Program-made: the position numbers and the translations under genes | Part shown: piece by piece, positions 1-64,000 of the stretch | Layout of the letters: every line of letters starts with the position of its first letter | Numbering within the stretch: the first letter of the stretch is position 1 | The notes under the pieces: generated by a model | Database searches by the model: none | Told to the model about the DNA's origin: nothing | The model's input: the letters and a program-made list of their open reading frames with translations, nothing else | NCBI GenBank assembly: GCA_003240755.1 | Contig: QFNF01000002.1 | Location: 1 to 64,000, forward strand | Direction of reading: 5' to 3' | Origin: Sphingomonas hengshuiensis | GTDB taxonomy: Bacteria; Pseudomonadota; Alphaproteobacteria; Sphingomonadales; Sphingomonadaceae | DNA length: 64,000 nt

Positions 1-35
1 ATCTGCTCGTCCGTCAGCCAAAACAGATCGCTCAT
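1..35 (-). CDS. IS5-family transposase, N-terminal fragment (runs off the window)
   Basis: Only the first 11 codons are present, reading MSDLFWLTDEQ, with the ATG at 33-35. This opening is characteristic of one IS5-family DDE transposase group, which cuts and pastes the element. An AAGGAG ribosome binding site lies 6 nt upstream of the ATG. The rest of the gene lies left of position 1, so intactness cannot be judged. The call rests on a very short peptide plus the matching element end beside it. Confidence 0.75.
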   Translation of the reverse strand, partial: MSDLFWLTDEQ

Positions 36-94
36 GCCAGTCTCCTTGCGGAGCCTGAATCAGATCGCCGCCCTCATATCAATGGGTCCTGACC
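1..94. mobile_element. End of an IS5-family insertion sequence, cut by the window edge
   Basis: The transposase start lies about 60 bp inside a terminal sequence reading GGTCAGGACCCATTGA inward from position 94, which I recognise as the end type of this IS5 group. Directly outside it, at 95-98, is CTAG, a usual IS5-group 4-bp target duplication. The other end and the second CTAG are outside the window. The element has inserted into the 3' end of the neighbouring integrase gene. Confidence 0.72.
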
Positions 95-2022
95 CTAGCG
101 CGCAGCAGGCGCTCCCAATCGATGAAGTTGACCTTGAGCTTCTTCAGCGCCTCGTATTGCGCGAGGATCGACACGCTGCCGTATGAATCCGCGACGCCCA
201 CGGTCGCATGACCCTTGATCGAGTTGGCGACACGTGCCGGAATCTCGCTGAGTTCGGCGCGATCCGTGAATTCGTGACGCATTGAATGGAAGACGTAGCG
301 ATCATCATCCGTAACAGCTTCGTCGATATACCGGTTCAGACGGTTGCTCAGCGTTTTGACGAACGACGCTGCGGATCTGCCGTTGAAGTCGAACAACGTC
401 GTCTTTCCTGCTGCACGGCGGCGTGCGACATAGTCGTCGAAACCGAGTTCGATCAGCCTGTCATGGATGACCACGAAGCGCTCGGAGCTTTCGGTCTTCG
501 TGCTCTGCCCGGCACCCGTGCCGGTGATATGGACGAAGGTGCAGTGCCCTTCGTATTCATCGCCGTAGGTGCGGCGCATATCGGACGAATGCACGTCGCT
601 GAGCGCGATCTGCCCGATTTCCCGCAACCTCGGTCCGCTCATGACCCCGAAGAGAAAGGCCCAGTAGAGTTCGTCCTGGAAGATATAGCGGCCGGCGCGA
701 TGTCGTTTCGCGGGCGTGCGCCCCGCGCAACCCGTGAACAAGGGCGAGTCGAACAACTTCTGCATCATTGCCGAGGTTAGCGACAGCCGCGGCTTCTTCT
801 GGCGGCTCTTCTTCTTGGAATAGCCGTGTATCAGGATTCCTTCGGCGACGTTCACGCCGGTTCCGCTTTCCTCGACGATCACGCTCAGGATCTGGCTCAG
901 GGCGCCTACATCCTTTTTGACCGTACCGGGCGCCAACTGCTCCGGTTCGGCATCCTTTCCTCCGCTGTCCTTCCAGGCCTGACGCACGTCCCGATAAGCC
1001 TCGATCGCTGCCCTCAACGTCACACCGGCTGCGGCCAGTTTCGCCGGCGTGGACCGGGGCGGCATGTCCGCGATCAGATCGCGAAACTCGGTGACATGTG
1101 GTCGCGTGATGTCGGCTAGGGTCATGTCGCCAACCAACGTGATGAACCGGCTGACGCTGCGGGTGGCTTCGGTTACCGCGGACACGGACGGCGCGCGTGC
1201 CTTGATCCAGACCTCCAGCCCTTTGCTCAGCGGCAAGGCCCACAGACCGGTCGCGACCGTCTGCGAAGAGGGCATCGCGACATGCGCCCGTGCCGCCGCA
1301 CCCGGGATCGACAGGATCGCCTCGACCGCTGCCTCGGCATTTGCGGGCCAGCTATTGAAGCGATGGCCGGCCAGCCTTTCAAGATAAGCCGCGGCGACCG
1401 CCTCGTGCACGTCGTCACGGTTCAGCTTCAGCTTCGGCTCGATCGACGTCATGTAGCTGACGGCGAACTGGATCGGCTTGAATACGCGGCGCTCCAGCAG
1501 CAGCGCGGCGAGACGGCGATACAGGATGCCGTCGGTCCTGCCCGTGCCTTCGAGCAGTGCGGCGCGAACCCGGAAGATCTCGCGCTCCGGCTCCGTATCG
1601 ATCGAGGGGACGGGTTCTGGGTCGCCAGGCGCCTCCCATATGGTCATTCCGCCCCAATCCTGCGGCTGACCGAGCTGGTCGGCAGGCAACCAGGAGTCGA
1701 TCACCGTCGAGGCGAGCAGGGTGAGCTGCTCCGCGATGGCTTTGTCCATCGAGCCGCGAATGCCCGCGAGCCGTTCGAAGCCGCGATCGAGAAGGGCCAG
1801 CGCGTCCTCGACGGGCTTTTTGGCCAGCTGCCCGCGAAGCCGCAGCACCTCGTTCTTGTAGAGGGCGATGAGTTCGCCGCGCCTCGCGGCGGCCGCGACC
1901 GGGTCGGTCGTGCCGAGGCTTGCGGTCCACTCGATCTTGCCAACGAGATGCCGGATGTCCGGCGGCACCGCCATGCGGAACTGCTCGTTCTTGGATTTTG
2001 CCCGCTTCACGGAATGCGACAT
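79..2022 (-). CDS. Tyrosine site-specific integrase of a tRNA-Glu-targeted island, 3' end replaced by an IS
   Basis: Large phage/island-type tyrosine recombinase of about 647 residues that would catalyse integration or excision at the adjacent tRNA gene. The C-terminal catalytic domain shows the family residues: Arg in GPRLREI, His-x-x-Arg in HSMRH, a later GH pair, and the Tyr nucleophile in ADSYG. The N-terminal part (SLGTTDP and following) resembles the DUF6538-type DNA-binding region of large integrases. The start at 2022 (MSHSVKRAK) is uncertain: an in-frame ATG at 2034 and a GTG at 2106 extend it. The last codons (RVRTH and the stop) come from the IS end at 79-94, so the native C-terminus is lost, although every catalytic residue remains. 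Confidence 0.85.
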   Translation of the reverse strand: MSHSVKRAKSKNEQFRMAVPPDIRHLVGKIEWTASLGTTDPVAAAARRGELIALYKNEVLRLRGQLAKKPVEDALALLDRGFERLAGIRGSMDKAIAEQLTLLASTVIDSWLPADQLGQPQDWGGMTIWEAPGDPEPVPSIDTEPEREIFRVRAALLEGTGRTDGILYRRLAALLLERRVFKPIQFAVSYMTSIEPKLKLNRDDVHEAVAAAYLERLAGHRFNSWPANAEAAVEAILSIPGAAARAHVAMPSSQTVATGLWALPLSKGLEVWIKARAPSVSAVTEATRSVSRFITLVGDMTLADITRPHVTEFRDLIADMPPRSTPAKLAAAGVTLRAAIEAYRDVRQAWKDSGGKDAEPEQLAPGTVKKDVGALSQILSVIVEESGTGVNVAEGILIHGYSKKKSRQKKPRLSLTSAMMQKLFDSPLFTGCAGRTPAKRHRAGRYIFQDELYWAFLFGVMSGPRLREIGQIALSDVHSSDMRRTYGDEYEGHCTFVHITGTGAGQSTKTESSERFVVIHDRLIELGFDDYVARRRAAGKTTLFDFNGRSAASFVKTLSNRLNRYIDEAVTDDDRYVFHSMRHEFTDRAELSEIPARVANSIKGHATVGVADSYGSVSILAQYEALKKLKVNFIDWERLLRARVRTH

Positions 2023-2031
2023 CCGACGCCC

Positions 2032-2057
2032 CATTTGTAGCACCCATTTGTAGCACC
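2032..2057. repeat. 13-bp perfect tandem duplication beside the integrase start
   Basis: Two exact, abutting copies of GGTGCTACAAATG (minus-strand reading) at 2045-2057 and 2032-2044. They lie between the tRNA-Glu 3' end and the likely integrase start. Short direct repeats here often serve as arm-type binding sites for the integrase or its directionality factor. That role is inferred; only the repeat itself is seen. Confidence 0.8.
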
Positions 2058-2119
2058 GGGCGCTTGCTGAAGCGTTGATTTTCGCGATTTCCGCCGAATT
2101 CCTCACCTTTTCGGAAGGA

Positions 2120-2194
2120 TGGTGACCCCTACGGGAATCGAACCCGTGTTTCAGCCGTGAAAGGGCCGCGTCCTAACCGCTAGACGAAGGGGCC
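2120..2194 (-). tRNA. tRNA-Glu (anticodon TTC)
   Basis: Read on the minus strand, the gene begins GGCCCCTTCGTCTAGC. The acceptor stem GGCCCCT pairs with AGGGGTC (one G-U), the anticodon loop is CTTTCAC giving TTC for Glu, and the T-arm GGGTTCGATTCCC is canonical. The 3' CCA is encoded at 2120-2122. An integrase gene starts within 15-100 bp of the 3' end, so the 3' half of this gene is the probable attachment site. Confidence 0.97.
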
Positions 2195-2211
2195 GTGAAG
2201 GCGTGGACGGG

Positions 2212-2240
2212 CTGTTAGGGGAGGGTTCCCGATCGGTCAA
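2212..2240 (-). promoter_or_regulatory. Probable promoter of tRNA-Glu
   Basis: Minus-strand TTGACC (2240-2235) is followed after exactly 17 bp by TAACAG (2217-2212), about 18 nt before the tRNA 5' end. The -35 box is good and the -10 is weak (3 of 6 consensus bases). The position is what a tRNA promoter requires. Confidence 0.5.
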
Positions 2241-2260
2241 CAGCGTTTTGCGTTTTTTCG

Positions 2261-4024
2261 TCAGTCGGCCCATGCCATGTCATCGATATGCAGTTCGGCG
2301 GCGGGGCGGCTGCCCCAGTCGTCGAGCTTCGCGCGGCCGGCCAGCCACAATTTGCGGTGCGGCGGTGCGCCGAGCAACGCCATGCCGAGATCGGTTTCGG
2401 CCTGGCGGAACGCCACGCCCTTGAACCGGCGGCCATCGTCGCCGGTCAGGATCGCGCGGACATGCCCGTTGCCGACGATATCGGCCTTCACGATCCGTAC
2501 CGGTCCCGCCGCCACGCGGGGCGCGGGCCAGCCCATGCCATAGGGGCCGCCCGCCTCCAGCGCCTCGATCAGCATCGGGTTGACCCCGCCCGGCGCCAGC
2601 ACCGCGTCGACCAGCAGCGCCCGGTCCTCGCGGGCACGCGCCACCGCATCGGCCATGTGCCCGTGCAGGAAATCGGCGAGCGCCGGGATCGCGTCCTCGG
2701 CCACGGTGACGCCCGCCGCCGCGGCATGGCCCCCGCCCGCACGCACCAGCCCCGCTTCCCGCGCGGCGAGGATCGCGGCGCCCATGTCGACGCCGGGGAT
2801 CGAGCGGCCCGACCCCTTGCCCATGCCCTGCTCGTCGATCGCGATGACCAGTACCGGCCGGCCGAGCTTTTCCTTCAGCCGCCCGGCGACGATGCCGATG
2901 ACGCCGGGATGCCAGCCGCGCCCCGACACCACCACGCAGCCGCGCGATTCCTGCGCAAGCGCCGACAGGTCGGCCGAGGCCTGCACGTCGCCTTCGATCA
3001 GCCGCCGTTCCTCGTTCAGCCGGTCGAGTTCGACCGCCAGTGCACGGGCTTCCTCCGGATCCTGCGTCGTCAGCAGCCGCACGCCGAGGTCCGACCGGCC
3101 GACCCGCCCGCCGGCGTTGATCCGCGGGCCGAGCGCGAAGCCGAGGTCGGTACAGGTCGGCGCCCGTGTCAGGCGCGATGCCTCGATCAGCGCGGCGAGG
3201 CCGATATTGCCGCGCCGCGCCATCACCTTCAGCCCCTGCGCCACGAACGCCCGGTTCAATCCGCGCAACTGCGCGACATCGGCAACGGTGCCGAGTGCCA
3301 CCAGGTCGAGCAGGTCGAGCAGCCGCGGCTCGGCCCGCCCGGCGAAGAAACCGCGCCCGCGCAGCGTCCGCACCAGCGCGGCGGCCAGCAGGAACGCGAC
3401 GCCGACCGCCGCCAGATGGCCGTGTGCCGCCCCGTCGCGTTCATCCAGCCGGTTGGGGTTCACGATCGCCAGCGCGGGGGGCAGTTGCGCCGTGCATTGG
3501 TGATGGTCCACCACCAGCACGTCGATGCCGGCATCGCGGGTCGCCGCCAGCGCATCGAACGCCTGCGCCCCGCAATCGACCGTCACGATCAGCGTCGCCC
3601 CCTCGCTTGCCAGCCGCAGCATCGCCGGGGCGTTGGGGCCATAGCCCTCGCGCTGGCGATCGGGGATATAGGGGCGGGCGGTCAGCCCGAGGTCGCGCAG
3701 CAGCCGGACGAGCAACGCCGAGGACGTCGCGCCATCCACGTCGTAATCCCCGAAGATCGCGACTGATTCCCCGGCCGTCACGGCATCGGCGAGGCGTTCG
3801 GCCGCGCGGTCCATGTCGCGGAAGATCGACGGGTCGGGCATGAAGTCCCGGATGCTGGGCGCCTTGTGCGCGACCAGCCCCTCGCGCGGGCACCCGCGTG
3901 CCAGCAGGATACGGGTGACGAGGTCGTCGGCGACGAACCCGTCGTCGCACACATCGCCCTCCAGCCCGCGCCAGCGCCATGGCTGCCCCAGGACCGAGCG
4001 ATGCACATTGAGTACGGAACGCAT
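2261..4024 (-). CDS. recJ: Single-stranded-DNA-specific exonuclease RecJ
   Basis: A 5'-3' single-strand exonuclease of the DHH phosphoesterase superfamily, used in RecF recombination, mismatch repair and base excision repair. At 587 residues it is normal RecJ length. The metal-binding motifs are visible: GDYDVDG at 92-98 and VVDHH ending near residue 175, followed by the DHHA1 region containing GGGHAAAAG in the C-terminal part. It is transcribed away from metZ, with a 96-bp divergent gap. The stop is 67 bp upstream of the tRNA-Glu 5' end, on the same strand. Confidence 0.96.
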   Translation of the reverse strand: MRSVLNVHRSVLGQPWRWRGLEGDVCDDGFVADDLVTRILLARGCPREGLVAHKAPSIRDFMPDPSIFRDMDRAAERLADAVTAGESVAIFGDYDVDGATSSALLVRLLRDLGLTARPYIPDRQREGYGPNAPAMLRLASEGATLIVTVDCGAQAFDALAATRDAGIDVLVVDHHQCTAQLPPALAIVNPNRLDERDGAAHGHLAAVGVAFLLAAALVRTLRGRGFFAGRAEPRLLDLLDLVALGTVADVAQLRGLNRAFVAQGLKVMARRGNIGLAALIEASRLTRAPTCTDLGFALGPRINAGGRVGRSDLGVRLLTTQDPEEARALAVELDRLNEERRLIEGDVQASADLSALAQESRGCVVVSGRGWHPGVIGIVAGRLKEKLGRPVLVIAIDEQGMGKGSGRSIPGVDMGAAILAAREAGLVRAGGGHAAAAGVTVAEDAIPALADFLHGHMADAVARAREDRALLVDAVLAPGGVNPMLIEALEAGGPYGMGWPAPRVAAGPVRIVKADIVGNGHVRAILTGDDGRRFKGVAFRQAETDLGMALLGAPPHRKLWLAGRAKLDDWGSRPAAELHIDDMAWAD

Positions 4025-4120
4025 CGCCGCGCTCTACCCCCTGGCGCCGGAGCGGTCCAGCGGCGCGCGCCGTCTATCGGCTCTGGCAATTTGGACACCG
4101 AACGCGCAAAGACCGTGCCC

Positions 4121-5329
4121 ATGAAGCGCAAGACCGGACAAGACCGCAGCATCACCGCCAACTGGCGTCCCGCAACGCAGGCCGTGCGCGGCGGCACCGC
4201 GCGCAGCGAATATGGCGAAACGTCGGAGGCGCTGTTCCTCACCTCGGGCTATGCCTATGACTGCGCGGGCGATGCCGCGGCGCGGTTCGCGGGCGATCAG
4301 GTCGGCATGACCTATTCGCGCCTGCAGAACCCGACGGTCGAGATGCTGGAGGAACGCATCGCCCTGCTCGAAGGCGCCGAAGCCTGTCGCACCATGGCGA
4401 CCGGCATGGCGGCGATGACCGCGGCGTTGCTGTGTCAATTGTCGGCGGGCGACCATCTGGTCGGCGGGCGCGCGGCGTTCGGATCGTGCCGCTGGCTGAC
4501 CGACACGCTGCTGCCGAAATTCGGCATCGCGACCGACGCCGTCGACGCGCGCGATACGCAGGCGTTCATCGATGCCAGCCGCCCGAACACGAAGGTCTGG
4601 TTCTTCGAAACGCCGGCCAACCCGACGATGGACATCGCCGATCTGACCGCGATCTGTGCCGCGGCGCGCGAGCGCGGCATCGTGACGGTGGTCGACAACG
4701 CCTTTGCCAGCCCCGCGCTGCAACGTCCGATGGATTTCGGCGCGGACGTCGTCGCCTATAGCGCGACCAAGCTGATGGAGGGGCAGGGCCGCGTCCTCGC
4801 CGGGGCGGTGTGCGGGACCAAGGCGTTCGTCGACGACGTGCTGCTGCCCTTCACCCGCAATACCGGGCCGACGCTCAGCGCATTCAACGCGTGGGTGGTG
4901 CTGAAGGGGCTGGAGACGCTCGACCTGCGCGTCATCCGCCAGTCGGAAAATGCGCTGAAGGTCGCGGGATTCCTCGAAAATCGCGTGCCGCGGATCAATG
5001 CGCCGGGCCTGCCCAGCCACCCGCAGCACGAACTTGCGATGCGCCAGATGAAGATGGCCGGGCCGATCTTCTCGTTCGAACTCGATGGCGGGCGGACACA
5101 GGCGCACGGCCTGCTCGACGCGCTGCAACTGATCGATATCTCGAACAATATCGGCGATTCGCGTTCGCTGATGACGCATCCCGCCTCGACCACCCATTCG
5201 GGGGTCGCCGAGGAGAAGCGGATCGAGATGGGCATTTCCGAAGGCATGATCCGCATCAATGTGGGCCTCGAGGACCCGCAAGACCTGATCGCCGATCTCG
5301 ACCAGGCGTTGCGAGCGGTCGCCCTATGA
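4121..5329 (+). CDS. metZ: O-succinylhomoserine sulfhydrylase
   Basis: PLP enzyme of the Cys/Met metabolism family that makes homocysteine from an activated homoserine and sulfide in the cytoplasm. At 402 residues it has the expected length. The PLP lysine is in SATK (about K217) and a PLP-contacting Asp sits in VVDNAFASP (about D192). The start MKRKTGQDRS fits the family; an open frame further upstream overlaps the recJ start and is unlikely to be used. The stop overlaps the apaG start (ATGA). Substrate preference, succinyl or acetyl ester, cannot be read from sequence alone. Confidence 0.93.
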   Translation: MKRKTGQDRSITANWRPATQAVRGGTARSEYGETSEALFLTSGYAYDCAGDAAARFAGDQVGMTYSRLQNPTVEMLEERIALLEGAEACRTMATGMAAMTAALLCQLSAGDHLVGGRAAFGSCRWLTDTLLPKFGIATDAVDARDTQAFIDASRPNTKVWFFETPANPTMDIADLTAICAAARERGIVTVVDNAFASPALQRPMDFGADVVAYSATKLMEGQGRVLAGAVCGTKAFVDDVLLPFTRNTGPTLSAFNAWVVLKGLETLDLRVIRQSENALKVAGFLENRVPRINAPGLPSHPQHELAMRQMKMAGPIFSFELDGGRTQAHGLLDALQLIDISNNIGDSRSLMTHPASTTHSGVAEEKRIEMGISEGMIRINVGLEDPQDLIADLDQALRAVAL

Positions 5330-5724
5330 AGGCGCTGTTCCCGCACGAGGCGACGACCGATGGCATCGTGGTGCGGGTGTCGGCGACCTATCTGCCCGAA
5401 CAGTCGCAACCGCAGCAGGGGCGCTGGTTCTGGGCCTATCATATCCGGATCGAAAACGGGTCGGACCGGACGGTGCAACTGCTCACCCGCCACTGGATCA
5501 TCACCGATGGCCGCGGCGAACGGCATAGCGTGGAGGGCGAAGGCGTGATCGGCGAACTGCCCGTGATCGAACCGGGCGGCAGCTTCGACTATGTATCGGG
5601 CTGTCCGCTGTCGACGCCGACCGGCGCGATGCAGGGCAGCTATCACATGCTGGCGGACGATGGCGACACGTTCGACGTGACCATTCCCCGTTTCGCGCTG
5701 CTGGCGCCGGCGGTGGGCGCATGA
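5326..5724 (+). CDS. apaG: ApaG domain protein
   Basis: A 132-residue single-domain ApaG protein with a fibronectin-III-like fold. Family motifs are visible: the WAYHIRIEN strand, the LLTRHWIITD segment, and GxGVxGExPxIxPGxxFxYxSG. ApaG is linked to divalent-cation homeostasis and diadenosine polyphosphate phenotypes in enterobacteria; its biochemical role is unsettled. It is translationally coupled by 4-bp overlaps to metZ before it and the LysR gene after it. Confidence 0.93.
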   Translation: MKALFPHEATTDGIVVRVSATYLPEQSQPQQGRWFWAYHIRIENGSDRTVQLLTRHWIITDGRGERHSVEGEGVIGELPVIEPGGSFDYVSGCPLSTPTGAMQGSYHMLADDGDTFDVTIPRFALLAPAVGA

Positions 5725-6512
5725 AGCGGACGCACCTGCCGCTGAACGGGCTGCGCGTGCTCGATGCCGCCGCGCGCCACCTGTCGTTCACCCGGGCGGC
5801 CGACGAACTGGCGGTGACGCCGGCGGCGGTCGGGCAGCAGGTCCGCGCGCTGGAGGATACGCTGGGCGTGGTCCTGTTCCGCCGCACCACCCGCGGCCTC
5901 GAACTGACGCCCGAGGGCGAGGCGGGGCTGGCGGCACTGCGCGGCGGCTTCCTGCAGTTCGAGGAAGCGGTGCGCGCGATGCAGGCGGGGCAGTCGTCCA
6001 AGTCGCTGACCATCGCCGCGCCGCGCGACCTGACCCAGAAATGGCTGCTGCCCCGCCTGTCGCGCATCGCCGCGGCCGATCCCGAACTCCGCTTCGCGCT
6101 GGTCGCGGCGGACGACGCGCTCGACTTTACCGAAGCCAATCTCGACCTCGCGATCCGCTGGGGCGAGGGGCCGGGCGCGCATGAGGGCGAGGCGCTGGAG
6201 TCGGACGGCATGGTCACGATCGAACGAGCCGGCGGCGGTGTCGACACCCGCATCGGCTGGCCCGGCTGCTCGCCCGAGGATGCCGGTGCGCTGGTCCGCG
6301 TCGCCGATGCCGGCCTCGCGATCGATGCGGCGGCGGCGGGGCTGGGGCGCGCGACGGTGCCCGAACTGCTGGCGCGCGACGACATCGCCGCCGGGCGGGT
6401 CGCACCGGTCGGCGACCCCCGGGCCGGGCGGCTCGGCTACTGGCTGGTGGCACCCTTGCCGCAATGGCGACAGGCGAAGGTCCGGGCACTGGTCGACGCG
6501 CTGGCGGGATAG
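5721..6512 (+). CDS. LysR-family transcriptional regulator, GcvA-like
   Basis: An N-terminal winged helix-turn-helix (residues about 6-65, LNGLRVLDAAARHLSFTRAA) of the LysR type is followed by a substrate-binding domain starting at about residue 90. The LPLNGLRVLDAAAR opening is typical of the GcvA branch. At 263 residues it is shorter than the usual 290-300, so the effector domain is compact. It is cotranscribed with metZ-apaG rather than divergent from a target, so the regulated gene is not obvious; cysK 100 bp downstream is one candidate. Confidence 0.88.
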   Translation: MKRTHLPLNGLRVLDAAARHLSFTRAADELAVTPAAVGQQVRALEDTLGVVLFRRTTRGLELTPEGEAGLAALRGGFLQFEEAVRAMQAGQSSKSLTIAAPRDLTQKWLLPRLSRIAAADPELRFALVAADDALDFTEANLDLAIRWGEGPGAHEGEALESDGMVTIERAGGGVDTRIGWPGCSPEDAGALVRVADAGLAIDAAAAGLGRATVPELLARDDIAAGRVAPVGDPRAGRLGYWLVAPLPQWRQAKVRALVDALAG

Positions 6513-6611
6513 GGTATTGGCGGGGCGGGCAAAGCCACCATTGCCGCCCGCCAATCCATTCTACCCGCCGCCGCGCTTGCCCCGGCGCGCGTCCCGCGCC
6601 ATCTGATCCCC

Positions 6612-7604
6612 ATGCATACCGTCCCCGATACGCTCGCCCTGATCGGCAACACCCCGCTCGTCCGGCTGAAGGGGCCGAGCGCGGCGGCCGGGGCGGAGAT
6701 CTTCGCCAAGTGCGAATTCGCCAATCCCGGCGCCAGCGTAAAGGATCGTGCGGCGCTGTTCATCGTCGAGGATGCCGAGGCGCGCGGCGCCATCCGGCCC
6801 GGCGGAACGATCGTCGAGGGGACGGCGGGCAATACCGGCATCGGCCTCGCGCTGGTCGCCAATGCCAAGGGCTACCGGACGATCATCGTCATGCCCGAAA
6901 CGCAGAGCCGCGAGAAGATGGACACGCTCCGCGCGCTGGGTGCCGAACTGGTGCTGGTGCCGGCCGCGCCCTATTCGAACCCCGGCCATTTCGTCCACAC
7001 CAGCCGGCGGATCGCCGAGGAAACGCCGAACGCGATCTGGGCCAACCAGTTCGACAACATCGCCAATCGCCGCGCGCACATCGTCGGCACCGCGCCCGAA
7101 ATCTGGGAGCAGATGGGCGGGCGGATCGACGGCTTCACCTGTGCGGCGGGGACCGGCGGCACGCTGGCCGGCGTGGGGCTGGGCCTCAAGGAAAAGGACG
7201 AATCGATCACCATCGCGCTGACCGACCCGCATGGCGCCGCGCTCTATGCCTATTATGCGTGCGGCGAATTGCGATCGGAGGGATCGTCGGTCGCCGAGGG
7301 GATCGGGCAGGGGCGGATCACCGCCAATCTCGACGGCGCGCCGATCGACACCCAGTTTCGCGTATCGGATGCGGAAGGGATGGTCTGGGTTCGCCGGCTG
7401 CTGGCGGAGGAGGGGCTGTGCCTCGGCCTGTCGTCGGGGATCAACGTCGCCGGTGCGGTATTGCTGGCGCGGCGGCTGGGGCCGGGCAGCCGCGTCGCAA
7501 CGATCCTGTGCGACACCGGCTTTCGCTACCTCTCGACGCTCTACGATCCCGCATGGCTCGCGGCGAAGGGGTTGGCGGTCGACAGCGGAGATACTTCGGC
7601 GTAA
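6612..7604 (+). CDS. cysK: Cysteine synthase A (O-acetylserine sulfhydrylase)
   Basis: PLP-dependent beta-replacement enzyme forming cysteine from O-acetylserine and sulfide. Length is 330 residues. Fold-type II signatures: IGNTPLVRL near the N-terminus, the PLP lysine in GASVKDR (about K44), the phosphate-binding GTAGNTGIG (about 70-78), and GTGGTLAG. It follows metZ-apaG-lysR on the same strand, consistent with a sulfur amino acid neighbourhood. A cysM-type or related beta-synthase cannot be fully excluded. Confidence 0.92.
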   Translation: MHTVPDTLALIGNTPLVRLKGPSAAAGAEIFAKCEFANPGASVKDRAALFIVEDAEARGAIRPGGTIVEGTAGNTGIGLALVANAKGYRTIIVMPETQSREKMDTLRALGAELVLVPAAPYSNPGHFVHTSRRIAEETPNAIWANQFDNIANRRAHIVGTAPEIWEQMGGRIDGFTCAAGTGGTLAGVGLGLKEKDESITIALTDPHGAALYAYYACGELRSEGSSVAEGIGQGRITANLDGAPIDTQFRVSDAEGMVWVRRLLAEEGLCLGLSSGINVAGAVLLARRLGPGSRVATILCDTGFRYLSTLYDPAWLAAKGLAVDSGDTSA

Positions 7605-7615
7605 CACCGCCGCCG

Positions 7616-7897
7616 ATGGTGCCGCGCTCCGACCAGTCCCAGCTTCTGCAGCGCCTGCGCGTCGGTGCGACCGGCCTCGTGCTGGTCGTGCTGCTGATCG
7701 TGCTGGCGAGCGCGCTGTTCCGCTCGGCGATCGACGAGGCTCCGATCGGCGAGGATGTCGCGACGGTCGAGGAACAGGCGAATGTCGCGCTGGCCAATCT
7801 GGCCGCACCGGGCAATCCCGACGAGCCGCTCGCCGAACTGGGCATTTCCCCCGGCGCCGCGCCGGGCGCGAACACGGTGCTTCCCGAAGCCCGCTGA
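7616..7897 (+). CDS. Small single-pass membrane protein, unknown function
   Basis: A 93-residue product starting MVPRSDQSQ, 11 bp after the cysK stop. A basic N-terminus precedes one strongly hydrophobic segment (residues about 18-35, GLVLVVLLIVLASALF). The rest is acidic and Ala/Pro-rich and would lie in the periplasm. I recognise no domain. Close spacing to cysK suggests cotranscription, and it is the last gene before the dcw cluster. Confidence 0.65.
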   Translation: MVPRSDQSQLLQRLRVGATGLVLVVLLIVLASALFRSAIDEAPIGEDVATVEEQANVALANLAAPGNPDEPLAELGISPGAAPGANTVLPEAR

Positions 7898-8223
7898 CGC
7901 GCGGCGGGCGGATTTCTCCTGCCTGACTACGGACGGTACCCCGGCGCGGGCCGGGCTTCTCCGTTGCGGACCCGGCGGGTCCACCGCTGCCGATCGCGGC
8001 GGGCCGGACTGACATCGTGGCGGGGCGGGCGCAGCCCGCGGGCACGTCCCCGACGACGCGATGCGCGCCGAAAAATCGCCCCATATGATTCTCGAACGTC
8101 CGCCCGCCCGGCTGTGCCCATCCCGGTGGGGCACGCTCCCAGCCCGCTACCAAAAAAACGGCCCGAATCCGGGGCGAACAAACAACGTACATCCCACAAA
8201 ATGACGATCGAGTGGTGCTTTTT
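7898..8223. other. Non-coding gap upstream of the dcw cluster
   Basis: No credible gene here. Two GC-rich hairpins are visible (GGACCC/GGGTCC at 7968-7982 and GGGC/GCCC around 8027), neither with a T-run. Near 8150-8177 an A7 run followed by a short C/G stem would read as a weak terminator on the minus strand. The mraZ regulatory boxes begin at 8224. Confidence 0.6.
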
Positions 8224-8257
8224 CCCACTCTCACCCAACTTCTCCCATTGTGACCCA
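8224..8257. promoter_or_regulatory. MraZ operator: four CCCA boxes at 10-bp spacing
   Basis: CCCA occurs at 8224, 8234, 8244 and 8254, an exact 10-bp period, so all boxes face the same side of the helix. On the minus strand this reads TGGG-N6 repeated four times. MraZ, encoded 120 bp downstream, is known in enterobacteria to bind TGGG-type direct repeats with 10-bp spacing and repress its own operon. The array here is on the opposite strand relative to mraZ. Autoregulation is inferred from this match. Confidence 0.75.
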
Positions 8258-8378
8258 TGTTGGCTTTTGGTACGTCTCGGACGTCACAGGGGGCAGGTCC
8301 TGGGATCGTCGCAATCACACAGCCCGGCGCGTATTTGCCGGCGGCGACGCTTCTCCTGCGTGACCGGACAGGGGCAAG

Positions 8379-8849
8379 GTGTCGGAGAGGGAACTCTACC
8401 TGAGCTACGGGCTGCAGGCGGTCGATGCGAAGGGTCGCGTTGCAGTGCCTGCCAAGCTGCGCTCGGTGCTGGAGAAGAACGCCGACTCCCGCGAACTGCT
8501 CCTCAAGCGGCACGGCAAGCATGTCTGCCTCAGCGCGTTCGACGCCGCGTGGCCGAAACTGCTCTATGCGCGCCGGCCGCAGGGCAGCGACGAGGATGCC
8601 GACACCGACTATAACGTCGCCGGCAAGGCGTTCGGCAATCTGGAAACCGCGCCGTTCGACAGCGCCGGTCGCTTCGTCCTCCCGACCTTCTATCGCCGCC
8701 GGGCAAAGATCGACAAATGGGCGTTCTTCCACGGCCGCGGCGACACCTTCAACATCTGGGACCCGTTCACGCTGATCGCCGATATCGAGATCGACGCCGA
8801 CACGCGCGAGCTGTGCGAGTTCCTGATGGAAGAGAAGGGGCTGCAATGA
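8379..8849 (+). CDS. mraZ: MraZ, transcriptional regulator of the dcw cluster
   Basis: 156-residue AbrB-like DNA-binding protein with two tandem MraZ repeats. The DxxxR-type signatures are DAKGR (about residue 16) and DSAGR in the second half. It forms ring oligomers that bind 10-bp repeats upstream of the dcw operon and nucleoids. The start used is the GTG at 8379 (MSERELY). The stop overlaps the rsmH ATG. The CCCA box array is about 120 bp upstream. Confidence 0.95.
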
Positions 8850-9796
8850 CCGCTGCTCCGCACATCCCCGTGCTGATGGCCGAAGCGGTCGCGGCGCTGG
8901 CGATCCGGCCGGGTGAAACCCATGTCGACGCGACCTTCGGCGCGGGCGGCTACACGCGCGCGATGCTGGCCGCTGGTGCGAAGGTCGTCGCGTTCGACCG
9001 TGACCCCACCGCGCATGCGGCCGCCGCGCCGCTGCTCGCCGAGGCGGGCGACCGGCTGACGCTGATCCGGGCGCCGTTTTCGGCGATGGCCGGCGAACTG
9101 GCGGCGCGCGGCATTGACGCGGTCGACGGCGTGGTCATGGATATCGGCGTGTCGTCGATGCAGCTCGATCAGGCCGATCGCGGCTTTTCCTTTCAGTATG
9201 ACGGCCCGCTCGACATGCGGATGAGCCGCGAGGGGCTGACCGCCGCCGAATGGCTCAACACCGCCGACGAGGCCGAGATTTCGGACGTGCTCGACCGCTA
9301 TGGCGAGGAGCCGCGCCACCGCCGCGTCGCGAACTTCATCGTCGGCGCACGGCCGCTGTCGCGCACCGGCGAACTGGCGGCGGTGGTGCGCCGCGCGCTG
9401 GGGCACCGGCCGCACGAGAAGAAGGACCCGGCGACCCGCGCGTTCCAGGCGATCCGTATCCACCTGAACGACGAACTGGGCGAACTGGCCGCCGGGCTCG
9501 ACGCGGCGGAACGGGTGCTGCGGCCGGGCGGCCGGCTGTCGGTCGTTAGCTTCCACAGCCTCGAGGACCGGATCGTGAAGCGGTTCCTGCGCGAACGTGG
9601 CGGCGCGATGCCCGCCGGTTCGCGCCACCGTCCGGTCGTGACGCAGGGGCCGGCACCAAGCTTTGGCAGCATCGCCAAGGCGGTGCGGCCCGGCGACGGG
9701 GAAGTATCGGTCAACCCCCGTGCGCGTTCGGCGACGCTGCGCGTGGGGCTTCGCACGGCTGCGGCGCCGTGGAGTTCGAACGGGAGTGCGATGTGA
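8846..9796 (+). CDS. rsmH: 16S rRNA (cytosine1402-N4)-methyltransferase RsmH
   Basis: SAM-dependent methyltransferase that modifies C1402 in the ribosomal decoding centre; formerly MraW. Length is 316 residues. [10 protein letters not shown] at the N-terminus, the SAM-binding [10 protein letters not shown] (about 28-37), [11 protein letters not shown] and [15 protein letters not shown] are all family hallmarks, as is [13 protein letters not shown] near the C-terminus. It is coupled by ATGA overlaps to mraZ and to the FtsL-like gene. Confidence 0.97.
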
Positions 9797-10377
9797 TGGG
9801 GACGTTCGGGTTCGGGACCCTGGGTAAGTTGGTGGCGGTCGGCGTGATGGCGCCGGGCTTCTATCTGGTCATTTCGCAGGGCGCGGCCGAGCGCGGCCGG
9901 GTCGAGGCGGTCGAACGCTCGATCGTGCAGGCGCGCAAGGATATCCGCGCGCTGGAAACCGAATTCGATACCCGCGCCAACATGGCCCAGCTCGAACGCT
10001 GGAACGGCGACGTCCTGTCGCTCGCCGCGCCGCGTGCCGAACAATATGTCGGCGGCGAACACCAGCTCGCCTCGCTGCCTGGCCGGACCGAGGGCGGCAA
10101 TGTCGCGCTCGCCTATGTCGTGCCCAGCGCGCCGATGGAAATGGCGGCGGCGGTTCCCGAACCCGCGCTCGCCGTTCCCGCCGCCGCCCCCGCCGCCACC
10201 GTCCCGGACAGGGCCGAAAAGCCCAGGCCCGTCGTAAAGCCGGTCGGCGCGGTCCGCGCCGCCGCCGTCGTCCCGGCCAAGGCGCGTGCCGTCGCGATGC
10301 TCGACCGCACGCTGCTGAGCGATGCAACGATGGCCGACCTTGCCCGTTCGGCGCGCAAGGAAGCCGCGCGGCCGTGA
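9796..10377 (+). CDS. FtsL-like divisome protein
   Basis: 193 residues in the ftsL position between rsmH and ftsI. It has a short cytoplasmic tail, one membrane segment (about residues 8-26), and a helical region (about 30-70, VEAVERSIVQARKDIRALETEF) that could form the coiled coil used by FtsL with FtsB. The second half is Ala/Pro-rich and low complexity. Sequence similarity to enterobacterial FtsL is not evident, so identity rests on position and topology. It starts within the rsmH stop and overlaps the ftsI GTG. Confidence 0.72.
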   Translation: MGTFGFGTLGKLVAVGVMAPGFYLVISQGAAERGRVEAVERSIVQARKDIRALETEFDTRANMAQLERWNGDVLSLAAPRAEQYVGGEHQLASLPGRTEGGNVALAYVVPSAPMEMAAAVPEPALAVPAAAPAATVPDRAEKPRPVVKPVGAVRAAAVVPAKARAVAMLDRTLLSDATMADLARSARKEAARP

Positions 10378-12089
10378 TCGTCGTCGTGGCGCCCCCCCTG
10401 AACCAGCAACGCGCCGATGGTGCCCGGCACACGCTGGTCAACATCGCCCATTACCGGCTGATGGTGCTGATGCTGCTGTTCGCGGCGGGCGTTACGGTCA
10501 TCCTCGCGCGGCTGATGCTGCTGGCGGTCGCCGCCGAGCCGCGTTCGGCGATCGCGGCGGAGGCGGCGCTGGTGCCGTTGCGCGGCGATCTGGTCGATCG
10601 CAACGGCGCGCCGCTGGCCCGCACCATCGACGCATGGTCGATCGCGGTGCGCCCCGACAAGGTCATCGGCGACAAGAAACAGCTTGCCGGGCAGCTTGCC
10701 GCGCTGATGCCCGATCACGACGCGGCCTATTATTATGCCCAGTTGAACCTCGATCGCAGCTTCGTCTATCTGCGCCGCCGCGCGCTGCCCGAACTGGTGC
10801 AGGCCGTCAACGCGCTGGGCGAACCGGGCATCGCGCTGGGGCGTGAGCCCGAGCGGCTCTATCCGCAAAGCGCGATGGCGGCGCATGCGCTGGGCTATCT
10901 CGACATGGACGGGCGCGGGGTGCGCGGCATGGAGAAATTCCTGAACGCGCGGCTGGTCGACCCGGCCGAACGCGGCCGTCCGGTCGCGCTCAGCCTCGAC
11001 CTGCGCGTACAGGCGGCGCTGGAGAGCGAACTCGCCAACGCGATGGCGGTGTTCCAGGCGCGCGGCGCCGGCGGCATCGTGCTCGACAGCGATACCGGTG
11101 AAGTGATCGCGATGACCTCGCTGCCGACGTTCAATCCGAACCATGTGACCGCCAATACCGGACAGATGAACACGGTGACGCAGGGCGTGTACGAACTGGG
11201 ATCGGCGTTCAAGCCGCTGACCATGGCCGCCGCGCTCGACACCGGCGTCGCGCCGTCGCTGTCGAAGCGTTACGACGCGACCCAGCCGCTGGCCGTCGGC
11301 GGTTTCCGCATCCGCGACGACCATGCGCAGAAACGCTGGCTGAACATCCCGGAAACGCTGGTCCATTCCTCGAACATCGCCACCGCGCGCATCGCCGATG
11401 AAATGGGGCAGGCGCGGATGGAAAATCTGTTCCGCGCGCTGCATTTCGACAGCGCCCCCGATATCCAGCTCGAAAAGTCGCGCACCATCTGGCCGCATTA
11501 TTGGGGCCGCACGACGACCATGACCACCGCCTATGGCCATGGCATTGCGGTGACGCCGCTGCACCTTGCCAGCGCCTATGCCGCGCTGGTCAATGGCGGC
11601 ATCTGGCGCCCGGCGACGATGCTGAAGCTCCGGCCCGGCCAGGCACCGGCCGGCAGCCGCGTGTTTTCGGAAGCGACCAGCGCCAAGATGCGCGGCCTGC
11701 TGCGCCTCGTCGTCACCGACGGCACCGGCCGCAAGGCGGCGGCGCCCGGTTTCCGCGTCGGCGGCAAGACCGGCACCGCCGAAACGGTCGGCGCGGGGGG
11801 CGGCTATTCGAAAAAGGTCAACGTCTCGACCTTTGCCGCGGTATTTCCGATGGATCGCCCGCGCTATGTCGTGATCGCGATGCTCGACAGTCCGAAGGGG
11901 ACGAAGGAAACCTTCGGCTTCACCAGTGCCGCATGGACCGCCGCGCCGGTGGTCAGCCGGGTGATTTCGCGCACCGGACCGCTGTTGGGGGTGATTCCCG
12001 ACGCCAATGCCGATATCGACATCACCGAGTTGCGCGGGCTGCTGTGGCACGCGCCGGGTGATGCGAAGAAGCTGGCGAACGTCGAATGA
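10374..12089 (+). CDS. ftsI: Peptidoglycan DD-transpeptidase FtsI (PBP3)
   Basis: Class B penicillin-binding protein that cross-links septal peptidoglycan. 571 residues: a membrane anchor (about 28-52), a PBP dimerisation domain, then the transpeptidase domain. Catalytic motifs are SxxK as GSAFK (S277, K280), SSN (332-334) and KTGTAE (465-470). The GSAFK variant of the more common GST-x-K keeps Ser and Lys, so activity is expected. The GTG start overlaps the upstream stop and its own stop overlaps murE. Confidence 0.96.
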   Translation: MIVVVAPPLNQQRADGARHTLVNIAHYRLMVLMLLFAAGVTVILARLMLLAVAAEPRSAIAAEAALVPLRGDLVDRNGAPLARTIDAWSIAVRPDKVIGDKKQLAGQLAALMPDHDAAYYYAQLNLDRSFVYLRRRALPELVQAVNALGEPGIALGREPERLYPQSAMAAHALGYLDMDGRGVRGMEKFLNARLVDPAERGRPVALSLDLRVQAALESELANAMAVFQARGAGGIVLDSDTGEVIAMTSLPTFNPNHVTANTGQMNTVTQGVYELGSAFKPLTMAAALDTGVAPSLSKRYDATQPLAVGGFRIRDDHAQKRWLNIPETLVHSSNIATARIADEMGQARMENLFRALHFDSAPDIQLEKSRTIWPHYWGRTTTMTTAYGHGIAVTPLHLASAYAALVNGGIWRPATMLKLRPGQAPAGSRVFSEATSAKMRGLLRLVVTDGTGRKAAAPGFRVGGKTGTAETVGAGGGYSKKVNVSTFAAVFPMDRPRYVVIAMLDSPKGTKETFGFTSAAWTAAPVVSRVISRTGPLLGVIPDANADIDITELRGLLWHAPGDAKKLANVE

Positions 12090-13501
12090 AGTTGGGAACG
12101 ATCACGGGCGGCGATGAACCGCAGACGGTGACGGGTTTCGCGATCGATCATCGCAAGGTCGCGCCGGGCACGATCTTCGGCGCGTTCGAAGGGGCGCGGG
12201 TCAATGGCGAGGATTATATTCCCGCCGCCATCGCCGCTGGCGCCATCGCCGTCGTCGCCCGCCCGGAAGCGGTGGTCGACGGCGCGGTGCATATCGCCGC
12301 GAACGACCCGCGCGAGGCGTTCGCCCGCGCTGCCGCCGCCTTCTTCGCACCGTTCCCGCCGACCTGTGTCGCCGTGACCGGCACCAACGGCAAGACCAGC
12401 ACGGTCGAAATGGTGCGACAGCTATGGCGGATGCAGGGGCATCATGCCGCGTCGATCGGGACGCTCGGCGTCACCACCGCCGACGAACGCGTGACGACCG
12501 GGCTGACCACGCCCGACATCGTCACCTTCCTGTCGAACGTCGCGGGCCTTGCGCGCGAGGGCGTGACCCATGTCGCGTTCGAGGCGTCGAGCCACGGCCT
12601 GTCGCAATATCGCACCGAAGGGCTGCCGGTGCGCGCGGCGGCGTTCACCAACCTCAGCCGCGACCATCTCGACTATCACGGCGACATGGCCAGCTACCTG
12701 ACCGCCAAGCTGCGCCTGTTCTCCGAAGTGCTCGCCGACGACGGGACGGCGGTGGTGTGGATTGACGATCCGCATGCCGACCGTGTGATGGATCTGGCCC
12801 GCGTCCGCGGCAATCGCCTGATTACCGTCGGCGAACATGGCGAGACATTGCGCCTGACGGCACGCGATCCCAGCCTGCTGGGACAGGCGCTGACGATCGA
12901 GGCCGATGGCACGACGCACAAGGTGCAGTTGCCGCTGATCGGTGCCTATCAGGCGGCGAACGCGCTCACCGCCGCCGGCCTCGTGCTGGCGACCGGCGGT
13001 ACGCTTGCCGCGACGCTCGCCGGGCTTGCCCGGTTGCAGCCGGTGCGCGGGCGGCTGGAGCGTGCGGTGATCCTGCCGAACGGCGCGCCGGTCTATGTCG
13101 ACTATGCCCATACCCCCGATGCACTCGAAGCCGCCATCGCCGCGCTGCGCCCGCATGCCGAAGGGCGGCTGATCGTCGTGTTCGGCGCCGGCGGCGACCG
13201 CGACGCCGGCAAGCGCGCGCCGATGGGCGAGGTCGTCGCGGCCCGCGCCGATGTGGCGATCGTCACCGACGACAATCCCCGTACCGAGGACGCCGCGCAG
13301 ATCCGCGCACAGGTCATGGCCGGCGCCCCGGACGCGACCGAGATCGGCGATCGCCGCACCGCCATCCGTGCCGCCTGCGACATGGCGCGGGCGGGCGACA
13401 TCGTCCTGATCGCGGGCAAGGGGCATGAACAGGGGCAGATCGTCGGCGACATGATCCTGCCGTTCGACGATGTGCAGGTGGCCCGTGACGGTGCGGGCTG
13501 A
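12086..13501 (+). CDS. murE: UDP-MurNAc-L-Ala-D-Glu:meso-diaminopimelate ligase MurE
   Basis: Cytoplasmic ATP-dependent Mur ligase adding the third stem-peptide residue. 471 residues. P-loop TGTNGKTS (98-105), the ligase centre FEASSHGL, and DNPR (396-399), the motif of meso-DAP-specific MurE enzymes, indicate Gram-negative-type peptidoglycan. It overlaps ftsI by 4 bp; murF follows after 1 bp. Confidence 0.97.
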   Translation: MKLGTITGGDEPQTVTGFAIDHRKVAPGTIFGAFEGARVNGEDYIPAAIAAGAIAVVARPEAVVDGAVHIAANDPREAFARAAAAFFAPFPPTCVAVTGTNGKTSTVEMVRQLWRMQGHHAASIGTLGVTTADERVTTGLTTPDIVTFLSNVAGLAREGVTHVAFEASSHGLSQYRTEGLPVRAAAFTNLSRDHLDYHGDMASYLTAKLRLFSEVLADDGTAVVWIDDPHADRVMDLARVRGNRLITVGEHGETLRLTARDPSLLGQALTIEADGTTHKVQLPLIGAYQAANALTAAGLVLATGGTLAATLAGLARLQPVRGRLERAVILPNGAPVYVDYAHTPDALEAAIAALRPHAEGRLIVVFGAGGDRDAGKRAPMGEVVAARADVAIVTDDNPRTEDAAQIRAQVMAGAPDATEIGDRRTAIRAACDMARAGDIVLIAGKGHEQGQIVGDMILPFDDVQVARDGAG

Positions 13502-13502
13502 C

Positions 13503-14882
13503 ATGCCGCTCTGGACCGCCGCCGCCATCGCCGCCGCGACCGGGGGCACTGCCTCCGCCGATTTCACCGCCGATGGCGTGGCGTTCGACAGTCGCGAAGT
13601 GGGGCAGGGCGACCTGTTCGTCGCGCTGTCGGGCGAGGCGACCGACGGCCACCGCTTCGTGGCCCAGGCGTTCGCGCAAGGGGCGGCCGGGGCGATCGTG
13701 TCGCGTCCGGTCGACGGGCCGCACATCCTGGTAGCCGACACCGCCGCCGCGCTGAACCTGCTCGCCACGGCGTCGCGGGCGCGCACGGCGTCACGGGTGA
13801 TCGGCGTGACCGGATCGGTCGGCAAGACCGGCACCAAGGAAGCGCTGTTCGCCGCGCTCGACCGTATCACCCACGGCCATGCGCATCGCTCGGTCAAGAG
13901 CTACAACAACCATACCGGCGTGCCGCTGAGCCTTGCCCGCATGCCGGCGGATACCTGGGCGGCGGTGTTCGAAATGGGCATGAACCATGCGGGCGAGCTG
14001 TCGCAGCTTACCCGGCTGGTCCGTCCCGGAGTCGCGATCGTCACCACCATCGCCCCGGCGCACACCGCATTCTTCACCGGCGAGGATGCGATCGCCCGCG
14101 CCAAGGGGGAAATTTTCGAAGGGCTGGTCGAGGGCGGCGTCGCGATCGTGCCGTTCGACAGCCCGCACCGCGACACGCTGATCGCTGCCGCCCAGCCGCA
14201 TGCCGGGCGCATCGTGACCTTCGGCCTGCGCGATGGCGCCGACGTCCGTGCGATCGAACATGTCCGCCTGTCGGGCGGCGACAGCTTTGTCACAGCGCGG
14301 CTGGGATCACGCGAGGTCAGCTATACGCTTGCCCCGCCGGGCGAACACTGGGTCGCCAACTCGCTGGCGGTAATGGCGGCGGTCGATGCGATCGGCGGCG
14401 ATCTGGGCGTCGCCGGACTGGCGCTCGCCGACCTTGCCGACCTTGCCGACCTTGCCGGCCGCGGCGCGCGGCGGCAGGTGAAGCTGGCGGGCGGCGATGC
14501 GCTGCTGATCGATGAAAGCTACAACGCCAACCCGGCATCGATGCGCGCGACGCTCAGGGTGCTGGCCGCCGAGCGTGCCGATCGCCGCATCGCGGTGCTG
14601 GGCGAAATGCGCGAGTTGGGCGAATCGTCGGACGCCTATCACGCCGCGCTGGCGGTCCCGATCGACGAAGCGGGGGTTTCGCGCGCCGTGCTGGTGGGCG
14701 CGGGGATGCTTCCGCTGGCCAGGGCGCTTGAGGGGCGCATCGAAACCGTCCATGTGCCCGACGCCGCCGCTGCCGCACAGGTTCTTGCGACCCTGATCGC
14801 GCCGGGCGACGCGGTACTCGTGAAGGGATCGAACGGGGTGGGGCTGGCGCGGGTCGTCGCCGACCTGTGGGGCCAGGACTGA
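13503..14882 (+). CDS. murF: UDP-MurNAc-tripeptide:D-Ala-D-Ala ligase MurF
   Basis: Adds D-Ala-D-Ala to the UDP-MurNAc-tripeptide. 459 residues, P-loop TGSVGKTG (103-110), the carbamylated-lysine region EMGMNHAGE, and [11 protein letters not shown] 13503 is used; in-frame GTG codons at 13485 and 13491 would extend it into the murE 3' end, and an AGGTGG at 13476 makes 13491 possible. A 9-bp unit occurs three times within the gene at 14427-14453, giving Ala-Asp-Leu repeats. The stop overlaps mraY. Confidence 0.96.
14427..14453. repeat. Three tandem copies of a 9-bp unit inside murF
   Basis: GCCGACCTT is repeated three times without interruption, encoding Ala-Asp-Leu three times, followed by a diverged fourth start (GCCGGCC). 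The repeat keeps the frame, so gain or loss of a unit would only change a surface helix or loop of MurF. Confidence 0.85.
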
Positions 14883-15952
14883 TGCTGTACGAACTCGCCG
14901 AATATCTCGGCTTTCCGGGGGTGCTGAACCTCTTTCGCTATCTGTCGTTCCGCACCGGTGCGGCGACGGCGACGGCGTTGTTCATCGGCCTCATCATCGG
15001 CCCGCGCTTCATCGGCTGGCTGCGCGTGCGGCAGGGCAAGGGGCAGCCGATCCGCCTCGACGGGCCGCAGACCCACCTTGCCAAGCGCGGCACGCCGACC
15101 ATGGGCGGGCTGATGATCCTGACCTCGCTGGCCAGCGCGGTGCTGCTGTGGATGGACCTGTCGAACCCCTTCGTCTGGGCGTGTCTGTTCGTGACGCTGG
15201 GCTTTGCCGCGATCGGCTTCCTCGACGATTACGACAAGGTGCGAAAGGCCAGCACGGCGGGCGTGTCGGGCCGGGTGCGGCTGCTGCTGGAATTCCTGAT
15301 CGCCGGCATCGCAAGCTGGATCATCATCCGCCAGACCGGCACGATGCTCTACGTCCCGTTCTTCTCGAACGTCGCGATCGATCTCGGGCCGTTCTACATC
15401 GTCTTCGCCGCCTTCACGATCGTCGCGTTCGGCAATGCGGTCAACCTGACCGACGGGCTGGACGGCCTCGCCACCATGCCGGTCATCATCGCCTCGGTCG
15501 CGCTGATGCTGATCGTGTACATGGTCGGCAATGCCAGGTTCGCCGCCTATCTCGGTATCCCGCATGTGCTGGGCGCGGGCGACCTCGCGCTGTTCTGCGG
15601 CGCGATCGTCGGGGCGGGGCTGGCGTTCCTGTGGTACAATGCGCCCCCGGCGGCGGTGTTCATGGGCGATACCGGCAGCCTCGCGCTGGGCGGCGCGCTG
15701 GGTGCGATCGCCGTGTCGTCGCACCATGAAATCGTGCTGGCGATCATCGGCGGCCTGTTCGTCGTCGAGGCGCTCAGCGTCATCATCCAGGTGTTCTGGT
15801 ACAAGCGGACCGGCAAGCGCATCTTCCGCATGGCGCCCATCCACCATCATTTCGAACAGCTCGGCTGGGCCGAGGCGACGGTCGTGATCCGTTTCTGGAT
15901 CATCGCCTTCGTGCTGGCGCTGGCCGGTCTGTCGACGCTGAAACTGCGGTGA
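14882..15952 (+). CDS. mraY: Phospho-MurNAc-pentapeptide transferase MraY
   Basis: Polytopic inner-membrane enzyme that transfers phospho-MurNAc-pentapeptide to undecaprenyl phosphate to form lipid I. 356 residues with about ten hydrophobic segments. Catalytic and family motifs: RGTPTMGG, the Asp pair in [32 protein letters not shown] and the HHHFE loop. The start [10 protein letters not shown] overlaps the murF stop by 1 bp. Confidence 0.98.
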
Positions 15953-17220
15953 TCGTCGCTGCCGCCTGGGCGGGGAAGAAGTTCGCGGTGCTGGGGCTGG
16001 CGCGCTCCGGCGCGGCGACCGTGCGCGCGCTGCTGGCCGGCGGCGCGGAGGTCGTGGCGTGGGACGGCGACGCGGCAAAGCGTGCGGCGCTGTCGGACGC
16101 CGGCGGCGTGGCCCTTGCCGATCCCCTCGCCATCGACCTTGCCGGCTTCGACGGCGTCATCGTCTCGCCCGGTGTCCCGCTCAACCGGCACCCGATCGTC
16201 GCGCATGCCGGCGACACCCCGATCATCGGCGACATCGAACTCTTCGCACAGGCGCGCGGCGACCTGCCGCCGCACAAGGTCGTCGGCATCACCGGCACCA
16301 ACGGCAAGTCGACGACCACCGCGCTGATCCACCACATCCTGACGCAAGCCGGCATGCCCACCCGCATGGGCGGCAATATCGGCCTGCCGATCCTTGCGCA
16401 GGACCCGTTGCCGGCCGGCGGGGTCTATGTCCTCGAACTGTCGAGCTACCAGATCGACCTGACCTACAGCCTCGACTGCGACGTCGCGGTGCTGCTCAAC
16501 ATCACCCCCGACCATCTCGACCGCTATGCCGGGTTCGCAGCCTATGCCGCATCGAAGGCGCGCCTGTTCTCGATGCAGTCGGCCGGCCATGCAGCGGTGA
16601 TCGGCACCGGCGACGCAACCTCGGCCGCCATCACCGACACCGTCCCGCACGCGACGCGTATCGCCATACCCGTCGACGCGCCCGCCTATGGCCCCGCGCT
16701 CGCCGGCCCGCACAACGCCCAGAACGCGTTGACCGCCATCGCCGTGTGCGAGGCGCTCGGCCTCGATCCCGACACCATCCGCGCCGGCCTCCAAACCTAT
16801 CGCGCGCTCCCGCACCGCATGGCGCATGTCGCCGACGTGAACGGCGTCGCCTATGTCGACGACAGCAAGGCGACGAACCCCGATTCCACCGCCCCGGCGC
16901 TCAACGCGTTCGCGCGCATCCACTGGATCGTCGGTGGCCTTGCCAAGTCCGACGATCTCGAAGCCTGCCGCCCCGGCTTCGGCAACGTCGTCCACGCCTA
17001 TACCATCGGCACCGCAGCGGAACGCTTTGCCGCGCTCCTGGGTGCGGACATGCCGGTAACGATCGCCAACACATTGGACGAGGCGGTGAAATTGGCCGCG
17101 ACAGCGGCGCGGCCGGGCGATACCGTGCTGCTGTCGCCGGCCTGTGCGTCGTTCGACCAGTTCAGCGATTTCGAAGCGCGGGGACGCGCCTTCGCGGCGG
17201 CGGTGGGGGCATTGCAATGA
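15949..17220 (+). CDS. murD: UDP-MurNAc-L-Ala:D-Glu ligase MurD
   Basis: Cytoplasmic Mur ligase adding D-glutamate as the second stem residue. 423 residues, N-terminal UDP-binding Rossmann domain, P-loop TGTNGKST (115-122), LELSSYQID, and a C-terminal domain with [10 protein letters not shown]. It starts at GTG 15949 inside the mraY stop and overlaps the ftsW ATG. Confidence 0.97.
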
Positions 17221-18449
17221 CCGATACGGTACGCGGGCGCGACGTCCGGGCGTTGCGGCAAAGGGTGGAGACGCTGCAGGGGCGCAGCGCGCGCTCGCCG
17301 ATCGGCGCGTGGTTTCGCGAAGTCGACCGGGTGCTGCTGCTGATCGCCATGGTGCTGATCGCGATCGGACTGGTCGCGGTCGCCGCCGCGTCGCCCGCCT
17401 CGGCGGTGCGCTATTCGGGTGGCGACGTCACCGTGCCGCCGATGATGTATTTCTGGCGACAGGCGGGGTGGATCGCGCTTTCCTTTCCGGTGATGATCGT
17501 CGTGTCGATGCTGCCGGTCACGTTCGCGCGGCGGCTGTGCCTGCTGGGCGCGGGGGTGCTGGTCGTTGCGCTGATGGTCACGCCGTTCGTCGGCGTGGAG
17601 GCGAACGGCGCGCGGCGCTGGATCAACCTCGGCGTCGGGCAGTTCCAGCCGTCCGAGTTCCTGAAGCCGATGTTCATCGTCACGACTGCCTGGCTGCTGT
17701 CGTTGCGTGCCAAGGACCCGCAACTGCCGATGCTGTGGGTCACGGGCGCGCTGACCGCGGTCATTGCCGGCTGTCTGATGCTGCAGCCCGATTTCGGGCA
17801 GACGGTGATCTTCTGCGGCGTATGGGCCGCACTGCTCATCATTTCCGGTATCCCGGTGCGCACCATGGCGCTGCTCGGCGCGGCGGGGATCGGCCTGATC
17901 GCCGCCGCCTACACCTTCTACGGCACGGCGCGCGTCCGCATCGACGGGTTCCTGTTCCCCGATCCTGAAAGCGCCGCGACCGACAGCTATCAGGTCGACA
18001 TGGCCCATGCCGTGCTGACCGCCGGTGGGGTGGTCGGCACCGGTCCCGGCGGCGGGCGTGTCAAGTTCAAGCTGCCCGAGGCGCATACCGACTATATCTT
18101 TGCGGTCGTCGGCGAGGAATTCGGCCTGATCGCCTGCGCCATCATCGCGATCATCTTCCTCGCGATCGTCGTGCGCGTATTCGTGCGCCTGCTGGACGAG
18201 GAGGACGCGTTCAAGCTGCTCGCCGCCGCCGGCCTCGCCGTGCAGTTCGGTGCGCAGGCGCTTATCAACATGGCGGTCAATGTCGGCATCGCCCCGTCAA
18301 AGGGGATGACGCTGCCCTTCATCTCGTACGGCGGGTCGTCGATGATCGCACTGTCGATGGGGATGGGACTGCTGCTCGCTTTCACCCGGCGAAACCCGTA
18401 TCTGAGCCGCTCACCTTACGGGCCACAGCGCTGGAGCGGAGCGAAATGA
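17217..18449 (+). CDS. ftsW: Lipid II polymerase FtsW (SEDS family)
   Basis: SEDS glycosyltransferase that polymerises lipid II at the septum with FtsI. 410 residues with about ten membrane spans. Family motifs include GARRWINLG, FQPSEFLKP, LQPDFGQT and the C-terminal PFISYGGSS. It has a cytoplasmic N-terminal tail of about 40 residues. 4-bp overlaps tie it to murD and murG. Confidence 0.96.
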   Translation: MTDTVRGRDVRALRQRVETLQGRSARSPIGAWFREVDRVLLLIAMVLIAIGLVAVAAASPASAVRYSGGDVTVPPMMYFWRQAGWIALSFPVMIVVSMLPVTFARRLCLLGAGVLVVALMVTPFVGVEANGARRWINLGVGQFQPSEFLKPMFIVTTAWLLSLRAKDPQLPMLWVTGALTAVIAGCLMLQPDFGQTVIFCGVWAALLIISGIPVRTMALLGAAGIGLIAAAYTFYGTARVRIDGFLFPDPESAATDSYQVDMAHAVLTAGGVVGTGPGGGRVKFKLPEAHTDYIFAVVGEEFGLIACAIIAIIFLAIVVRVFVRLLDEEDAFKLLAAAGLAVQFGAQALINMAVNVGIAPSKGMTLPFISYGGSSMIALSMGMGLLLAFTRRNPYLSRSPYGPQRWSGAK

Positions 18450-19591
18450 GCAAGCATTATGTCCTCGCCGCCGGGGGCACCGGGGGGCATATGGTCCCGG
18501 CCGCCGCCCTTGCGACCGAACTGACCCGGCGTGGCCACCGCGTCGCGCTGGTCAGCGACGAACGCGGCGTGCGCTTTCCCGACCTGTTCGACGGCATCCA
18601 GACCCATGTCCTGCCCGCCGGGCGGCTGGCGGGCGGTCCGATCGGCTGGGCAAGGGCGGCGCGGCAGATGCTGGCCGGGCGGTCGATGGCGATCGAGCTG
18701 TACAGGACGTTCCGCCCCTCGGCCGTCATCGGCTTCGGCGGCTATCCCGCGCTTCCCGCGCTGCTGGCGGCGTTCGCGCAGAAGGTGCCGACGATCGTCC
18801 ACGAACAGAATGCCGTGCTCGGCCGGGTCAACCGGCTGGTCGCGGGCAGCGTGCACGGCATCGCCACCAGCTATGAACGCGTCGATCGGCTGAAGGACAA
18901 GCATGTTCCCAGGACGCATCTGGTCGGCAACCCGGTGCGCGGCAGCGTGCTGGCGTTGCGGGATCGTCCCTATCCCGCACTCGACGACGACGGTATCTTC
19001 CGCGTGCTCGTCACCGGCGGCAGCCAGGGTGCGAGCATCCTGTCGCAGGTCGTGCCCGACGGCCTCGCCCTGCTGCCCGTCGCCTTTCGCCGCCGGATGC
19101 AGGTGACGCACCAGGCGCGGATCGAGGATATCGATGCGGTGCGCGCCAAATATGCCGAACACGGCATTCCGGCGGAGATCGCGACCTATCTGCCCGACCT
19201 GCCCGACCGGCTGGCATGGAGCCATGTTGTGGTCGCCCGCGCCGGTGCCTCGACCATCGCCGAACTGACCGCAGCCGGCCGTCCGGCGATCCTTGTGCCG
19301 CTGCCGGGCGCCACCGACGATCACCAGACCGCCAACTGCCGCGAAATCGTCGCCGCAGGCGGCGCGCGGTCGATCCAGCAGGCACGGTTCACCGCGCCCG
19401 AACTGGCCAAGCAGATCCAGAAGCTCGGCCTCGACCCCGCCGCGCTCGCCAATGCGGCGGCCCGCGCGCGCAGTTGCGGCCGGCCGTTCGCGGTCCGCGA
19501 CCTTGCCGACCTGGTCGAAAGCATCGACGCACCCAGGGCAAGGGTGGGCACGCCCGCTCCCGCCAAACGACAGAAGGAAGCATTTGCGTGA
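18446..19591 (+). CDS. murG: Lipid II synthase MurG
   Basis: Membrane-associated GT-B glycosyltransferase adding GlcNAc to lipid I. 381 residues. The N-terminal [10 protein letters not shown] (about 10-19), [19 protein letters not shown] and the nucleotide-binding [10 protein letters not shown] are family signatures. A C-terminal extension of about 20 residues ([12 protein letters not shown]) is not part of the core. The 52-bp gap to murC contains an 8-bp inverted repeat (TGAAGGGC 19589-19596 and GCCCTTCA 19623-19630). Confidence 0.97.
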
Positions 19592-19643
19592 AGGGCCCTT
19601 GGACACGCTCGGGGCAGGTGACGCCCTTCATCGGGGGCATGCG

Positions 19644-21050
19644 ATGAAGGGTGTCGCGACCGATATCGGCACGATCCATTTCGTCGGCATCGGCGGGATC
19701 GGCATGTCGGGCATCGCCGAGGTGATGCACAATCTCGGCTACAAGGTGCAGGGATCGGACGTGGCCGAGGGCTATGTCGTCGACGGCCTGCGCGCGCGCG
19801 GCATCGACGTGCATATCGGCCACCGGGCGGAGAATGTGGAGGGCGTGGCGGTGGTCGTCACCTCGACCGCGATCAAGCCCGGCAACCCCGAACGCGATCA
19901 TGCGCTGGCGAAGCGCATCCCGGTGGTGCGCCGGGCGGAGATGCTGGCCGAACTGATGCGCCTGAAATCCACCGTCGCGGTGGCGGGCACCCATGGCAAG
20001 ACCACCACGACCTCGCTGATCGCGGCCTTGCTCGATGCGGGCGGGGTCGATCCGACGGTCATCAACGGCGGCATCATCAACTCCTACGGCTCGAACGCCC
20101 GGCTCGGCGCCTCGGACTGGATGGTGGTGGAGGCGGACGAGAGCGACGGCAGCTTCCTGCGCCTCGACGGCACGATCGCGGTCGTTACCAACATCGATCC
20201 CGAACATCTCGACCATTATGGCAGCTTCGACCGGGCGAAGGACGCCTATGTCGAATTCATCGAGAACGTGCCCTTCTACGGCGCGGCGGTGCTGTGCCTC
20301 GACCATCCGGAGGTGCAGGCGCTGATCCCGCGCATCCGCGACCGCCGCATCGTCACCTATGGTTTCGCTGCGCAGGCCGATGTGCGCGGGGTCGAGGTGA
20401 CGGCGGGGCGCGACGGCAACCGCTTCGACTGCGTGGTGCGCGACCGCGACGGCCAGACCCGGACGATTTCGGGCATCCACCTGCCGATGGCCGGTCGCCA
20501 CAATGTCCAGAACGCGCTGGCCGCGATCGCCGTCGCGGTCGAGCTGGGCCTCGACGACGCCACGATCGCGCAGGGGTTCGCCAAGTTCGGAGGGGTGAAG
20601 CGGCGCTTCACCCGCGTCGGCGACGTCGCCGGCATGACCGTCATCGACGATTACGGCCACCACCCGGTCGAAATCCGCGCCGTCCTGTCGGCGGCGCGCG
20701 AAGCGACCGGCGGGCGGGTGATCGCCGTGGTGCAGCCGCACCGCTATTCGCGCCTCGGCGCGCTGATGGACGAGTTCGCCCAGGCGTTCAACGATGCCGA
20801 TGCGGTCCATGTCCTGCCGGTCTATGCCGCCGGCGAAACCCCGGTCGCGGGTGTCAGCGCCGAGGCGCTGGTCGACGGCATCCGCCTGCGCGGCCACCGT
20901 TCGGCACAGGTGGCGGCCGACAGGGACGCGCTCGCCACCGCGCTTGCCGCTGGGGGGCAGGACGGCGACCTGATCGTCTGCCTCGGCGCGGGCGACATCA
21001 CGAAAATCGCTGCCGGCCTGCCCGCCGCCATTGGCGAGAAGCTCGCATGA
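19644..21050 (+). CDS. murC: UDP-MurNAc:L-alanine ligase MurC
   Basis: First Mur ligase of the stem peptide. 468 residues. The UDP-binding [12 protein letters not shown] (about 12-23), P-loop [10 protein letters not shown] (about 114-123), [10 protein letters not shown] and DDYGHHPVE are family hallmarks. ATG 19644 is selected because the upstream extension of this frame lies within murG. Its stop overlaps the start of the small coiled-coil gene. Confidence 0.97.
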
Positions 21051-21241
21051 GCGACTGGTTCTCCACCGCGATCGAGATGCAGCGCGAGATCCTGCGCGCG
21101 CAACAGGCACAGCTCGATGCGGCGAAGAAGCTGCTCGACACCGCCGAACAGCGCGACATGACCGAGATGGGCAGGCAGATCGCCGATGCGCAGGCCGAGG
21201 CATGGACCGCGTGGGCGCGCTTCTGGGGCAGCGGGAAATGA
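21047..21241 (+). CDS. 64-residue coiled-coil protein embedded between murC and murB, unknown function
   Basis: The start overlaps the murC stop (ATGA) and the stop overlaps the murB start (ATGA), so the frame is locked into the translational chain. The product is almost entirely charged amphipathic helix: [16 protein letters not shown], then Gln/Ala/Lys/Glu heptads, ending in a Trp-rich AWTAWARFW. It has no signal peptide or membrane segment. I recognise no family. The double overlap argues that it is a real gene. Confidence 0.7.
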
Positions 21242-22119
21242 CGATGCCGCCGGTCCGTGGCCGGCTGACCGCGAACGCTCCCCTCGCGCCGCTCGTCTGG
21301 TTCAAGGCGGGCGGCGCGGCGCAGTGGCTGTTCGAGCCGGCCGACACGGACGACCTCTGCGACTTCCTCCGCGCGCTGGATCCGTCGGTGCCGGTGATGG
21401 GCCTCGGCCTCGGTTCCAACCTGATCGTCCGCGATGGCGGGGTGCCGGGCGTCGTCGTGCGTCTCGGCAAGCCCTTTGCGAAGGTCGCGGCCGATGGCCT
21501 GACGCTCACCTGTGGCGGCGGGGCGAGCGGCATCCTCGTCTCCTCGACCGCGCGCGACGCAGGCATTGCCGGTGTCGAATTCCTGCGCTCGATCCCCGGC
21601 ACGGTCGGCGGCTTCGTCCGCATGAACGGCGGGGCCTATGGCCGCGAGGTCGCGGACGTGCTGATCGAGGCGGAGGTCGTGACGCGCGACGGAACGCTCG
21701 TTACCCAGTCCAACGCCGACCTCAACTACCGCTACCGCCATAGCGACCTGCCCAACGGCGCCATCGTCGTGTCGGCGACCTTCCGTGGCGAAGCGGGGGA
21801 ACCGGCGGCGATCCATGCCGAAATGGACCGCATCGCCGCCGCCCGCGAAGCCTCGCAGCCGCTGCGCTCGAAGACGGGCGGCTCAACCTTCAAGAACCCC
21901 GACGGGCACAAGGCTTGGGCGCTGGTCGACGCCGCCGGCTGCCGGGGTCTGATGCGTGGCGACGCGCAGGTGTCGGAAAAACATTGCAATTTCCTGCTCA
22001 ACACCGGCAACGCTACCAGCGCCGATATCGAGGCGCTGGGCGAGGACGTCCGCGCGAAGGTGCTGGCGGCGTGCGGAGTGACGCTCGAATGGGAAATCCA
22101 GCGGGTGGGGGTGGCGTGA
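21238..22119 (+). CDS. murB: UDP-N-acetylenolpyruvoylglucosamine reductase MurB
   Basis: FAD/NADPH enzyme that reduces the enolpyruvyl group to give UDP-MurNAc. 293 residues. The FAD-binding PVMGLGLGSNLIVRDGG, GIAGVEFLRSIPGTVGG, the catalytic YRYRHSDL region and GSTFKNP, with Ser as the proton donor, are visible; the Glu of the C-terminal DIEALGEDV helix is expected nearby. A 172-bp gap containing a palindromic repeat separates it from ddl, the largest break in the cluster. Confidence 0.96.
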   Translation: MTMPPVRGRLTANAPLAPLVWFKAGGAAQWLFEPADTDDLCDFLRALDPSVPVMGLGLGSNLIVRDGGVPGVVVRLGKPFAKVAADGLTLTCGGGASGILVSSTARDAGIAGVEFLRSIPGTVGGFVRMNGGAYGREVADVLIEAEVVTRDGTLVTQSNADLNYRYRHSDLPNGAIVVSATFRGEAGEPAAIHAEMDRIAAAREASQPLRSKTGGSTFKNPDGHKAWALVDAAGCRGLMRGDAQVSEKHCNFLLNTGNATSADIEALGEDVRAKVLAACGVTLEWEIQRVGVA

Positions 22120-22156
22120 CCAACCTATACCCATGCTCCCCGTTCGGTTCGAGCAG

Positions 22157-22254
22157 CTTCGAGCGCAGCCGAGAAGCGTCCGTCGAGAACGCACGTGCCA
22201 TAACCACCGCCTTCTCGACTTCGGGTCTCGACAGGCTCGACCCTGCGCTCGAAG
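22157..22254. repeat. Imperfect long inverted repeat, sphingomonad intergenic type
   Basis: Arms CTTCGAGCGCAG (22157-22168) and CTGCGCTCGAAG (22243-22254) are perfect 12-bp complements. Inside them GTCGAGAA (22182-22189) pairs with TTCTCGAC (22212-22219). It resembles the Ser/Phe-codon-like TCGA-rich palindromes scattered between sphingomonad genes. In the dcw transcript it would fold into a large hairpin between murB and ddl. Confidence 0.75.
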
Positions 22255-22291
22255 CAAACGGATATGGTGTGATAACAAAGGAACCGACCGC

Positions 22292-23215
22292 GTGACCGAC
22301 CCCCTCAACATCGTCGTCCTCATGGGCGGCTGGTCGTCGGAACGCGAAGTCTCGCTGATGTCGGGCGCGGGCGTCGCCGCCGCGCTGGAATCGCTCGGCC
22401 ACCGCGTCACCCGCATCGACATGGACCGCAACGTCGCCGCCCGGCTGAGCGACGCCAGACCCGACCTCGTGTTCAATGCGCTCCACGGAACGCCGGGCGA
22501 GGACGGCACGGTGCAGGGCATGATGGACCTGATGGGGCTGCGCTACACCCATAGCGGCCTCGCCACCTCGGTCATCGCGATCGACAAGGTGTTGACCAAG
22601 CACGCGCTGGTGCCGGCGGGAGTTCCCATGCCCGGCGGCCGCATCGTCCGGACCGCCGAACTGTTCGAACGCGATCCGCTGCCGCGTCCCTATGTCCTCA
22701 AGCCCGTCAGCGAAGGGTCCTCGGTCGGCGTGGCGATCGTCACCGACGACAGCAATGTCGGCAACCCGATCGCGCGCGACGCGAAGGGGCCGTGGCAGGA
22801 ATTCGACGAACTCCTCGCCGAACCCTTTATCCGCGGGCGCGAACTGACGACGGCGGTGCTGGGCGACCGGGCGCTGGGCGTGACCGAATTGAAGCCCAGG
22901 AGCGGCTTCTACGATTATGACAGCAAATACACCGATGGCTTGACCGAGCATGTCTGCCCCGCCGACATTCCCGACGACATCGCGCAGGCGTGCATGGCCT
23001 ATGCCGTCACCGCCCACCGCGTGCTCGGCTGCCGGGGCGCGTCGCGCACCGATTTCCGCTGGGACGACACCCAGGGCGTCGAGGGCCTGTTCGTCCTCGA
23101 AACCAACACCCAGCCCGGCATGACTCCGCTCAGCCTCGTTCCCGAACAGGCGCGTCATGTCGGCATGAGTTACGAATCGCTCGTCGGCTGGATCGTGGAA
23201 GAGGCGATGCGATGA
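22292..23215 (+). CDS. ddl: D-alanine:D-alanine ligase
   Basis: ATP-grasp ligase making the D-Ala-D-Ala dipeptide used by MurF. 307 residues. MGGWSSEREVSL at the N-terminus, the HGTPGEDG loop, KPVSEGSSVGV and the metal/phosphate-binding LETNTQPGMT are family motifs. It starts at GTG 22292 with an AAAGGA site 9 nt upstream; an in-frame extension crosses the inverted repeat and is rejected. The stop overlaps ftsQ. Confidence 0.96.
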   Translation: MTDPLNIVVLMGGWSSEREVSLMSGAGVAAALESLGHRVTRIDMDRNVAARLSDARPDLVFNALHGTPGEDGTVQGMMDLMGLRYTHSGLATSVIAIDKVLTKHALVPAGVPMPGGRIVRTAELFERDPLPRPYVLKPVSEGSSVGVAIVTDDSNVGNPIARDAKGPWQEFDELLAEPFIRGRELTTAVLGDRALGVTELKPRSGFYDYDSKYTDGLTEHVCPADIPDDIAQACMAYAVTAHRVLGCRGASRTDFRWDDTQGVEGLFVLETNTQPGMTPLSLVPEQARHVGMSYESLVGWIVEEAMR

Positions 23216-24144
23216 CCCAGACCGGCCGGCGCGTCGTCCAGACCCGCACCGTCAAGCCCAAGCGCCGGGTCCAGGCCAAGCGCCCGGTCCGTGCCTCGGT
23301 CCTCGACCAGGCGGTCGCCGCGCTGCCCGGTGGTGCCGCCACCGCGCGGCGCATCGTCGGGTGGAGCCTCACCGCCGGCGCCGGCGCGATCGTCCTCGCG
23401 CTCGCCAACTGGTTCGGCCTGTTCGGCATGGTCGGCGTCGCCGCGGCCGAGGCGGTCGGTGCCGCCGGCTTCCGCGTCGAACAGATCGAAGTGACGGGCC
23501 TGAAACGGATGGACGCGACCTCGGTCTATGCCGTGGCGCTCGACCAGCGGTCGCGCGCCATGCCGCTGGTCGATCTCGACGCCACGCGGCAGAAACTGCT
23601 CGACTATGGCTGGATCGCCGATGCGCGCGTCTCGCGCCGCCTGCCCGACACGCTGGTCGTCGACGTGGTCGAACGCGATCCCGCCGCCGTCTGGCAGAAC
23701 AAGGGCCAGTTGATGCTGATCGACGAGGGCGGCGTGCTGCTGGACGGCGTGCAGCCCAACCGGATGCCGCGCTTGCCGCTGGTGATCGGCGACGGCGCCA
23801 ATGCGCAGGAACCGGCCTATCGCAAGCTGATGGCTGCCGCGCCCGCGCTCAAACCGGTGGTGAAGGCGGCGATCTGGGTCGGCAATCGCCGCTGGGACAT
23901 CCTGTTCCAGACCGGCGAGCGGTTGGTCCTGCCCGAAGGCGACCGGGAATCGGCGCGCGCGCTGGTGAAGTTCGCGCAGCTCGACGGTACGCTCGGCCTG
24001 CTCGGCAAGGGCTATGACCGGTTCGACCTGCGCGATCCGACCAAGCTGGTCGTGCGGATGAAGCATGCGACACCGGATAACGGTGATGACGGCAGCGAAC
24101 AGGGCAATGCCGCGTCGACCGCGACACCGGTCGAAGGCGACTGA
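23212..24144 (+). CDS. ftsQ: Divisome protein FtsQ
   Basis: Bitopic inner-membrane protein that recruits FtsL/FtsB. 310 residues: a basic cytoplasmic tail of about 48 residues, one membrane segment (about 50-75), a POTRA domain (FRVEQIEVTGLKRMDA, from about residue 87) and the beta domain (YDRFDLRDPTKLVVR) near the C-terminus, then an Asp/Gly/Asn-rich tail. It starts inside the ddl stop; ftsA follows after 11 bp. Confidence 0.95.
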   Translation: MTQTGRRVVQTRTVKPKRRVQAKRPVRASVLDQAVAALPGGAATARRIVGWSLTAGAGAIVLALANWFGLFGMVGVAAAEAVGAAGFRVEQIEVTGLKRMDATSVYAVALDQRSRAMPLVDLDATRQKLLDYGWIADARVSRRLPDTLVVDVVERDPAAVWQNKGQLMLIDEGGVLLDGVQPNRMPRLPLVIGDGANAQEPAYRKLMAAAPALKPVVKAAIWVGNRRWDILFQTGERLVLPEGDRESARALVKFAQLDGTLGLLGKGYDRFDLRDPTKLVVRMKHATPDNGDDGSEQGNAASTATPVEGD

Positions 24145-24155
24145 CAGGGGGGACC

Positions 24156-25415
24156 ATGGCGAAGACGGCACCGGAAGGGATCATCACCGCGCTCGACATC
24201 GGCACGTCGAAGGTGTCGGCGCTGATCGCGCAGCGGGGGGAGGGCGGCGAACTGACCGTGCTCGGCACCGGCCAGCGCGAAAGTCGCGGCGTCAGGCGCG
24301 GCTATATTGCCGACATGAAGGCAACCGAGACGGCGGTGCGCGAAGCGGTGGAGCAGGCCGAACGCATCGCCGGCTTCAATATCGAGGATGTGTGGGTCAG
24401 CTTCTCGGCCGGCGGCCTCGTGTCCGATATCGTCAAGCTGGAGGTGGACCTTGGCGGCCACCGCGTCGAACAGTCGGATATCGACGCGCTGCTCAAGGCC
24501 GGTCGCAACGCGATCGATCCGGGCCAGCGCATGGTGCTGCATGCCCAGCCGATGCGCTACACGCTGGATGGTCTCGGCGGCGTGAAGGAGCCGAAGGGCC
24601 TGCACGCCGACCGCCTGGGCGTCGAGATCCACGTCGTCGCCACCGAAGGGTCGCCAGTGCGCAACCTCGACCTGTGCGTCCGCTCGGCGCATCTGGAGAC
24701 GAAATCGATCGTCGCGGCACCCGTCGCCACCGGTCTCGCCTGCCTGTCCGAAGAAGAGCGCGAACTGGGTGTCGCGCTGGTCGAGATCGGCGCGGGGATC
24801 ACCAACGTCTCGGTCTTCGCCAACGGCGTGCTGACCGGCCTCGCCTCGATCGCGATGGGCGCCAGCGATATCACCGACGACGTCGCATCGGCCTTCGGGA
24901 CCAACCGTGCGCAGGCCGAGCGGCTGAAATGCTTCTACGGATCGGCCAACATGTCGCCGCGCGACAATCACGACATGATCGACGTCGCTCCCGTTCGCGT
25001 CGACGAGGATGCCGAAGGGACGCGCATCACCCGTGCCCAGTTGATCGCGGTGATCCGCCAGCGGCTCGACCGGCTGGTGGCGGAAATCAGCAAGGAACTG
25101 CGCCGGTTGAACTTCGACGACCCCGTCGGGCGACAGGTGGTGCTGACCGGCGGCGGAGCGGAGCTGAAGGGCATCGCCGATTACGCGCAGCAGGCGCTGG
25201 GCCGTCCGGTCCGCGTCGGCCGCGCCCGCGGGCTGGTCGCGTTGCCCGATGCCCATTCGGGTCCGGGATTCGCGACGCTCGCCGGCCTTGCCATGTTCGC
25301 CGCGTCGAACCCGGTCGACCTGCGCGCGTTGCAGCCGACGCAGCAGATGGTATCGCGCCCCAGCACCGGCGCGCTGTTCCAGCGGCTGTTGACCGCATTC
25401 CGCACAAACTATTGA
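24156..25415 (+). CDS. ftsA: Cell division protein FtsA
   Basis: Actin-like ATPase that tethers FtsZ to the membrane. 419 residues. The phosphate-1 motif ALDIGTSKVSAL, the SHS2 1C subdomain (RRGYIADMKATE), VEIGAGITN (phosphate-2) and VLTGGGAELKG (adenosine loop) are visible. The C-terminus (about 400-419, LFQRLLTAFR) is an amphipathic membrane-targeting helix. A GGGGG-type ribosome site precedes the ATG. Confidence 0.97.
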   Translation: MAKTAPEGIITALDIGTSKVSALIAQRGEGGELTVLGTGQRESRGVRRGYIADMKATETAVREAVEQAERIAGFNIEDVWVSFSAGGLVSDIVKLEVDLGGHRVEQSDIDALLKAGRNAIDPGQRMVLHAQPMRYTLDGLGGVKEPKGLHADRLGVEIHVVATEGSPVRNLDLCVRSAHLETKSIVAAPVATGLACLSEEERELGVALVEIGAGITNVSVFANGVLTGLASIAMGASDITDDVASAFGTNRAQAERLKCFYGSANMSPRDNHDMIDVAPVRVDEDAEGTRITRAQLIAVIRQRLDRLVAEISKELRRLNFDDPVGRQVVLTGGGAELKGIADYAQQALGRPVRVGRARGLVALPDAHSGPGFATLAGLAMFAASNPVDLRALQPTQQMVSRPSTGALFQRLLTAFRTNY

Positions 25416-25523
25416 CTTTTTATTACCATCGGGCCGGGTGGGGGCTAGGATCGTCACCCGGCTTGATGCACAACCGCCTTTCGACATTTGTGCCCGGTGC
25501 CGGCCGGGACAGGGAGACCGAGT

Positions 25524-27032
25524 ATGAGCATCGAATTTCTGGCGCCCGACGTGGATGAACTTACCCCACGCATCACCGTCATCGGGGTGGGCGGTGCCGG
25601 CGGCAACGCGATCGCCAACATGATCCGCGCCGAGGTGCAGGGGGTCGAGTTCCTCGTCGCCAACACCGATGCGCAGGCGTTGAAGCAGTCCGAAGCACCG
25701 CAGCGCATCCAGTTGGGCGCCAAGATCACGCAGGGGCTCGGCGCCGGCAGCCGTCCCGAAATCGGTCGCGCCGCGGCCGAGGAAACGATCGAGCAGGTGC
25801 AGAAGAGCCTCGAGGGCGCGCATATGTGCTTCATCGCCGCCGGCATGGGCGGCGGTACCGGCACCGGCGCGGCCCCCGTGATCGCCAAAGCGGCGCGCGA
25901 GATGGGCATCCTGACCGTCGGCGTCGTGACCCGTCCCTTCGCGTTCGAGGGCAAGCGCCGCGCGAAGTCGGCCGATGCCGGGATCGAGGAACTGCAGAAA
26001 TACGTCGACACGCTGATCGTCATCCCGAACCAGAATTTGTTCCTGATCGCGAACGCCAACACGACCTTCAAGCAAGCCTTTGAAATGGCTGATGAAGTGT
26101 TGCAGCAGGGTGTGCGCGGCATCACCGACCTGATGGTCATGCCCGGCCTCATCAACCTCGATTTCGCCGATGTGCGCTCGGTGATGCAGGAGATGGGCAA
26201 GGCGATGATGGGCACCGGGGAGGCGGAGGGCGACAACCGCGCCATCGAGGCTGCGCAGCAGGCGATCGCCAACCCGCTGCTCGACGGCGTGTCGCTGAAC
26301 GGTGCCAAGGGCGTGATCGTGTCGATCACCGGCGGCGACGACATGCGCCTGCTGGAGGTCGACGAAGCCGCCAACCATATCCGCGAGCTGGTCGACGACG
26401 ACGCCAACATCATCTGGGGTTCGGCGTTCAACACCGAACTGGAAGGCAAGATCCGTGTCTCGGTCGTCGCGACCGGCATCGAGGACGAAGCCCCGTCACA
26501 GGCCGCGCCACAGCCGGCCCAGGCCGAACCGACCCGCGCCTTCTCGTTCAACGCGCCGCGTCGTGCCGCCGCCCCGACGGCGCCCGCCACCGCCCCGGTC
26601 GCGCCCAGCGGCGCCGCCGCCGAACATCTGGAAGAAGCTCCGGCGCCTGCGCCGATCGACCGTTTCCCGCAGGGGGCCAGCCAGCCCTCGGCATCGGAAC
26701 GCGCCGTCCCGCATTCGACCTATGACGCGCCGGCTGCCGCGCCGCAGGATGAGGACGAACTGGTGCTGGGGGCGGAACAGGCCGCCGCCCCGATCCCCGC
26801 ACCGACGCCGGCGAGCGATTTCGGCGCCTCGTCCAGCGACGGTCGCCGTCGCTGGCTGACCCCGGAAGCGCCTGTCGAGGCGCCGCGGGAGGAAGCGGCC
26901 CCGGCGCGCAAGCCCGGCGGCACCTTGTTCGAACGCATGGCCAATGCCGGCCGCGCGCCGGCCCGCGGCACCGACGATGCGAAGGAACCGCTCGACATCC
27001 CGCGCTTCCTGCACCGCCAGAACAACCAGTAA
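25524..27032 (+). CDS. ftsZ: Tubulin-like cell division protein FtsZ
   Basis: GTPase that polymerises into the Z ring. 502 residues: the globular GTPase core with GGGTGTG (109-115) and the T7 region NLDFADV, then a long disordered Ala/Pro-rich linker of about 160 residues, and a conserved C-terminal peptide DIPRFLHRQ that binds FtsA. The extended linker is typical of alphaproteobacteria. The start MSIEFLAPD has an AGGGAG site 7 nt upstream. The 108-bp gap from ftsA may hold a separate promoter, but I see no convincing boxes. Confidence 0.98.
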
Positions 27033-27043
27033 GCGACGGCGCT

Positions 27044-27067
27044 CCCCCTGTCCGGATGGGCAGGGGG
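27044..27067 (+). terminator. Hairpin 12 bp after ftsZ, possible terminator
   Basis: CCCCCTG (27044-27050) pairs with CAGGGGG (27061-27067) around a 10-nt loop. No T-run follows, so it may be a Rho-assisted terminator or only a 3' stabiliser. A second perfect 7-bp hairpin (GGCCGGG/CCCGGCC, 27136-27152) lies downstream. Confidence 0.45.
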
Positions 27068-27195
27068 GCTGTTCGCGGATGGGGGGGCACGTCCCCGGAC
27101 CCCTGAACGCGGATCGGTATCGCGTCGCCGATGAAGGCCGGGGTTCCCGGCCGCAGCCATTGCAGCGTCCGCACCCTGCTGCCCCGAAACCCTTT

Positions 27196-27312
27196 TCCTA
27201 CACGGCCGCACGCTGCCAGTCTGCGGCCGCTTTCACTCCCCAACCGCTCCCGACCCGATCGCAAACCGACCTGCGCGCCAAATGCGCACGAGTGTGACTT
27301 TTGTGAACTTTG
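27196..27312 (+). promoter_or_regulatory. 117-bp conserved upstream element, copy A
   Basis: This stretch matches 45927-45811 (reverse strand) over the same 117-bp length. Both begin TCCTACACG, carry CCGC and CTGCCA at identical offsets, share AAAT at offset 85-88, and end in an identical 24-bp block CGAGTGTGACTT + TTGTGAACTTTG (27289-27312). Copy A ends 102 bp before the start codon of the TPR/SPOR gene. The middle is diverged, as expected of spaced binding or promoter sites rather than a recent duplication. It occupies much of the 382-bp gap after ftsZ. Confidence 0.7.
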
Positions 27313-27414
27313 GGCCGCCGCCGCTCGCTTCATCGCCACCACCGCTCGCTTCGTCGCCGCATCGGCCCCCGAACATTCCCCGCGCAGTCGCCGCATGATT
27401 AAGCGGTTCCGCCC

Positions 27415-29382
27415 ATGACCCGACTCTCATCGCTCCATCTGACCGCGCTGCTCCTTGCCACCGCGTCGCCCCTGCCGGCCGCTGCGCAGCCCGGCGCGAT
27501 CGTCCAGCCGCTGACCCCCAATGCCGACCGCCTGTCGGAACAGATGCGCATCCTCGGCCGCAGCCCGAACGACGTGTCGGCGCTGGTCGAAGCGGGACGA
27601 TTGTCGGGCAAGCTCGGCGATACCGATGCGGCGATGCAGTTCCTTGCCCGCGCCGAGAAGGTCGCTCCGAACGACCCCCGTATCCGCGCCGCGCGCGGGG
27701 TGGCGCTGGTGACGATGGAGCGACCGGGCGAGGCGCTGGCGCTGTTCGTCTCCGCCGAGCGCGCCGGGGTGAACATGGCGCCGTATCTCGCCGAACGCGG
27801 GCTCGCCTACGACCTGCTGGGCCGCGGGTCGCTGGCGCAGGCCGACTATCGTCAGGCGCTGCGCACCGGGGACGATGACGAGATCACCCGCCGCCTTGCG
27901 CTGTCGCTCGGCATCGATGGCGACGTGACGGGCTCGACCGCCGTGCTCAACCCGCTGCTGCAGCGCGGCGACCGTGCCGCATGGCGGGTACGCGCCTTCG
28001 TCCTTGCCATGGCGGGCGACGCGGCCGGTGCCGACAAGATTACCGCCAGCGTACTGCCGGGCTTCTCCGCCAGCCTCTCGCCCTTCTTCCGTCGCCTGCC
28101 GCAGCTTGCCGGCGCCGACCGCGCCTTCGCCGTCCATTATGGCCGGCTGGTGCCGAGCCCCGAGCGGCTGGCCGATGCCCGCCTTGCCCCGCCGCTGCCC
28201 GCCCCGGTCCGCACCGCGCCGCCGGTCGCACTGGCCGCGGTTGCGCCCACGGCACCTGCACCGGCGGATCGCACCGCCGCCCGCTCGCCCACCTATGCGG
28301 AACGCCGTGCCGAACGCCAGCGGCAGGCAGCCGCCGCATTGGCCGCCCAGGCGGAGGCGACCCGTCGCGCCGCCGACGCCCGCGCGCAGCAATTGGCCCA
28401 GGCACAGGCTGACGAAGCCGCGCGCCGCGCCGCGCTGGCCCAGCGCCAGCTCGCCGCGCAACAGGCCGAACAGGCCCGCCTTGCCGAGGCGACCCGTGTC
28501 GAGGCACAGCGCGTCGCCGCCGCCCGTGCCGAGGAACGCCGCGTCGCTGCCGAGGCGCTCGCCGCCCGCGACCGCGCCGAACAGGTCGCCCGGCCGCCGG
28601 TCCAGATGGCGTCCGCTCCGGTGCCGGTGACGCTGGTCGATCGTCCCGTGGCGGCGGCTGCGGCGAGCGTCCCCGCGACCGCTGCGTCGACCCCGCCACC
28701 CGTTGCGGTCGCCGGCAACGCCGCACCCGCGCCGACCCCGCCGGCTGCCACGGCTGCCGTCTCCGGCGCTGCGGCGACCGTCGCCGCCCGCACCGGATCG
28801 AACGACGACGTCCTTGCCCGCATCATCCGCAACCTCGACATCCCGGCATCCGAGCTGGGCGTCGGCCCGCCGCCGACGCCGGTCGCGGCACCTGCCAGCG
28901 CCGCCGACCTCGCCGCGGAGGCGGAGGCCGCACGCCGCGCCGCCACCGCTCGCGAGGCCGCGGCGCGTGCCGCCGAAGCCGCCGATGCGAAGAAGCAGGC
29001 CGACGCTCGCGCCGCCGCCGCGAAAAAGGCCGCCGACGCCAGGCGCGTCGCCGACGAAAGGAAGGCCGCCGCCGCCGAAGCCGCGCGCGAGGCACAGGCG
29101 AGGCGCGCCGACCCCGAACGCCACTGGGTGCAGGTCGCCGGCGGCGCCAATGTCGCCGGCCTCCCCGCCGCGTGGCGGATCATGGCGGGCAAGGCCCCGG
29201 CGCTCAAGGGGCGGCAGGCATGGACGACGCCGCTGCGCGCGACCAACCGCCTGCTCACCGGACCGTTCAGGAACGAAGCCGAGGCGCAGGACTTCGTCAA
29301 CATCCTGCAGAAATCGGGGGTGCAGGCCTTCACCTTCACCAGCGAGACGGGGCAGAAGGTCGCGCGGGTGCCCGTCAAGTGA
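27415..29382 (+). CDS. Secreted TPR and SPOR domain protein
   Basis: 655 residues with a signal peptide ([17 protein letters not shown]). TPR-like helices span about 35-200 ([24 protein letters not shown]). A long Ala/Arg/Gln/Glu helical region (about 290-400) resembles a coiled coil, followed by Ala/Pro linkers and a second Ala/Lys/Asp helix. The C-terminal SPOR domain (about 575-655, HWVQVAGG) is predicted to bind denuded septal glycan. It lies directly downstream of ftsZ, fitting a role in division or envelope maintenance. Copy A of the 117-bp element lies upstream; its stop overlaps dgt. Confidence 0.82.
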
Positions 29383-30539
29383 ACGCGCCGTGGGCGGCCG
29401 ACCCGCAGGCGCATGGCGGGCGGCTCCACGCCGAACCCGGCGACGCGACCCGCGGTCCCCGCGACGCGTTCCAGCGCGACCGCGACCGCATCATCCATTC
29501 GATCAGCTTCCGCCGCCTGCGCCACAAGACACAGGTGTTCATGGCGCCCGATGGCGATCATTTCCGTGTCCGCCTGACCCACAGCCTCGAAGTTGCGCAG
29601 ATCGGCCGGGCCGTCGCCCGGACGCTGGGGCTGAACGAGGATCTGACCGAGGCGCTGTGCCTCGCCCATGATATCGGGCATCCACCGTTCGGCCATGCCG
29701 GCGAGGATGCGCTGCGGGCTGCGATGGCGGCGCATGGCGGGTTCGACCATAATGGCCAGACGCTGCGCACGCTGACCTTGCTCGACAGCCCGTATCCCCG
29801 CTGGCGCGGCCTCAACCTCACCTGGGACACGCTGGAGGGGCTTGCCAAGCATAACGGTCCGATCCCGACACCCGGCTGGGCACTGGCCGGTGCGGATGCC
29901 GCGCACGGCCTGCGGCTGAACGAATGGCCGTCGCTGGAGGCGCAGGTCGCGGCGATCGCCGACGACATCGCCTATGACAATCACGACATCGACGATGGCC
30001 TGCGCGCCGGGCTGCTGACGCTCGACCAGTTGCTCGCCGTGCCGTTCGTCGCCGCCGGGTGGGATGCGGTGCGGGGGCGCTTTCCCGATGTGCCGCCCGA
30101 CCGGCTGGTCGGCGAGCTTACCCGGTCGCAGATCGGATCGATGGTCAACGACCTGATCGCCGAAACGCGGCGGCGGGTCGACGCGGCGGGTGTCGCGACG
30201 GTCGCCGACGTCCGCGCCGCCGGCCGGTGCCTCGCCCATTTCTCGCCCGAAATGGCGGAGGCGGAGCGGACGCTGAAACGCTTCATGTACGCCAATCTCT
30301 ACCATCATCCGCGCCAGCTTGCGGCGGCGGACATGGCGCAGCGGGTCGTCGCCGGCCTGTTCGCCGCCTATCATGCCGACCCTGCCGCAATGCACGACGG
30401 CTGGCGCGAGACGCTGCCCGACGCCGAACCGGACCGCAGCCGCCACATCGCCGACTATATCGCCGGGATGACCGATCGCTTCGCGGTGCGCTGCTATCGG
30501 CAGGTCGTCGGACCGATCGACCTGCCCGACGGATTCTGA
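29379..30539 (+). CDS. dgt: Deoxyguanosinetriphosphate triphosphohydrolase-like HD protein
   Basis: dNTP triphosphohydrolase of the HD superfamily that removes triphosphate from deoxynucleotides. 386 residues. Metal-binding His/Asp motifs: [24 protein letters not shown] and [13 protein letters not shown]. The [22 protein letters not shown] segment is typical of the type 2 dGTPase-like subfamily. The GTG start at 29379 overlaps the preceding stop; argS follows after two further genes, an order common in related bacteria. Confidence 0.94.
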
Positions 30540-30610
30540 CGCCGTCGACATAACTTTGCGACAAGTCCGGCGCTCCATCGCGGGATGGCCTTGCAGTGGA
30601 GTCGCGGGTG

Positions 30611-32035
30611 ATGTCCCGGATCGAGATCGCATGGAACCGGTTCGGACTGGGTGCGCGCGGCGATGCGACGCCGCCTGCCGACCCGCAACGCTGGCTGACC
30701 GACCAGTTCGACCGGTGGAACCCGCGCCCGCCCGCGCTGGCCGGCGTCGCGACGACGGCGGTGGCGGGACCGGCGGTGGTACAGGCGCAGGCCGACCTGC
30801 GTATGGTGCGACAGCAACGCCGCGCGGTGCAGGCGGACACCGGGTCGGCCGCCATGCCGATGGCCGCCACCCCGCCCGACGACCGCGCGGCCGAGATCCG
30901 GCGCGGCGTCCGCCAATTCTACCTCGACGGTGTCGCCGCGCGCTTGGCGGCGGCGGTCGACAGCGATACGCCGTTCGTCGAGCATCTCACCCATTTCTGG
31001 TCGAACCACTTCGCGGTGTCGGCCGACAAGCTGGAAGTGACCGGCCTGGCCGCCGCGTTCGAATTCGACGCGATCCGTCCGCATGTCCTCGGCCGCTTCC
31101 ACGACCTGCTGATCGCCGCCGAACACCATCCGGCGATGTTGCTGTATCTCGACCAGGCGCAGTCGATCGGCCCCGACAGCCTGGTCGGCCAGCGCCGCAA
31201 TGGTGGCCGTGCCGGCCTCAACGAAAACCTCGCGCGCGAGATACTGGAACTGCATACGCTGGGCGTGCGGACCGGCTATGCACAGGCGGACGTCACCGAA
31301 CTCGCCCGCGCGCTGACCGGCTGGACGGTTGCCGGCCTTAGTCGCGGCGGCCCGCGCATCGTGCCGGGGCGGGCGGGCAGCGCGGTCTTCGCACCCGCGC
31401 TGCACCAGCCCGGCAAGCGACGCATCCTCGGTCGCGACTATGCGGAGGGGGGCGCGGATCAGCCGGCGGCGGTGCTGGCCGACCTCGCGGTCCACCCCGC
31501 CACCGCGCGGCATGTCGCGAGGAAGCTGGTCCGCCACTTCGTCGCCGACGATCCGCCCCCTGCCGCCGTTGCCCGCGTCGAACGCGCCTTCATCTCATCG
31601 AACGGCGACCTGCCGACCGTCTATCGCGCCCTGCTCGCCGCACCCGAGGCCTGGGCGCCCGGCACGGCCAAGTTCCGCACGCCATGGGAGTGGACCGTCG
31701 CGGCGCTGCGCGCGATCGACGCGCCGCCTCGCGAGGGCCGGCAACTGGTCAACCTGTTCGGGCAGTTGGGGCAGCCGATCTGGCGCCCCGGCCAGCCGAT
31801 CGGCTTTGACGACATCGCCGCCAGTTGGGCCGGTCCCGACGCGCTGATGCGACGGGTCGAGGCGGCCGAACGGCTGGCGGGACGGCTGCGCGAGCCGCCC
31901 GATCCGCGCGTGCTGGCGACCCGGCTGTTCCCCGACAGCCTGGCCCCCGCGACGCAGGCAGCGATCGCGCGCGCCGAAAGCCCGGCACAGGCGCTCGCCC
32001 TGCTGTTCGTCGCCCCCCAGTTCCTGCGGAGATAG
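30611..32035 (+). CDS. DUF1800 domain protein
   Basis: 474 residues. WNRFGLGARGD at the N-terminus, NHFAVSADK, and LARALTGWT are characteristic of DUF1800, a family of unknown biochemical role usually encoded beside DUF1501 proteins. ATG 30611 has a GGAG site 9 nt upstream; an ATG 15 bp earlier is possible. No clear signal peptide is seen. Three bp separate it from the Tat-type DUF1501 gene, so the two are probably made together. Confidence 0.85.
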   Translation: MSRIEIAWNRFGLGARGDATPPADPQRWLTDQFDRWNPRPPALAGVATTAVAGPAVVQAQADLRMVRQQRRAVQADTGSAAMPMAATPPDDRAAEIRRGVRQFYLDGVAARLAAAVDSDTPFVEHLTHFWSNHFAVSADKLEVTGLAAAFEFDAIRPHVLGRFHDLLIAAEHHPAMLLYLDQAQSIGPDSLVGQRRNGGRAGLNENLAREILELHTLGVRTGYAQADVTELARALTGWTVAGLSRGGPRIVPGRAGSAVFAPALHQPGKRRILGRDYAEGGADQPAAVLADLAVHPATARHVARKLVRHFVADDPPPAAVARVERAFISSNGDLPTVYRALLAAPEAWAPGTAKFRTPWEWTVAALRAIDAPPREGRQLVNLFGQLGQPIWRPGQPIGFDDIAASWAGPDALMRRVEAAERLAGRLREPPDPRVLATRLFPDSLAPATQAAIARAESPAQALALLFVAPQFLRR

Positions 32036-32038
32036 GCC

Positions 32039-33184
32039 ATGACCGACCGGCGACATTTCCTGATCGGCGCGGCGGCCACGCTGTCGGCCGCCTTTGCCCC
32101 GCGCCTCGCCTATGCCCGGGCGGCGACCGAGCGACGCTTCGTGTTCGTCATCCAGCGCGGCGCGGCCGACGGCCTCGCCATGGTGCTGCCGACCGGCGAT
32201 CCCGCCCATGCGGCGCTGCGCGGCGCATGGGCAGAGGATGCGGCGGCGGCCCGCAGGCTGGACGCCATGTTCGCGCTGCACCCGGCACTGGCCGGCATGG
32301 CGGCATTGTACGACGGCGGACAGGCGCTGTTCGCCCATGCCGTCGCCTCGCCCTATCGCGACCGGTCGCATTTCGACGGGCAGAACGTGCTGGAGACCGG
32401 CGGAGCGGCGGCCTATGCCGTGCGCGATGGCTGGCTCAACCGCCTGCTGACGCTGCTGCCCCGCGAGGATGCCCGCGCGATCGCGGTCGCGGCGACGGTC
32501 CCGCTGGCGCTGCGCGGGGTCCGGGAGGTCGCGTCCTACGCCCCCTCCGCGCTGCCCGATGCGTCGGGCGACCTGATGAGCCGGGTGACGCAGCTCTATG
32601 CCGGGGATGCCCAGCTCCATGCGCTGTGGGCGCAGGCGGTGCAGACGCGGCAACTGGCGCAGGAGGCGGGCGGCGACGCCGGTCGCAACGCCGCGGCCAC
32701 CGGCGCGCTTGCCGCCCGGCTGCTCGCCCCCGCCGACGGCGCGCGGATCGCGATGATCGAAACCGGCGGCTGGGACACCCATGCCGGACAGCGCGGGCGC
32801 CTCGGTACCCAGCTCAAGGCGCTCGACGCGATGGTGTCGGCGCTCCGGACCGGCCTCGGCGCGGCATGGGGCCAGACCCTGGTACTGGTCGCGACCGAGT
32901 TCGGCCGGACGGCGCGGATCAACGGCACCGGCGGCACCGATCACGGCACGGCGACCGCGACGATGCTGCTGGGCGGCACCGTGCGGGGCGGACGCGTGAT
33001 CGCGGACTGGCCGGGGCTGACCAGGCTGTACGAGGATCGCGACCTGACGCCCACGACCGATCTCGACGCGCTGGTCGCCGGGGCGGTCGCCGGGCATTTC
33101 GGCATCGATCCGGCGCGGACCATGGCGACCCTGTTCCCCGGCAACCGTGGGGGGCGTCCGGTCGCGGGACTGATCCGGGCGTGA
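32039..33184 (+). CDS. DUF1501 domain protein, probable Tat substrate
   Basis: 381 residues. The N-terminus TDRRHFLIGAAATLSAAF followed by APRLAYA is a twin-arginine-like signal with a short h-region and an AxA-type cleavage site. The alkaline-phosphatase-like core (GGWDTHAGQRG, ATEFGRTARINGTGGTDHG) matches DUF1501, which is related to sulfatases. Folded export fits the tatABC genes 5.5 kb downstream. Partner of the preceding DUF1800 protein; substrate unknown. Confidence 0.87.
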   Translation: MTDRRHFLIGAAATLSAAFAPRLAYARAATERRFVFVIQRGAADGLAMVLPTGDPAHAALRGAWAEDAAAARRLDAMFALHPALAGMAALYDGGQALFAHAVASPYRDRSHFDGQNVLETGGAAAYAVRDGWLNRLLTLLPREDARAIAVAATVPLALRGVREVASYAPSALPDASGDLMSRVTQLYAGDAQLHALWAQAVQTRQLAQEAGGDAGRNAAATGALAARLLAPADGARIAMIETGGWDTHAGQRGRLGTQLKALDAMVSALRTGLGAAWGQTLVLVATEFGRTARINGTGGTDHGTATATMLLGGTVRGGRVIADWPGLTRLYEDRDLTPTTDLDALVAGAVAGHFGIDPARTMATLFPGNRGGRPVAGLIRA

Positions 33185-33246
33185 TCCTTTGCAGGCGCGG
33201 CGCTATCGGCTAAGCGGCGCGTTTGGATCAACCGACCGGAACCGCC

Positions 33247-34974
33247 ATGACGCTGTACCCCCGTTTCTTCGCCCATCTCGACCGCGCGCTCGACACGCTT
33301 GTCGCTCGCGGCGACCTGCCGGCGGGGCTGGAGCGACGCGCGATCACGGTCGAACCGCCGCGCGACACGACCCATGGCGACCTGTCGACCAACGCCGCGA
33401 TGGTGCTGGCCAAGCCGGCGAAGACGAACCCGCGCGCGCTGGCGGAACTGCTGGTCGCCGAACTTGGCGGCCTGCCCGAAGTCGCGAGCGTATCGGTGGC
33501 GGGGCCGGGCTTCATCAACCTGACGCTGACCGACGATACGTGGCGCGGCGAACTGACCGCAATCGCCGGCGCCGGCGACGATTACGGCCGCTCGCGCGTC
33601 GGTGCGGGGCAGGTGGTGAACATCGAATATGTCTCCGCCAACCCGACGGGGCCGATGCATATGGGCCATTGCCGTGGCGCGGTGGTCGGCGATGCGCTGG
33701 CCAGCCTGCTGGAATGGAACGGCGCACGCGTCATCCGCGAATATTATGTCAACGATGCCGGCGGGCAGGTCGCCGTTCTCGCCCGCTCGGCGCATCTGCG
33801 CTACCGCGAGGCGCTGGGCGAGAGCATCACGATTCCGGAGGGGCTGTATCCCGGCGACTATCTGGTCCCGGTAGGGCAGGCGCTCGCGGCGGAGTTCGGC
33901 GACCGCTATGTCGACGCCCCAGAAGGCGAATGGCTGGTGCTGTTCCGGACGAAGACCGTCGCGGCGATGCTCGACATGATCCGTGCCGACCTGCGACTGC
34001 TGGGCATCCATCACGACGTGTTCTCGTCCGAGGCCGAGTTGCAGGCGGCGGGGAAGCCCGAAGCGGCCGAGGCATGGCTGCGCGCGCGCGACCTCGTCTA
34101 TGACGGCGTCCTCGAAGCGCCCAAGGGCGAGACGCCCGAGGACTGGGAACCGGTCGAACTGCCGCTGTTCCGCTCGACGAGGTTCGGCGACGACCAGGAT
34201 CGCCCGATCAGGAAGTCGGACGGCACCTGGACCTATTTCGGCGCCGATCTTGCCTATCATTTCCAAAAGGCGGAGGGCGTCGACCAGTTGATCGACATCT
34301 GGGGCGCCGACCATGCCGGCACCGTCAAGCGGATCGTCGCGGCGGTGCAGGCACTGACCGAAGGCAGGACCCGTTTCGATGTGAAGCTGGTGCAGATGGT
34401 GCGCCTGCTGCGCGGCGGCGAACCGGTCAAGATGTCGAAGCGCGCCGGCAATTTCGTGACGCTGGCCGATGTCGTCAACGAGGTCGGCAAGGACGTCGTC
34501 CGTTTCACCATGCTGACGCGCAAGGCCGATGCGCAGATGGATTTCGACTTCGCCAAGGTGGTCGAGGCGTCGAAGGACAATCCGGTCTTCTACGTCCAGT
34601 ACGCCCATGCCCGCGTCCATTCGCTGGTCCGCCGCGCCGCCGAGGCCGGCATTGCCGAGGATACGCAGGCCGACCTGTCCCGTCTCGATACGGTCGAGCT
34701 GGCGCTGGTGAAGCGCGCGGCACAGTTCCCGCGCGTGGTCGAAAGCGCGGCGGCGGCGCGCGAACCGCACCGGATCGCCTTTTATCTCTATGACCTGGCG
34801 GCGGAATTTCATGCCGCGTGGAACCTGGGCAACGACGATCCGTCGCGCCGCTATCTCCAGATCGACGATCCCGCGCTCACGCAGGCACGGCTTTTCCTTG
34901 CCCGCGCGATCGGGCAGATTATCCGCAATGGCCTCGCCATCATGGGGGTCGAGGCGGTCGAGGAGATGAAGTGA
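33247..34974 (+). CDS. argS: Arginyl-tRNA synthetase
   Basis: Class I aminoacyl-tRNA synthetase charging tRNA-Arg. 575 residues. An N-terminal Add-1 domain precedes the ANPTGPMHMGHCRGAVVGD segment (the HIGH motif as HMGH); KMSKR is the KMSKS equivalent; the C-terminal anticodon-binding DALR domain ends the protein. The start MTLYPRFFAHL is chosen over a frame extension 24 bp upstream. The stop overlaps the ATG of the SPOR gene. Confidence 0.97.
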   Translation: MTLYPRFFAHLDRALDTLVARGDLPAGLERRAITVEPPRDTTHGDLSTNAAMVLAKPAKTNPRALAELLVAELGGLPEVASVSVAGPGFINLTLTDDTWRGELTAIAGAGDDYGRSRVGAGQVVNIEYVSANPTGPMHMGHCRGAVVGDALASLLEWNGARVIREYYVNDAGGQVAVLARSAHLRYREALGESITIPEGLYPGDYLVPVGQALAAEFGDRYVDAPEGEWLVLFRTKTVAAMLDMIRADLRLLGIHHDVFSSEAELQAAGKPEAAEAWLRARDLVYDGVLEAPKGETPEDWEPVELPLFRSTRFGDDQDRPIRKSDGTWTYFGADLAYHFQKAEGVDQLIDIWGADHAGTVKRIVAAVQALTEGRTRFDVKLVQMVRLLRGGEPVKMSKRAGNFVTLADVVNEVGKDVVRFTMLTRKADAQMDFDFAKVVEASKDNPVFYVQYAHARVHSLVRRAAEAGIAEDTQADLSRLDTVELALVKRAAQFPRVVESAAAAREPHRIAFYLYDLAAEFHAAWNLGNDDPSRRYLQIDDPALTQARLFLARAIGQIIRNGLAIMGVEAVEEMK

Positions 34975-35705
34975 TGGCGGACATGATCGCATCCGGCGAT
35001 CCCGACCACGAACGCCTGCCCTGGCTGGAAAGCGCGGAGCCGGATCCCGAACCTGCGCGTCCGGTGTGGCGCACGGTGCTGGTCGTGCTGATCGGGTTGC
35101 TGATGGTCGGGGCGATCGCCTTTGCGCTGTTGCGCCATCGCGGCGCGCCGACGGCCAGCGGGACCGGCGACCTGATCGCCGCGCCGGAGGGGCCGTACAA
35201 GACCCGTCCGCAGGAAGCCGACGGGATGCGCGTCACGGGCGACAGCGACACGGCCATCGCCACCAGCGAGGGCGCGGCCGGGGGCAATGCGTCGGTCAAC
35301 CTGAACGCCGTGCCCGAGGCACCGGTGCAGGGCCGCGCCGCTGCCCCCGCCGCCGGTCCGGCCAGCAGCGGCAAGGGCCGGGTGGCGACCGCCGTGCCAA
35401 CCACCACGCAGCGGCTGGAAGCACGCGCCCCGGCGGCCGCCGCCCCGGCTGTCGCGGCGGCGGGGGCGGGCGGATCGGTCGTCCAGCTCGGCTCCTTCCC
35501 CAGCGAGGCAGTGGCGAACACCGCCTGGAACCAGCTATCGCGCCGGTTCGCCTATCTCGCCCCGCTCGGCAAATCGGTGCAGGTGGCGGAGGTGAAGGGG
35601 CGTACCGTGTACCGCCTGCGCGTCAATGCCGGCAGTGCGAACCAGGCATCGGACCTGTGCGGCAAGCTGAAGCTGGCCGGCGAGAACTGTTTCGTCGCAC
35701 GCTGA
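34974..35705 (+). CDS. SPOR domain membrane protein
   Basis: 243 residues. A cytoplasmic tail of about 25 residues is followed by one membrane segment (about 29-48, TVLVVLIGLLMVGAIAFALL), an Ala/Pro-rich periplasmic linker and a C-terminal SPOR domain (about 165-243, VVQLGSFPSEAVANTAW). This is the topology of FtsN-like septal glycan-binding proteins. The position argS - SPOR - nagZ is the usual sphingomonad order. A 1-bp overlap couples it to argS. Confidence 0.88.
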   Translation: MADMIASGDPDHERLPWLESAEPDPEPARPVWRTVLVVLIGLLMVGAIAFALLRHRGAPTASGTGDLIAAPEGPYKTRPQEADGMRVTGDSDTAIATSEGAAGGNASVNLNAVPEAPVQGRAAAPAAGPASSGKGRVATAVPTTTQRLEARAPAAAAPAVAAAGAGGSVVQLGSFPSEAVANTAWNQLSRRFAYLAPLGKSVQVAEVKGRTVYRLRVNAGSANQASDLCGKLKLAGENCFVAR

Positions 35706-35806
35706 CCATCGGCGGCATTGCACGGGCGGGATAGCGGGATAGCATCCGGCTATACCGCCCCGCCGTGGCGGTTGTCGGTTGCGTACCGGTCGGCTAGCCA
35801 TGCGGC

Positions 35807-36811
35807 ATGATACCCGTGATCTTCGGCCTGTCCGGCCCGACCCTGACCGCCGACGAAGCCAGCCTGTTCCGGCAGGCCGATCCGCTCGGCTACATCCTGT
35901 TCGGGCGCAACTGCGTCGACCGGGACCAGATGCGGGCGCTGACCGAATCGCTCCGCGACCTGTCGGGGCGGGCGGACCTGCCGATCCTGATCGATCAGGA
36001 GGGCGGGCGCGTCTCGCGGATGCAGCCGCCGGTATGGCCGGCCTTTCCCGCCCCGTCCGCCTTCGCCGCGCTGTACGACCGGGCGCCGTCGTCGGCGATC
36101 GCGGCGGCGCGGGCCAATGCGCAGGCGCTGGGCATGATGCTGGCGGAGGTCGGGGTGACGGTCGACGCGCTGCCGCTGCTGGACGTGGCACAGCCCCACA
36201 TGACCGGAGCGATCGGCGATCGCAGCTTCGGGGCCGATCCGATGCAGGTCGCGGCGCTTGGCCGCGCGACGCTGGAGGGGCTGGCGGCGGCCGGTGTCGT
36301 CGGTATCGTCAAGCATATGCCGGGGCATGGCCGCGCGACGGTGGACAGCCATCACGAACTGCCGCGGGTTTCGGCGGATGCCGCCGCGCTGGAACAGGAC
36401 CTGGCACCGTTCGTCACGCTGGCGAATGCACCCATGGCGATGACCGCGCATGTCGTGTTCACCGCATGGGATGCCGATCGTCCCGCCACCCTGTCGCCCA
36501 CGGTGATCCGCGACATCATTCGTGGCCGGATCGGGTTCGACGGGCTGCTGATGACCGACGATATCGACATGAAGGCGCTGACCGGCGCGCCGGCGGACAA
36601 GGCGGCGGCGGCGATCGCGGCGGGATGCGATGTCGTCCTCGACTGCTGGGCGCGGTTCGACGAGATGGCGGCGATCGCCGAACGGCTGGACCCGATCGCG
36701 CCCGCGTCGCGCGCGCGGCTCGACCGGGCGATGGCGGCGATCGGGACGCACAGCGGGGTGCCGATGGCGGAACTGGTCGACACCCGCGACCGGCTGCTCG
36801 CGCTCGCCTGA
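35807..36811 (+). CDS. nagZ: Beta-N-acetylhexosaminidase NagZ
   Basis: Glycoside hydrolase family 3 enzyme of cytoplasmic peptidoglycan recycling that removes GlcNAc from anhydroMurNAc-peptides. 334 residues. IDQEGGRVSRM, the KHMPGHGRATVDSHHELP loop carrying the catalytic Asp/His pair, and LMTDDIDMKAL with the nucleophile Asp are visible. With the SPOR genes and dcw cluster it completes a cell-wall theme in this half of the window. Confidence 0.95.
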   Translation: MIPVIFGLSGPTLTADEASLFRQADPLGYILFGRNCVDRDQMRALTESLRDLSGRADLPILIDQEGGRVSRMQPPVWPAFPAPSAFAALYDRAPSSAIAAARANAQALGMMLAEVGVTVDALPLLDVAQPHMTGAIGDRSFGADPMQVAALGRATLEGLAAAGVVGIVKHMPGHGRATVDSHHELPRVSADAAALEQDLAPFVTLANAPMAMTAHVVFTAWDADRPATLSPTVIRDIIRGRIGFDGLLMTDDIDMKALTGAPADKAAAAIAAGCDVVLDCWARFDEMAAIAERLDPIAPASRARLDRAMAAIGTHSGVPMAELVDTRDRLLALA

Positions 36812-36878
36812 CCGCGCTAACCGGTCGTTAAGCGTCCATGCCCTATCGCTCCTGCGCAGGGGGGCAGGGGAGTGCGCG

Positions 36879-37310
36879 ATGCAGCCGATGGAGCCGGTGC
36901 AACTGCATCATAGCTGGCCGATCGTGGAACGCGGCCTGCGTTTCCCGCTCGGACTGCTCGACGTGGCGTATGGCCGGGCGCTGTCCGGCGACGGGGCATT
37001 CCGCTGTGACCTGCGCGACGATCGCCTGACATGGGCGGAGCCGACCTTCGCGCTGTTCGGCCTGCCGGTCGGCGCCGCACCCCGCCGCGACGTCGTGCTG
37101 CCGATGTACCGGACGGAGTCGCGATCGGCGCTCGACCGGTTGCGCGCCCATGCCATCCGTCACCGCCGGGGGTTCACCATCGATACCCAGCTCGACGCGC
37201 CGGGTCGCCCGCCGCGCTGGATCCGTGTCATCGCCATGCCCGAGGTAGAGGGGGGACGCACCGTCCGGCTGGTCGGCGTGCATCGTGACGTCAGCGACGA
37301 ATATCGGTGA
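36879..37310 (+). CDS. Single-PAS-domain protein
   Basis: 143 residues with a PAS fold only: a core about 30-140 ending VRLVGVHRDVSDEYR, the typical PAS/PAC end. The first part (FPLGLLDVAYGRALSGDG) contains no membrane segment or output domain. It could be a small sensor partner or adapter; no function is assigned. GGGGAG lies upstream of ATG 36879. It sits between nagZ and scpA. Confidence 0.72.
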   Translation: MQPMEPVQLHHSWPIVERGLRFPLGLLDVAYGRALSGDGAFRCDLRDDRLTWAEPTFALFGLPVGAAPRRDVVLPMYRTESRSALDRLRAHAIRHRRGFTIDTQLDAPGRPPRWIRVIAMPEVEGGRTVRLVGVHRDVSDEYR

Positions 37311-37343
37311 CGGATCGCTGCCCGGCCGGATAAGGTCGGCGGC

Positions 37344-38075
37344 ATGGACGCCGATGCCCCGGTATTGACGATCGAAGTGGACGGGTGGGAAGGGCCGCTC
37401 GACCTGCTGCTCGCGCTGGCGCGGTCGCAGAAGGTCGATTTGCGCCGCATCTCGATCCTGGCGCTGGTCGAGCAATATCTGCGCTGGATCGACCGGGCAG
37501 CCGCACTGCGCCTCGAACTCGCCGCCGACTGGCTGGTGATGGCCGCGTGGCTGGCCTATCTCAAGTCGGCGTTGCTGCTGCCGCGTGCGGCCGACATGGA
37601 CCCCGACCCGGAGGAACTGGCGCTGCGGCTGCAACTCCGGCTCGAACGCCTCGATGCGATGCGCGAGGCCGGCGCCCGGTTGATGGCACGCGACCGGATC
37701 GGCCGCGACGTGTTCCTGCGCGGTGATCCCGAAGGGCTGAACGTGGTGCGCAAGGCACGCTGGGACGCCAGCCTGTTCGACCTGATCGGGGCCTATGGCC
37801 GGATCAGCGCGCGCACCCGCCCGGTGCTGCATGTCGTCGCGACGCGCCCGGTCATGACGCTGGAGGTCGCGATCGAGCGGGTCGAGACGATGCTGGGCGT
37901 GGCGCTCGACTGGACCGCGATCGTCGATTTCCTGCCGGGCCAGGGCGACGAACGCTATCGTCGTTCGGCGCTCGCCTCCACCTTCCTCGCCACACTCGAA
38001 CTGGCGCGACAGGGGCGGGTGGAGGTGCGGCAGGACGCGCCGTTCGGGCCGATCGCCGTCCGGCGGATCGCATGA
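37344..38075 (+). CDS. scpA: Segregation and condensation protein A
   Basis: Kleisin subunit of the Smc-ScpAB condensin. 243 residues. The opening FEGPLDLLL motif is present as WEGPLDLLLALAR, followed by the RRISILALVEQYLRWID helix and a C-terminal winged helix. It overlaps scpB by 4 bp. Smc itself is not in this window. Confidence 0.95.
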   Translation: MDADAPVLTIEVDGWEGPLDLLLALARSQKVDLRRISILALVEQYLRWIDRAAALRLELAADWLVMAAWLAYLKSALLLPRAADMDPDPEELALRLQLRLERLDAMREAGARLMARDRIGRDVFLRGDPEGLNVVRKARWDASLFDLIGAYGRISARTRPVLHVVATRPVMTLEVAIERVETMLGVALDWTAIVDFLPGQGDERYRRSALASTFLATLELARQGRVEVRQDAPFGPIAVRRIA

Positions 38076-38638
38076 CCGATCCGTTCGTCCGTGCGGTGGA
38101 GGCGGTGCTGTTCGCCAGCGAAACGCCGATGACCGTGGCGATGATCGCGGCCTGTGTCGGCGATGGCGATGTCCGCGCGGCGCTGGCGACGATCGAGGGC
38201 GACCATGCCGGGCGCGGCTTCGGCCTCGTACGGCGCGGCGACCACTGGCATTTCGAAACCGCGCCGGACCTGGCCCATTTCCTGCGCCGCGACCGCGATG
38301 AATCGCGCCGCCTGTCGCGCGCCGCGATCGAGACGCTGGCGATCATCGCCTATCACGAGCCCGCGACCCGCGCGGACATCGAATCGATTCGCGGCGTGCA
38401 GATTTCCAGGGGCACGATCGATGTGCTGCTCGCCGCCGGCTGGGTCCGCCCGGCGGGGCGGCGCGAGGTGCCGGGCCGTCCGCTGACGTACGCAACGACG
38501 CAGGCCTTTCTCGACCATTTCGGCCTCGGCAGCCGCCGCGACCTGCCCGGGATCGACGATCTGCGCGCTGCAGGATTGCTGGAGCCAATCGACGATGCCT
38601 TCGCAAGCGTGCTGGAAAGCGGCGGCGATAGCGACTAA
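38072..38638 (+). CDS. scpB: Segregation and condensation protein B
   Basis: Dimeric winged-helix partner of ScpA. 188 residues. [12 protein letters not shown] at the N-terminus, [22 protein letters not shown] and [15 protein letters not shown] are family signatures, as is the GRPLTYATT segment. It overlaps scpA; tatA follows after 38 bp, matching the common scpAB-tatABC order. Confidence 0.95.
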
Positions 38639-38676
38639 GTGAGCCCCAACGATCTGTTTCGCTTGGAGTGTGGACG

Positions 38677-38961
38677 ATGGGTGGTCTTAGCATTTGGCAC
38701 TGGCTTATCGTCGGCGTCGCCATTCTGTTGCTGTTCGGCAAGGGTCGGTTTTCCGACATGATGGGCGACGTGGCCAAGGGGCTGAAAAGCTTCAAGAAGG
38801 GCATGGCCGAGGATGACGACGTCCCGCCGCCGCCGGCACGCCCGCGCGAACGGCTGGAGCAGCGCCCGCTCGATACCGGCTATGACCGCGATCCGGCGCC
38901 GCGCGACCCGCTGCACCACGATCCGGTGCGCGACGCCGACCGTTCGCACGGCGACCGCTGA
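38677..38961 (+). CDS. tatA: Twin-arginine translocase subunit TatA
   Basis: 94 residues: a single N-terminal membrane helix (about 3-21, [17 protein letters not shown]), the FGKGR hinge, an amphipathic helix with [10 protein letters not shown], and a charged Pro-rich tail. It forms the Tat protein-conducting assembly. ATG 38677 with GGAG 9 nt upstream is preferred over an ATG 9 bp earlier. Confidence 0.96.
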
Positions 38962-39004
38962 TCCTTCCCCGGCGGGCGTGACGTCCGCCTGAACCCGAGC
39001 GCCG

Positions 39005-39415
39005 ATGTTCGATATCGCTCCCACCGAATTGATGGTCGTCGCGCTGGTCGCGCTGGTCGTCATCGGCCCCAAGGATCTGCCCAAGGCAATGCGCTTCGTC
39101 GGCCACTGGGTCGGCAAGGCACGCGGCGTCGCGCGGCAGTTCCGCTCCGGCTTCGACACCATGGTCCGCGAGGCGGAACTGGCCGAAATGGAAAAGAAAT
39201 GGGCCGAGGAAAACGCGCGGATCATGCGCGAGCATCCGTCCGAGCCGGTCGGCGTACACCCGGTCGACGCCCCGTCGCCACCGCCCCCGGTGCATGATCC
39301 GGAATCGGCCCCGCAGGATGCGCCGCCCGCCGCCCCGGTGATGGTCGAACAGCCCGAATTGCGCGAGGCATCGGGCGATCATCCGCCCGCCGCCGACGGC
39401 AAGGCGGCGTCATGA
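39005..39415 (+). CDS. tatB: Twin-arginine translocase subunit TatB
   Basis: 136 residues. MFDIAPTELMVVALVALVVIGPKDLP is the membrane anchor with the conserved Glu and Gly-Pro hinge of TatB, followed by an amphipathic helix and a Pro-rich tail. With TatC it forms the signal-peptide receptor. The stop overlaps the tatC ATG by 4 bp. Confidence 0.96.
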   Translation: MFDIAPTELMVVALVALVVIGPKDLPKAMRFVGHWVGKARGVARQFRSGFDTMVREAELAEMEKKWAEENARIMREHPSEPVGVHPVDAPSPPPPVHDPESAPQDAPPAAPVMVEQPELREASGDHPPAADGKAAS

Positions 39416-40203
39416 ACGAGATCGACGACAGCCAGGCGCCGTTGCTCGACCACCTGATCGAGCTGCGTCGTCGCCTGCTCTATTCGGCGGTTGCGGTCGC
39501 GGTGTGTTTCGCGGTCTGCTTCTACTTTTCCGAACAGATACTGACGTTTCTGGTCAAGCCGTTGCTTGCGGCCGGTCAGAAGCGCGTGATCTTCACCCAG
39601 ATCTTCGAGGCGTTCTTCGTCCAGATCAAGGTCGCGTTCTTCGCGGCGATGATGCTGGCGTTCCCGGTGATCGCGAACCAGCTATGGCAGTTCGTCGCGC
39701 CGGGGCTGTATCGCAACGAGAAGCGGGCGCTGTTCCCGTTCCTGCTGGCGACGCCGATCCTGTTCATCGCCGGCGCCGCGCTCGCTTATTACGTGACCAT
39801 CCCGGTCGCGCTGCATTTCCTGCTGGGCTATCAGGGCAATCTGGGCGGGGTGCAGCAGGAGGCGCTGCCGTCGGTCGAGAACTATCTGTCGTTCGTGATG
39901 CAGTTCCTGTTCGCGTTCGGGCTGGCGTTCCTGCTGCCTGTGCTGCTGATGCTGCTGGAACTGGCGGGAATCGTCACGCGCAAGCAACTGGTGGGGGCGC
40001 GGCGCTATGCGATCGTCGCGGCGTTCGCGATCGCCGCCGTCGCGACGCCGCCCGATATCGGGTCGCAGTTCCTGCTCGCGGTGCCGTTGATCCTGCTCTA
40101 CGAACTCGCGCTGATCGCGATCTGGTTCACCGAGAAGCGACGGGCGAAGCGTGATCCCGGCGATACCGAGACGACCGAGGGCGAAACCGCCGAACGCGGA
40201 TAG
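39412..40203 (+). CDS. tatC: Twin-arginine translocase subunit TatC
   Basis: Six-span membrane protein that recognises the twin-arginine signal. 263 residues. The N-terminal LLDHLIELRRRLLYS, the FVAPGLYRNEKRALFPF loop and the GIVTRKQL region match TatC. A charged C-terminal tail follows the last helix. Last gene of the scpAB-tatABC run; a strong hairpin terminator follows. Confidence 0.97.
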   Translation: MNEIDDSQAPLLDHLIELRRRLLYSAVAVAVCFAVCFYFSEQILTFLVKPLLAAGQKRVIFTQIFEAFFVQIKVAFFAAMMLAFPVIANQLWQFVAPGLYRNEKRALFPFLLATPILFIAGAALAYYVTIPVALHFLLGYQGNLGGVQQEALPSVENYLSFVMQFLFAFGLAFLLPVLLMLLELAGIVTRKQLVGARRYAIVAAFAIAAVATPPDIGSQFLLAVPLILLYELALIAIWFTEKRRAKRDPGDTETTEGETAERG

Positions 40204-40226
40204 CGGTTTCGGGTTCGCCGGACAGG

Positions 40227-40264
40227 AAAAAGGGCGGCACGGACATGGTCCGGGCCGCCCTTTT
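40227..40264. terminator. Bidirectional Rho-independent terminator after tatC
   Basis: GGGCGGC (40232-40238) pairs with GCCGCCC (40254-40260), flanked by A5 on the left and T4 on the right. It therefore serves both the plus-strand tatC transcript and the convergent minus-strand lipoprotein gene. Confidence 0.88.
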
Positions 40265-40286
40265 CGGTTTGGCGCAAGCCTGCGGC

Positions 40287-40421
40287 TTACTTGGTTTCGT
40301 TCGCGGCGCCGGCGACGGCGTTGCCTGCCGACGACACGTCCTTGCCGACGCCTTCGACGGTGTTGCACGCGCTGATGGCGAGGGCACCGGCAACCACGGC
40401 CAGGCTGAGAATCTTCCGCAT
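40287..40421 (-). CDS. Entericidin A/B-like small lipoprotein
   Basis: 44 residues starting MRKILSLAVVAGALAISAC, a lipoprotein signal with lipobox ISAC, followed by NTVEGVGKDVSSAGNAVAG, the entericidin family core. Entericidins are small envelope lipoproteins, first described as a toxin/antidote pair linked to stationary-phase lysis; here only one is present. GGAGGT (40426-40431) is the ribosome binding site. A longer in-frame extension upstream is not credible. Confidence 0.87.
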   Translation of the reverse strand: MRKILSLAVVAGALAISACNTVEGVGKDVSSAGNAVAGAANETK

Positions 40422-40464
40422 AAGTACCTCCAATTGACGCGGGGCGCGCCCGCTCCGCGCAAGG

Positions 40465-40489
40465 AATGTCTGACGAAACCATTCGTTCC
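40465..40489 (-). promoter_or_regulatory. Possible EcfG-type general stress promoter
   Basis: On the minus strand GGAAC (40489-40485) is followed after 16 bp by CATT (40468-40465), close to the alphaproteobacterial EcfG consensus GGAAC-N16/17-CGTT (one mismatch). It would give a leader of about 40 nt before the entericidin-like gene. Only the boxes are seen; stress control is inferred. Confidence 0.4.
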
Positions 40490-40512
40490 GGATCAGGAAC
40501 CATTTGGGCATC

Positions 40513-40550
40513 AAAAAAGCGACCCGCCGATCTGCATCGACGGGTCGCTT
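40513..40550 (-). terminator. Rho-independent terminator of the candidate sRNA
   Basis: A perfect 10-bp stem (40541-40550 with 40517-40526), 14-nt loop, and six consecutive T on the minus strand. It is a textbook intrinsic terminator for leftward transcription, 176 nt beyond the stop of the upstream secreted-protein gene. Confidence 0.9.
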
Positions 40551-40693
40551 AGTTTAAAACCAGAATATGGGTCCGGCGGACGCTACCGGGGGGGGGAGGG
40601 TGTGCGCCCAACCGGACCCTTGTGCGGATAGCGAGAGCGGGGGGGCATAAGATCGCTATCCGAAGGGCATAACGGGACGCGTGATCCTTGGTT
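40513..40693 (-). ncRNA. Candidate small RNA with two C-rich hairpin loops and its own terminator
   Basis: No gene fits this stretch. On the minus strand, TTGAAC (40729-40724) and TATTTT (40705-40700), 18 bp apart, could start a transcript near 40693. It then folds a perfect 9-bp hairpin GGATAGCGA/TCGCTATCC (40661-40626) whose loop holds seven C. Next comes a perfect 8-bp stem GGGTCCGG/CCGGACCC (40619-40569) enclosing CCCTCC and nine C in total. Last is a 10-bp terminator stem AAGCGACCCG/CGGGTCGCTT (40550-40517) running into six T. C-rich loops of this kind pair with Shine-Dalgarno sequences in known sRNAs. It may instead be the 3' UTR of the gene upstream. Confidence 0.55.
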
Positions 40694-40725
40694 CCGGAAA
40701 AAATACGCTTTTGTGAGAATGATGT

Positions 40726-41397
40726 TCAAGCGGGAAAGGCGCCGCAGCGCTTGACCTGCCAAACGCCCTTGCGCCAGCATTTCCGGTTTTCGAACTGATA
40801 CAGCCGGACCGGGCGGATATAGGGGATCTGGCGCGTGAACTGCTGTTCGCCGTACGCGACCAGCGAGTTGCGCAGCTTGCGCATCCGCAGTTCGGCGAAC
40901 TCGCCCAGATAGCCGCGCGGCACGAACAGCGCCTCCTGTCCGATCTCGTTCGCCGCCTGGCAGAAGCCGAGCTGCGCCGACACGGTCGAAAAGCCCGAAT
41001 ATACCCGCGTGCCGAACTGATCGAGCGCGGTCTGTCCGGCCTTCAGCGAGCCGGTGGTGCGATCGAAATATTTGTCGAGCGCGGCGTAGCTTTCCTTCAG
41101 CTCGTCGGCGTGGTTGAACAGCATGGCGTTGTAGTTGTTCAATGTCAGCATCGTGGGTTCGAACTGGCACTGTAACGCCGCGACGTTCAATGCCGAGCGC
41201 ATGTTCCACAACAGTGCTGCGCGCCGTTCGGCGGGCGTCGCGCCGGGCAGGGCCTGTGTGGTGATGCCCGGTTCCTCGCCGGTCACACGCGGGCCGTCGA
41301 GGTTGTACGGCTTGAAGAAAAATTGTGCCGACGCGGGGGTTGCCGCGACGGTCAGGGCGGCGGCAGCGGCCAGGACCAGGGTACGCACTACGCTCAT
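40726..41397 (-). CDS. Secreted protein of unknown function
   Basis: 223 residues. It begins with a clear signal peptide (VVRTLVLAAAAALTVAA, cleavage near ASAQ), so the protein is periplasmic or exported. The mature part has several Cys (LQCQF, LGFCQ, RKCW, KRCG) that could form disulfides, and conserved-looking aromatic stretches, but I recognise no domain. Its stop overlaps the -35-like box of the candidate sRNA. Confidence 0.7.
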   Translation of the reverse strand: MSVVRTLVLAAAAALTVAATPASAQFFFKPYNLDGPRVTGEEPGITTQALPGATPAERRAALLWNMRSALNVAALQCQFEPTMLTLNNYNAMLFNHADELKESYAALDKYFDRTTGSLKAGQTALDQFGTRVYSGFSTVSAQLGFCQAANEIGQEALFVPRGYLGEFAELRMRKLRNSLVAYGEQQFTRQIPYIRPVRLYQFENRKCWRKGVWQVKRCGAFPA

Positions 41398-41553
41398 CTC
41401 TTCCTTTCACGGCGCGGGTGTCGGCGCCTTGGCAGGCGGCGATGGTTAAGGCGTTTTGTCGATCGACCCAAGCCCCAACTTGCGTGGCCGCCACACGATT
41501 CGCCGCACGGAGGCGTAACGAACGATGAACGGCGAACGACGACCGCCCAACGA

Positions 41554-41587
41554 GAAGGGGCCGCCCGGTCGCCCGGACGGCCCCTTC
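41554..41587 (-). terminator. Hairpin downstream of the Met-rich lipoprotein gene
   Basis: GAAGGGGCCG (41554-41563) pairs perfectly with CGGCCCCTTC (41578-41587), with a 14-nt loop. On the minus strand it is 24 bp after the stop codon, and only a short mixed T/C run follows. Confidence 0.65.
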
Positions 41588-41610
41588 GCCAGATCAACCG
41601 GAACGGTTGA

Positions 41611-41889
41611 TTACATGGCGTTGGTCATGCCGGCTTCGTTCGACATCATCATGGTGTCGTTCGACATCATCATGCTGTCGTTCGACATCATCATGGTGTC
41701 GTTGCCCATGGCACCGTCGACCGCGGTCATGTTGTCCGACATCGTGCCGTCCATCATGTCGGTCGAGTTCAGGTCGGTGATGGTCGCGTCGTTGGCAGCG
41801 GTGGTTTCGGTGTTGCCGCCGCAAGCCGACAGCGCCAGCGCCGCGCCGGCGACGATCGAACCGGTCAGGATCTTCGAGAATGCACGCAT
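41611..41889 (-). CDS. Methionine-rich repeat lipoprotein
   Basis: 92 residues. A lipoprotein signal (MRAFSKILTGSIVAGAALAL) with lipobox LSAC precedes an Asn/Thr/Asp-rich region and three near-identical seven-residue repeats NDxMMMS in the C-terminal third, then a Met-containing tail. The repeats are encoded by three 21-bp units. Met clusters in envelope proteins often bind Cu(I) or scavenge oxidants; neither is shown here. No family recognised. Confidence 0.75.
   Translation of the reverse strand: MRAFSKILTGSIVAGAALALSACGGNTETTAANDATITDLNSTDMMDGTMSDNMTAVDGAMGNDTMMMSNDSMMMSNDTMMMSNEAGMTNAM
41638..41700. repeat. Three tandem 21-bp repeats in the lipoprotein gene
   Basis: Units 41638-41658, 41659-41679 and 41680-41700 share the sequence beginning GTTCGACATCATCATG (plus strand). 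The middle unit differs by one base (CTG for GTG). Each encodes one NDxMMMS heptad, so copy number can change without a frameshift. Confidence 0.92.
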
Positions 41890-41977
41890 GGTAAGCTCCC
41901 TAAGCTATGGATAGGCGGCGTTGTTTTGCCGTTAATACCCAATCCGCGCCGGACATTAGTCGAAGGGGGAGCTACCC

Positions 41978-42670
41978 TCAAGCCTCTTTCGCGCAAGGGT
42001 ACAGCGCGTCCAGAAACGCCGGAAGGCCGGCGGCGAGCGCAGCATCGAACATCAGCGGGTCGACCGATTTCCCGAGCGCCCGGGCGCTGGTCACGGGAAA
42101 TTCGGCGATCCCACAAGGAACAATGCCCCCGAAATGTGACAAATCTGGGGCCAGATTGACTGAAAAGCCATGCAGCGTGGCCCAGCGCCGTACGCGCACG
42201 CCGATCGCGCCGATCTTTGCCTCCTGTCCGCCATCGGCGGTCCAGATGCCGATGCGGTCGGGCACGGCATAGGCGTGGATGTCGAACGTCGCCAGCGCGC
42301 CGATCACCCACGCCTCCACCGAATGGACGAACCGGCGCACATCGCGGCCGCGCTTCGTCAGGTCGAGCATCAGATACCCGATGCGCTGTCCGGGGCCATG
42401 ATAGGTATAGCGCCCGCCGCGCCCGGCGGCATGCACCGGGAAGCGCGGGTCGAGCAGTTCCAGCGGATCGGCGCTGGTCCCCGCGGTGTAGAGCGGGGGG
42501 TGTTCGAGCAACCACACCATTTCCGAAGCCCGTCCGTCGGCGACCGCGGTGGCGCGGGCCTCCATCGTCGCCAGCGCGAAGGGATAGTCGACAAGCGCGG
42601 TGTCGGTGCGCCATTCGATCTGCTGGGCGAGAGCGATCGGCGGGACGATGGGATCAGGAGCCATTTTCAT
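41978..42670 (-). CDS. lipB: Octanoyl-[acyl-carrier-protein]:protein N-octanoyltransferase LipB
   Basis: Transfers octanoyl groups from ACP to lipoyl domains, the first step of lipoate synthesis. 230 residues. Family motifs [29 protein letters not shown] and the catalytic Cys/Lys pair (Cys in GIVPCGI, Lys in AKIGA) are present. It is transcribed divergently from the membrane protein pair. Confidence 0.95.
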
Positions 42671-42724
42671 TCTGGGTCAGGATGGGTAGAGCGTTCATCG
42701 GATAAAAGGGGAGCGCGTGCAACA

Positions 42725-43561
42725 ATGGCCAGGATCGGAACGATTTGGGACCGGGCGGTGGATTTCGTTCGCGACCATCTGGGTGAGCTGATGCCGGTGC
42801 TGCTCATCACCCAGTTCGCGGCACCCGCCCTGTCGGGCAGCCTGGCGGGCATGCGTGCCGGCGCCCATGGCGGCATGGCCGCGCTGTTCGGGCTGGTGTC
42901 GCTTGCCACGACGCTGCTGTCGCTATGGGGTGCGCTCTACCTGATCGCCTTTTCCGCGCAGCCCGATGGACAGGAGCAGCGCCCGGTGGCGATGCGGCTG
43001 GCCAGGTCGCGTTTCCTGCCGCTGATCGGGGTCAGCATCGTGCTGGTCGCACTCGTCGCCGTGCTGGCGATCCCCGGCATCGTGCTGGCGGTGGTCAGCG
43101 GGTTCGATTTCCAGGGCGTGATGGCGGGCATACCGCCCCAGCCGGCAGAGATCAGCCGGCTGGGCGTTGCGATGCTCTATTTCCTCGCAATGGCGCTGTT
43201 CGTGCTGTGGGCGTCCGCCCGCCTGCTGCCGATCAACGCGGTCGTCGCGATGGAACGGCGCGGCATCGGCGCCGTCGCGCGGGCGTTTCGCCTGACGCGG
43301 GGGATGACGTGGAAGCTGATCGGGCTGCTGCTGCTCTACGCCGTGGTCGCGGGCGTCGCGGTGTCGGCGGTGCAGTTCGTCGTCGGCAGCGTTCTGGGCT
43401 TTCTGTCCGACCCGAACAGCAGCTTCTCGCTGGCGATCATCGGCGGCGCGGTTGCCGTCGCGGCAGTCAGCGCGGCGCTGTCGCTGTACCAGACGGCGTT
43501 CATCGGCAAGCTGTACCGCCAGATCGTCGGGCAACAGGACGACGCGGCCGTCTTCGCATGA
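42725..43561 (+). CDS. Polytopic membrane protein, unknown function
   Basis: 278 residues with about six hydrophobic segments (for example 53-75, 98-122, 150-170, 198-222, 240-262). The RGIGAVARAFRLTRGMTWKLIGLLLLY stretch resembles the glycerophosphoryl diester phosphodiesterase membrane-domain family in which a charged loop precedes paired helices. The family link is tentative. It overlaps the next membrane gene by 4 bp. Confidence 0.6.
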   Translation: MARIGTIWDRAVDFVRDHLGELMPVLLITQFAAPALSGSLAGMRAGAHGGMAALFGLVSLATTLLSLWGALYLIAFSAQPDGQEQRPVAMRLARSRFLPLIGVSIVLVALVAVLAIPGIVLAVVSGFDFQGVMAGIPPQPAEISRLGVAMLYFLAMALFVLWASARLLPINAVVAMERRGIGAVARAFRLTRGMTWKLIGLLLLYAVVAGVAVSAVQFVVGSVLGFLSDPNSSFSLAIIGGAVAVAAVSAALSLYQTAFIGKLYRQIVGQQDDAAVFA

Positions 43562-44292
43562 AACTGAATGTCGGGGCCGCAGTACAGGAAGCGTTGGCGA
43601 TCTGGCGCCGCGACCGGGACGTGATCGTCGCGGTCGCCGGCGTGTTCTTCTTCCTGCCCAATCTGGCGCTGTCGCTGTTCATGCAGACCGACAGCGTCGC
43701 ACAGCGCGCCGGCGCGCAGGACGATCGGGCATTGCTGGCGGCGATGCAGTCCTATCTGGTCGACAATGTCCACTGGCTGGCGTTGCAGGCGGTGGCGGAA
43801 CTGGTCGGTATCGCGGTGTTGCTGGCGCTGATCCTCGATCCGGCGCGGCCGACCGTGGGCGATGCGCTGCGCACCGCGTTCCGGCGGCTGCCGGTGCTGG
43901 TCGTCGCGACGTTGCTGGTCAATGCCGCGAAGCTCGGCGGGCTGCTGCTGTTCATCCTGCCCGCATTGTACGTGATCGGCCGGGTGTTCGTCGTGCTGCC
44001 GGTGCTGATGGCCGAGCCGGATCGCCGCTTCGGCGACGCGATGGGCCGGGCGATCGAACTGACCAAGGGGCATGCGCTGCAGTTGCTGTCGCTGTCGGGG
44101 CTGATCTATTTCGGGGCGCAGATGGTCGTGCTGCTGCTCAGCGCCACGGCAAGCGCGGTGTCGGCGGGCGGGACGAATCCCGTCACCATGGCGATCCTCG
44201 CCACCGCCGCGTCGGTCGTGGCGGCGGCGATGTCGATCGCCTTCACCCTGACCCGCGCGACGATCTATCGCCGGTTGGCGAGCAGGGGATAA
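43558..44292 (+). CDS. Polytopic membrane protein, paired with the preceding gene
   Basis: 244 residues with about five or six hydrophobic segments. The cytoplasmic signature RFGDAMGRAIELTKGHALQLL parallels the AFRLTRG motif of the upstream protein, so the two are probably distant paralogues that act together. No catalytic motif is seen. The 3' end overlaps the convergent GNAT gene by 28 bp. Confidence 0.62.
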   Translation: MKLNVGAAVQEALAIWRRDRDVIVAVAGVFFFLPNLALSLFMQTDSVAQRAGAQDDRALLAAMQSYLVDNVHWLALQAVAELVGIAVLLALILDPARPTVGDALRTAFRRLPVLVVATLLVNAAKLGGLLLFILPALYVIGRVFVVLPVLMAEPDRRFGDAMGRAIELTKGHALQLLSLSGLIYFGAQMVVLLLSATASAVSAGGTNPVTMAILATAASVVAAAMSIAFTLTRATIYRRLASRG

Positions 44293-44858
44293 TGGCTGCC
44301 GCAGTCGTCGGGCAGCACCCCGGCGACGCGCGGATCGGCAAAGGTTTCGATCGTGCGCTGATAGGCGATGAAGCCCGACCGCCGATAGAAGGCGAGCGCG
44401 CCGGGATGGTCGAGCGTGCAGGTATGGACCCAGACCCGCCGCACGTCCCGGCCCCAGGCGAGCGACAGCGCATGCGCCATCAGCCAGCGGCCATGGCCCT
44501 GTCCCGCCAGTTCGGGGATCAGCCCGACATAGGACAGTTCGCATTCGCCGGCGATACGATCGTCGAGTTCGAGCATCCCGACCTCGATCCCCGCGCGATC
44601 GACCACCGCCCAGATGCGCACCGCATCGGCATGGATGATCGCGGCAAGGCGGTCGTCGGGCATCACCAGACGCGAGAACCAGAGCCACGGTCCGCCGACC
44701 CGGCGGAACAGCGCGCGGTAGCGATCGGGCGTCGGGCGTTCCCAGCGGACCAGCCGCAGCGGCGACGCCGGAAGCGGCGCCGGGCGCGGGCGTTCGAGCA
44801 TTTCGAGCGAGGTGACGATCGTCGCCACCTCGTGCGGCCGGACCGGGATCAGCCCCAT
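44265..44858 (-). CDS. GNAT-family N-acetyltransferase
   Basis: 197 residues. The acetyl-CoA-binding motif A is ELAGQGHGRWLMAHAL (R/Q-x-x-G-x-G/A type), preceded by the YVGLIPEL strand and followed by HTCTLDHPGALAFYRRSGF, the typical GNAT C-terminal half. The substrate is unknown. It starts 4 bp after the hemF stop on the same strand, so it is probably cotranscribed with hemF. Confidence 0.88.
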   Translation of the reverse strand: MGLIPVRPHEVATIVTSLEMLERPRPAPLPASPLRLVRWERPTPDRYRALFRRVGGPWLWFSRLVMPDDRLAAIIHADAVRIWAVVDRAGIEVGMLELDDRIAGECELSYVGLIPELAGQGHGRWLMAHALSLAWGRDVRRVWVHTCTLDHPGALAFYRRSGFIAYQRTIETFADPRVAGVLPDDCGSHYPLLANRR

Positions 44859-44862
44859 GGCG

Positions 44863-45705
44863 TCAGCTCCAGGTCGCGAGCGGCGGCAGGCTCATCAGGA
44901 TCGCGTCGATGTTGCCGCCGGTCTTGAGGCCGAACAACGTGCCGCGATCATGGACGAGGTTGAATTCGGCATAGCGCCCGCGCCATTCGAGCTGGCGGGC
45001 GCGGTCGGCATCGTCATACGGCATCGCCATGCGCCGTCGTACGAGGTCGGGATAGACCGACAGGAACGCTTCGCCCACATCGCGGGTAAAGGCGAAGTCG
45101 CGATCCCAGTCATCGGCCAGATGGTCGTAGAAGATGCCGCCGACACCGCGATGGACGCCACGGTGCGGGATGTAGAAATAGTCGTCGGCCCATTGCCTGA
45201 ACCGCGGATAATACGTCGGATCATGCGCGTCGCAGGCCCGCTGCATCGCCGAATGGAAGTCGGCGGTGTCGGCGTCGTAGGGGATCGGCGGGTTCAGGTC
45301 CGCGCCGCCGCCGAACCATCGCTTCGTCGTCACGAGGAAGCGGGTGTTCATGTGTACCGCCGGCACGTGCGGATTGGCCATGTGCGCGACCAGGCTGATG
45401 CCGGTCGCGAAGAAGCGCGGGTCGTCCGCCGCGCCATGGATCGACCGCGCGAATTCGCCGTCGAACGTGCCGCCCACGGTCGAAACGTTGACGCCGACCT
45501 TTTCGAACACCTGCCCCTTCATCATGCCCCGCACCCCCCCGCCGCCGGGCGCGCCCGACGGATCGATGCGGTCCCAGGGGGTATAGGCGAAGGCGGCGTC
45601 CGACCCCGCTTCGCGCTCGATGCCCTCGAACGCGGCGCAGATGCGGTCGCGCAGCGATTCGAACCAGGTACGGGCGGCTTGTTGCTGGGGATCGAGCGGT
45701 TGCAT
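44863..45705 (-). CDS. hemF: Oxygen-dependent coproporphyrinogen III oxidase
   Basis: Converts coproporphyrinogen III to protoporphyrinogen IX with O2 in heme synthesis. 280 residues starting MQPLDPQQQAARTWFESL. GGGVRGMMKGQVFEKVGVN, RFFATGISLV, PAVHMNTRF and WFGGGADLNP are family signatures. An upstream in-frame extension is Pro/Arg-rich and not part of the family. Copy B of the 117-bp element ends 105 bp before the start codon. Confidence 0.96.
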   Translation of the reverse strand: MQPLDPQQQAARTWFESLRDRICAAFEGIEREAGSDAAFAYTPWDRIDPSGAPGGGGVRGMMKGQVFEKVGVNVSTVGGTFDGEFARSIHGAADDPRFFATGISLVAHMANPHVPAVHMNTRFLVTTKRWFGGGADLNPPIPYDADTADFHSAMQRACDAHDPTYYPRFRQWADDYFYIPHRGVHRGVGGIFYDHLADDWDRDFAFTRDVGEAFLSVYPDLVRRRMAMPYDDADRARQLEWRGRYAEFNLVHDRGTLFGLKTGGNIDAILMSLPPLATWS

Positions 45706-45810
45706 GGGGTCGGCTTTGGCGGGTGCGGCGGGACGGGGCAAGGGGGCGGCATGTTTCGGGGGGGCGCGGCGATCGCGGGCTTTCCGGTGGAACGGTTGGG
45801 CCTGCGCGGT

Positions 45811-45927
45811 CAAAGTTCACAAAAGTCACACTCGCCGCGATTTGCGCGCGGAGCGGTTTCGTCAGGGGACGACGGGTGCGGTTGTCAAAGAGCGTCGGAG
45901 AGTGTGGCAGGACGCGGTCGTGTAGGA
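45811..45927 (-). promoter_or_regulatory. 117-bp conserved upstream element, copy B
   Basis: Reverse-strand counterpart of 27196-27312, of identical length. It begins TCCTACACG at 45927 and ends in the same 24-bp block at 45834-45811. Within the block TGTGA-C-TTT is directly repeated as TGTGA-A-CTTT. The element ends 105 bp before the hemF start codon, in the hemF direction. An internal TTGACA at offset 40-45 exists only in this copy. Confidence 0.7.
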
Positions 45928-46058
45928 CAGGGGGGTGTCGCCGGTCTTTGCGCGTTGCCGAAGCGGCGGCTTGATGCCCGTATCGCCAGATGTCTTCCTA
46001 GAAACCGGTGTCAAAAACGGAAGGGCGATGATGTTTTTTTGCGCCAGTAGCGCGTAAT

Positions 46059-46078
46059 CTGTTCCGTTTCTGGAACAG
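46059..46078. promoter_or_regulatory. Palindromic operator candidate upstream of kduI
   Basis: CTGTTCC and GGAACAG form a perfect 7-bp inverted repeat around a 6-bp centre. It lies about 200 bp before the kduI start in the 574-bp hemF-kduI divergent gap. The regulator is unknown. Confidence 0.45.
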
Positions 46079-46251
46079 TGGAACCCTGTATCGGTGCGAT
46101 AGCCGTTCCGATCCCGGCACCTCTCGCTGGATCGAAATGGCCGAAATCCGCTCCGCCGCCGTCGCAAAAATCGGTCGACGCATCCTGTCGGGGGCGGTAG
46201 GACGGGCGCAGAGCCAAAGACGTGCCGGTATCACGACGGTCCCAATACCGC

Positions 46252-46266
46252 TGACACCGGTTACTA
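46252..46266. promoter_or_regulatory. LacI-type operator candidate directly before kduI
   Basis: TGACACCGGTTACTA has the central ACCGGT and imperfect dyad symmetry of LacI-family operators seen before sugar-catabolic genes in related bacteria. It lies 3 bp before the AGGAG ribosome site, so binding would block transcription near its start. A CGGTAT/ATACCG inverted repeat (46226-46250) sits just upstream. Confidence 0.42.
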
Positions 46267-46279
46267 TCAGGAGAGAGCC

Positions 46280-47119
46280 ATGTTCGACCGGACCTATTAT
46301 GCGACGCACCCCGATATGATGGAGTGCGTGTCGAACGAGGAACTGCGCGACCGCTACCTGATCGACGGGTTGTTCCGCGAAGGCGAATGCGTGCTGAACT
46401 ACACCCATGCCGAACGCTTCGTGATCGGTGGCGTCGCGGTGGGCGCGGCACCGGTCAGGCTGCCGGTGCAGACCGAGCCGAAGTCGGCCAAGGGGCATCC
46501 GTTCCTCGAGCGGCGCGAGATGGCGGTGGTCAATGTCGGCGCGGTTGAAGGCACTGTGACGGTCGACGGCGAAGTCTTCACGCTCGGCAACAAGGACTGC
46601 GTGTACGTCACCATGGGCGCCACGGACGTCGAATTCGGCGGCACGGGTGCGCGCTTCTATATCGCATCGTGCCCGGCGCATCGGGGCTTTGCCACCCGCA
46701 AGCTCGGCATCGCCGATGCCAATGCGCTGGAACGCGGCAGCCTCGAGGAATCGAACGAACGGACGATCTATCAGCTCGTCATTCCCGGCGTGTGCGATTC
46801 GGCGCAACTGGTCATGGGCCTGACCGTGCTGAAGCCCGGCAGCGTGTGGAACACCATGCCGCCGCACATCCATGAGCGTCGCAGCGAGATCTATTTCTAC
46901 TTCGAACTGCCGACCGACAACGACAAGGTGTTCCATTACATGGGCGAGGGCGAAGCGATGCGCCACATCGTCATGAGCAACGAGGAAGCGGTCATCAGCC
47001 CGCCATGGTCGGTGCATATGGGGTCGGGCACCCGCGCCTATGCCTTCATCTGGGCGATGGCGGGCGAGAACCAGGATTATACCGACATGAACGTGCTGGA
47101 TATCTGCCAGTTGGCGTAA
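46280..47119 (+). CDS. kduI: 5-dehydro-4-deoxy-D-glucuronate isomerase KduI
   Basis: Cupin-type zinc isomerase converting the unsaturated-uronate product DKI to 2,5-diketo-3-deoxygluconate in pectin and related uronate breakdown. 279 residues. [19 protein letters not shown] holds the metal-binding His residues and Glu, with a further His in PPWSVHMG. It is the first gene of a kduI-kduD-kdgK set; AGGAGAGAG is the ribosome site. Confidence 0.95.
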
Positions 47120-47208
47120 GGGCATGCAATCGCGCGGCCATGACGCTGCGTAGCCTGAGGATTGGATAGAAAACCGTTCGTGCTGAGCAGGGGCTGAGCG
47201 TGTCGAGG

Positions 47209-47272
47209 ATGATCGGGTCGGATCGTCCCCCGGACGATCCTGAACCATGCGGGGCATGGTTCACCCGATCAT
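47209..47272. repeat. Three-way-junction inverted repeat between kduI and kduD
   Basis: The outer stem ATGATCGGG (47209-47217) pairs with CCCGATCAT (47264-47272). Inside are two adjacent perfect hairpins: GGATCGTCC/GGACGATCC (47220-47240, 3-nt loop) and TGAACCATGC/GCATGGTTCA (47241-47263, 3-nt loop). Flanking text (TTCGATACGCCCCTTCGAC and CTCAGGATGAACGGTT) is the kind of dispersed repeat common between sphingomonad genes. It may attenuate or stabilise the kduI transcript. Confidence 0.85.
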
Positions 47273-47406
47273 TATCGAAGCACCTGCCCCAAACGGTCCT
47301 TCGATACGCCCCTTCGACTTCGCTCAGTGGCTACTCAGGATGAACGGTTGTCTTTCCCTAACTGATTGAGACATGCGATCCCCAAGCGGGGAACCGAGGA
47401 GTTGCC

Positions 47407-48159
47407 ATGAATCCCTTCGATCTTTCGGGCCGGGTCGCGGCCGTGACCGGTGCCAATACCGGCATCGGACAGGCGATCGCGCTGGCGCTGGCCGCCGCCG
47501 GGGCGGACGTCGCGCTGATCGGGCGGACGCCCGCGACCGACACCGCGGAGCAGGTGCGCGCCATGGGGCGGCGGGCGGAAATCGTCTCCGCCGACCTGTC
47601 GACCATCGCGCCGGTCGCAGGGGTCGTCGCGCAGGTGGTCGATACGCTCGGCGGGCTCGATATCCTGGTCAACAATGCCGGCATCATCCGCCGCGCCGAC
47701 AGCCTCGACTTCACCGAGGCGGACTGGGACGCGGTGATCGACACCAACCTGAAATCGGTGTTCTTCCTGTGCCAGGCGGCCGGGCGGCACATGGTTGCGC
47801 AGGGGCGCGGCAAGATCGTCAACATCGCGTCGATGCTGACTTTTCAGGGCGGGGTGCGCGTGCCCAGCTACACCGCGTCGAAATCGGGCATCGGTGGCCT
47901 TACCAGGCTGCTGGCCAACGAATGGGCGGCGAAGGGCGTGAACGTCAACGCGATCGCACCCGGCTATATCGCGACCAACAATACCGCGGCGTTGCAGGCC
48001 GACGAGACGCGCAACCGGCAGATCGTCGAGCGTATCCCGGCCGGCCGCTGGGGCGATGCCGGCGACCTGGGCGGGGCGGCGGTGTTCCTCGCCTCGGCCG
48101 CGTCGGATTATGTCAATGGCCATGTCCTGGCGGTCGATGGCGGGTGGCTGGCGCGATGA
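47407..48159 (+). CDS. kduD: 2-dehydro-3-deoxy-D-gluconate 5-dehydrogenase KduD
   Basis: Short-chain dehydrogenase reducing 2,5-diketo-3-deoxygluconate to KDG with NAD(P)H. 250 residues. Cofactor loop TGANTGIG (14-21), NNAGI, catalytic Ser in NIASM and the YTASK Tyr/Lys pair; N-terminus FDLSGRVAAVTG and C-terminal VNGHVLAVDGGW are typical of KduD. It overlaps the kinase gene by 4 bp. Confidence 0.93.
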   Translation: MNPFDLSGRVAAVTGANTGIGQAIALALAAAGADVALIGRTPATDTAEQVRAMGRRAEIVSADLSTIAPVAGVVAQVVDTLGGLDILVNNAGIIRRADSLDFTEADWDAVIDTNLKSVFFLCQAAGRHMVAQGRGKIVNIASMLTFQGGVRVPSYTASKSGIGGLTRLLANEWAAKGVNVNAIAPGYIATNNTAALQADETRNRQIVERIPAGRWGDAGDLGGAAVFLASAASDYVNGHVLAVDGGWLAR

Positions 48160-49157
48160 TCCTGTGTTTCGGCGAACTGCTGCTGCGCCTGACGGCACCG
48201 GGCCGCGAACTGTTGATGCAGAGCGGGCGGTTCGACGTGCATGTCGGCGGGGCCGAGGCGAATGTCGCGGTGGGGCTGGCCAATCTCGGCCATGCCAGTG
48301 CGATGGTCAGCGCGGTGCCCGACAGCCCGCTCGGGCGCGGTGCGATCGCGGCGCTCCGGGCGCAGGGCGTCGATTGTTCGCGGGTCGGGACCCGCGACGG
48401 GCGGATGGGGCTGTATTTCCTCAGCCCCGGCGCGGGGCTGCGTGCGTCGGACATCGTCTATGACCGGGCCGGGTCGAGCTTTGCCACGGCACCTGCCTGC
48501 GACTGGGACTGGGATGTGCTGCTCGCGGGGTGCACCCGGCTGCACCTGTCGGGGATCACCCCGGCGCTGGGGCGGGAAAGCGCGAACGCCGCGATCGCCG
48601 CCGCCGAGGCGGCGCGGGCGAAGGGGCTGACCATATCGTTCGACGGCAATTATCGCGCGCGGCTGTGGGAGGCCTGGGACAGCGACCCGCGCGGCGTGCT
48701 GACCCGACTGGTGGCGATGGCCGACCTGCTGTTCGGCAACCACCGCGACGTGTCGCTGCTGCTCGGCCGGCAATTTTCGGGCGATGGCGAGGATCGCCGC
48801 CGCGAGGCGGCGGAGGCGGCGTTCGCGGCCTTTCCGAACCTGCGGCATATCGCCTCGACCGCGCGGCATGTCGACGATGCCGACCGGCACCGGTTGTCGG
48901 CGCGGATCGACGGCCGCACCGATGCGGTCCAGACCGCAGAGGTCGCGGTGTCGGGAATCGTCGACCGGATCGGCGGCGGCGACGCCTTTGCCAGCGGGGT
49001 ATTGCACGCGCTGATGTCCGGCCGGGACGATGCGACCGCCGCCAGTTGGGGCCTGGCCGTCGCCGCGCTCAAACATTCGCTGCCGGGCGATTTCAGCCTG
49101 TTCCGGCAGGCGGATATCGATGCATTTCTGTCGGGCGGGCTGGACGTACGCCGCTGA
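48156..49157 (+). CDS. kdgK: Sugar kinase, probable 2-dehydro-3-deoxygluconokinase
   Basis: PfkB/ribokinase-family kinase. 333 residues. Substrate-side GGAEANVAVGLANLG near residue 30, FDGNYRARLW (KDG kinase type), and the ATP/anion-hole DRIGGGDAFASG with catalytic Asp near the C-terminus. With kduI and kduD it would phosphorylate KDG to KDPG for the Entner-Doudoroff aldolase. KDG specificity is inferred mainly from context. Confidence 0.88.
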   Translation: MILCFGELLLRLTAPGRELLMQSGRFDVHVGGAEANVAVGLANLGHASAMVSAVPDSPLGRGAIAALRAQGVDCSRVGTRDGRMGLYFLSPGAGLRASDIVYDRAGSSFATAPACDWDWDVLLAGCTRLHLSGITPALGRESANAAIAAAEAARAKGLTISFDGNYRARLWEAWDSDPRGVLTRLVAMADLLFGNHRDVSLLLGRQFSGDGEDRRREAAEAAFAAFPNLRHIASTARHVDDADRHRLSARIDGRTDAVQTAEVAVSGIVDRIGGGDAFASGVLHALMSGRDDATAASWGLAVAALKHSLPGDFSLFRQADIDAFLSGGLDVRR

Positions 49158-49208
49158 TCCCCGCATAGCTTGCCCGGGGGAACAGCCGCGCGCGGTCCAC
49201 GTTCCGGC

Positions 49209-51800
49209 ATGATGCGAGGCGACGTGGACGACAAGGCGGAGACGAGCCGGCAGGCGGCCAGCGACGATCGCCGCATCGCGCTGGAAATCGCCGGCGCCGA
49301 TGGCGGGACCGACCCGTTCGTGGCCGCGGTCCGCGCGACGCGGATGCCGATGCTCATCACCAACCCGCGTCTGCCCGACAATCCGGTGGTGTTCGTCAAC
49401 GACGCCTTCTGCCGGCTGAGCGGCTATTCCCGCGACGCCATCATCGGCCACAACTGCCGCTTCCTGCAGGGGGAGGAAACCGATCCTGCGGCGGTGGCGG
49501 AAATCCGGCATGCGATCGAGGCGGTGCGATCGATCGAGATCGACATCCGCAACTATCGCCGCGACGGTACGCAGTTCTGGAACCGGCTGTTGCTGGCGCC
49601 GGTGCACGATGCCGACGGGCAGCTCGTCTATTTCTTTGCCAGCCAGGTCGATATCACGTCGGAGCGGGCGCGGCTGGACGGGCTGGAATCGAGCAACGTC
49701 GCCCTGCTCGCCGAACTGGCCGGGCGGTTCCGCGAACAGGAGGAGCGCGAACGCGAAATGCTGTTCGCGCTGGAGGCGGGGCGTTTCGGCACCTGGTCGT
49801 TCGAATGCGCCACCCGGCAGTTGACGATGTCGTCGATCTGCCGGACCAATTTCGGGTTCGATGCCGATTATCCGCCGTCGCCGGCCGAAATCTCCGCGAT
49901 CCTGCATCCCGACGACCGTGCCGCCGCCATCGCCGCGATCGAGGCGAGCATGGCGGGGGAATCGCTGGAGATCGAGGTCCGCATCCGTGCCGGCGACGGC
50001 GAAACCCGCTGGATCGCCAGCCGGGGCCAGCCGACCTGCGACCCGGACGGACGGGTCGTGCGCCTGACGGGCGTGTCGATCGACGTCACCGTGTACAAGC
50101 GGCTGGAGCGGATGCGCGGCGCCATGGCCGAGCTGAACGACCAGTTGCGGCTGCTCGACGATCCGGTCGAGATGAGCGTCGCCGCGTCGCGGATCATCGG
50201 CGAGGCGCTGGGCGTCGATCGCGTCGGCTATGGCGTCGTCGACCGCGCGGCGGAAACGATCACGATCGAGCGGGACTGGAACGCGCCGGGCGTGACGACC
50301 ATCGCCGGCGTGCTGCATTTCCGCGATTACGGCAGCTATATCGACGACCTGAAACGCGGCGAAACCGCGGTGGTCGAGGACGCCCGGCTCGACCCGCGAA
50401 CCGCCGATACCGCGCCGCAGCTCGAATCGATCAACGCGCGCGCGTTCATCAACATGCCGCTGACCGAACTGGGCGGGCTGGTCGCGTTGATCTATACCAA
50501 CCATGGCGAACCCCGCGCGTGGCGGGACGACGAGATCGCGTTCGTCCGCGAGGTCGCCGAGCGGACCCGCGCCGCGACCGAGCGTCGCCGCGCCGAACGC
50601 GAACTGGCGGCGTTGGCCGAATCGCTGGAGGAACAGGTCGTCGACCGGACCAGGGCGCTGGTGACTGCGCAGGACGCCCTGCGCCAGAGCCAGAAGATGG
50701 AGGCGATCGGCCAGCTTACCGGCGGTGTCGCGCACGACTTCAACAATCTGCTGACCATCGTCCGCTCGTCGGTCGACCTGCTGCGCCAGCCGGCGATCAG
50801 CGACGAACGCCGCGAACGTTACCTTTCCGCGATCAGCGACACGGTCGATCGTGCCGCCAAGCTTACCGGCCAGTTGCTCGCCTTTGCCCGGCGATCGGCG
50901 TTGCAGCCGGCGGTGTTCGACGTCAACGAAGCGGTCACGGCACTGGGCGATATCGTGCGTACGCTGGCCGGATCACGGATCGAGGTGACGATCGAACCGT
51001 GCGCCACGCCGGTGTTCATCGATGCCGATCCCAACCAGTTCGATACCGCGATCGTCAACTTTGCCGCCAACGCCCGCGATGCGATGCACGGCGAGGGGCG
51101 GCTGACGCTGGCGGTCCGGTCGGTCGATGGCATCCCCGCCAGCGCCACCGCGCCGGCGGTCGGCGGGCAGTTCGTCGCGATCACCGTCGCCGATACCGGC
51201 AGCGGCATCGGCGAAGAGACGCTGACCCGCATCTTCGAACCGTTCTTCACCACCAAGGAACCGGGCAAGGGTACCGGGCTGGGGTTGAGCCAGGTGTTCG
51301 GTTTCGCCAAGCAATCGGGCGGCGAAGTGCGCGCGCGCAGCATTCCCGGCGATACCGAATTCGCGCTCTATCTGCCGCAGGTAACGACCCCCGAGCGGAT
51401 GCCGGCACCGGGGCGCGACGTTCCCGAACCGATGGCGGGACATGGCCTGCGCGTGCTGGTGGTCGAGGACAATGTCGCGGTCGGCACGACGACGACCCAG
51501 GCGCTGGAGGCACAGGGGTTCGACCCGGTGCATGTCGTCGACGGCCACGCCGCGCTGGCGAAGCTGGCCGACAGGCCCGACGGCTTCGACATCGTCTTTT
51601 CCGACGTGATGATGCCGGGCATCGACGGTGTCGAACTGGGCGGGCGGGTGCGCGATGCCTATCCCGGCCTGCCGGTACTGCTGACCAGCGGCTATAGCGA
51701 TGTGATCGTCCGGCACGGGACGATGGGATTCGACCTGCTGCACAAACCCTATACCATCGGCCAACTGGTCGCCGCGCTGCGTCGGACCGCGGGACGTTGA
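49209..51800 (+). CDS. LOV-PAS-GAF hybrid histidine kinase, candidate blue-light sensor
   Basis: 863 residues. N-terminal LOV domain (about 40-150) with the photoactive motif GHNCRFLQ (Cys83), flavin-contacting NYRRDG and FWN, and Gln146 in FASQVDIT. A second PAS domain (about 183-300), a GAF domain (about 320-455), a HisKA dimerisation helix with phospho-acceptor His509 (VAHDFNN), an HATPase (N621, DTGSGIG, GTGLGL) and a C-terminal receiver with phospho-acceptor Asp799 (FSDVMMPG) follow. No membrane segment is seen. The start is one of two adjacent ATGs at 49209. The stop overlaps the TTG start of an MFS transporter. The output target is unknown. Confidence 0.93.
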
Positions 51801-52990
51801 ACCCGGCCGCGCCGGCGCGCGGGTTCGTGCCGCTCTACACCCTTGCCTATTGCGGGCTGTTCGTCGCGTTCATGCCGTTCGTGTCGATCCTGTTGCCGGT
51901 GAAGGTCGAGGCGATCGATCCGGGCAACCGCGTCGCGCTGCTGGGCTGGGCGGTGTTCGTCGGCGCGGTGGTGGCAAGCATCGCCAATATCGCGGCCGGT
52001 TGGCTGAGCGACCGGCACTGGCGCCGCAGCCGCAGCCGGCGCCTGCCGATCGCCATCGGGCTGATGCTGATCGCGGTCGCGTTCGCCCTGATCCATCTGG
52101 CGCGGACGCCGGCGACGCTGCTCGCCGCCATCGCCTTCTGGCAGGTCGCGCTGAACCTGATGTTCGCGCCGATGGTCGCGGTGATGGCCGACGAAGTGCC
52201 GGACCGCGCCAAGGGCCGGGTGTCGGGGCTGCTCGGCATCTCGCATCCGATCGGCGTGCTGTCAGCGGCGGCGGTCACTGCACCGCTGTTCGTGGGCGAG
52301 GCCGCGCGGTTCGCGGCGAATGTCGCGCTGGCGGCGGTGATGATCGTGCCGTTCCTGCTGTTCGCGCGCGAACGCGGGGCAGGCGACCTCGGCACGACAC
52401 AAGCGGCGGAGGCGGGGGCGGCACCGGTCCGTGCCGATCTGGTGCGCGCCTGGATCGCGCGCCTGGCGATGCAGGTCGCGGGCAACGGCCTGACCGCCTA
52501 TGCCTTTTTCCATTTCGCCGACCGTTGGCGCGGGGAGGGCGATGCCGCCGGGCCGGTGGCGCAGGCGATGGCGGTCGTCACGGGCGTGGTCGTCGTCGTG
52601 ACGATCCTCGCCGGGCGCTGGTCCGACCGGGTCGGCGGGCGCAAGCCGTTCCTCGGCGGGGCGACGCTGCTGGTCGTCGCCGGATTGACCGGCATGGCGG
52701 TCGCGCCGGGGTTCGTCGGCGCGGCGATCGGCTATGGCGTGGCGCAGACCGGACTGTCGGTGTTCCTTGCGCTGCATTCGGCACTGGCGATGCAGTTGCT
52801 GCCGTCGCCCGCTACGCGCGGTCGCGACCTGGCGGTACTGAACCTCACCAATACGCTGCCCGCCTGCGTGCCGCCGTTGCTCGCCGCGCTGGTGCCGGCG
52901 GGGGCGGGGCTGGGGGCGGTGTTCCTGGCGCTGGCGCTGGTCGCGGCGGTGGGCGGAGGAACCGCGCTGGCAATCCGTTCGGAGCGCTGA
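51797..52990 (+). CDS. MFS transporter
   Basis: 397 residues with about 11-12 membrane spans. The loop 2-3 signature appears as GWLSDRHWRRSRSRRLP, and a repeat of it as GRWSDRVGGRKPFL in the second half. The best start is TTG 51797, overlapping the kinase stop; no ATG fits better. The substrate is unknown. Coupling to the LOV kinase suggests coexpression. Uronate uptake is also possible given the kdu genes upstream. Confidence 0.88.
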   Translation: MNPAAPARGFVPLYTLAYCGLFVAFMPFVSILLPVKVEAIDPGNRVALLGWAVFVGAVVASIANIAAGWLSDRHWRRSRSRRLPIAIGLMLIAVAFALIHLARTPATLLAAIAFWQVALNLMFAPMVAVMADEVPDRAKGRVSGLLGISHPIGVLSAAAVTAPLFVGEAARFAANVALAAVMIVPFLLFARERGAGDLGTTQAAEAGAAPVRADLVRAWIARLAMQVAGNGLTAYAFFHFADRWRGEGDAAGPVAQAMAVVTGVVVVVTILAGRWSDRVGGRKPFLGGATLLVVAGLTGMAVAPGFVGAAIGYGVAQTGLSVFLALHSALAMQLLPSPATRGRDLAVLNLTNTLPACVPPLLAALVPAGAGLGAVFLALALVAAVGGGTALAIRSER

Positions 52991-53007
52991 GCCGCGTTAT
53001 GCGTTTG

Positions 53008-53029
53008 CCCGGAAAGAATATTCCGGGAG
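53008..53029 (+). promoter_or_regulatory. Hairpin overlapping the ribosome site of the phosphoesterase gene
   Basis: CCCGGAA (53008-53014) pairs with TTCCGGG (53021-53027). The 3' arm overlaps GGGAG (53025-53029), the apparent ribosome binding site 6 nt before ATG 53036. When folded, part of the site is hidden, so translation could be conditional. Confidence 0.45.
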
Positions 53030-53035
53030 TATCCG

Positions 53036-53794
53036 ATGATCCGTCTGTTCCATGTCAGCGACGTCCATTTCGGTGCGGAGGACAAGGCGGCGCTCGCATG
53101 GTTCGGCGAAGCGGTCAGCGTGGAACAGCCCGACGCGATCGTCATGACCGGCGACCTGACGATGCGCGCGCGAACGGCCGAGTTTGAGGCGGCGGCGGAA
53201 TGGCTGGAGAGCCTGGGCCGACCGGTCACGGTGGAGGTCGGCAATCACGACCTGCCGCTCTACAATCTCTTCGCGCGCTTCGTCCGCCCCTATAAGCGCT
53301 ATCGCCGGCTGGAACGGATGATCGAGCGTCCGCTGGAAATAGAGGGCGTGGCGATCGTCCCGCTCAAGACGACGGCGCGGTTCCAGTTCCGCTGGGACTG
53401 GTCGAAAGGCCATGTCGGCGACAAGGCGCTGTCGCGTACGCTGGAACTGATCCGCAAGGTGCCCAAGGGCGATCTGATCTTCATCGCCGCGCATCACCCG
53501 CTGATCGATGTCGGAACGAAGTCGAGCGGTGAGACCCGCGGCGGCGGCGTCGCGCTCGACGCGGTGGTGGCGGCGGGCGCGCATGCGGTGCTCTCGGGCC
53601 ATGTCCACGACCCGTTCGACATGCCCTATCGCACCGGCAGCGGGCGGTTGCGGATGATCGGCGCCGGCACGCTGTCGATGCGCACCCGCGACGATCCCCC
53701 GTCGTTCAACGAAATCCGGATCGGGGACGGCCGGTTCGAAACGATCGCGCGCAAGATGGGCGTGCCGGACGAGGCCGTTACGGAGGCGGGGTAG
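53036..53794 (+). CDS. Calcineurin-like metallophosphoesterase
   Basis: 252 residues. All five metal-binding blocks are present: DVHFG (with D), GDLTMR, GNHD, AHHPL and SGHVHD. The overall pattern resembles the Icc/CpdA cyclic-nucleotide phosphodiesterase branch, but substrate cannot be assigned. No signal peptide. A hairpin overlaps its ribosome site. Confidence 0.88.
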   Translation: MIRLFHVSDVHFGAEDKAALAWFGEAVSVEQPDAIVMTGDLTMRARTAEFEAAAEWLESLGRPVTVEVGNHDLPLYNLFARFVRPYKRYRRLERMIERPLEIEGVAIVPLKTTARFQFRWDWSKGHVGDKALSRTLELIRKVPKGDLIFIAAHHPLIDVGTKSSGETRGGGVALDAVVAAGAHAVLSGHVHDPFDMPYRTGSGRLRMIGAGTLSMRTRDDPPSFNEIRIGDGRFETIARKMGVPDEAVTEAG

Positions 53795-53813
53795 GCGATT
53801 GCCGGACGGCCGC

Positions 53814-54563
53814 CTACGACAGCCGTTGCCCGATCAGCGTCCCCTTGGTGCCGCGATTGACCAGTTCGAAGCGGAAGTTCGGCCAGCGGCGGCGCCAGCG
53901 CTGCGCCACCACCCGTTCGCCCGGCCGCGCGCCGTCGTCGAGCATCACCACGCCACCGACCGGCAGCCGGTCGAACAGCGTCTCCGCCGCGCCGCGGACA
54001 TAGGGGTGGATCGTCCAGGGTGGGCCGTCGATCAACAGCAGGTCGACCTGATCGGGCAGGGCGTCGATATCGTACCATACGCCCGGCCAGTCGCCGGGTG
54101 CCTCGACCAGCGGTGCGGCGCGCAGGTCGGCGGCGATGCCGTGTTCGGCCAGCCAGTCGCGGGTCGCATCGACGAAGCCGGCATGCTGGTCGAAGCTGAT
54201 GAGCTGTCCGCCGCCATGCCTGGCGAGCGCGGCGCCGGTGACGAGGCTGGAGGCGCCGGTGCCCAGTTCGACGACGGTGCGCGGCCGGCTGGCGGCGATG
54301 CGCTCGACGATCAGCGACAGATAGCCGGTATCCGCCTTCCAGCTACCGAGGTTGGGCAGCGCATCGGGGGCAAGGCCCAGATCGGCCATCAACCGCGCCT
54401 TGTCGGCCTTCCTGCCGCCCGACAGGCTGCGCAGCAGCCACGGCCACTGGATGGCGCCGAACGCGATGGTGAACAGCTTGTCCGACAGGCTGCGGCGGAG
54501 TTCGTCGGGCCACAGGTCCGAATCGGCGAGCGGCAGCAACGAAGTCTTGGCGCGCGAGGTCAT
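53814..54563 (-). CDS. Class I SAM-dependent methyltransferase
   Basis: 249 residues. SAM-binding motif VVELGTGASSLVTG (about 95-108), motif II region LISFDQH, and LLIDGPPW in the catalytic half are as in Methyltransf_24-type enzymes. The N-terminal about 70 residues (WPWLLRSLSGG) are unassigned. Substrate unknown. It is convergent with the phosphoesterase gene, 19 bp apart. Confidence 0.82.
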   Translation of the reverse strand: MTSRAKTSLLPLADSDLWPDELRRSLSDKLFTIAFGAIQWPWLLRSLSGGRKADKARLMADLGLAPDALPNLGSWKADTGYLSLIVERIAASRPRTVVELGTGASSLVTGAALARHGGGQLISFDQHAGFVDATRDWLAEHGIAADLRAAPLVEAPGDWPGVWYDIDALPDQVDLLLIDGPPWTIHPYVRGAAETLFDRLPVGGVVMLDDGARPGERVVAQRWRRRWPNFRFELVNRGTKGTLIGQRLS

Positions 54564-54628
54564 GGCGTCTCTTGGATTATTCCGCCAGCGTGCGGACCGG
54601 CTCTCGCTATACGTTTACGTACCAAACG

Positions 54629-54656
54629 AAAAGGGCGGCCCGACACCGGACCGCCC
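54629..54656 (-). terminator. Rho-independent terminator after rpsI
   Basis: On the minus strand GGGCGG (54656-54651) pairs with CCGCCC (54638-54633), extended by two further pairs past a mismatch, and is followed by four T. It is about 100 nt after the rpsI stop, so it backs up the nearer hairpin at 54720-54744. Confidence 0.72.
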
Positions 54657-54719
54657 CAATCGACACGCAATTTGCCGCAAACGGGAACCTTTCGAGCCCC
54701 CATATGTGACCGCTACCGT

Positions 54720-54744
54720 GAAACGCGCCCAAAGGGCGCGTTTC
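54720..54744 (-). terminator. Perfect 11-bp hairpin 9 bp after rpsI
   Basis: GAAACGCGCCC and GGGCGCGTTTC form an uninterrupted 11-bp stem with a 3-nt loop. No T-run beyond the stem's own TTTC. A strong processing or termination structure for the rplM-rpsI mRNA. Confidence 0.7.
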
Positions 54745-54753
54745 CAGACGGTA

Positions 54754-55314
54754 TTAGCGCTTCGAGAACTGGAAGCTGCGGCGGGCCTTCGCCTTGCCGT
54801 ACTTCTTGCGCTCGACCGCGCGGCTGTCGCGGGTCAGGAACCCGGCGGCCTTCACCGGCGCGCGCAGGATCGGTTCGTAGCGGGTCAGCGCCTGGCTGAT
54901 GCCGTGCTTGACCGCGCCGGCCTGACCCGACAGGCCGCCGCCCTTGACGGTGCAGATCACGTCATACTGACCATTGCGGTCGGCGACGCCGAACGGCTGG
55001 TTGATGACGAGACGCAGCGTCGGACGCGCGAAATAGACTTCCTGATCGCGACCGTTGATCGTGATCTTGCCCGAACCGGGCTTGATCCACACGCGGGCGA
55101 CGGCGTCCTTGCGGCGGCCGGTCGCATAGGCGCGGCCATACTGGTCGATTTCCTGCGCGCGCAGCGGGGTGGTCGGGCGTGGTGCTTCGACCGGGGCGGC
55201 GGGCGCTTCGGCGCCATCGGCCTGCGGGGCCGAAGCCTGCGGCGCGGCAGCGGCCGGTGCCTGCTGGCCGGTCAGGCCGGCGAGGTCGGAAAGGGACTGG
55301 CGGTTGTCGGACAT
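54754..55314 (-). CDS. rpsI: 30S ribosomal protein S9
   Basis: 186 residues. The S9 core occupies about 58-186 ([38 protein letters not shown], and the C-terminal [17 protein letters not shown] that reaches the decoding centre). An Ala/Pro/Gln-rich N-terminal extension of about 55 residues is added. The start is MSDNRQSL; its ATG shares one base with the rplM stop. Confidence 0.97.
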
Positions 55315-55793
55315 TATGCGCCCACCTTGTTCTTGCGATTCATGCTCGCGATGTCGAGAACCTGCGGGTTCTGCGCTTCATGCGGATGCTCGGCACCCTT
55401 GAAGATGCGCAGGTTGCGCATCTGTTCGCGACCCAGCGGCCCGCGCGGGATCATCCGCTCGACGGCCTTTTCCAGCACGCGTTCGGGGAAACGGCCCTCG
55501 AGGACCTTCTCGGCGGTGATCGCCTTGATGCCGCCGGCATAGCCGGTGTGCTTGTAATAGGTCTTCGTCTTCGCCTTGTTCGAGGTAAAGCGAATCTTGT
55601 CGGCGTTGATGACGACGACATTGTCACCGCAATCGACGTGCGGGGTGAACGACGTCTTGTGCTTGCCGCGCAGCACATTGGCGATGATCGACGCAGCGCG
55701 ACCGACCACCAGGCCGTCGGCATCGACGATATGCCACTTCTTTTCCACCTCGTGCGGCTTGGCCGACTTGGTGGTCTTCATGAGCGCCTTCAT
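55314..55793 (-). CDS. rplM: 50S ribosomal protein L13
   Basis: 159 residues. [43 protein letters not shown] and [15 protein letters not shown] are family signatures. Start [13 protein letters not shown] is typical. First gene of the rplM-rpsI pair, with a 1-bp shared stop/start. The 128-bp gap upstream should carry the promoter; a TTGACT at 55885-55880 has no clear -10 partner. Confidence 0.97.
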
Positions 55794-55921
55794 GGGCGTT
55801 GGACCTTTCGGATATATGACGCGCCCGCCCCGAACCGGAGCGGTGCGAACGCCGGGCAAATGCCGAACGCGCCATGGAAAGTCAAGCAAAGTGCGGCTTT
55901 GCTGACGGGTATCCAAATACC

Positions 55922-56713
55922 CTATGGCTGGTGCAGGGTGATCCGGGTGGTGGCGATCGACGTCGCCCCGCCCGTGTCGATGCGCACCGTGGACGTCTGC
56001 CGCACGATCAGGCCGGTCACGGCATCGACGCTGCGGGTCATGCTGCTGGTCCGGCGACCGGTCGCGGCCCGGGCGATCGCCGCGACGTCGCCCGACAGCC
56101 GTTCCTCGGCGATCAGTTCGCGACCCTGCGCGTAAATGCGTTCGGTGCCGGTGACTTCGGTGCCCGCGCCGAACGGCGGCGCACCCGGCCGGCGGATCGG
56201 CCGTTCGGGCTGTACGCCGCGACGAACGACGTCGGGGGCGAGCAGGTTCGTCAGCATCGATCCCAGCATCGCCACCTGCTGCCGCTCGGGCATCGCGCGC
56301 AGCGGCGCGGTCAGCCGCCCGAGCATCGCCGCCCGGCCCGGATCGCTCCCCGCCTGCGCCGCGACGGCATCGATCAGTGCATTCCATATGGCCGGGCGAT
56401 CGATCACCCCGGTCACGTCGCCCCGGTCGGACAGGGTGTAGCGGATCGGCCGTCCGCGCAGCGTGGCGAAGGCGCGCTCGAACATCGCACCGGGCCCGTC
56501 GGACAGGCCGCCATCGACCGCGTCGATCACCATGTCGGCGACCAGGCCATCGGCCGTTCGTCGGAAACGGATCGTACGATCGGTGGCATAGCGGCGAACG
56601 ACGCCGGCTTCATCGCGCTGCTGTTCGATATGGTAGCGATAGGGGATATCGATCGCAGGCGCGAAGCCGGTGGCGGCCGCCGCCTCGATCGCCGGCGGTG
56701 ACGGGGCGATCAT
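55922..56713 (-). CDS. Protein of unknown function encoded with ctaA
   Basis: 263 residues, starting [11 protein letters not shown] and overlapping the ctaA stop by 4 bp. There is no signal peptide or membrane segment. It contains predicted beta strands ([21 protein letters not shown] near the N-terminus; ITLHQP at the end). I recognise no domain. The overlap with heme A synthase suggests a shared transcript, but no role is claimed. Confidence 0.6.
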
Positions 56714-57738
56714 TGACGCCCGACGGCGTGTGCCCCCCATGTGGTGGCGACGACGAGCAGCGCCCCCACCAACTGGTGCAGCGCCGCCACCTCGATCCGC
56801 ACCCCGGTCAGGACGGTGCTGATGCCGAGCAGGATCTGGATGCCGAACGCGATGTGGATCATGCGCTCGACCTTCGGGTGGCCAGAACGCCTGGCCGCGC
56901 GCGCCAGCACGACCAGCGCGGCGACCGCGACCCATGCCCACCAGCGATGGATGAAGTGGACGACATAGGGGTCGTTGACGATCGCATCGAGAACGCTGCG
57001 CGATGCCCATTCGTCGGCGGGGAAGAACCGCCCGTTCATCAGCGGCCATTGATCGGTAACGAGGCCGGCGTTCAGCCCGGCGACCCATGCGCCGAACAGG
57101 AGCTGGACGAACAGGATCATGCCCGCCACCGCACCGATGCCGGTCAGCCGCGCCGGGCGCGCATAGCGGTCCGCAGCCAGTTCGCGCAGGTCGAGCGCGG
57201 TCCATACCGTGCCCGCCAGAATGAACAGCGCGTTGAGCAGGTGGACCGACAGGCGGATGTGCGACACGTCGGTCCGGACCGACAGCCCCGACGCGACCAT
57301 CCACCAGCCGATCGCGCCCTGCAATCCGCCCAAGGCCAGCAGCGCCACCAGCCGGAGCTTGTAGCCGCGGGGGATCGCCCCCCGGACCCAGAACCACGCC
57401 AGCGGCAGCGCGAACGCAAGGCCGATGACACGCCCCAGCAGCCGGTGGACATATTCCCAGAAGAAGATGCCCTTGAACTGCGCCAGCGTCATCCCCTGGT
57501 TCAGCAGTTGATATTCGGGGATGCGGCGGTAGTTGGCGAACTCCGCCTCCCACTGCGCCGCGTCGAGTGGCGGCAGCGTGCCCGACAGCGGCTTCCATTC
57601 GGTGATCGACAGCCCGGATTCGGTCAATCGCGTGATACCGCCGACGACCACCATCGCCACGATCAGCGCGGCAACCCACCAGAGCCAGCGGGCGACGGCA
57701 CCCGGTCGGGCGCGTGAGGGGAGGGGCGGGGCAAGCAT
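56710..57738 (-). CDS. ctaA: Heme A synthase (CtaA/COX15)
   Basis: Inner-membrane enzyme converting heme O to heme A for aa3-type oxidases. 342 residues with about eight spans. GGITRLTESGLSITEWKP, the EYVHRLLGRVIG loop with heme-ligating His, HLLNALFIL and FIHRWWAW supply the four conserved His. Ends 4 bp into the downstream gene. This implies the cell uses heme A oxidases. Confidence 0.95.
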   Translation of the reverse strand: MLAPPLPSRARPGAVARWLWWVAALIVAMVVVGGITRLTESGLSITEWKPLSGTLPPLDAAQWEAEFANYRRIPEYQLLNQGMTLAQFKGIFFWEYVHRLLGRVIGLAFALPLAWFWVRGAIPRGYKLRLVALLALGGLQGAIGWWMVASGLSVRTDVSHIRLSVHLLNALFILAGTVWTALDLRELAADRYARPARLTGIGAVAGMILFVQLLFGAWVAGLNAGLVTDQWPLMNGRFFPADEWASRSVLDAIVNDPYVVHFIHRWWAWVAVAALVVLARAARRSGHPKVERMIHIAFGIQILLGISTVLTGVRIEVAALHQLVGALLVVATTWGAHAVGRQ

Positions 57739-57839
57739 CGCCGGTGTCTAGCGCGCGCACGGTATCGGCGGAAGGGGCCGTGTTTCGCTTTACCGTGCCG
57801 GGCAAGCCGCTACGGTACCGCGATGGCCGGTGCCCATCC

Positions 57840-58394
57840 ATGACGATCGAGGCGCTGATCGCCCGCTACGGCCTCGCCGCGCTTGCCCTTGGCGCGGGCA
57901 TGGAGGGCGAGACCGTCGTCGTTCTGGGCGGGATCATGGTCCAGCGCGGGGCGCTGCCCTATGTCGGCGCGATCCTTGCCGCGGCGGCGGGATCGTTCCT
58001 TGCCGACCAGTTGTTCTTCGCCGCCGGGCGCCGGTTCCGCGATCATCCGCGCGTACGGCGGTGGCGCGCAAGACCGGCCTTCGCCCGCGCGCTGGCCACG
58101 TTCGAACGCCATCCGACGCTGTTCGTCTTCGCCTTCCGCTTCCTCTACGGGCTGCGTACCGTCAGCCCGATCGCGATCGGCACCACCCGCCTCCCTTTCG
58201 GCCGGTTCATGGCGCTCAACGGATCGGCGGCGCTGCTATGGGCGACGATCTTCGTGTCGATCGGCTACTGGTTCGGCCATGGGTTGAGCGAGGTGATCGG
58301 GCGATGGCTGCCGTCGTGGCAGGTGCTGGCCGGCGGCGGGATCGCGATCGTCCTGCTGGCGGCAATCACCTGGCTGGTGAAGCGCAGGGCCTGA
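57840..58394 (+). CDS. DedA-family membrane protein
   Basis: 184 residues. GMEGETVVVLGGIMVQRG, the FFAAGRRFRDHP loop, FRFLYGLRTVSPIAIG and GSAALLWATIFVSIGYWFG are DedA/SNARE-associated signatures. The family includes lipid scramblases and membrane-potential proteins; substrate here is unknown. Transcribed divergently from ctaA, with 101 bp between starts. Confidence 0.9.
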   Translation: MTIEALIARYGLAALALGAGMEGETVVVLGGIMVQRGALPYVGAILAAAAGSFLADQLFFAAGRRFRDHPRVRRWRARPAFARALATFERHPTLFVFAFRFLYGLRTVSPIAIGTTRLPFGRFMALNGSAALLWATIFVSIGYWFGHGLSEVIGRWLPSWQVLAGGGIAIVLLAAITWLVKRRA

Positions 58395-58418
58395 AATCCT
58401 TTCCGGCAAGGCCGGGGG

Positions 58419-58919
58419 TCAGTCGCCCTTGCGGCCCAGTTGTTCGACCCGTGCGATCACCTCATCACACACCGCCGGCGTCACGAACTTCGCGATCGAC
58501 CCGCCATATATCGCGATTTCCTTGACGAGCCGCGACGCGATCGGCTGCAGCGACACGTCGGCCATCAGGAAGACCGTCTCGATCCGGTCGTTCAACTGCT
58601 GGTTCATGCCCGCCATCTGATATTCATATTCGAAATCGGCGACGGCACGCAGGCCCCGGACGATCACGCTCGCCCCCTGCCGTTCGGCAAAGGTCATCAG
58701 CAGCGCGTCGAACGCCACGACCCGGATGTCGCCATCGACCCCGGCCACCTCGCGCTCGACCATCGCAAGGCGTTCGGGGAGGGTAAACATCGGCGATTTC
58801 GACGGATTGGTCGTGACGCCGATGACCAGCCGGTCGACCAGCTTCGCGCCGCGCCGGATGATATCCATGTGCCCGCGGGTGATCGGATCGAAGGTGCCGG
58901 GATAGATGCCGATCCTCAC
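58419..58919 (-). CDS. coaD: Phosphopantetheine adenylyltransferase
   Basis: Penultimate step of coenzyme A synthesis. 166 residues. IYPGTFDPITRGHMDII (TxGH nucleotide motif), the VVRGLRAVADFEYEYQMAGMN stretch and ISSRLVKEIA-type segment (as IASRLVKEIA) match CoaD. It overlaps the polyprenyl synthase by 4 bp, on the same strand. Confidence 0.97.
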   Translation of the reverse strand: MRIGIYPGTFDPITRGHMDIIRRGAKLVDRLVIGVTTNPSKSPMFTLPERLAMVEREVAGVDGDIRVVAFDALLMTFAERQGASVIVRGLRAVADFEYEYQMAGMNQQLNDRIETVFLMADVSLQPIASRLVKEIAIYGGSIAKFVTPAVCDEVIARVEQLGRKGD

Positions 58920-59821
58920 CGGTCGCGCTCCAGCACGTAGCGGGCGATGGCGCGCAGCAGGTCGGCTTCGTGGCCGAAGTCGCGCAGATGCTCGATCGAC
59001 TGGTCGACCAGCAGCCGCGCCTGTTCGCGCGCGCGGTCGAGGCCGAGCAGCGAGAGGAAGGTTTCCTTGCCCGCCTCGCCATCCTTGCGCAGCGCCTTGC
59101 CGACCGCTGCCTCGTCGCCCTCGACGTCGAGGATGTCGTCGGCGATCTGGAAGGCGAGGCCGATGTCGCGGGCATAGCCGCGCAGCGACGTGCGCTGGTC
59201 GGGCGATATGCGCCCGAGGATCGCGCCCGCCTCTACCGAACAGGCGATCAGCGCACCGGTCTTCATCGCCTGCAACCGGGTCACGGTGTTGAGGTCGAAG
59301 CTGGTTTCCTCCGCCTCCAGATCCATCGCCTGTCCGCCGGCCATTCCGGACGGGCCGGAGGCGTGCGCGAGGTCGGCGATCAGTTCGACGCGGACATGCG
59401 GATCGGGATGGGTCGCGTCGTGCGCGAGGATCTCGAACGCCAGCGCGTGGAGGCAGTCGCCGGCGAGGATCGCGGTCGCTTCGTCGAACGCCCTGTGGAC
59501 CGTCGGCTTGCCGCGGCGGACATCGTCGTCGTCCATCGCCGGCAGGTCGTCATGGATCAGGCTGTAGACATGGATGCATTCGATCGCGAGCGAGGCGCGC
59601 GCCGCGCGGACCCGCTCGACATTGAACAGCCGCGCCGTGGCGAACACCAGCAGCGGCCGCAGCCGCTTGCCGCCACCGATGGCGGCGTGGCGCATCGCGC
59701 GGTACAGGTTCGCGCGCGGATCGCCGGGGACCGGCAGCAGCGCGTCGAACTGGCGATCCATCTCGGCGGAGATTTCACGAAGGGCGGCGTTCAGCGACAC
59801 CGGCGGCGCGATGGTCGCCAT
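58916..59821 (-). CDS. ispA: Polyprenyl synthetase, probable farnesyl diphosphate synthase
   Basis: 301 residues. First Asp-rich motif DDLPAMDDDD with the preceding Tyr-Ser-Leu (chain-length region), GGKRLRP, and the second Asp-rich motif as ADDILD. The class I, short-chain pattern suggests FPP synthase; geranylgeranyl specificity is not excluded. Its start overlaps the xseB stop (1 bp), the usual pairing. Confidence 0.92.
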   Translation of the reverse strand: MATIAPPVSLNAALREISAEMDRQFDALLPVPGDPRANLYRAMRHAAIGGGKRLRPLLVFATARLFNVERVRAARASLAIECIHVYSLIHDDLPAMDDDDVRRGKPTVHRAFDEATAILAGDCLHALAFEILAHDATHPDPHVRVELIADLAHASGPSGMAGGQAMDLEAEETSFDLNTVTRLQAMKTGALIACSVEAGAILGRISPDQRTSLRGYARDIGLAFQIADDILDVEGDEAAVGKALRKDGEAGKETFLSLLGLDRAREQARLLVDQSIEHLRDFGHEADLLRAIARYVLERDR

Positions 59822-60063
59822 TATTGCGCGTCGAACGGCTGGGTCGACGGGTGCCCTTCGGCATCGAGCCGGATCGCTTCGATCCGCGCCTGCGCCGCAT
59901 CGAGCCGGGCGGCGCATTGCGCGCGCAGCAGATCGCCACGGGCATACAGGTCGATCGCGGTCTGCAGGTCTTCCTGACCCGTTTCCAGCCGGCTGACGAT
60001 TCCTTCGAGTTCGCGCAGCGCGTCTTCGAAGGATAGGGTGGAAACATCGCGTTCGTCGGACAT
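59821..60063 (-). CDS. xseB: Exodeoxyribonuclease VII small subunit
   Basis: 80 residues. LSFEDALRELEGIVSRLETGQEDLQTAIDLY is the family core, a helical hairpin that binds the XseA large subunit. MSDERDVSTL start is chosen; upstream extension is intergenic. Position before ispA is characteristic. The large subunit is not in this window. Confidence 0.95.
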   Translation of the reverse strand: MSDERDVSTLSFEDALRELEGIVSRLETGQEDLQTAIDLYARGDLLRAQCAARLDAAQARIEAIRLDAEGHPSTQPFDAQ

Positions 60064-60248
60064 GGGCGATGCTATGCGGCAGGCGGCGGGGCGATTGCAA
60101 CCGGGGCGTGCGATCGGTGCGGCATGAAGTGGGGCGATGCCGGTTTCATTCCGCCCCGCACATTGCCCGCGCAAAGGCCCGGTTGCGAGGCGGAAGTGCG
60201 TGGGGGCGGGGCACGGGGAACCCCGACTTCGTCCGGCAACGCATGCGG

Positions 60249-60740
60249 TCAGCGCCGGTCATCGTCCAGATATGCACCGACCGCATCCCATGCCGGCTGT
60301 TTCGCCGCCACGCCGACCGTATGCAACGGGCTGCTCGATGGCAGGGCCAGCATCTCGACCCCGCGCACCAGTTCCCGCCCGGCCTTCCACGCGGTGCCGC
60401 CGTTGAACGCCACCAGCCGCAGCGCGGGGAGGGTGGCGATCAGCGTCGCCACGTCGTTGGCGGTGGCGTCGCGGATCGCGGCATCGCTGCTGCCCGGCCG
60501 GGTCGCGCTGGCTACCACGTCCCACAGGCCGATCCCCGCGGTTCGCAGCGCGGCCAGCCGGTCGTAATACCCCAGCGCCGGCAGGTCAGCCCCGACCACT
60601 CGCGACAGCAATCGCCAGAACTGGTTCTGCGGATGGGCGTAGTAGCGTCCTGCCGCCAGCGACGCGTCACCGGGAAGACTACCCAGGATCAGCACCTTTG
60701 TCGACATGTCGACAACCGGCGCAAACGATGCCTTGCGCAT
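60249..60740 (-). CDS. DNA glycosylase of the uracil/deoxyinosine family
   Basis: 163 residues starting MRKASFAP within the upstream flavoprotein stop (ATGA). LILGSLPGDASL is the active-site motif, YYAHPQNQFWRLL the substrate-binding loop, and LPSSSPLHT the C-terminal minor-groove motif, matching deoxyinosine/uracil glycosylases of the Mug-like family. It would initiate base excision repair of deaminated bases. Confidence 0.88.
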   Translation of the reverse strand: MRKASFAPVVDMSTKVLILGSLPGDASLAAGRYYAHPQNQFWRLLSRVVGADLPALGYYDRLAALRTAGIGLWDVVASATRPGSSDAAIRDATANDVATLIATLPALRLVAFNGGTAWKAGRELVRGVEMLALPSSSPLHTVGVAAKQPAWDAVGAYLDDDRR

Positions 60741-61906
60741 CACACCGCCTGTCCCGCCGCCCAGCCGCTCGACCATGCCCATTGGAAATTATAGCCGCCG
60801 AGCCAGCCGGTGACGTCGACCGCCTCGCCGATCGCATACAGCCCGGGCAAGTGCCTGGCCGCCATCGTCTTTTGATTCAGGCCGTCGGTGGCGATGCCGC
60901 CGACCGTGACTTCGGCTTTCGCGAAGCCTTCGGTCCCGTTGGGTTGGAATTGCCAGCCGCTCAGACGCCGTTCAATGTCGGTCAGCACCGCGTCGCGCTG
61001 GTTGCCGAGCTCGCCCGTTATTTCGAACTTCGCCGCCAGCGCCTCTGCCAGCCGGTCGGGCAGGGCGGCACCCAGCGCCGATCGCAGCCCCGCACGGGGC
61101 CGCGCGCGCTTGGTTGCGATCAGCCAGCCGGGCGCCTCGTCGGGAACGAAGTCGATCGTCACCGGCTCGCGGTGCCGCCAATAGGACGATGCCTGCAGGA
61201 TCGCCGGCCCCGACAGCCCGCGATGGGTGAACAATGCCGCCTCGCGGAACGTCGCCTTGCCCGCGCGCGCCACGACCTCGGTCGCGACGCCCGACAGTTC
61301 GCGGAACAGCGCGTCCCCGGCCGGCAGGGTCAGCGGCACCAGCGCCGGGCGCGGTTCGACGAGTTTCAATCCGAACCGCTTGGCGAGGTCATAGGCGAAG
61401 CCGGTCGCACCCAGTTTCGGGATCGACGGGCCGCCGGTCGCGATCACCAGCGACGGGGCGGCGACGCTGCGATCGCCATGGACGACGGTGAAGATGCCAT
61501 CGGCATGGGTCACGTCGCGGATCGGCTGGCCAAGCGCGATCTCGGCGCCCCGTGCCTCGTCCAGCAGCATCGCGACGATCTGCCGCGCGGATCCGTCGCA
61601 GAACAGTTGCCCGAGCGTCTTTTCGTGCCACGCGATGCCGTGCGCGTCGACCAGCGCGACGAAATCCTGCGCGGTGTAGCGACCAAGGGCCGACCGCGCG
61701 AACGGCGGATTGGCCGAGACATAGCGGTCCCAGCCGGCGCCGACATTGGTGAAGTTGCATCGGCCGCCGCCCGAGATCACGATCTTGCGGCCCGGTTCGG
61801 GCGCGTGGTCGAGGACGATCACCCGCCGCCCGCGCTGTGCGGCGATGCCGGCACAGAACAGGCCGGCACCGCCCGCGCCCAGGATGATGACGTCATGGCT
61901 GGTCAT
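60740..61906 (-). CDS. BaiN/HI0933-like FAD-dependent oxidoreductase
   Basis: 388 residues. An N-terminal FAD Rossmann motif GAGGAGLFCAG, the GRKIVISGGGRCNFTN signature of this flavoprotein family, TGGPSIPKLGATG and LYAIGEAVDVTGWLGGYNFQWAW at the C-terminus. Physiological substrate unknown. Stop and next start overlap. Confidence 0.9.
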   Translation of the reverse strand: MTSHDVIILGAGGAGLFCAGIAAQRGRRVIVLDHAPEPGRKIVISGGGRCNFTNVGAGWDRYVSANPPFARSALGRYTAQDFVALVDAHGIAWHEKTLGQLFCDGSARQIVAMLLDEARGAEIALGQPIRDVTHADGIFTVVHGDRSVAAPSLVIATGGPSIPKLGATGFAYDLAKRFGLKLVEPRPALVPLTLPAGDALFRELSGVATEVVARAGKATFREAALFTHRGLSGPAILQASSYWRHREPVTIDFVPDEAPGWLIATKRARPRAGLRSALGAALPDRLAEALAAKFEITGELGNQRDAVLTDIERRLSGWQFQPNGTEGFAKAEVTVGGIATDGLNQKTMAARHLPGLYAIGEAVDVTGWLGGYNFQWAWSSGWAAGQAV

Positions 61907-61946
61907 CGCCGCCCCTTCGCACGGGGAACGGGCGGCGAGAAGGGGT

Positions 61947-63365
61947 TCAGCCGCGCACGACCAGCTTGACCAGTTGTCCCGGCACCGGCCGCGCGTCGTC
62001 GTCCATGCCGTTGATCGTCAGGAACCGGTCGCGCTGATAGTCGGGATAGGCCATCTGCCGCGCCAGTGAATCCACCGTGTCGCCGGCCTTCACGGTGACG
62101 ATGCGGATGCGCTTGCCGGTGATCGCGCCTGCCTCCGCCTGGCTGAGCGTCCCGAAGCTGTCGAGCAGCGACTGGAACGGTCCCACGCCGCGCCCGGCGG
62201 GGGTCACGATCTGGAAATAATAGGTGGCCGACGGGTAGCGATAGGCGACGATGGTCACGTCGACCTGCTGATTATTGGCGTTGGCGCGTACGGTCGCGAT
62301 CGCGGCGTCGGTGCCGTTGATCCGCGTCGTCTGCGGCTGCGGCGGGTTCTGGGCGCCGAGCGCCGCCAGCCGCTGGCGCACGACGCCCGCCGGATCGCCC
62401 GCCGCCGCCATACGGAACTCGGCCTGCCCGCCTTGCCCGGCGATCGTCACCGCATCGGTCCCGTTCTGCAGCGCATAGCCGGCGGGAGCGGTGAAGCGGA
62501 TGCGCATGCCGGGATGCCTGAAGGTCGTGCCGTCGATCACCCCCTGCGCGGGATCGTCGTCATAGCGCAGCCCGTCGAGCATCCGCAGATAGGTGGTGTC
62601 CTGTACCGGCCGGGTCGTCGCGCCGCCCGCCTGCTGCGCCAGTTGCCGGGCGCGACGGACCCGTTCGGCACCATTGGGATGGGTGCTCATCCAGGTCGGC
62701 ACGCTGTTGCCGCCACGCCCGCTGGTCTGCCCGGCCAGCGCCTGCGCCTCGTTCAACTGGATCAGTGCATCGGCCATGCCCGACGGCGCATAGCCGGCCG
62801 CAGTCGCATAGCGCACGCCGAACTGGTCGGCCTGATATTCCTGGTTGCGGCTGTACGACAGGGTGTAGAGCTGCGATCCCGCACCGGCCAGTCGCCCGAC
62901 AAGATCGCTGCCGGTCACGGCGCCCAGCAACGTCGCACCGAGCGTACCGAGCGTCGAACGGGTGTTGCGCGAATTGCTGTGCCGCGCGGCGACATGGCCG
63001 ACCTCGTGCCCCAGCACCGCCGCCAGTTCCGCCTCGCTGTTCATCAGCGCAAGCAACTGGCGCGTGACATAGACATAGCCGCCGGGGATCGCGAAGGCGT
63101 TTTCGACCGGTGAATTGAGCAGCGCGACCGTGAAGTCGCCACTGGCGTTCGACAGGCCCGACTGGACCGCCACTTTCTTGCCGACACGCTCGACATAGGC
63201 CGACTGCGGTCCGGAATAGGCGCCGCCATATTGTGCCAGCAATTGCGGGTTGGCCTGCGCGCCCTGTGCGCGGTCGCTCTGCGAGATCGACCGCGTCTGC
63301 GCGGTTGCAGGTGTCGTGATCGCCGCGGCACACAGCATCGCCGCAGTCCAGATACGTGTCGTCAT
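61947..63365 (-). CDS. Secreted M48 metalloprotease with C-terminal LysM-like domain
   Basis: 472 residues. A signal peptide (AAMLCAAAITTPATAQ) is followed by an M48 peptidase domain with zinc site HEVGHVAARH (HExxH) and the downstream Glu in NQEYQADQFG. A C-terminal region (about 270-400) resembles the BepA-family accessory part and a terminal about 50 residues (VTVKAGDTVDSLARQM) look like a LysM peptidoglycan-binding fold. It probably degrades misfolded envelope proteins. Confidence 0.88.
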   Translation of the reverse strand: MTTRIWTAAMLCAAAITTPATAQTRSISQSDRAQGAQANPQLLAQYGGAYSGPQSAYVERVGKKVAVQSGLSNASGDFTVALLNSPVENAFAIPGGYVYVTRQLLALMNSEAELAAVLGHEVGHVAARHSNSRNTRSTLGTLGATLLGAVTGSDLVGRLAGAGSQLYTLSYSRNQEYQADQFGVRYATAAGYAPSGMADALIQLNEAQALAGQTSGRGGNSVPTWMSTHPNGAERVRRARQLAQQAGGATTRPVQDTTYLRMLDGLRYDDDPAQGVIDGTTFRHPGMRIRFTAPAGYALQNGTDAVTIAGQGGQAEFRMAAAGDPAGVVRQRLAALGAQNPPQPQTTRINGTDAAIATVRANANNQQVDVTIVAYRYPSATYYFQIVTPAGRGVGPFQSLLDSFGTLSQAEAGAITGKRIRIVTVKAGDTVDSLARQMAYPDYQRDRFLTINGMDDDARPVPGQLVKLVVRG

Positions 63366-63427
63366 CGTCCGTCGTCCCCGATTGTCCTTGGTCGGAATAC
63401 GTTGCGATACGACAACGGTTCCGTGGT

Positions 63428-64000
63428 TCAGCGGAACAACTCGCCCTGCGCCCCCACAGGCGGTCGGAACAGGTCGCAGCGCAGGCGAGGATGCCCCTGG
63501 CCCACCCCATGACGACGACAGGCGATGGCGAAGCGGGTCGCCAGCAATTCGCCCCACACCCCTTGTCCACGCATCCGCGAATGGAACCCCGGATCATTAT
63601 CCCGCCCGCCGCGCAGGGAGCGGACGATCGCCATCACCTTGCCCGCTCGATCGGGAAAATGCGTCTCCAGCCATGCCCGGAACAGCGGCGCGACCTCGTG
63701 CGGCAGGCGGACGGGCAGGAAATAGGCGCCCCGCGCCCCGGCCCGCGACGCCCGTTCGATCAGGTGCTCGATTTCGTGGTCGGTGATCGCGGGAATGACC
63801 GGAGAGATCGAGACGAAGACCGGCACCCCCGCCCGGGCGAGCGCCGCCACCGCCGCCAGCCGCTTGTCCGGATGCGGCGCGCGCGGCTCCAGCGTGCGCG
63901 CGATCACCGGATCGAGCGAGGTGACGGAAAGCGTGACGCTCACCAGCCCCTTCGCCGCCATCGGTGCCAGCAGGTCGATATCGCGCACGACCCGGTCGGA
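63428..64000 (-). CDS. PA0069-family radical SAM protein, C-terminal part
   Basis: About 190 codons, running off the right edge at a codon boundary, so the CxxxCxxC cluster motif is outside. The visible half (TLEPRAPHPDKRLAAV, PVIPAITDHEIE, LFRAWLETHFPDRA, CRRHGVGQGHPRLRCDLFRPP) matches the C-terminal half of PA0069-type proteins. Reaction unknown. Confidence 0.85.
   Translation of the reverse strand, partial: SDRVVRDIDLLAPMAAKGLVSVTLSVTSLDPVIARTLEPRAPHPDKRLAAVAALARAGVPVFVSISPVIPAITDHEIEHLIERASRAGARGAYFLPVRLPHEVAPLFRAWLETHFPDRAGKVMAIVRSLRGGRDNDPGFHSRMRGQGVWGELLATRFAIACRRHGVGQGHPRLRCDLFRPPVGAQGELFR

What the first reader, a model, noticed from the sequence alone, without database searches (positions are those of the whole stretch)
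40513..40693. Unannotated small RNA candidate with two C-rich loops
Seen: on the minus strand, two perfect stem-loops (9 bp at 40626-40661, 8 bp at 40569-40619) hold runs of seven and nine C plus CCCTCC, followed by a perfect 10-bp terminator with six T. A TTGAAC/TATTTT pair 18 bp apart sits where a promoter for a transcript of about 180 nt would be. Known: alphaproteobacterial stress sRNAs such as the Rhodobacter CcsR family use C/U-rich loops to pair with Shine-Dalgarno sequences. Inference: this is a regulatory RNA of similar architecture.
Basis: partly seen in the sequence, partly recalled or inferred. Interest (0 to 1): 0.72.

Follow-up and report, generated by a model that had tools for sequence, protein, structure and literature searches.

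The report
Stress-sigma small RNA of sphingomonads
The minus strand carries a small regulatory RNA gene with two C-rich loops, conserved across Sphingomonas and apparently switched on from a general-stress promoter, so these environmental bacteria probably have an RNA arm of their stress response.

Summary
A perfect sigma-EcfG (general stress) promoter, GGAAC-N16-CGTT (40695-40671, minus strand), places the start near 40664, not 40693; TTGAAC and TATTTT occur in the window alone of 15 aligned sequences. Covariance models built without the promoter find the RNA, usually once per genome, in 159 of 394 Sphingomonadaceae genomes (a lower bound) and in 33 of 33 genomes reached through a neighbouring gene (32 titled Sphingomonas). 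Twenty of 23 base pairs show two-sided changes. GGAAC-N15..18-CGTT lies upstream in 104 of 137 loci (22 of 33,978 background windows). A HisKA_2-type kinase gene lies upstream in 105 of 137 loci; 11 extended loci show that this is the general stress locus (EcfG motif 11, PhyR motif 10). In the window's clade the RNA stands elsewhere but keeps its entericidin neighbour, which has its own EcfG-like promoter. Best explanation: a ~100-150 nt stress-induced trans-acting sRNA whose C-rich loops pair with G-rich mRNA sites, working like Caulobacter GsrN. Homology to GsrN is unproven, GsrN's katG target is not supported here, no target is established, and no expression data were available.

The parts
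40691..40695 (-). -35 element GGAAC of a sigma-EcfG promoter
   Evidence: Kept in 15 of 15 sequences, the window and 14 relatives; in the wider set GGAA found at 136 of 137 loci, C next in 135 of those 136
40671..40674 (-). -10 element CGTT of the sigma-EcfG promoter (16-base spacer)
   Evidence: matches the published GSR motif GGAAC-N16-CGTT (PMC7083833, passages)
40662..40666 (-). Predicted transcription start (about 40664), from the usual -10 to start distance (recalled)
   Evidence: Inference; no TSS data
40626..40661 (-). Hairpin 1: 9-bp stem, loop with GCCCCCCCGCTC (C7 at 40645-40639)
   Evidence: in 63 diverse members 98.6% of cells paired, 7 of 9 pairs with two-sided changes
40569..40619 (-). 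Hairpin 2: extended GC-rich stem, loop CCCTCCCCCCCCC (40600-40588); probably the terminator in many other lineages
   Evidence: 13 of 14 pairs with two-sided changes; T-rich tail 98 of 135
40513..40550 (-). Strong intrinsic terminator after hairpin 2, seen in the window's clade
40465..40489 (-). Separate EcfG-like promoter GGAAC-N16-CATT of the downstream entericidin gene
   Evidence: Present in 15 of 15 sequences; same motif form as S. melonis Fr1 gene #1442, which depends on EcfG (PMC6599016, passages)
40287..40421 (-). Entericidin-like small lipoprotein gene (44 aa), neighbour of the RNA
   Evidence: PF08085, E 1e-07; similar gene downstream in 97 of 137 loci by a motif test
40726..41397 (-). 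Upstream 223-aa gene without Pfam match (neighbour of the RNA in the window's clade)
   Evidence: in 105 of 137 loci a HisKA_2-type kinase lies upstream instead

Best explanation
A small-RNA gene on the minus strand, transcribed from about 40664 by RNA polymerase carrying the general stress sigma factor EcfG. The product is a two-hairpin RNA (about 100-110 nt if it ends at hairpin 2, about 150 nt to the clade's strong terminator). Both hairpins present unpaired C-tracts that base-pair with G-rich sites in mRNAs and change translation or stability during stress. It works like Caulobacter GsrN. Shown by sequence: structure, conservation, promoter, and the family's usual home in the GSR locus. 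Inferred: transcription, EcfG dependence, pairing to targets, direction of regulation.
For: Covariance model R1, built without promoter: 8 of 8 Sphingomonas genomes, one hit each, and 131 of 397 family genomes; R2: 159 of 394 family genomes and 25 of 25 further genomes, 24 titled Sphingomonas and one Bacillus sp. 2B10. Covariation 0.398 against 0.173 in shuffles and at most 0.107 slid; 20 of 23 pairs with two-sided changes, reached by 0 of 500 shuffles (the structure was derived from the same alignment, which favours it in the slid control). Promoter, not part of the models: strict motif 104 of 137 against 22 of 33,978 overlapping background windows; relaxed 136 of 137 against 943 of 33,978; GGAAC-N15..17-NGTT in 25 of 25 of the second set. 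Home locus: kinase motif upstream in 105 of 137; in 11 extended loci picked by me, all with the kinase, EcfG motif in 11 and PhyR motif in 10, two PhyR confirmed by HMM. C-tracts predicted mostly unpaired (median 0.88 and 0.99). C-tract lengths vary (6-11 and 5-13), which speaks against a reading frame through them. The core GCCCCCCG complements G-rich sites (such as UCGGGGGGCG) listed for RNAs that co-purify with GsrN (PMC5869019 passages).
Against: No RNA-seq or TSS data could be consulted. 235 of 394 family genomes gave no hit; 20 of them rescanned more fully gave only two weak hits, one of which looks like a true diverged member. katG leaders in 8 loci show no consistent G-tract. Loop-complementary sites before ATG were more frequent than the reversed control (109 against 46) but the recurring ones look by eye like coding sequence, so no target is established. 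In the window itself the RNA is not beside GSR genes.
Confidence: 0.8

Rival explanations
1. It is not a separate gene but the structured 3' UTR and terminator of the upstream gene, or a double terminator between convergent genes.
For: It follows a gene on the same strand (kinase stop a median of 68 nt before the model start), ends in terminator-like hairpins, and a TatC-like gene is convergent in about 105 of 137 loci.
Against: A promoter outside the model is kept at fixed distance although the upstream gene differs between clades; loop letters are kept, which terminators do not need.
Confidence: 0.08
2. It is a cis-acting leader (riboswitch or attenuator) of the downstream entericidin gene.
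For: Same strand; entericidin-like gene downstream in 97 of 137 loci.
Against: Entericidin has its own GGAAC-N16-CATT promoter after the RNA in 15 of 15 sequences, a terminator lies between, and 40 of 137 loci lack the gene by the motif test.
Confidence: 0.05
3. It acts as a decoy: the C-tract loops bind a protein (an RNA chaperone or a C-binding regulator) rather than mRNAs.
For: Two similar C-loops in one RNA; no target could be established here.
Against: GsrN, with a similar C-tract, was shown by compensatory mutation to pair with a G-rich mRNA site (PMC5869019, section 11 read). That RNA is not proven homologous.
Confidence: 0.1

Closest known systems
GsrN of Caulobacter crescentus (Tien, Fiebig and Crosson 2018, PMC5869019; abstract, sections 7, 9, 11, 14, 29, 48 and passages read)
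   Same: Promoter of the general stress ECF sigma factor; about 100 nt; exposed C-tract in a 5' loop; a second exposed 3' region; predicted homologues typically near ecfG/nepR/phyR (C. crescentus itself an exception, as the window is here); core GCCCCCCG shared by inference from its target list.
   Different: Here two C-tract hairpins, the second probably doubling as terminator in many lineages; in a draw of 385 class genomes model R2 gave three hits, two also in the family sample and one without an EcfG promoter; katG target not supported. The paper reports BLASTn hits only in Caulobacteraceae and no apparent gsrN-like gene in Erythrobacter litoralis.
CcsR RNAs of Rhodobacter (recalled, nothing read)
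   Same: Stress-induced alphaproteobacterial sRNAs with C/U-rich loops.
   Different: No Rfam match at the locus and an EcfG-type promoter; other neighbours than those I recall.
SuhB of Sphingopyxis granuli (seen only as a title in the reference list of PMC7083833)
   Same: A sphingomonad small non-coding RNA.
   Different: By its title it acts in catabolite repression of tetralin genes; its sequence was not compared.

Membership tests
GsrN | Transcribed from a sigma-EcfG/sigT promoter | tested here: met
   Motif strict in 104 of 137, relaxed in 136 of 137 loci; sequence evidence only, no expression test
GsrN | Encoded near ecfG/nepR/phyR | tested here: met
   For the family: kinase motif upstream in 105 of 137; of 11 extended loci picked by me, EcfG motif in 11 and PhyR motif in 10. 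Not for the window, which has no such motifs
GsrN | Exposed C-tract in the 5' loop | tested here: met
   C-run 6-11, median predicted unpaired probability 0.88 over 135 loci
GsrN | Sequence homology to Caulobacteraceae GsrN | tested here: inconclusive
   R2 gave 3 hits in 385 class genomes of unknown family, none an EcfG-type hit beyond the family sample; GsrN letters could not be obtained
GsrN | Pairs with the katG leader | tested here: not met
   A run of four G in the 200 bases before the guessed katG start in 3 of 8 loci, none longer; katG found in 7 of 8 genomes
GsrN | Cleavage into a stable 5' isoform | not testable with these tools
   Needs a Northern blot
CcsR | Match to a described RNA family | tested here: not met
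   No Rfam family at gathering score for the locus; at E up to 10 only SSRC10 (23.6 of 56 bits) and Ref55 (19.1 of 43). Whether CcsR is in Rfam was not checked
CcsR | Heat-shock-sigma promoter and CcaF1 (DUF1127) gene upstream (recalled) | tested here: not met
   EcfG motif instead; upstream protein has no Pfam match

The most novel reading that the evidence does not exclude
An RNA hub built into the core general stress locus of sphingomonads, with two separate C-tract seeds that address different G-rich mRNA classes, including mRNAs of the GSR regulators themselves, forming a post-transcriptional feedback arm of the phyT-phyR-nepR-ecfG circuit; some genomes hold a second, EcfG-promoted copy.
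Probability: 0.25. Interest if true: 0.8.

Novelty: new variant of a known kind. Interest (0 to 1): 0.62.

Why it matters
Sphingomonas melonis Fr1 is a model for the alphaproteobacterial general stress response; in the main text of its EcfG regulon paper the words sRNA and non-coding do not occur. The RNA would sit between phyT (#1443) and the EcfG-dependent gene #1442 if Fr1 follows the common order (inferred; Fr1 itself was not examined). It makes testable whether C-tract sRNAs are a general output of EcfG, beyond the Caulobacteraceae and Rhizobiaceae for which GsrN-like RNAs were proposed, and it supplies a covariance model for an RNA that no Rfam 15 family matched at this locus.

Tried and rejected
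Rejected: sigma-70-like promoter; Rfam families SSRC10 and Ref55 (below cut-off); katG as conserved target; loop-complement pattern before ATG as a target finder: 109 matches against 46 in the reversed control over 8 genomes, but the recurring ones look by eye like coding sequence; EcfG-plus-C6 pattern in 20 family genomes without an R2 hit: 13 of 20 match, 19 matches against 14 in the reversed control, so not informative in bulk, though one match (G032) coincides with a weak R2 hit that on inspection has an EcfG-like promoter, two C6 loops, a T-run and a kinase motif upstream; L181 as a relative: no GGAAC promoter; a pattern deduced from GsrN target sites, meant to fetch GsrN itself: 0 of 385. 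Weak hits L183, L256 and L258 show no such promoter. Literature searches that named no sphingomonad EcfG-dependent sRNA in their listings: (open-access library only; two searches listed 20 of 835 and 12 of 201 papers).

Rows left out of counts: of the 131 genomes, the hit of G030 (at a contig end) and the second hits of G233 and G347 were not fetched; the 137 loci are the other 130 best hits plus the hits of G002-G008. L165 and L179 had no promoter by the pattern, leaving 135 there. For alignment A2, L179 was left out, then 62 loci were kept at under 86% identity and the window added, 63 rows. The 33 genomes were reached through a neighbouring gene (8 and 25 of them; the 3 Tsuneonella and Erythrobacter genomes are counted apart), so they are not a random sample. 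Family prevalence is a lower bound, since only 10 candidates per genome were scored.

Changes made on checking: the control count is 14 (first written as 11); one of the 33 genomes bears the title Bacillus; a diverged member (L182) and a possible second copy (L257) were added.

Full report
What is there. The window is sphingomonad DNA: the protein encoded next to the RNA is 91-94% identical to those of Sphingomonas panni, S. hankookensis and close kin. The fold is far better than shuffles (z -6.7).

The promoter. Immediately upstream is GGAAC-N16-CGTT at 40695-40671. This is the GSR promoter reported for Sphingopyxis granuli (GGAAC-N16-CGTT; -10 box flexible; PMC7083833, passages and section 10) and agrees with GGAAC-N17-20-GTT of S. 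melonis Fr1 (PMC6599016, passages). All 15 sequences of the clade (window and 14 relatives) keep it while the spacer varies.

Conservation. Aligning the 15 cores without promoter gave compensatory changes in hairpin 2 but an invariant hairpin-1 stem. Model R1 found one copy in each of 8 Sphingomonas genomes, four of which have the RNA at another place than beside the searched gene, and hits in 131 of 397 family genomes, two with a second hit. Among 63 diverse members 20 of 23 pairs have two-sided changes, 94.5% of cells pair, and the covariation score is 0.398 against 0.173 (shuffled) and at most 0.107 (slid by up to 3 columns). Hairpin 1 now varies too, with two-sided changes in 7 of 9 pairs. 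The structure was derived from this alignment, so the slid control favours it; the shuffles do not keep relatedness. Model R2 found 159 of 394 family genomes, six of them with more than one hit, and 25 of 25 further genomes (24 titled Sphingomonas, one Bacillus sp. 2B10) at E below 1e-11; of two Tsuneonella and one Erythrobacter genome only one gave a weak hit, at E 0.086 and without a promoter. In a class-wide draw of 385 genomes there were three hits: two also drawn in the family search and one without an EcfG promoter.

How complete the count is. Of 20 family genomes without a hit, rescanned with 150 candidates each, two gave weak hits. One of them, L182 (E 0.018), has GGAAC and AGTT at the right spacing, two hairpins with C6 loops, a T-run and a kinase motif upstream: a diverged member that the model barely sees. 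So absence from the 235 genomes without a hit is not shown.

An independent test. The promoter was not in the models. Within 70 nt upstream and 12 nt into the match, the strict motif occurs in 104 of 137 loci and a relaxed one in 136 of 137; overlapping background windows of the same flanks give 22 and 943 of 33,978. The column counts look like a promoter: GGAA at 136 of 137 loci, C next in 135 of those, a spacer of mixed composition, then cGTT. In the second set GGAAC with NGTT at the right spacing is present in 25 of 25, CGTT in 24.

Home locus. A HisKA_2-type kinase motif lies upstream on the same strand in 105 of 137 loci and an entericidin-like gene downstream in 97 (regular-expression tests); a TatC-like gene is convergent in about 105 by clustering. 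Eleven extended loci, picked by me and all with the kinase, carry an EcfG motif (11 of 11) and a PhyR motif (10 of 11), both motifs taken from sequences seen. HMMs confirm PhyR in the two tested (NF006623 above cut-off), sigma-70 region 2 and 4 domains in two EcfG candidates (EcfG itself by position and motif), and HisKA_2 in the kinase; the small NepR candidate matched nothing. In S. melonis Fr1 the published genes are PhyT #1443, NepR #1444, EcfG #1447, and #1442, a predicted small secreted protein, is in the table of EcfG-dependent genes (log2 -4.7) with a motif of the same form as the window's entericidin promoter (PMC6599016, passages). That the RNA lies between #1443 and #1442 in Fr1 is inferred.

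In the window's clade the RNA, the entericidin gene and tatC stand together, but a 223-aa protein gene without Pfam match lies where the kinase is elsewhere, and no GSR motif was found in the window.

Copies. A Sphingomonas MAG (G794) has a strong copy and a weak second one, L257 (E 0.0041), that also carries GGAAC and GGTT at the right spacing and two C6 loops: a possible paralogue.

How it works. C-tracts are predicted open (median unpaired probability 0.88 and 0.99). GsrN uses the C-tract of its 5' loop to pair with katG mRNA, shown there by compensatory mutation (PMC5869019, section 11). G-rich sites listed for GsrN partners, such as UCGGGGGGCG, are complementary to GCCCCCCG, the core kept here. 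I therefore think that this RNA pairs with G-rich mRNA sites during stress. katG is not supported as a target, and no target is established.

Verdict. A real, widespread sRNA family of sphingomonads that is very probably under the general stress sigma factor. It works like GsrN by the sequence criteria that could be tested, except the katG target; common descent with GsrN remains open. I found no description of it: no Rfam 15 match at the locus and none named in nine searches of an open-access library.

Noticed in passing
window 40465-40489 (-) and 40287-40421 (-): Entericidin-like gene with an EcfG-like promoter whose -10 is CATT instead of CGTT, present in 15 of 15 aligned sequences.
   Followed up: partly
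L257 (G794), 1501-1594 on the reversed strand: A weak second hit in a Sphingomonas MAG has GGAAC/GGTT upstream and two C6-loop hairpins: possibly a paralogous stress sRNA.
   Followed up: partly
L182 (G032): A diverged member barely seen by the model, with EcfG-like promoter, kinase upstream and T-run; the family is wider than the counts.
   Followed up: partly
window 41611-41889 (-): A 92-aa ORF with repeated Met/Ser/Asn-rich units after a lipoprotein-like signal; no Pfam match.
   Followed up: no
L005 (RPSH01000012.1): A contig titled Bacillus sp. 2B10 carries this Sphingomonas locus at 94% protein identity, so the record is probably mislabelled or contaminated.
   Followed up: no
L181 1501-1593: In a class genome (G529) two hairpins with C-tract loops resemble the RNA but lack a GGAAC promoter.
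   Followed up: partly
G013, G020, G061, G225, G233, G347: Six genomes have two or three hits to the model: possible paralogues or chance.
   Followed up: no
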